20,056 bases of DNA from the IMG/VR virus record IMGVR_UViG_3300049629_000427, positions 1 to 20,056 of that record; one strand, given 5' to 3'. The stretch is from a virus. The notes beneath the pieces were generated by a model. The model was not told where the DNA came from. It made no database searches and was given only the letters and a program-made list of their open reading frames with translations. A program made the translations under genes and the position numbers. Shown one piece after another: positions 1 to 20,056 of this stretch. Each line of letters starts with the position of its first letter. Position 1 is the first letter of the stretch.

Positions 1-2
1 GC

Positions 3-80
3 AGAAAGGCGCAGCAAGCGATGCGTAGCGGGCGCGAGATACCGCTGTTTCGAACCAGCGACCATTGGGACTATTGGTGA
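3..80 (+). CDS. C-terminal end of an upstream gene (partial)
   Basis: An open frame enters from the left edge and reads through to a TGA at 78-80, ending in residues SDHWDYW. It stops five bases before the ATG of the next gene, which is the same tight packing seen throughout the window, so it is probably the tail of a real upstream protein. Only 25 residues are visible and none identify a family. The frame could also be open by chance over so short a distance. Confidence 0.4.
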   Translation, partial: RKAQQAMRSGREIPLFRTSDHWDYW

Positions 81-85
81 TAACT

Positions 86-682
86 ATGAAAATGCGAAAC
101 GCTTTACCCTTGCTTGCTCTAATTTGCTTTACCGGCTGCGAGGCAATTATCCCGAGCGGAAAGGCTTTACCGAAGCCGCCTGTAGTTGTTACTCCAACAA
201 AGGACGCACAACGGATTGAACTTGTGATACGAGTTGACGGCGAAGGCCGGATAAAACTCGACGGAAACAGCACAATCGGCATTACGTCAGACAGCGTCCG
301 TCTAAACCGCTGTGTTTGCGGTGCCGATTGTGCTTCTCTCACCAACCCTGCGCAAGGGATTGAAACCGGCATGCCCACGTCGGTGGACGCAACAGAACTA
401 CGGCAGGATGCTGACCCAAGTTCGTCGCGGCGCAGGGCGGAGAAACCAATTGTCAGGCTCTACGCGCCGGACTGGTGTCAGTATTGCAAGCCGGTTGAAG
501 CGGCGTTTGCTTTGCGAAAGGACTTGCCGTTCGAGTTCGTCGTCGTGCGAGGCGAGACTCCAGCGGCGCAGTCCTATCCGTGGATCACGTGGACGCGCAG
601 CGATGGCGTCGTGATGAATTTCGACAGCTACACGTGGCTCGGTGTTGATAACGTCATCAATGGGTGGAGGGCGAACCAATGA
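86..682 (+). CDS. Thioredoxin-like lipoprotein
   Basis: A 198-residue protein. ATG 86 is preferred over the TTG at 65 because GGTGA lies five bases upstream and it begins a clean signal peptide: Met-Lys-Met-Arg, a hydrophobic core, then a lipobox-like FTGC with Cys18 as the likely lipidated residue. A Pro-rich linker (about residues 25-38) follows, then a region of unknown fold containing a Cys cluster (C76, C78, C82). The C-terminal half (about 120-198) looks like a thioredoxin/glutaredoxin fold with the active-site motif WCQYCKP (C131, C134) and a YPWITW segment that resembles the usual cis-Pro loop. The family reduces or exchanges disulfides; here it would act at the outer face of a membrane. 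Its stop overlaps the next start (ATGA). A thiol oxidoreductase lipoprotein beside a packaging module is unusual; it may be a host-modifying gene, or host DNA at a prophage edge. Confidence 0.8.
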   Translation: MKMRNALPLLALICFTGCEAIIPSGKALPKPPVVVTPTKDAQRIELVIRVDGEGRIKLDGNSTIGITSDSVRLNRCVCGADCASLTNPAQGIETGMPTSVDATELRQDADPSSSRRRAEKPIVRLYAPDWCQYCKPVEAAFALRKDLPFEFVVVRGETPAAQSYPWITWTRSDGVVMNFDSYTWLGVDNVINGWRANQ

Positions 683-924
683 CGATCGAGGACGCGTTGC
701 GGTACGAGGTGGCTGCGTCGTGGATAGTTCGGCTAGTTGTCAAAAGCGAATGGATTCGGGATGTGGCTGCGATCTATTACGCGTGGAAAACGAACCGCAA
801 ATGGTGTCATTACGCTCGATCCTGCGAGCCTGACAAGGATGCTTATCTGATGGTTGAAAGCGGTATGAAAACGCGTAGTAAATGCAGTGAAAACGGGCCT
901 AAAAACAGCACAAAAACGCTATAA
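679..924 (+). CDS. Small protein of unknown function
   Basis: An 81-residue protein. The ATG at 679 is chosen over an in-frame GTG-type start at 664 because it overlaps the preceding TGA (ATGA) and has GGAGG about ten bases upstream. The first 50 residues look helical and amphipathic, with aromatic-rich stretches (AIYYAWKTNRKWCHYA). The tail is Lys/Ser/Asn-rich and probably disordered. There is no transmembrane segment, zinc site or HNH motif, and I do not recognise a family. Its position just before the terminase genes suggests an accessory packaging or regulatory role, but this rests on context only. Confidence 0.55.
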   Translation: MTIEDALRYEVAASWIVRLVVKSEWIRDVAAIYYAWKTNRKWCHYARSCEPDKDAYLMVESGMKTRSKCSENGPKNSTKTL

Positions 925-1079
925 TTTTCAATCAAATGCGAGAAAACGGCGATGAAAAACAGGCTAATTTATAGCACCTGCGGTTTAGGGGTCCTCCTGG
1001 AAAGGCGGAGAAAGCGCGCGAGTAGGAAATCGCTAAATTTTTGTAGATAAGCACCATCGCAGAACGGTATTCCTCGTAA
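920..1079 (+). promoter_or_regulatory. Gap before terminase genes: weak promoter candidate, possible cos region
   Basis: This is the longest non-coding gap in the left part of the window and is more AT-rich than the flanking genes. A perfect TATAAT lies at 920-925, overlapping the previous stop codon, but there is no recognisable -35 hexamer 16-18 bases upstream, so the promoter call is weak. In lambda-like phages the cos site lies immediately upstream of the small terminase gene, which is where this gap sits. I see no convincing long inverted repeat or direct-repeat array to confirm binding sites. Confidence 0.25.
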
Positions 1080-1640
1080 ATGCAAGCCAAAAAAGCCACA
1101 ACTCGGAAAGTTTCCAAGGAAAGGATCGTCAAGACAATTGCCGAGGCAGCCCAGATTCTCGGTGTCAGTGAGCGAACGATCAATCAGTGGAAGCGTAAGG
1201 GCATGCCCTACGAGGACAATGGCTGGATCAATCTGGATGACGTTGAGGCGTGGCATGAGGCTGTTGTTCAGCCCAACGACAATCGACGCATCGGCGAGAA
1301 GAACGCCGACATCAAAGAGGTTGAGCTTCAGATTGCACAGGAGAAGCTCCGGACGCTTCAGGAGCGCAACGAGGCGTTGGCTCATGCTCGCAAGGTCCGA
1401 GAGCGAAACATCCTGGCTCGGGCGGAGTATGAGCAGTTCCTGATTGATGTCGTGACTATTACACGTGACGGCATTCAGGCGTTGCCCGACCAGTTGGCGA
1501 AGCAGGGTTCGACTCCTGATCAGCAAGGCAAGATCTACGGCGAAACAACCCGGATAGTGAGAGCGGCGTTGCTTCAGATGGAAGAATTGCTACAAAGGAA
1601 GGAGGCAGCGTTTTCCGATGTCGACGACTCCGAGAGCTAA
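1080..1640 (+). CDS. terS: Terminase small subunit (Nu1-like)
   Basis: A 186-residue protein. The ATG at 1080 is the earliest possible start because TAA stands immediately before it in frame; there is no strong ribosome-binding site. Residues about 17-60 form a MerR/Nu1-type winged helix-turn-helix (IAEAAQILGVSERTINQWKRKGMP followed by the wing and a VEAWHEAV helix). A charged helical segment at about 75-118 is probably a coiled coil for oligomerisation, and the C-terminal helices (120-186) would contact the large subunit. In lambda, Nu1 recognises cos and regulates the terminase ATPase. The large subunit gene follows within 170 bases, which supports the call. Other small terminase types remain possible, but the HTH plus coiled-coil layout fits well. 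Confidence 0.8.
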   Translation: MQAKKATTRKVSKERIVKTIAEAAQILGVSERTINQWKRKGMPYEDNGWINLDDVEAWHEAVVQPNDNRRIGEKNADIKEVELQIAQEKLRTLQERNEALAHARKVRERNILARAEYEQFLIDVVTITRDGIQALPDQLAKQGSTPDQQGKIYGETTRIVRAALLQMEELLQRKEAAFSDVDDSES

Positions 1641-1642
1641 CC

Positions 1643-1879
1643 ATGCGCAGAAGTCAAAGGCCAGTCCAGTTGGGAAGCCGCGTTGGCTCCCGTGGTGTGA
1701 TACTGCGTCAGATCAATGTCGCGATTGATGCGCGGGAGTTTCAGCAGCTCCACCGTGAGGCGGAATCGCTTGGAGTAACTCCGACAGAGATAGTCAGAGG
1801 TCTGATCTATGGCAGGCACCGCGACGAAGCGGCGGCGCAAACTCTGGTCCTCAGTGGCGAGCGCGTTCCGGTTTGCTGA
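1643..1879 (+). CDS. Ribbon-helix-helix-like small protein
   Basis: A 78-residue protein starting two bases after the small terminase stop. Residues about 22-56 fit the ribbon-helix-helix pattern of Arc/MetJ-type DNA-binding proteins: a basic strand (RQINVAID) followed by two helices separated by a GVT turn (FQQLHREAESLGVTPTEIVRGLI). Its last 71 bases overlap the start of the large terminase in another frame, an unusually long overlap. If real it could be a transcriptional regulator of the late operon or an accessory DNA-binding packaging factor. The clear RHH pattern argues against a chance frame, but the overlap and lack of a strong ribosome-binding site lower confidence. Confidence 0.6.
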   Translation: MRRSQRPVQLGSRVGSRGVILRQINVAIDAREFQQLHREAESLGVTPTEIVRGLIYGRHRDEAAAQTLVLSGERVPVC

Positions 1880-3860
1880 GCGCCCGCAGACGCTGAAATG
1901 GGTGCCTGAGAACATTCGAATTCCGGCGGAGTTAGAGACTCCCGGCGCGTTCGACATGAACCTCTTCCCGCATGTGGAAGGAGTGTTACAGGCCGCAGAC
2001 GATCCCGACGTTCGTGAGATCTACCTGCGATGGTCGACTCGAAACGGTAAGACGTTGACCGCGTTGTCGATCGTCCTCGGGCTCGTCTCAGAGACTGGCA
2101 GGCCGGGGATGATCTGCTCGGTCGACGAAGAACGAGTCAACGACCTGATTGACTCCGAAGTCTGGCCGATGCTGGAAGCGTGCGAGAAGACTCGTGACCG
2201 GTTGCCGCCGACCTGGAAGAGGTCCGTCAAGCGTGGCGTGGTCATCGGCAAGGCACGCATTCGAAGGGCGTTTCAGAAGTCAAAGAGCAAGCTGGCCAGC
2301 TTCCCGGCGTGCTATGGGCTCGGCAACGAGGTTGGATTGTGGAGCGTTGCGGCGATCGGTCGCTTCCGGCATCGAGCGCGCTTGTTCCCGTTTCACTCAC
2401 TGCTCGTGTTTGAAGGTAAGCCAGAAGACAAGGGCTCTTGTGCCATCTCTCATTTGTGTGAGAAGGATTCCACACAGCGGCGTTTTCGTTACGTGCCTTG
2501 CCCTCATTGCGGCAAGTATCAGCGGTTGGAGTGGGGCGACAACAAGCCGGATTCTCCGGGCGTGAAGTGGGAGCAAGCTCCTGATGGAAGAGAAAATGCA
2601 GCAAAGCACGCGCGGGAAACGGCTCACTATCGATGCGTGAACGGCTGCCGAATCGAGAACCAACACCGAGCACAGATGATGAGGGCTGGTGTGTGGGTTC
2701 CTGAAGGCTGCCATGTCGCTGATGACGGAACAATTGCAGGTAAGCCCAATCAGCCTTCACGCTATGTGGCTTTTGATTCGTTGTCCGCGTTGTACTCCCT
2801 GGCCATCGACGGCTGGGGTCAGTTGGTTGCTGAGTGGTTCGACGCAAAGGGTAAGATCGAATCGATCAAGGAGTTCTTCACCGCGACTCTCGCTCAGGCG
2901 TGGGAAGTCAAAGAGCAACGCATCGAGCCGCATGAGATCGGCAAGCGACTTGCGAGCCACGAACCGCGCGCGACCGTTCCAGATTGGGGAGTTTTTCTTA
3001 CACAGTCTTTTGACGTCCAGACGGCTGGAGGAAATCTTACATTTCCTTGGATGACGTGTGCATGGGGCGGGCATCAGCGGGGGCACGTCGTCGACTATGG
3101 CGTTTGTCGAAGTCTCGATGACTTCAGAAACATGATCGCGATGCAGACGTTCGCGAAGTCGAATGGAATGAAACTGTCACCATCGTGGCGGTCGATCGAC
3201 TCGACGGACGGAAACGTGCAGGAAGAGGTGTTTGAGATCTGTCGTCAGTTTAAGCGGCTGCTGCCGAGACGTGGTGGATCCTATCCATTCGGAGAAGGAT
3301 TCAGGCTTTCGACGATCGGCGCTACATCGGAGAACTCTGCAAGAAGAGTTACACCGACAGACTGCATCGACATGGGCGGCGTGATAGATGGGCAGCCTGT
3401 TTTGATCACGGTCAACACCGAAAGAAGTCAGCAGTGGGTCAATCGACAGCTTGATGGATCGCTCGCAAAAGAAGCCCCGAATCGGCTGACGCTGTGTGCC
3501 GATGCTGCAATCGATGCTCTGCTGCATGAGCAACTCTGCAATGAGCATCGCGTCAAAGAGACCAACAAGAATGGCTATGAGTCTTTCAAGTGGAAGCGAA
3601 TCGACTTCACGAAGCCAAACGACTGGCGGGACGTTCTGCGTGACTGTTGGACTCTGGCGCAACTTGTTACGTGCGACGGCGCATGGTGGGCCAATGTGAC
3701 GGATATCAAGCCGGTCGATGAAACAGTTGCTACACAACAAACGCAGCAGCAGACTGCCATCAATCAGGCGGGCACGCAGTCACTGGCGGGGCTCTCAACG
3801 GGGTCTTCCGGGTTCGGTCTAAACTGGGAGCGTGGCGGGCGTCGTAAAGGTTGGACTTGA
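1809..3860 (+). CDS. terL: Terminase large subunit (lambda GpA family)
   Basis: A 683-residue packaging motor and nuclease. The start is set by AGAGG eight bases before ATG 1809. The N-terminal ATPase has a Walker A-like WSTRNGKT at about 76-82. The usual acidic Walker B (an Asp-Glu pair) appears as GNEVGLW at about 172-178, with Asn where Asp is expected. Family landmarks follow: a CPHCG zinc-knuckle half (231-235) and a YRCVNGC half about 40 residues later, then the characteristic 'RAQMMRAGVWV' segment. The C-terminal nuclease begins near LTQSFDVQTAGG, whose Asp matches the family's conserved DVQ, and continues with SIDSTDGN. The end contains DWRDVLRDCWTLAQL, the usual helical close of GpA proteins, then a Gln/Gly-rich tail. 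It cuts concatemers and pumps DNA into the prohead through the portal. Confidence 0.93.
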   Translation: MAGTATKRRRKLWSSVASAFRFAERPQTLKWVPENIRIPAELETPGAFDMNLFPHVEGVLQAADDPDVREIYLRWSTRNGKTLTALSIVLGLVSETGRPGMICSVDEERVNDLIDSEVWPMLEACEKTRDRLPPTWKRSVKRGVVIGKARIRRAFQKSKSKLASFPACYGLGNEVGLWSVAAIGRFRHRARLFPFHSLLVFEGKPEDKGSCAISHLCEKDSTQRRFRYVPCPHCGKYQRLEWGDNKPDSPGVKWEQAPDGRENAAKHARETAHYRCVNGCRIENQHRAQMMRAGVWVPEGCHVADDGTIAGKPNQPSRYVAFDSLSALYSLAIDGWGQLVAEWFDAKGKIESIKEFFTATLAQAWEVKEQRIEPHEIGKRLASHEPRATVPDWGVFLTQSFDVQTAGGNLTFPWMTCAWGGHQRGHVVDYGVCRSLDDFRNMIAMQTFAKSNGMKLSPSWRSIDSTDGNVQEEVFEICRQFKRLLPRRGGSYPFGEGFRLSTIGATSENSARRVTPTDCIDMGGVIDGQPVLITVNTERSQQWVNRQLDGSLAKEAPNRLTLCADAAIDALLHEQLCNEHRVKETNKNGYESFKWKRIDFTKPNDWRDVLRDCWTLAQLVTCDGAWWANVTDIKPVDETVATQQTQQQTAINQAGTQSLAGLSTGSSGFGLNWERGGRRKGWT

Positions 3861-3893
3861 CAGAACGCCGGACTATTGCACGCTCCGGCGGGC

Positions 3894-4178
3894 ATGACGA
3901 CTCCCATCTTCGCCTACCGCAAATACATGCTTCAGCCAACGCTGGCACTGCGTAGGGAATGGTGCGCGAACTTTCTTGAGGAACTCGACGCGTTCATGAT
4001 CGGCCAGCGTGGCGTCGACGGATCGATGCAGTTCCCGACGAAAGAGCTACACGCAGAGGCAATCGCAGCGCTTGCTGAGTACGACCGCCAGTTCATGGCG
4101 TCTCCCGCTGGAGTTAGCGCTGACTCTGCTCCGATGTTTGCGCGCGTCGCGATGATCAATGGAAGGAGACTTCCATGA
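3894..4178 (+). CDS. Small head protein between terminase and portal, unknown
   Basis: A 94-residue protein from ATG 3894; an in-frame TTG at 3876 is the alternative, and neither has a strong ribosome-binding site. It is rich in helix-forming residues (about 12-34 and 45-62) and has no membrane segment or cysteine motif. It sits exactly where lambda encodes the head-tail joining protein gpW, but the sequence does not resemble gpW and is longer. Its stop overlaps the portal start (ATGA), so it is translated together with the portal. Function unknown; a head-completion role is possible from position only. Confidence 0.65.
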   Translation: MTTPIFAYRKYMLQPTLALRREWCANFLEELDAFMIGQRGVDGSMQFPTKELHAEAIAALAEYDRQFMASPAGVSADSAPMFARVAMINGRRLP

Positions 4179-5767
4179 GTCGCATTCAAGACACGTGGCT
4201 CGACCGCGCAATCAGATTCGTGAGCCCTGTAACTGCGCTCAATCGTCAAGTCGCAAGGCGTGCTCTTGCGTCTTACGACATGGCCGACAGGACCAGTCCA
4301 CTCAATCGCGAGCGGGACTTGCTTGGCGGTCCTGGTGATCGGCATTTGAAGCCGACCGTGTTATGGGATCTCCGCGAAACGTCTCGGTCGCTGATGCGAA
4401 CAGATGGACTCGCACGAGGTGTGATTGATCGCAGTGTTGAGAATGTCATCGGTCCCAGCGGATTCGACCTTAAACCGGCGACTCTCAATGAGGATCTCAA
4501 CAAGCAGATCTCAGAAGACTGGCTCGTCTGGCTGTCAACATGCGACGTGCGTCGTGAGGTCGATGGGTGGCAGTTGTTTCGCAGGGCCTACCGTGAACAG
4601 CTCATTGCCGGTGACAACTGGTGCGAGTTTGATCCAGATGACAACGACGGCGACGGCGGTTTGTTCTTCTTCGAAGGCGAACGTGTCGTCAATCCTGCTG
4701 CTCAACCGAGCGCCACAACCAACGGCGTGAAGTTCGATTCTCGTGGAAGAAAAATTGCAGTCTGGGTTTCGGACGTCCAGCCAAGCAGTCTGGCTACAGC
4801 GTCTTCGAAAGGCCGTTGGCACGAGGCTGACAAGCTCGTTCAGTGGTGGAATCCAGAGCGTTCATCTCAGTCTCGCGGTTGCCCTGTTTTCGCGTCTCTG
4901 ATTCGCGAATTCGACGACCTCGATGACCTGCTTCAGTACGAGATGATGGCCGCGAAATGGATGGCAGCGAACCCGGTTTGGATCGAGTCCGACAATCCGA
5001 TGGGGCTCGCCAAATCGATCAGCACGATTCTCGACGACAAAGGTAATCTTCAGGCTGACTTTCGGCCAGGTCCAAACATTGGTCCGAAGGGCTCGAAGCC
5101 TCACGCGCTGGCGCCTGCGCGTCCGTCAAACACGTTCAACGAATACGTGATGCTGATGTGCAGGATGGTCGGGTTGCCGCTCGGGCTGCCTCTGGAATTA
5201 GTGTTACTCGACTTCTCTCGGGTCAACTTTGCGTCGAGTCGACAGCTTCTGAATCAAGCACAGCGTCACTTCATGACCGAGCAGAATCAGTTTGCGTTCT
5301 CAGTGTCGAAAATCTATCGATGGTGGCTGCAAAGACGCATTCAACGCGGATTCTACGCTGAATACGCCCAGGAAATCGCGAGCGGTCGCATCTATGCACA
5401 CTCATGGGGAACGCCTCGATGGCCGTCTCCAAATCCGCTGCAAGACGCTCAAGCGGCTGAGATCGGAATTCTCAACGCGTTCGAATCGCGGACCAATCAC
5501 AACCGCAATCGTGATGTCGATCAGGCGGAAATCGCCGCAGAACTGGCTCGTGAGGCTGCTGCCGGTGCGACGACGTCTCAGGCTGGCCAGAGTAACAATT
5601 CCGACATCGCAGCAAGTCTAGTGAAGCTCGCGAAGAACGCAGAGCAGCGGGCACAAGAGGCCGAGTCTGGTGACGTGGACGTCGAAACGTGGAGTTCAAC
5701 AGCTCGCGACGAGATCGCAACGATCAAGGCTGTTGCTGCTGCAATCGGCGCATGGAGGACAGCATGA
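4175..5767 (+). CDS. Portal protein (lambda gpB family)
   Basis: A 530-residue protein, the usual length for lambda-type portals. GGAAGGAG lies seven bases before ATG 4175, which overlaps the upstream stop. Family signs run in order: the N-terminal YDMADRTSPLNR segment, the paired-helix stretch with LRETSRSLMRTDGLARGVIDRSVENVIGPSG (about 66-96), an acidic insertion with DPDDNDGDGG (about 152-161), and the late region LPLELVLLDFSRVNFASSRQLLNQA (about 338-362), typical of the portal crown/wing. The last 60 residues are Ala/Gln-rich and helical. Twelve copies would form the ring at the capsid vertex through which DNA is packaged and to which neck proteins attach. The protease gene follows with an ATGA overlap. 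Confidence 0.92.
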   Translation: MSRIQDTWLDRAIRFVSPVTALNRQVARRALASYDMADRTSPLNRERDLLGGPGDRHLKPTVLWDLRETSRSLMRTDGLARGVIDRSVENVIGPSGFDLKPATLNEDLNKQISEDWLVWLSTCDVRREVDGWQLFRRAYREQLIAGDNWCEFDPDDNDGDGGLFFFEGERVVNPAAQPSATTNGVKFDSRGRKIAVWVSDVQPSSLATASSKGRWHEADKLVQWWNPERSSQSRGCPVFASLIREFDDLDDLLQYEMMAAKWMAANPVWIESDNPMGLAKSISTILDDKGNLQADFRPGPNIGPKGSKPHALAPARPSNTFNEYVMLMCRMVGLPLGLPLELVLLDFSRVNFASSRQLLNQAQRHFMTEQNQFAFSVSKIYRWWLQRRIQRGFYAEYAQEIASGRIYAHSWGTPRWPSPNPLQDAQAAEIGILNAFESRTNHNRNRDVDQAEIAAELAREAAAGATTSQAGQSNNSDIAASLVKLAKNAEQRAQEAESGDVDVETWSSTARDEIATIKAVAAAIGAWRTA

Positions 5768-6678
5768 TCGACCAACTCTTAATGGAGTTCTCGGCTCATC
5801 CTCTGTGTGTTCACGAGGCATCGTTTGCGGCGTGGCTGCGATCAACTTCCGCGCTTGCCTATGACTACGTCATCGCGAATGCAAAGGGTGAGAAGGGTCG
5901 CCCTGCCTATTCTCGCATGGTCGGGAGTGCTGCCGTTCTGGACGTCAGCGGGATCATCAATCAACGCGGTGATCTTCAATCGAAGCTTACGAACTCGCGC
6001 ATCCTGTTTCCCGCTGAGACTGCGGCCGCGCATGTGATGGAGCTTGCATCCGATCCGTCGGTTCGATCGATCGTGCTCGACATCAACAGTGGCGGCGGAA
6101 CAGTGGCTGGCACGTCAGCTCTTAGCGATGCAATCAATCAGGCAAAGGCAGTAAAGCCCGTCGTCGCGATGGTCAACGAATACGCCTATTCGGCAGCCTA
6201 CTGGATTGCGTCTGCGGCTGATCGTGTAGTTATTACTCCAGAGGGCGGGGCCGGTTCGATCGGCGTTTACACGCAGCACTTCGACCCCAGCAAACTCTAC
6301 GAAGACATCGGCATCAAGGTCACGACGTTCCATGCAGGCGAGCTAAAGGCAGCCCAGGTACGACCGTTGAACGAGAAGACTTCCGCCGCATTTCAGGCCG
6401 AAGTCGACGCGATTGAGCGGCAGTTTGTCGCAGCCGTTGCCGCGAATCGAAACACAACCGTCTCCGACGTGCGCGAACGCATGGCAGACGCGCGGACATT
6501 TGTGGGGCGAGAGGCCGTCAAGGCGGGGCTCGCTGATTCTGTCGGGCGGTTGTCCGACGTTCTTTCGTCACTCCAATCACAGGGGAATAGCAATGCCACA
6601 ACTGGCAGAAGGCGATCAACAGTCGCAGCAGCAACCGCAACAGTCATTTATCGAAATTCCATGCAACGTCAGCGTTGA
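5764..6678 (+). CDS. Prohead protease, S49/SppA family (lambda gpC-like)
   Basis: A 304-residue protein. ATG 5764 is chosen over 5689 and 5752 because it overlaps the portal stop (ATGA) and has GGAGGA four to five bases upstream. The ClpP/SppA fold is evident from LDVSGII (59-65), VLDINSGGGTV (104-114) and the nucleophile region YAYSAAYW with Ser143. The basic partner is Lys195 in HAGELKAA. The 52-residue Ser-Lys spacing equals that of Bacillus subtilis SppA (Ser147/Lys199). GAGSIGV follows the nucleophile as in the family. It would cleave the scaffold and itself during head maturation. The last 30 residues (Thr/Arg/Ala-rich) overlap the next gene in another frame, so scaffold sequence that is fused to this protease in lambda is separate here. 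Confidence 0.92.
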   Translation: MIDQLLMEFSAHPLCVHEASFAAWLRSTSALAYDYVIANAKGEKGRPAYSRMVGSAAVLDVSGIINQRGDLQSKLTNSRILFPAETAAAHVMELASDPSVRSIVLDINSGGGTVAGTSALSDAINQAKAVKPVVAMVNEYAYSAAYWIASAADRVVITPEGGAGSIGVYTQHFDPSKLYEDIGIKVTTFHAGELKAAQVRPLNEKTSAAFQAEVDAIERQFVAAVAANRNTTVSDVRERMADARTFVGREAVKAGLADSVGRLSDVLSSLQSQGNSNATTGRRRSTVAAATATVIYRNSMQRQR

Positions 6679-7153
6679 TCAGCTTCGAATCGGCAGTCCT
6701 GAGGCTGTTGCGAGCATTGAATCGCAAGCCGCAGACAAGGCCCGCGTTGACGAACGTCAGCGTCTGGCAGGACTGAGCGCCGCGTTCGCAGACTCTCCTG
6801 AGTTCGTCGCTGAATGCGTGTCCAAGGGTCTGTCTGTTGAGTCCGCGAAGGCTGCTCGATTCGACGCCGTCTCTCAGCAGCTCGCGGAAGTGCGGACTGA
6901 GAACGAGAAGCTCGTTAACGAGAACAAAGACCTCAAGGCACGCATCGAAAAGACCAAGGTCGGCTTCGTTGAGGAGCCATCTGGCGAGCAATCAGACGGA
7001 AACGCGGCATCGATCGAGTCACGCGTTGATGCCGCTTGGAGCGCCAACGGCGGCAACTGCCAATCTAAGTTCAACGGCGACAAGAAGGCATTCGCCGCAT
7101 TGATGGTGAGAACGCCTGAGCGTCTCAGCCAGTACCAGCCAGAAGTCAAGTAA
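6593..7153 (+). CDS. Scaffold-like head assembly protein
   Basis: A 186-residue protein with AGGGG seven bases before ATG 6593, so initiation inside the protease gene is likely; the overlap is 86 bases in the +1 frame. The N-terminus is a Gln-rich, probably disordered stretch (about 8-18). Residues about 45-90 contain a segment (DKARVDERQRLAGL...GLSVESAKAA) that resembles the helical extension found after S49 domains in many phage protease-scaffold fusions. A strong coiled coil spans about 89-121 (QQLAEVRTENEKLVNENKDLKARIEK). No cysteine- or metal-binding motif is seen. Position, coiled coil and low complexity support an internal scaffold comparable to lambda Nu3, cleaved by the upstream protease. 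The identification is inferred, not homology-proven. Confidence 0.75.
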   Translation: MPQLAEGDQQSQQQPQQSFIEIPCNVSVDQLRIGSPEAVASIESQAADKARVDERQRLAGLSAAFADSPEFVAECVSKGLSVESAKAARFDAVSQQLAEVRTENEKLVNENKDLKARIEKTKVGFVEEPSGEQSDGNAASIESRVDAAWSANGGNCQSKFNGDKKAFAALMVRTPERLSQYQPEVK

Positions 7154-7207
7154 CGATCGCGCGTGCGTTCGCAGTGTGTCACGTTTCTTACTGTAGGAGA
7201 TATTACA

Positions 7208-8002
7208 ATGGCGGCACTAACCGCAGACACGCCGATCATTCGTTCGATTGGCAATGAACAAACAATTCCAGCGGCTGCCGCCAAAATATACGGCGGCTCG
7301 ATGATCGGCATTCAAACGACTGGCTATGGTCGTTCGTTTGTTCTCGGAGATCGGTTCGCTGGGCACCTGCTAAATGGTGTTGATAACTCGCTGGGCGCGG
7401 CTGGTGACAAGCAGTTGGTCACAAATCGCGGTATGTACTGCCTTCTCTGCGAATCGTTAACTGCAACTCTCGCGAATGTTGCGGCAAAGGCTCCGGTCTA
7501 TGCTCTGGACGGCGGAACATTGTCTCTGACCGAGGGCCAGCGAGTTGGTCGCGTCGTGAATCGGAACTCCAACGGCTACGCCATTGTGGAATTCGATACC
7601 GAGTCGGATGAGTTCGTGATCGCTGAAACAGTGACGCAAGCTGAATTCACCGACAACGCAGGCACAGCCACTGGCTATGTCGACCTCGCCACTGCTCTGC
7701 CTGCGGGCGTCAGTGTTTCCGGGTGGCAAGCCGTTGTGACAACCGGATTCACAGGCGACACGACTGCCGTGATGCAGGTTGGAGTTAGCGGCAATGTGGA
7801 TCGCTTCACGCAGGTGACAAGTGGCAGCGTGTTGGCTGCGGGGACCATTGGATCGGACGCGCCTGCTGTCAGCGGTGATCCGTCCTACATCGAAACAGCA
7901 ACGACCGTTCGAGTCACTGTTACAGGCGGCGCCGACTTCACGTCGATCAGTGCTGGTTCGATGACAGTGATTGTCTTCTGTCGAGATCTGCGGCGCGAGT
8001 AG
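7208..8002 (+). CDS. Capsid decoration protein, two-domain
   Basis: A 264-residue protein. ATG 7208 follows GTAGGAGA by nine bases, which is better than the upstream start at 7163. Residues about 1-130 resemble DUF2190-type capsid cement proteins: an AKIYGGSMIGIQ strand, GDRFAGHLLNGVDNS, then a PVYALDGGTLSL hairpin and GQRVGRVVN...YAIVEFD. The second part (about 140-264) is a separate Thr/Gly/Val-rich beta domain with GDTTAVMQVGVSGNVDRFT that I do not associate with the usual 110-residue cement protein. It lies directly before the major capsid gene, as decoration genes do (lambda gpD before gpE). A hairpin follows its stop, so it may be made in a different amount from the capsid protein. Confidence 0.75.
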   Translation: MAALTADTPIIRSIGNEQTIPAAAAKIYGGSMIGIQTTGYGRSFVLGDRFAGHLLNGVDNSLGAAGDKQLVTNRGMYCLLCESLTATLANVAAKAPVYALDGGTLSLTEGQRVGRVVNRNSNGYAIVEFDTESDEFVIAETVTQAEFTDNAGTATGYVDLATALPAGVSVSGWQAVVTTGFTGDTTAVMQVGVSGNVDRFTQVTSGSVLAAGTIGSDAPAVSGDPSYIETATTVRVTVTGGADFTSISAGSMTVIVFCRDLRRE

Positions 8003-8016
8003 CCCGCAATTTGGGT

Positions 8017-8055
8017 GAGCGGTGATTGAAGTCACCGCTCGTTTCTTCGCCTTTC
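8017..8055 (+). terminator. Perfect 9-bp hairpin with weak T-tract before the capsid gene
   Basis: GAGCGGTGA (8017-8025) and TCACCGCTC (8032-8040) are exact reverse complements around a six-base loop, followed by a T-rich run (GTTTCTTCGCCTTT). It begins 15 bases after the decoration gene stop and ends before the capsid ribosome-binding site. It could be a leaky intrinsic terminator, an RNA-processing or stability element, or an attenuator setting the cement-to-capsid ratio. The T-tract is interrupted by C and G, so strong termination is not certain. Confidence 0.55.
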
Positions 8056-8072
8056 AGTGTAAGGGAAATGAC

Positions 8073-9101
8073 ATGGCTAAGCCCGAATTGATGGGGCAAC
8101 AGCAACTCGCGTCTAGTGAGTTCTCACAAGGTTTGTTTCTGAATGAATACGCTGTTCAGCAGGAGCCTGCGTTTGTTGGTGAGTTGTGCGGTCCTTTGCG
8201 ACCAAGCAACGGGCTCTTCTACGATTTTGGGTGGGCCAATTCTAGCGCGCAGCTCGAAAAGCGAACCGATGGCTGGCAGCTTCGCCAAGTAACGGTCGAC
8301 AGCGCTCGGATGACTGTCGGTGAGTACCGCGACGGCATGCTGATCAACGACAACAACCTACGCCGTGACGTGCATGGAATTCTTCAGCGCGTTCTCGGTG
8401 GGTTTGCCGCTGCAACGCGACGGACTCACTGGTTGCGGCTGTTGGTCACTCAGTTGGAGTTGGGTGGAACTGCCGTTAGCCCGATTGACAACGTGGCTTT
8501 CTTCTCGGCTGCGCACATTCTCGGAGGAAGTTCTGCCGATCGGCGAAACGTCTTCACGAAGGTGCAGGATTCGCGCCTTGGCGTGGTCAATCGCGACGCA
8601 CCTACCGTTCTTGAAATGGCCGGTGCGATCAAAGCAGGAATCAAGGGATTGTTCCAGATTAAGGACAAGAACCTTGATCAGCCGAACGCGGATGTTTCTG
8701 AGTTCGGCGTGTTGGTTCACTCCGACATCGCGGACGTAACTCAGGAAGCGGTTGCTCGCAATCAAGTGCTTGGAACTGGCGGAGTGATGGTCGCGAACAC
8801 GCTACCTGACACCTACGGAGTGACCGCCAGTCACAGTGCTCGTCTCGCCAGTGCCTATGACTTTTACGTCTGGGCAAAGGGCACATCTGCGAAACCGATC
8901 ATTCGCGTTTACGAGGATCTGCCATCAGGCGGTGAGTACCAAGTCACGACCGAGGACGGTGTTCGCGTAACGCATCACGACATGAGCGTTCCAGACGTGC
9001 AGAAGACAGGAGAGCACAACTTCCTGGCTGAAGCGAACCGAGCGATTGGATTTGGCGATTGGTTCTCAATCGTGAAATGCACGATCGCAAACGCGTCCTA
9101 G
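8073..9101 (+). CDS. Major capsid protein, Mu gpT-like HK97 fold
   Basis: A 342-residue protein. ATG 8073 has AAGGGA six bases upstream and is preferred over GTG 8022, which lies inside the hairpin. The length and position after protease, scaffold and decoration genes point to the major capsid protein. The segment AFFSAAH (142-148) followed by a Gly/Ser/Arg/Asn loop resembles the 'FFSAAHPN' region of Mu-like major head subunit gpT. The later PIIRVYEDLPSGGEYQVTTEDG stretch (275-296) is the sort of beta-rich P-domain/A-domain ending seen in that group. The long helical stretch at about 173-195 would fit the spine helix. Hundreds of copies form the icosahedral shell. The protease lineage (S49) and the capsid (gpT-like) appear to be a compatible mosaic. 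No obvious N-terminal delta domain is present, consistent with a separate scaffold. Confidence 0.85.
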   Translation: MAKPELMGQQQLASSEFSQGLFLNEYAVQQEPAFVGELCGPLRPSNGLFYDFGWANSSAQLEKRTDGWQLRQVTVDSARMTVGEYRDGMLINDNNLRRDVHGILQRVLGGFAAATRRTHWLRLLVTQLELGGTAVSPIDNVAFFSAAHILGGSSADRRNVFTKVQDSRLGVVNRDAPTVLEMAGAIKAGIKGLFQIKDKNLDQPNADVSEFGVLVHSDIADVTQEAVARNQVLGTGGVMVANTLPDTYGVTASHSARLASAYDFYVWAKGTSAKPIIRVYEDLPSGGEYQVTTEDGVRVTHHDMSVPDVQKTGEHNFLAEANRAIGFGDWFSIVKCTIANAS

Positions 9102-9117
9102 CCTGAGGCGTTGAGCC

Positions 9118-9486
9118 ATGCCTGATTCAGCACGAAAAGTCGCGCGTTCCGTTCTTTTCGATAACCGGATTGAACGGGACGGAGTCACAGCAACGTTCGT
9201 TCGCACTGTTGCTGGTGTTGTGACGGAAACGGAGTTCGCTTGCTTGTTGGCTGAGGGCATGGCTGAGGATGTTTCTGAGGGAGAACGGTTGGCGTTTCAG
9301 AGGCTTGCCAAGATCACGTTCAAGCAAGCCGGCGTGACGCTGACCGTTCCAGGCGTAGTGACGATTGCAGATGAGAACTGGCAGGTCATCAGGCCAACAT
9401 CGAAAGAGAACGGTCCTGATGCACTGCTTGAGACGTGGCGAATCGGTTGCGGCAAACCAATCAGGATGGCGGCGGCGAACAAATGA
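9118..9486 (+). CDS. Head-tail connector candidate
   Basis: A 122-residue protein with GAGG nine bases before ATG 9118. It is rich in short beta strands (TATFVRTVAGVVTE, FKQAGVTLTVPGVVTIADENWQVIRP) separated by one helix, and has no membrane or metal-binding motif. It is the first gene after the capsid gene, where lambda-like phages encode head-completion and stopper proteins (FII-like), and it is followed with an ATGA overlap by the next neck candidate. The fold is compatible with a small beta-barrel connector, but I recognise no diagnostic motif; the assignment is by position. Confidence 0.6.
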   Translation: MPDSARKVARSVLFDNRIERDGVTATFVRTVAGVVTETEFACLLAEGMAEDVSEGERLAFQRLAKITFKQAGVTLTVPGVVTIADENWQVIRPTSKENGPDALLETWRIGCGKPIRMAAANK

Positions 9487-10031
9487 GCGAACCAGCAGTT
9501 GAGGGACCGATCAGCGAATTCGAGCGGCGTTGCCGTTTGCTTTTCGCTTCGTCTGAGACCGCTCGGGCGCTCATTGGTGCTGCTGACGCTGATGCCGCAA
9601 TGACTGGCGCCAAGATCCTGAGCTACTGGGACGCGGAAGAGCAATCAGCAACGCCGACATGCCCTGTAATATTTGTCACTCCAGAGTGGGAGAATGTGCT
9701 TTTTACTCCAGAGGCAAACGTGAGCGGAATTGTTTTCGTTTCCGTTCACGCGACGTCTCCCGGAGAGCACTCTGACTCACGCGAAAATGGTCGCAGATGG
9801 TTCGCCAACCAGGTCGGCCTGATTCTCAAGGAGATCACTGAGCTTGAAGGTAAGCCTGTCGGAGACTCAACGCAGCTCAGGATATGTCGGCAAGACACTG
9901 ACACTGACGGATTCATGATGCGAATCGGTCCGTCGTGGGCGGATTCGACTGATCAAGTTTTGCCAAAAAGTGGCGGAGATGGAACAAGTCCTACACTGAT
10001 TGCAGCCTTTTATTTGCACCTGGAGACGTAG
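9483..10031 (+). CDS. Neck or tail-terminator candidate
   Basis: A 182-residue protein whose ATG 9483 overlaps the previous stop. It is mostly mixed alpha/beta: a long helix at about 8-35 ending in an Ala-rich stretch, a TPTCPVIFVTPEWENVLF strand pair, then VSGIVFVSVHATSP, and a C-terminal LIAAFYLHLE strand. The pattern of a long helix, parallel strands and a final strand resembles gpU/gpZ-type tail completion proteins and phage minor capsid proteins of this size. I cannot see a signature that decides between tail terminator and minor tail protein. It lies between the connector candidate and the HK97-gp10-like candidate, and would act at the head-tail interface. Confidence 0.5.
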   Translation: MSEPAVEGPISEFERRCRLLFASSETARALIGAADADAAMTGAKILSYWDAEEQSATPTCPVIFVTPEWENVLFTPEANVSGIVFVSVHATSPGEHSDSRENGRRWFANQVGLILKEITELEGKPVGDSTQLRICRQDTDTDGFMMRIGPSWADSTDQVLPKSGGDGTSPTLIAAFYLHLET

Positions 10032-10033
10032 TC

Positions 10034-10726
10034 GTGCCGATGTTCGTTCTTGGCGCCGAAGTCAGCTACTCGATGGCACCGAAGGTGAAGCCGCGTGTCC
10101 ATTCCGCTGTGATGCGTGAGTGCAATAGGCGTGTTATGCAAGAGCACGCGCGGCTGCACATGCCGAAGCATTTCGAACCTGGGGCCGATAAGCGGTACGG
10201 CTACGGCATTCGCTGGTCGAATCTGAATCTGGCGTTTCTCTACAGCAACAATCGTTCGGCGTATGACCGAGTTCCGAAGATCACGAGATACCAGCAGGAC
10301 CATAAGACGAAAGTTTGGAGCGGTCAGGAAACTCCAAGGGCCATGTACCAGGACGTCAAAGACGTGCTTGGATACGCCCCTCTTGTGTGGTCAGGTGCGC
10401 TTAAGCAGCAGGTCACGAATCCAGCTAATCAGGTCGTTAGAGGCACGCAATACGGATCAAGTCTCACGATCAAAACGCCTGTCTACGCAACATCCAGAAT
10501 CAGGCTTCGAAACGGAAAACGAGCCACGCAGATGCAGAGAGAAGCACTGCGCAGAGCCGCTGAATTGCAGGCGATCACTGAAGGCGAGCAGCGGACTTTG
10601 CGGGCCATCTTCCGGCGCGAATACCTGAAGATCATGAGCAACCCGAACGATCCCGCGCACACATTCCTGTCTATGTTCAACGGCGACACGTTGCGACAGC
10701 GTGCGGCTAGAAAGAAGAAGGGCTAA
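10034..10726 (+). CDS. Virion morphogenesis / tail-completion protein (gp10-like candidate)
   Basis: A 230-residue basic protein starting at GTG 10034, with GGAG eight bases upstream. A DKRYGYGIRW-type loop and a PLVWSGALKQQV segment (about 117-128) recall phage neck proteins of the HK97 gp10 or virion-morphogenesis type, in which a 'PL.RSG.L' stretch is common. The C-terminal third is an extended Arg/Lys-rich helix (about 165-230) ending RAARKKKG. It is followed two bases later by the tail tube candidate. The role would be joining the completed tail to the neck. Identification is tentative. Confidence 0.5.
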   Translation: MPMFVLGAEVSYSMAPKVKPRVHSAVMRECNRRVMQEHARLHMPKHFEPGADKRYGYGIRWSNLNLAFLYSNNRSAYDRVPKITRYQQDHKTKVWSGQETPRAMYQDVKDVLGYAPLVWSGALKQQVTNPANQVVRGTQYGSSLTIKTPVYATSRIRLRNGKRATQMQREALRRAAELQAITEGEQRTLRAIFRREYLKIMSNPNDPAHTFLSMFNGDTLRQRAARKKKG

Positions 10727-10728
10727 CG

Positions 10729-11652
10729 ATGGCGCTCAACAATAATCGCGTTTACCGAGGATACCTCGCTCGATTTGACGGGACTGAGATCAACAATCTT
10801 GGGGACGTCCAGTTTGCGGCGAATTCACAGCAAGTGCGACTGATGGCACTCGGTGACATCGGCATGGGTTTCATCGCGACTGAATCGGCGGCTCCGACTG
10901 TAAGTCTTTCCACACGTGACGCAGCGACTGTGTTGGCGTTTGCTGATCCAACGTCCGCTGAAATGGGCCGTGTTGTCGCACAAAATGCGACCTTCCAGTT
11001 TCAGCAAAAGGGTGCTTCCGCGAGCGCTCACATGATCGCAAATAGTCCGAAGGGACTGCTGCTTATCAACGACTTTGGGTGCGATCAGAGAGATCAGCAA
11101 GCACTCGTCGTCAACTGCGTTTATCACGCGCTGACGGACGGCACGAATCGACCTCTTGTTCCGGCTGGTGCAACAACTCTGACAGGAGTTCCGACAGTCA
11201 CACAGGCGTTTCGGCTTGGGCCAATTGTCTGGCAGGGCACAACATTGGCGGGCGTAACATCGGCACGCATTCAGACTGGGATCAAGACGTCTCTGCCGCC
11301 TTACAACGGGGCATTCCCAACCGACATCGTCGTTGACGAGCACGCGTTTTCGGTGTCGATCGGAATGACGCAGCTTGAGGCGTTTCACAACATTCAAATC
11401 GGTCAGACCGTCAGGCTGGGCAGCGCTGTTGACGTCTACTTTCAGGCGTTGCCGAATGGTGGAATTCCTACAGCCTACTCGACTCCGGCACACATCAAGG
11501 TCACGTTTCCGATGGGCGTGTTCCGAATCGACGACACGCGAGCGCAGGGCTCCGCAAACGCAAATCTGAATGTGATCCTGGAAAGCGTGGATACGACCAA
11601 CGGCAGGTCGCTCAAGCCGACGATCACGTTGAACTCAACAATCACCGCCTAA
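10729..11652 (+). CDS. Probable tail tube protein
   Basis: A 307-residue protein starting two bases after the neck gene stop. It is dominated by beta strands with repeated small polar runs (VSLSTRDAATVLAFAD, FQFQQKGASASAHMIANS, PTITLNSTITA) and has a DEHAFSVSIGMTQLEAFHNIQIGQ segment. There are no Cys motifs, coiled coils or membrane segments. In siphoviruses the tail tube gene follows the neck genes and precedes chaperone and tape-measure genes, which matches this position. It would form stacked hexamers around the tape measure. The sequence is longer than typical tubes (about 150-250), so an extra surface domain is likely. A different major tail protein type is possible. Confidence 0.65.
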   Translation: MALNNNRVYRGYLARFDGTEINNLGDVQFAANSQQVRLMALGDIGMGFIATESAAPTVSLSTRDAATVLAFADPTSAEMGRVVAQNATFQFQQKGASASAHMIANSPKGLLLINDFGCDQRDQQALVVNCVYHALTDGTNRPLVPAGATTLTGVPTVTQAFRLGPIVWQGTTLAGVTSARIQTGIKTSLPPYNGAFPTDIVVDEHAFSVSIGMTQLEAFHNIQIGQTVRLGSAVDVYFQALPNGGIPTAYSTPAHIKVTFPMGVFRIDDTRAQGSANANLNVILESVDTTNGRSLKPTITLNSTITA

Positions 11653-11662
11653 GAGGTTTCGC

Positions 11663-11968
11663 GTGGACGATTTCACGAAGTACGCGATTCAGCAGGGGCC
11701 TTGGGCAGTGATGGCGATAGGGGCTGCTTACTCGATTTGGCACGCAGCCAAATGGGTAGGTCTCGACATCATCAAGCCGATTGCTCATCGGCACCTGTCT
11801 TTCGTAGACGAGGCCTCGTCAGTTCTCGCCGCAATTGCTGAGTCGATCAGATTCATGTCCGAAGAGATGGAACGGCTGCGAGAGCAGCACACAAAGCAGT
11901 GCGAAACGTGTCCTCGGAAACCGCGTGGTCCTGAGGAAATTGATACCGACAAAGTTGGCTCCAAATAG
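11663..11968 (+). CDS. Small single-span membrane protein (holin-like candidate)
   Basis: A 101-residue protein from GTG 11663, with GAGG six bases upstream. A hydrophobic segment at about 13-28 (WAVMAIGAAYSIW) could cross the membrane once. It is followed by an amphipathic helix with a heptad-like pattern (SSVLAAIAESIRFMSEEMERLREQ, about 52-77) and a CETCP motif (C79, C82) in a charged tail. This layout resembles XhlA-like or holin-accessory proteins, but the gene sits between tail genes rather than in a lysis cassette. It might instead be a membrane-interacting tail accessory. Confidence 0.5.
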   Translation: MDDFTKYAIQQGPWAVMAIGAAYSIWHAAKWVGLDIIKPIAHRHLSFVDEASSVLAAIAESIRFMSEEMERLREQHTKQCETCPRKPRGPEEIDTDKVGSK

Positions 11969-11979
11969 GGGAATTGAAA

Positions 11980-12381
11980 ATGGCGTACAATCGCACGCGA
12001 AGAATCGAGTTCATTAAGGATTCAAGCTCAGTCGTCATTTCGAAGGCTTACTCAGCCGACGAAGTAAGAAGTCTGACACCAGCGGTTGCAACCGGCTCGA
12101 CAGACGCAGTCGTTGATTGCGCGTTGACGTTCGCTCGAATGAAGTGGCTGATCGTGCAAACGGATCAGACCATTTTGCTTGAGTCTGCTGACGGAGCATC
12201 TGCCAACGCTGAGTCTCACACGATTGCAGCAAACGCTCCTTTGATTTGGTTCCACGACGACCCTGTTGACAACCCGCTAGATGACGGCACGCTGACAAAG
12301 ATCACGAAATTCCTCGTTACAAACAGCAGTGGCGCGACTGCTAATCTGACGATCGAAGTTGGTTACGATCCAACGCCTTAA
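11980..12381 (+). CDS. Small beta-rich structural protein, unknown
   Basis: A 133-residue protein starting at ATG 11980 (TAGGGGA eight bases upstream; the upstream TTG at 11974 is less likely). It shows alternating hydrophobic and Thr/Ser-rich strands (SSVVISKAYS, ALTFARMKWLIVQTDQTILLES) and a C-terminal Ala/Thr-rich TNSSGATANLTIEVGY edge. There is no signal, coiled coil or Cys. It resembles a beta-sandwich tail or decoration component in composition. The small size and position before the tail-assembly genes suggest a minor tail protein. No family recognised. Confidence 0.5.
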   Translation: MAYNRTRRIEFIKDSSSVVISKAYSADEVRSLTPAVATGSTDAVVDCALTFARMKWLIVQTDQTILLESADGASANAESHTIAANAPLIWFHDDPVDNPLDDGTLTKITKFLVTNSSGATANLTIEVGYDPTP

Positions 12382-12401
12382 GCAACAGAGCGGTGATTCA
12401 A

Positions 12402-13127
12402 ATGGGCTCATTTCTGGTGTTTGTAGATGGCAATCAGAACGCAACTGGTCGAGCAATTCTGGCCAGTTGCGGCCTTTCTGCTTTGGTTTCTGACGCTGTT
12501 TCTCCGGTTGCAGCGACAGAGATTTCAGGCAACGGCGGGCCATCTGGCAACGGCGGAATGCTCGTCCTGCCGTTCTCCAAAGGAGCGAGTGTCGATCCAC
12601 CACTTTTGTTCTCGCCGGGACTACAAACCTGGGTGAGGTGCAAGCCATCTGACACTGTGGATTACTGGATCGGCTGGCAGAACGATTCCGAGCCGGGTCC
12701 TGATGACCTTGCAAGATCGGTCCAGTATGAGGGGCCGAGGGTTCGTTTTCACGACGGCAATCTGTGGCAGTTGCCAGCGTGCTTGCTGACGCGTCAGGTC
12801 TACGGATTGGACGATCACGGCAGGCCATGCAGGAGAACTGAGCCGATGAGCCAGTCGTTACTGGATCTCATCGGCCCGTCCTACGAACTGCTTGAAAGGC
12901 ATTACGGCACGTTGGCGCAGGGGCTGGCTAGCGAGTTCGACGCGGACGATCACCTGTCTGTGGTTGGTGAGTTGTTGAGTAAGAATTATCACATCACGAC
13001 AACGATTGCGTTGGCACTGGGAATGATCACTCCAGAGCTTGTGGTCAAGTCGATCATGCACGTGACCGACTTCGATCGGTTTTCGATGCTGTTGAAACTA
13101 ATACAGCAGGGCAACGTCGATGGCTGA
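12402..13127 (+). CDS. Tail gene before tape measure, unknown (possible assembly chaperone)
   Basis: A 241-residue protein from ATG 12402, with GGTGA five bases upstream; GTG 12393 is the alternative. The N-terminal half has Gly/Asn-rich loops (GNGGPSGNGGM) and strands, with a Trp-rich patch (about 85-130). The C-terminal third is helical (LLDLIGPSYELLERHYGTL... to LLKLIQQGNV). The position directly before the tape measure is where siphoviruses encode tail assembly chaperones G/GT, but I see no slippery heptamer or second-frame extension, so a frameshifted G-T pair is not supported. Its stop overlaps the tape measure start by eight bases. Confidence 0.55.
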   Translation: MGSFLVFVDGNQNATGRAILASCGLSALVSDAVSPVAATEISGNGGPSGNGGMLVLPFSKGASVDPPLLFSPGLQTWVRCKPSDTVDYWIGWQNDSEPGPDDLARSVQYEGPRVRFHDGNLWQLPACLLTRQVYGLDDHGRPCRRTEPMSQSLLDLIGPSYELLERHYGTLAQGLASEFDADDHLSVVGELLSKNYHITTTIALALGMITPELVVKSIMHVTDFDRFSMLLKLIQQGNVDG

Positions 13128-14706
13128 TGAAGTCAAAATCACAATGACGGCTGACGACAGCAACGCCCAAACGGCAATGCAGCGTCAGATAGCATTGGCA
13201 AAAGCCCTTGAGGGGCAACTCGACAAGCTGGCGCTGAAGGCTGAGCAGGCTGCGTCGAAAGACACCGGAAAAGACATGCTCGGCAACTTCGCGAAGACTC
13301 TCACGGCGTTTGTCGGAGTTGGAACGCTGGTGCAAGGTTGGCAAACCGCTGTAAGCCTACTGACAGCAGAGTTGGACGGCGCTCTTGCGCGTCAGGAGAA
13401 GGCCGCGACCACATTCAAGGACGTGGCTGGAGGGCAGTTTCAACTCTTCGCGAATCTCGGAGACGACAAGAGCCTCGGGCCGAACGTCTTCGCCCAAAGA
13501 CAGAAGCTCTTCAGTGAGATCAAGCGAGTTGCAGGTGCCACTGGAGTCGATCCGTCAGTTGTTCAAACGACTATTTCCGAATCGTTGGCGGCGAAGCAGG
13601 GGGAGGACGATGCGGTCAAGGCCATTCAATTCGGACAGATGGCGTTGGCATCTACTAAAGGCGCTGCGGATGTCGCTCCGGTGATTGCTGCGTCCGCAAT
13701 GCGACTGGCTGGGGGAGATCTGGGGATCACTCCTGAGCAGGCCACCGGGTTCATGCTGAGCGCTGGAACTGTTCTTCCACTTGCATCAACAAAAGACGTA
13801 GCAACGAATCTTCCAAGAGCTATCTCCGCAGGGCGACTTCGAAACACCAATGAGGCCATCACCACTGGCATGTACGCGTCTGCCACCAACATGGCAGTCG
13901 ATCTGACCGGCGATAAGGGCATCACGTTTCTGACCAAGTTGTTCAATGAGGCCAGAGAGCAGGCGCCAGAGGGCAAAGATCTTGCATCGCAGATCGATGC
14001 TATCATTGCCGATCCAAAGAGGGCTAAAAAGTTTTACGCGGAAACAAGCTGGGAAGAAGGATTCAAGCCTTTTGTTGAGTCTCTTGTGACAGGTGGTAAG
14101 GCGTACAAAGACTTCAAGACCGCGTCCTCAAAAGTTACCACGTTCGATCAGTCGGAAGGCTACCTCAAGGAATCCAATGAGGCTTTGCTTGCGACTTCTC
14201 CTCAGCGAATAAAACGCGTTTCTGATGTGTTCGAAACCGGCGAGAAGTTGGTTCAGCTCGATGATCCTGCCGAAGCTGCGAAGGAAGCGGTCAGAAAAGG
14301 GGCTGCTAAACTAAAAGAAGCCGCTAAAGGATCCGCGATAGAACAGAGAGTCAACGCTCTGGTCGAGAGATTCGGAGCAATCGATCAGCTCGGCTCTGAA
14401 TCCGAGGTCTACAGCCAGTCTATCGCTCAGGTTGAGGCGCAGGCGAAAGAGCTTCGGACCCCGATACCGGATGAGTATTACGGCACGATGATGGGCGCGT
14501 CTCGGCGTCCAGGGCGACAGAGAACGCAGCAGGAACTTAATCAGGCTGCCGTGTTTCAGTCGGTGGCAGATGATCTGAAAGAGGTTTTGAAGTCTGCGAT
14601 TCGCGACGGCATGCAAGGCGCTAACGTCAACGCTCAAGTCACTACTGATCCAGCGTCTGGAGCACAGCCGAGAGCGTCTGAGCAACTGCAAGGAGGCGGC
14701 ACATGA
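13120..14706 (+). CDS. Tape measure protein candidate (short)
   Basis: A 528-residue protein starting at ATG 13120. The first 50 residues form a helical, Ala/Gln-rich coiled-coil-like stretch (NAQTAMQRQIALAKALEGQLDKLALKAEQA). A hydrophobic segment follows (about 56-85, AFVGVGTLVQGWQTAVSLLTAEL), then a long helical Ala/Lys/Glu-rich body with SESLAAKQGEDDAVKAIQFGQMALAS and AEAAKEAVRKGAAKLKEAAKG. The C-terminus is Gln/Gly-rich. Tape-measure proteins set tail length at roughly 0.15 nm per residue, which would give at most about 80 nm here, short for a siphovirus. The long helical composition and position after the tail tube and before tail-tip genes are the main support. No peptidase motif is seen. 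Confidence 0.75.
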   Translation: MADEVKITMTADDSNAQTAMQRQIALAKALEGQLDKLALKAEQAASKDTGKDMLGNFAKTLTAFVGVGTLVQGWQTAVSLLTAELDGALARQEKAATTFKDVAGGQFQLFANLGDDKSLGPNVFAQRQKLFSEIKRVAGATGVDPSVVQTTISESLAAKQGEDDAVKAIQFGQMALASTKGAADVAPVIAASAMRLAGGDLGITPEQATGFMLSAGTVLPLASTKDVATNLPRAISAGRLRNTNEAITTGMYASATNMAVDLTGDKGITFLTKLFNEAREQAPEGKDLASQIDAIIADPKRAKKFYAETSWEEGFKPFVESLVTGGKAYKDFKTASSKVTTFDQSEGYLKESNEALLATSPQRIKRVSDVFETGEKLVQLDDPAEAAKEAVRKGAAKLKEAAKGSAIEQRVNALVERFGAIDQLGSESEVYSQSIAQVEAQAKELRTPIPDEYYGTMMGASRRPGRQRTQQELNQAAVFQSVADDLKEVLKSAIRDGMQGANVNAQVTTDPASGAQPRASEQLQGGGT

Positions 14707-15077
14707 GCCTCGCATTCGGCACGCTGTTTGAATTTCGAATGGTATCAGAACCTACTGTTGGCGGGTTCCGTGTTGAGTCACAGATCACAGAGCAGTTTGG
14801 TGCTTTAGGATTCACTACATTGAGAGGCGAGCCTGTTGGCAATCGGCTGACGTTCAAGGTGGCTCAAGACGGGTTCTCGTCTCGTCAACTGGCACGCAAT
14901 CGAAGCGTTTTGGTTCAACATTCAGCGGGTAAGATTGAGGATCTAACAATCACCGGAGAGGCTGCGGTCAGCGCTTTGCTCGTCAACGCGACAGAGGAGC
15001 GAATCAGCCAAGGCGGCGGGACGACAATGGGCCACACGCTGCGGATGGTCCTGACGTTCGAGGAGGTGGCAACGTGA
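14703..15077 (+). CDS. Small tail-tip protein, unknown
   Basis: A 124-residue protein with AAGGAGG eight bases before ATG 14703, which overlaps the tape measure stop (ATGA). It is beta-strand rich (FEFRMVSEPTVGGFRVES, NRLTFKVAQ, SVLVQHSAGKIEDLTITGEAAVS, TLRMVLTFEEV) with no Cys or membrane segment. Directly after the tape measure, a distal-tail or tail-hub protein would be expected, but this is far smaller than typical Dit proteins (about 200-270). It may be a minimal tail-tip ring component. No family recognised. Confidence 0.6.
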   Translation: MSLAFGTLFEFRMVSEPTVGGFRVESQITEQFGALGFTTLRGEPVGNRLTFKVAQDGFSSRQLARNRSVLVQHSAGKIEDLTITGEAAVSALLVNATEERISQGGGTTMGHTLRMVLTFEEVAT

Positions 15078-15718
15078 GTTCTCTTGATGCTGTCATCACT
15101 GGCGTTAAGTGGATTTCATCGGGGACGATCCAGGTTGATTTCGAGAGTCATCACTCGGATAGGTGGCACCAGATTTACTCCGGGCGGCGACTGATCGGCG
15201 TAACGAGCCAACAAGGAGAGCGCGCTGTCTCTGGAATGATTGTTCCATCGTCATCGCCCTCGCCGTTGCAGGTTGTGGCTGTTGATTCGGCGAATCGAAT
15301 GACTGATTACGGGCGACAGCTTCCGATTCGCCCATACAATCAATTCGAACTGAGTTGGTCTGCGGTCAGCATGGATGCAGACTGCGAGCGTTACGCTGTG
15401 TTTGTTCCTACAGAGTTCGGCGGAGAGCCTGACTCGCTGTTGCGTTGCGTGGAGTCTGTCGGGAATGGAAACTACACAACCGAAACGCCAGTCGTCGATC
15501 AGTCTGGCGATTGGACCTACTCAATTCAGCCGATCGACGACGCGGCTGGCGATGATCCGATCACTGAAGGAAACTACGGCACTGCATCGGAAGTTACAGT
15601 CAGGGCGAAGGTTTATCCGCCTGACTTCGCCTATGATGCGAGCGGTAGTCGTTTCGCGGCAAGTTCTGTTGATGGTCAACTGACGGTCTCTGTGGCCTAT
15701 GGCTGGAGTAGCTCCTAA
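15074..15718 (+). CDS. Tail protein with fibronectin/Ig-like features
   Basis: A 214-residue protein starting with GTG 15074, which overlaps the previous stop (GTGA), with GAGGAGG upstream. Strand-rich segments such as GTIQVDFESHHSDRWHQIYSGRRLIGVTS and NQFELSWSAVSMDADCERYAVFV, followed by TWTYSIQPIDDAAGDDP, resemble two tandem Ig/fibronectin type III-like beta sandwiches common in phage tail-tip and fibre proteins. It would sit at the tail tip and may bind host-surface polymers weakly. It overlaps the next gene by one base (TAATG). The FN3 call rests on strand pattern, not on a sharp motif. Confidence 0.55.
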   Translation: MSSLDAVITGVKWISSGTIQVDFESHHSDRWHQIYSGRRLIGVTSQQGERAVSGMIVPSSSPSPLQVVAVDSANRMTDYGRQLPIRPYNQFELSWSAVSMDADCERYAVFVPTEFGGEPDSLLRCVESVGNGNYTTETPVVDQSGDWTYSIQPIDDAAGDDPITEGNYGTASEVTVRAKVYPPDFAYDASGSRFAASSVDGQLTVSVAYGWSSS

Positions 15719-17931
15719 TGCCAGGTGTAGTCAGTATTCCACTTGAATCACTGAGTAACGTCAGCATCACGTCGACTCCATCGGACGGAGACACGTTGAC
15801 GTTTGTGGCCGCGTCTGGCACATACCAGATGAAGGCTGCAAAAGGCGGTTCCGGCGGAGTCACGATCGAGCAGGTTGATGACCACCTGGCTGAGGCGTTT
15901 GTGCCAGGTATCGGCATCGAGATCACCTATGACGACGACAATGGCACCTTCACCTTTGATCGCCTCGAAACGCTGACGGCACACGCTGACGCGTCGACTA
16001 TCACGTTCGATCTATCTGCCGGAGAGCACAAGGAAACTGTTCTTGGCGGCAACAGAACGCTCGCCGTCAGCAGTCCTGTCATCGGTCAGAAGTTTCGGGT
16101 GAAACTCACTCAGGATGCGACTGGCGGCAGAACTGTTACATGGTTCTCAGGCATCACGTGGGCTGATGGTTACGTTCCAGCTCTCACGACAGTTCCCGGT
16201 GATCACGACGTGTTCGAGTTCCTCGTGACGAACACTGGCAGCTACGGCAACGCGTTTTTGGGATGGGTTCTGACGGCACACAGGCCGAAGATCCTGACTG
16301 CAACTCTGACTCCAGATGCCAGCGCATCGATCGCAACCACAACTCAGGGAGGAGTTGCGTTGGTTGAGGTCTGGAAACTCGATGAGGCTGGAACGACAGA
16401 CGATCGTCAGGGATCTCTCGACGTGTCCGACTTCACGAGCTGCAACAACCCAACTCTGTCGGGCGCAGATGGGGCCGATATCACATGGGGCGGGCTCGTC
16501 AGTGTCATCGAAACTACACTGGTTTCCGGACTCGGGTTTACGGCAACCGCACCTCGTTCGATCAGCGGTTGGTTCAAAAGTCAGTCCGTTTCCAGTGGCG
16601 TTGTCATGGAGTGGGTTTGCGGTTCTCACAGCCTTCAAATTCTCAAGACCAACAACTCTGGAAGCACTCGATACCAGGCAAAAGCGACAACCTCAGCCGG
16701 TCCTCAAACAGTGAATTGGAGCTCGAATTCAACGGACAACGCTTGGCATTTCGTGGTTGCTCGCTGGGACGGAACGAACCTCGGATTGAGCGTCGATGGT
16801 GCGAATTTCGTTACAGCAGCACTTGGCGGAAACATGACGACCGGTGCAGCGAAAGTGTTGCTTGCATCTGGCGGAGAGGGCACTCTCGAAACAGATGAAG
16901 TCGCGCTGTGGTCAGAGGCGATGAGCAACTCGACGGCATCGTTTTTGTGGGCCAGTGGCGTTGGTGAGTTCTTTCCGTACTCAGGCACCAGCGAGGTTCA
17001 CACGCTGACTGTCACTGGAACTCCAACGTCAGGAACAATGGAACTGACGATTCTCGGCGAGTCCGTGACGCTCAACTACGACGACACGGCGGCAGAGGCC
17101 AAAACAGCAATCAATGCGGTTCTCGGTGTTGGATCTGTCGACGTGACTGGCGGGCCATTGCCTGGCACCGCGTTGGCGATTGAGTTCACTGGATCCTATG
17201 CGGGAATCAATGTTGCAAGTTCGAGCGTCGACGACTCCGGATTGGCGGGCGGAATCACGATCGATTGGTCGGCCTATGATGTCGCGAATCTTACAGTCGA
17301 TGGCAGTTCCGGAAATCACACAATCACGAACGCGAGCATCGTCGCTGGCAAACGGATTCACGTATCGATCGAAAACGACGGCGGAAGTGGAACAATCACG
17401 TGGGCTGGCGTTGATGTGGCGTGGGGCACGGCTGGGGCTCCCGACATGCCTGCGGACACAGAGACGATCGACCTGGAGTTGCTCGCAACGTCAGTAACGA
17501 GAATTGCAGGCTTTGTTGTCGGCGAAGCTGGTTCATCTGACGGCACAGGAAACACATTCGAAGCCGAAAACAAATCTGGCGCCACATTGGCTGTCGGTGC
17601 TGTGGTGGCGTCTCACTCGTCTGGGACAGGCACGATCAAAGCCATTGCTACGGCATACGGCACACTTGCGATTGGGCTCGCAAAAGCGTCTACGGCCAAC
17701 GGCGTGAGTGGTGTGGTTCAAACTACAGGGCCATTCACGATGTCTGACTGGACTTCAATCGCTGGTGCAACAGAACTCACAGCGCGGGCAAAGTATTACC
17801 TGAGCCCGACGACCGCTGGAACAATCACTACAACATGCCCGACAACGGGCGGGCATGTGATTCAATTGGTCGGGGTGGCAGTGTCGCCAACCACGCTCGA
17901 TCTCGATCCAGGCGACGGAATTCAGCTTTAG
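15718..17931 (+). CDS. Multidomain tail fibre/tip protein with LamG-like domain
   Basis: A 737-residue protein built from beta modules. Residues about 8-40 match the 'LxDVxIxxxxxGxxLxF' start common in phage fibres. A beta domain at about 91-185 contains QDATGGRTVTW and GITWADG. A laminin-G/concanavalin-like domain at about 213-415 includes VALVEVWKLDEAG, SISGWFKSQ, NAWHFVVARWDGTNLGLSVDG and DEVALWSEAMS. Residues about 425-510 (ELTILGESVTLNYDDTAAEAKTAINAVLGVGS...VTGGPLPGTALAIEFTG) match a small repeat domain common in phage structural proteins. A second copy of the first beta domain lies at about 523-602 (GSGTITWAGVDVAWG). Residues about 613-737 resemble the whole C-terminal domain of the next gene. 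LamG domains bind glycans, so this is a good receptor-binding candidate. No chaperone or peptidase motif is seen. Confidence 0.8.
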   Translation: MPGVVSIPLESLSNVSITSTPSDGDTLTFVAASGTYQMKAAKGGSGGVTIEQVDDHLAEAFVPGIGIEITYDDDNGTFTFDRLETLTAHADASTITFDLSAGEHKETVLGGNRTLAVSSPVIGQKFRVKLTQDATGGRTVTWFSGITWADGYVPALTTVPGDHDVFEFLVTNTGSYGNAFLGWVLTAHRPKILTATLTPDASASIATTTQGGVALVEVWKLDEAGTTDDRQGSLDVSDFTSCNNPTLSGADGADITWGGLVSVIETTLVSGLGFTATAPRSISGWFKSQSVSSGVVMEWVCGSHSLQILKTNNSGSTRYQAKATTSAGPQTVNWSSNSTDNAWHFVVARWDGTNLGLSVDGANFVTAALGGNMTTGAAKVLLASGGEGTLETDEVALWSEAMSNSTASFLWASGVGEFFPYSGTSEVHTLTVTGTPTSGTMELTILGESVTLNYDDTAAEAKTAINAVLGVGSVDVTGGPLPGTALAIEFTGSYAGINVASSSVDDSGLAGGITIDWSAYDVANLTVDGSSGNHTITNASIVAGKRIHVSIENDGGSGTITWAGVDVAWGTAGAPDMPADTETIDLELLATSVTRIAGFVVGEAGSSDGTGNTFEAENKSGATLAVGAVVASHSSGTGTIKAIATAYGTLAIGLAKASTANGVSGVVQTTGPFTMSDWTSIAGATELTARAKYYLSPTTAGTITTTCPTTGGHVIQLVGVAVSPTTLDLDPGDGIQL

Positions 17932-17940
17932 GAACAATCG

Positions 17941-18417
17941 ATGGCTTCACGAAAACCTCTAGTTCTGGACGGCAGCGGCAATATTCAGCAGCTTCAATCC
18001 GGTGACACGCTCAATGCTCCGGTCTCGGAAAACAACGTCATCAGCAAGACTGCTGCCGCAACGTTGATCGCTGGAAACGCTGTCTATGCCAGCTCGGCGA
18101 CTGAGGTGAACAAGGCGCGCGCAAACGCCAGCGGGACAATCAATGTGGTCGGATTTGCGACTGCTGCAATCTCCTCATCGGCAAGCGGGTCGATTCAGAC
18201 GTCTGGCGTGCTCGTGCTCACCACTGGTGAATGGGACGCATTGGCGGGGACCACAGGCGGTTTAACTGCCAATACACGGTATTTTCTTTCGGCGGCGACA
18301 GCCGGACTTATCACGTCAACCGCGCCGTCAACCACTGGTCAATACGTTCGCCCATTGCTGCTCGGCCTTAGCACGACAGAGGCATTGATTGTCGATGCCG
18401 AGGCGATTTTACTGTAA
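17941..18417 (+). CDS. Small tail fibre protein, paralogous to the preceding C-terminus
   Basis: A 158-residue protein with AGGA seven bases before ATG 17941. The start (RKPLVLDGSGNIQQLQSGDTL, about 4-24) matches the 'RKPLVxxxGxxxQLxxGDTL' opening common in phage tail proteins. Residues about 31-158 align with residues 613-737 of the preceding protein, sharing W-x-x-(I/L)AG-T, LTA-x-x-(K/R)Y(Y/F)LS-x-x-TAG, and PxTTG before the final strands. The copy stands alone here, so it may be a fibre cap or adaptor that interacts with its paralogue. Its own receptor role is unknown. Confidence 0.7.
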   Translation: MASRKPLVLDGSGNIQQLQSGDTLNAPVSENNVISKTAAATLIAGNAVYASSATEVNKARANASGTINVVGFATAAISSSASGSIQTSGVLVLTTGEWDALAGTTGGLTANTRYFLSAATAGLITSTAPSTTGQYVRPLLLGLSTTEALIVDAEAILL

Positions 18418-18429
18418 TCGGACGCAACT

Positions 18430-19812
18430 ATGGCCTCGGGAATTCTTAGCCTCATCAGCGGTCAAATCCAGCACCTCGGGAATCTGCTTCTCGAAGTGTC
18501 TGGGCTGACTGCCGCGCGCACCGCGACGATGCCGGACATGTCGGGCGTCATCAGCCTGCAAGGCAAAGGCACTGATATTGCCAGCGCCACGACGACCGAC
18601 ATTGGCGCGGCAACAGGCGATTTTCTTGACATCACTGGCACGACGACGATCACTGGGCTCGGGACGATCGACGCGGGCATTGAGCGGACGGTGCGGTTCA
18701 CTGGCATCCTCACGCTCACCCATAACGCGACCAGCCTGATACTGCCGGGCGGCGCGAACATCACAACTGCTGCCAATGACCGCGCGATATTTCGGTCGCT
18801 CGGGTCTGGTAACTGGCTTTGCGTGACTTATCAAAAGGCGAGCGGCGCGGCTGTCGTTTCTAGTGGCGGTGGGCTGACGAACTGGTCCGAATCGGCTGGC
18901 ACCTACTCCAGCAAGGATTGGAAGCGGTTTTTTCCGGTCAGCGGCACGAACGTGAACGTCGTGTTTTCTCCACTGGGCACCGGGTCGATACAGGCGCAAG
19001 TTGCAGACGGGACGAGCGCGGGCGGAAATCAGCGCGGCTCGAACGCGGTTGACTGGCAGACTAAGAGAAGTTCCGCCAGTAACGTTGCGTCCGGCCAGGA
19101 ATCGTTTGTCGGCGGCGGATACAACAACCGCGCCGCCAGTCAAAGAGCTACAGTTGGTGGCGGCAATGCAAATATTGCTGGCTCAACCTGTGACGCTGTA
19201 TGCGGCGGAAGAGGCAACGACGCGAGCGGCACTTATGGCTTCATTGGCGGCGGCATCTTAAACACAGCATCGACATGTGCCGCAGTCGGCGGCGGAGAGC
19301 GAAACACAGCAACTGGTACTTATTCGTGGATACCTGGCGGTCTGCGTGGAACTACGCGAGGCATTCGAGGAATGGGCGCCTTTGCGTCAGGCAGATTTTC
19401 CGCTACAGGTGACGCTCAATGCGGATGGTACGTGCTCAGATCGCTAACGACAGGCGCAACAGCCACGGTATTGACAGCGAATGCTGAAGTGGCCGGTACA
19501 GATAATCAAGTGATATTGCCAAACAACAGCCAATACACATTTAAGGCATTGATCAGTTCACATCGAACCGACACGGTTTCTGGATGGACGCATCGAGCGT
19601 CGTGGACCGTTGAGGGTGCCGTTGCCCGTGATGCGAACGCGGCGTCGACAATCGTCACGGCGGTAATCAACACCATCACCAACACTCCAGGATGGACGCT
19701 CACAGTGACAGCGGACACGACCAACGGCGGAATTGCGTTCACGTTCACTGGCGAGGCATCAAAGACAATTCGCACGGTGGCTATCGTGGAGACAGGTGAG
19801 GTGACGTCATGA
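18430..19812 (+). CDS. Tail fibre with YadA-head-like repeat array
   Basis: A 460-residue protein. The N-terminal half (about 50-140) contains the domain TTTITGLGTIDAGIERTVRFTGILTLTHNATSLILPGGANI...GNW.CVTYQ, widespread in phage tail proteins and probably an attachment module. Residues about 226-304 form five to six 14-15-residue repeats of the (V/I)GGG-x-x-N-x-A type, as in trimeric YadA-head beta-rolls, with Cys at 254, 258 and 283. A C-terminal module follows: RFSATGDAQCGWYVLRSLTTGATATVL (about 322-348), typical of fibre tips, then a beta-sandwich tail. Trimeric fibres with such beta-rolls usually recognise host surface glycans or proteins. Its stop overlaps the sulfotransferase start (ATGA). 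GC of 18481-18840 by hand count is about 61%, versus about 56% for 17041-17400, hinting at separate origin of the N-terminal part. Confidence 0.75.
   Translation: MASGILSLISGQIQHLGNLLLEVSGLTAARTATMPDMSGVISLQGKGTDIASATTTDIGAATGDFLDITGTTTITGLGTIDAGIERTVRFTGILTLTHNATSLILPGGANITTAANDRAIFRSLGSGNWLCVTYQKASGAAVVSSGGGLTNWSESAGTYSSKDWKRFFPVSGTNVNVVFSPLGTGSIQAQVADGTSAGGNQRGSNAVDWQTKRSSASNVASGQESFVGGGYNNRAASQRATVGGGNANIAGSTCDAVCGGRGNDASGTYGFIGGGILNTASTCAAVGGGERNTATGTYSWIPGGLRGTTRGIRGMGAFASGRFSATGDAQCGWYVLRSLTTGATATVLTANAEVAGTDNQVILPNNSQYTFKALISSHRTDTVSGWTHRASWTVEGAVARDANAASTIVTAVINTITNTPGWTLTVTADTTNGGIAFTFTGEASKTIRTVAIVETGEVTS
19105..19341 (+). repeat. Tandem 14-15-residue beta-roll repeats in the fibre gene
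   Basis: Within the 460-residue fibre, hydrophobic-Gly-Gly-Gly motifs recur at residues 227, 242, 257 (GCG variant with Cys258), 272, 286 and 301, giving a 15-residue (occasionally 14) period. Each unit carries an Asn and an Ala/Ser-Ser turn, as in YadA-type heads. The repeats are degenerate at DNA level (about 42-45 bp each), so they are old protein repeats rather than recent duplications. Confidence 0.7.
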
Positions 19813-20056
19813 AGCTGTTTTTCATGGCCGGTATGCCTCGAAGCGGAAGCACACTGCTGGCCAACCTGCTAGCGCAGAATCCCGCGAATCACGTCACGCC
19901 AACAAACGGCCTAATCGAGCACGTCGTGCAATACGCCAACTCTTGGACTAGTTCAGAGGGGTTTGTCGCGCAGGGTGTTGAAAACGTCACGCCACGAATC
20001 CGCCGATCGCTGCGGGGCATGATTCAGGGTTTCTATCCGGAACTCGATGCGGGCCG
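19809..20056 (+). CDS. Sulfotransferase, N-terminal part (runs off the window)
   Basis: The first 82 codons are visible. ATG 19809 overlaps the fibre stop (ATGA), with GGTGAGG about eight bases upstream, so it is translated with the fibre. The N-terminus reads MKLFFMAGMPRSGSTLLANLL: a beta strand followed by the PRSGSTLL loop (residues 10-17), which is the 5'-phosphosulfate (PAPS) binding loop of sulfotransferases; the Ser/Arg pattern separates it from a kinase P-loop. The QNP...HVTPTNGL segment that follows is typical of bacterial and phage sulfotransferase-family proteins. The family moves a sulfo group from PAPS to an alcohol, amine or sugar. The 3'-phosphate binding motif and the acceptor site lie beyond the window. 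The substrate cannot be told; a host or virion glycan is one possibility. Confidence 0.85.
   Translation, partial: MKLFFMAGMPRSGSTLLANLLAQNPANHVTPTNGLIEHVVQYANSWTSSEGFVAQGVENVTPRIRRSLRGMIQGFYPELDAG

Follow-up and report, generated by a model that had tools for sequence, protein, structure and literature searches.

What does a sulfotransferase (ST) gene do directly behind a tail fiber gene of a phage? The question is raised by a linear virus fragment of 20,056 bases, which constitutes the entire record IMGVR_UViG_3300049629_000427 and ends inside the ST gene; it was analyzed at its full length and is referred to here as the window. Our best explanation is that the gene encodes a soluble PAPS-dependent ST that forms part of the host-recognition, or fiber, module. 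According to its open reading frames (ORFs) and to Pfam and PHROG matches, the window contains a gpA-type terminase, a lambda-family portal, a head protein, a probable tape measure, and fibers, and it reads as the packaging-to-tail portion of a lambda-like tailed phage. The portal gene (positions 4175 to 5767) had no close relative in the scanned viral contigs, and its matches in phage records reached only ~25 to 27%, which suggests that the phage comes from a poorly sampled lineage. No close kin of this phage came up when viral contigs were scanned with the fiber, the portal, or the ST fragment by itself, and a search of phage records with the 82-residue ST fragment as the query returned no match.

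The sulfotransferase gene and its fiber neighbors

The ST gene is represented by its 5' part, 82 codons on the plus strand from position 19809 to the contig end at 20056. The translated fragment matches the Sulfotransfer_3 family (PF13469) with an E value of 4e-8 and 34.2 bits, above the Pfam cutoff of 27, and phrog_27463 with an E value of 3.8e-10; relatives are 49 to 56% identical over this region. The 5'-phosphosulfate-binding loop region corresponds to codons 8 to 18 (GMPRSGSTLLA; 19830 to 19862, plus strand), with PRSGSTLL at ST residues 10 to 17, and residues G8, P10 to T15, and L17 are invariant in alignment A7. The x-PRSG-S/T-T loop of the PF13469 family is thus present at window residues 8 to 17. 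Since the Pfam score lies above the cutoff and the PHROG match agrees, the loop is not a chance occurrence. A previous sequence-only reading had identified the protein as an ST with a PAPS loop ten residues from an ATG that overlaps the fiber stop; the family matches and the visible loop confirm the former, and the latter is correct to the base.

The last complete gene of the window (18430 to 19812, plus strand), directly upstream of the ST, encodes a 460-residue tail fiber with YadA-head-like repeats and follows probable tape-measure and minor tail ORFs. It matches the annotated tail fiber of cyanophage Cy-LDV1 at 37.9% over 60%. Its residues 199 to 459 match the fiber upstream of an ST in another viral locus, L318, at 38%, and its N-terminal domain matches an upstream fiber in the ST locus of Methylocucumis oryzae (L001) at 49%. 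The homology to Cy-LDV1 and L318 and the location within the tail module agree with the initial description of this gene as fiber-like. On the same strand, it is preceded by a small Ser/Thr/Gly-rich fiber-region protein (17941 to 18417), recognized as an ORF and by its composition only, and by a large fiber with a laminin-G/ConA-like lectin domain (15718 to 17931; PF13385, E value of 5e-7; tail-fiber phrog_9017, E value of 5e-7). In Cy-LDV1, a different gene lies behind the fiber homologue, which has no adjoining ST. The ST is therefore an accessory to the fiber, and the two phages offer a natural comparison of a fiber with and without it.

Fiber and ST genes overlap in an ATGA junction on the plus strand (19809 to 19812), formed by the ST start codon (19809 to 19811) and the fiber stop codon TGA (19810 to 19812). 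A Shine-Dalgarno-like sequence, GAGGTGAC, precedes the ST start within the C-terminal codons of the fiber (19798 to 19805, plus strand), and the same sequence is found directly ahead of the ST start in the fiber gene of L318. The ATGA junction had been considered a signal of coordinated production, a notion that we rejected, since such junctions are routine in this genome. Four-base overlaps are also present at 4175/4178 (ATGA), 14703/14706 (ATGA), and 15074/15077 (GTGA), a further junction at 15718 has a 1-base overlap, and in other loci some fiber and ST genes overlap while others are separated by tens of bases. Taken alone, the 4-base overlap is weak evidence, and it is the recurrence across phages that has to carry the argument. 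The evidence for the link is the repeated adjacency of the ST to fibers of unrelated folds.

Recurrence of the pair in phages and bacteria

When viral contigs were scanned with strict motifs and with profiles, hundreds of relatives were obtained. In L318, the most telling of them, the homologous fiber is connected via a GTGA overlap to an ST that starts with GTG; this ST is full length (286 residues), shares 56% with the window ST over 81 residues, and contains the Arg-x7-Ser motif. Seven nearer viral relatives of the window ST for which the context was read (L317 to L322 and L336) have a fiber-like gene no more than two genes from the ST. In L320, L321, L322, and L336, an ST of the window subtype is located behind a fiber, with subthreshold YadA_head matches in three of the four. 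The pair is also found with other fiber types, across many unrelated phages. In M. oryzae, an RCC1-repeat fiber forms an ATGA junction with the ST start; the portal match in M. oryzae is weak, and L001 is hence a parallel for the fiber-ST arrangement and not evidence of the same phage type. In L036 to L042, the ST is joined by GTGA to Gly-rich adhesins, and further loci pair it with kelch, BNR-like, and S74 fibers. In the isolates S-SRM01 and S-SKS1, the gene upstream of the ST, annotated as hypothetical, encodes an RCC1 or kelch-repeat protein. Recurrence in related phages had been proposed as the test of the fiber-ST pair, and L318 and L001 are among the relatives in which we found it.

Adjacency was quantified in 165 loci from viral records, containing 169 STs that form 43 clusters at 70% identity. 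By a crude criterion of composition and repeats, and not of homology, a fiber-like gene was present at position -1 in 19 of the 43 clusters and no more than four genes away in 37, as opposed to a rate of ~0.14 at positions +1 to +4 of the same loci. For a thymidylate synthase control (80 loci fetched), the corresponding values were 0/55 at -1 and 0/35 within four genes, zeros that are indicative only because the control is a single narrow clade. Pfam analysis of 37 of the -1 proteins agreed with these composition-based counts, as it detected RCC1 in six, Gly_rich_2 in four, Peptidase_S74, an endosialidase-type intramolecular chaperone, in two, and kelch in others. A typing of fibers by regular expressions for use with the ST tree missed RCC1 fibers that Pfam detected, and the resulting counts per fiber type were not used.

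These counts bear on the possibility that the ST is cargo, an auxiliary metabolic gene for small molecules or lipids, and that fiber loci are insertion hot spots in which the pairing has no meaning. Phage STs are indeed listed as auxiliary metabolic genes with an unclear role (PMC10580990, PMC8290583, PMC10829341), their function being stated as unclear in PMC10580990. Accessory genes gather in fiber regions, and the ST of L355 adjoins a packaging or portal-like region, not a fiber. However, fiber-like genes at -1 are in excess over both the downstream positions and the control, tight junctions recur with fibers of unrelated folds, and bacterial adhesins are partners as well. We consider the cargo explanation improbable.

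The Sulfotransfer_3 proteins of S-SKS1, S-SRM01, S-SCSM1, and OM43 phages are related to the family described here, with 25 to 31% full-length identity to the ST of L007, but were published as auxiliary metabolic genes, and a fiber link is absent from the papers that we found. Phage STs as such are thus already known; for the fiber link, for the fusion of the ST to TPR and GT9 regions described below, and for sulfated phages, the open-access literature yielded no description. The "PAPS sulfotransferase" of CSP3 is actually a CysH-family reductase.

Bacterial homologues extend the association to surface proteins of cells. Five ST homologues of Methylomonadaceae (L307, L308, L309, L315, and L316) are located directly before the gene of a giant adhesin, which has 3,013 to 3,587 residues in the three complete long versions and 1,150 in L315, and is cut in L309. 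The N terminus of these adhesins reads 'ALEPRILFDGAA', and the one scanned with Pfam contains DUF4347, PATR, and Big_9. Where the sequence extends far enough (L307, L308, L315, and L316), an outer-membrane efflux-type (OEP) gene follows, and the locus is possibly a bacterial adhesin-sulfation operon. In L310, the ST adjoins a C39 ABC transporter of type I secretion and HlyD, and in L311, it adjoins an FG-GAP protein. No adhesin adjoins the STs of L312 and L313, the bacterial sequences grouped nearest to the window fragment in a tree in which the latter was placed by 82 residues on a long branch. A known bacterial system of this kind is RaxST, which with its exporter sulfates a tyrosine of a secreted peptide (PMC6637879). 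Xanthomonas RaxST with RaxX/RaxAB resembles the bacterial relatives in that an ST is tied to a secreted protein and an exporter, but RaxX is a small peptide, whereas the partners found here are fibers or giant adhesins.

Motifs, fold, and fused forms of the enzyme family

The alignment of 30 relatives revealed an invariant G-x-PRSG-x-T loop, an Asp, Arg-x7-Ser, a Tyr, and a late His, together with a Lys that is nearly always conserved; a second alignment of 19 relatives showed the same invariant pattern. The 3'-phosphate motif Arg-x7-Ser corresponds to R117/S125 in alignment A4 and to R111/S119 in A5, and is invariant in both. The sequence-only reading had asked for this part of the PAPS site in the complete protein; the 82 codons of the window end before it, and in the full-length relatives, on which the check was made, it is kept.

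Predicted models of relatives have a sulfotransferase fold. The model of the L039 ST (221 residues, pLDDT of 92) matched best the protein-tyrosine sulfotransferase TPST1 (Z score of 17.4, 209 aligned residues, rmsd of 3.1), followed by polyketide-pathway STs (15.4) and then saccharide 3-O-STs (12.5), and the ST part of the L083 model matched TPST with a Z score of 18.4. TPST1 was also detected by sequence, with 1.2e-13 for profile A4 and 1.2e-7 for the single L039 sequence. TPST1/TPST2 (PDB 5wrj and 3ap1) are the best sequence and fold match of the family, in which the 5' loop, the equivalent of Lys158, and Arg-x7-Ser are kept. The family differs from them in that the phage proteins are short and mostly without an anchor, most lacking any transmembrane-like stretch, and in that the position of the TPST catalytic residue, Glu99 in the numbering of 3ap1, is occupied by Thr or Ser in most members and by Thr in the window. 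Since this Glu, a defining feature of TPST, is not kept, we did not classify the ST as a TPST, although TPST is its nearest match.

The fibers likewise lack the acidic-tyrosine sign of tyrosine sulfation. Tyrosine was not enriched in ST-paired fibers compared with other fibers of the same loci (3.95 versus 3.68 per 100 residues), and tyrosine in an acidic context was less frequent in the former (0.071 versus 0.122 per 100 residues); the window fiber contains 7 Tyr, none of them in an acidic context. Together, the loss of the Glu and the missing tyrosine enrichment speak against tyrosine sulfation being simply copied here.

About 10 relatives with 586 to 605 residues, mostly encoded behind RCC1 fibers, form a clade, including L083, L106, and L001, in which the chain continues past the ST with a TPR-like stretch, behind which lies a GT9 domain. 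In the L083 model (overall pLDDT of 77), residues 1 to 255 are TPST-like, residues 259 to 331 resemble the TPR region of AspH, and residues ~333 to 586, a less confident part, match WaaC (Z score of 13.7) and TibC (Z score of 11.3). The GT9 heptosyltransferases WaaC/WaaF and TibC, the last of which glycosylates an autotransporter adhesin, hence share the fold of the C-terminal part of these relatives, which also occur beside adhesins, but in the relatives this part is fused behind an ST and a TPR region. The fusion is as expected for an enzyme that would add a sugar and then a sulfate on that sugar. The nearest relatives of the window ST (L317 to L320) are ST-only, and the fused form is consequently not assumed for the window gene. 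The M. oryzae gene (c207; L001:3401-5163) is of the ST-TPR-GT9 type, is located behind its RCC1 fiber, and has a frameshift near 3560.

This frameshift and the mere 82 codons visible in the window are what would speak for a decayed remnant, or for a noncatalytic family that acts as a fiber-assembly factor. The visible part nevertheless has all invariant loop residues, full-length relatives hold the PAPS motifs across deep divergence, and the frameshift in M. oryzae could stem from an error in the draft assembly; a remnant or noncatalytic protein is accordingly very improbable.

Candidate acceptors and neighboring genes

Genetic linkage of the ST to a fiber is not proof of its substrate. From the enzyme family, the fold of relatives, the kept motifs, and the recurrent linkage, we infer an enzyme that is expressed late and places sulfate on the adhesin of the phage itself or on a glycan carried by that adhesin, a proposal to which we give an even chance of being correct. 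Most likely, the ST would be made late in the cytoplasm together with the fibers and would transfer sulfate from host PAPS to a polypeptide residue of the adhesin or to an attached sugar, before the fiber is assembled into the virion; the additional negative charge may then alter receptor binding or stability. Being mostly hydrophilic and encoded beside late genes, the enzyme could reach the fiber prior to assembly, or a cytoplasmic glycan precursor. In phages and some bacteria alike, a common partner of the ST is a surface-binding protein, so that both cases are most simply accounted for if the adhesin itself, or a sugar attached to it, receives the sulfate. The nearest fold and the bacterial adhesins lean toward the adhesin as the substrate. 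Arguments for a glycan acceptor come from the GT9 fusion and, in some loci, from genes for a CTP-transferase and PfkB.

Some STs are located among glycosyltransferase and sugar-nucleotide genes, an arrangement that would fit the editing of host glycans as well. The ST would then sulfate a host surface polysaccharide, lipopolysaccharide (LPS), or a cytoplasmic lipid-linked precursor, so that the receptor is masked against superinfection or progeny are freed from debris, and it would be located beside the fiber since both act on the same receptor. Sugar-modifying neighbors (GT25 and CTP-transferase genes in some loci, a glycosyltransferase and an epimerase in S-SRM01) point in this direction, as do the LPS heptosyltransferases WaaC/WaaF as nearest folds of the GT9 domain, and a receptor-matched pair would be expected to travel with the fiber. 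An early exclusion factor is, however, unlikely to be encoded directly behind late fiber genes, and many ST and fiber loci have no recognizable adjoining glycosyltransferase. In addition, protein-tyrosine STs are the nearest solved folds, with saccharide STs further down, and several bacterial STs pair with secreted adhesins. We therefore regard action on host glycans as rather unlikely, although less so than the cargo explanation.

If the adhesin is the acceptor, the STs may represent a dedicated adhesin-modifying class in tailed phages and some bacteria, in which receptor-binding proteins are sulfated before assembly or export and, in one clade, also glycosylated by the same ST-TPR-GT9 enzyme; this generalization is tentative, and we would sooner doubt than assert it. 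If true, (i) adhesin sulfation would be a layer of host-range control that is invisible in the gene sequence alone, (ii) host-range prediction from sequence only would overlook a modification step, and (iii) phages and bacteria would possess a counterpart of eukaryotic protein sulfation. The tie of the ST to receptor-binding proteins of several folds and to bacterial adhesins makes it testable whether fibers are sulfated and whether host range is set thereby.

A number of additional observations concern the neighborhood of the STs. Tandem ST genes, some with a 4-base overlap, are present in L076, L091, L093, and L098 and suggest two different acceptors. A protein of 74 to 76 residues ('FAKVENGIVTDV...YAGIGD') is repeatedly encoded behind the ST (L007:11404-11634, L039:6659-6883, and L016:3883-4110), and the one member scanned had no Pfam match. 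APS-kinase-like proteins are encoded near STs in four loci (L053:7660-8454, L083:11270-12100, L108:8162-8917, and L326:9465-9887); as suppliers of PAPS they were dropped, since the matches in these four tested loci are partial and are followed in three by a cytidylyltransferase-like part. Genes for 2OG-Fe(II) oxygenases and DUF6445 proteins are located beside fiber and ST genes (L034:729-7169, L035:4072-4761, L069:4798-5439, and L173:4397-5008); in L034, a CTP-transferase gene and a PfkB gene are present as well and resemble a split HldE. In S-SRM01, a gene of the tryptophan halogenase family (L194:41680-43137; PF04820, E value of 8e-84) lies between tail-fiber-region and adhesin tip genes and possibly encodes another fiber-modifying enzyme.
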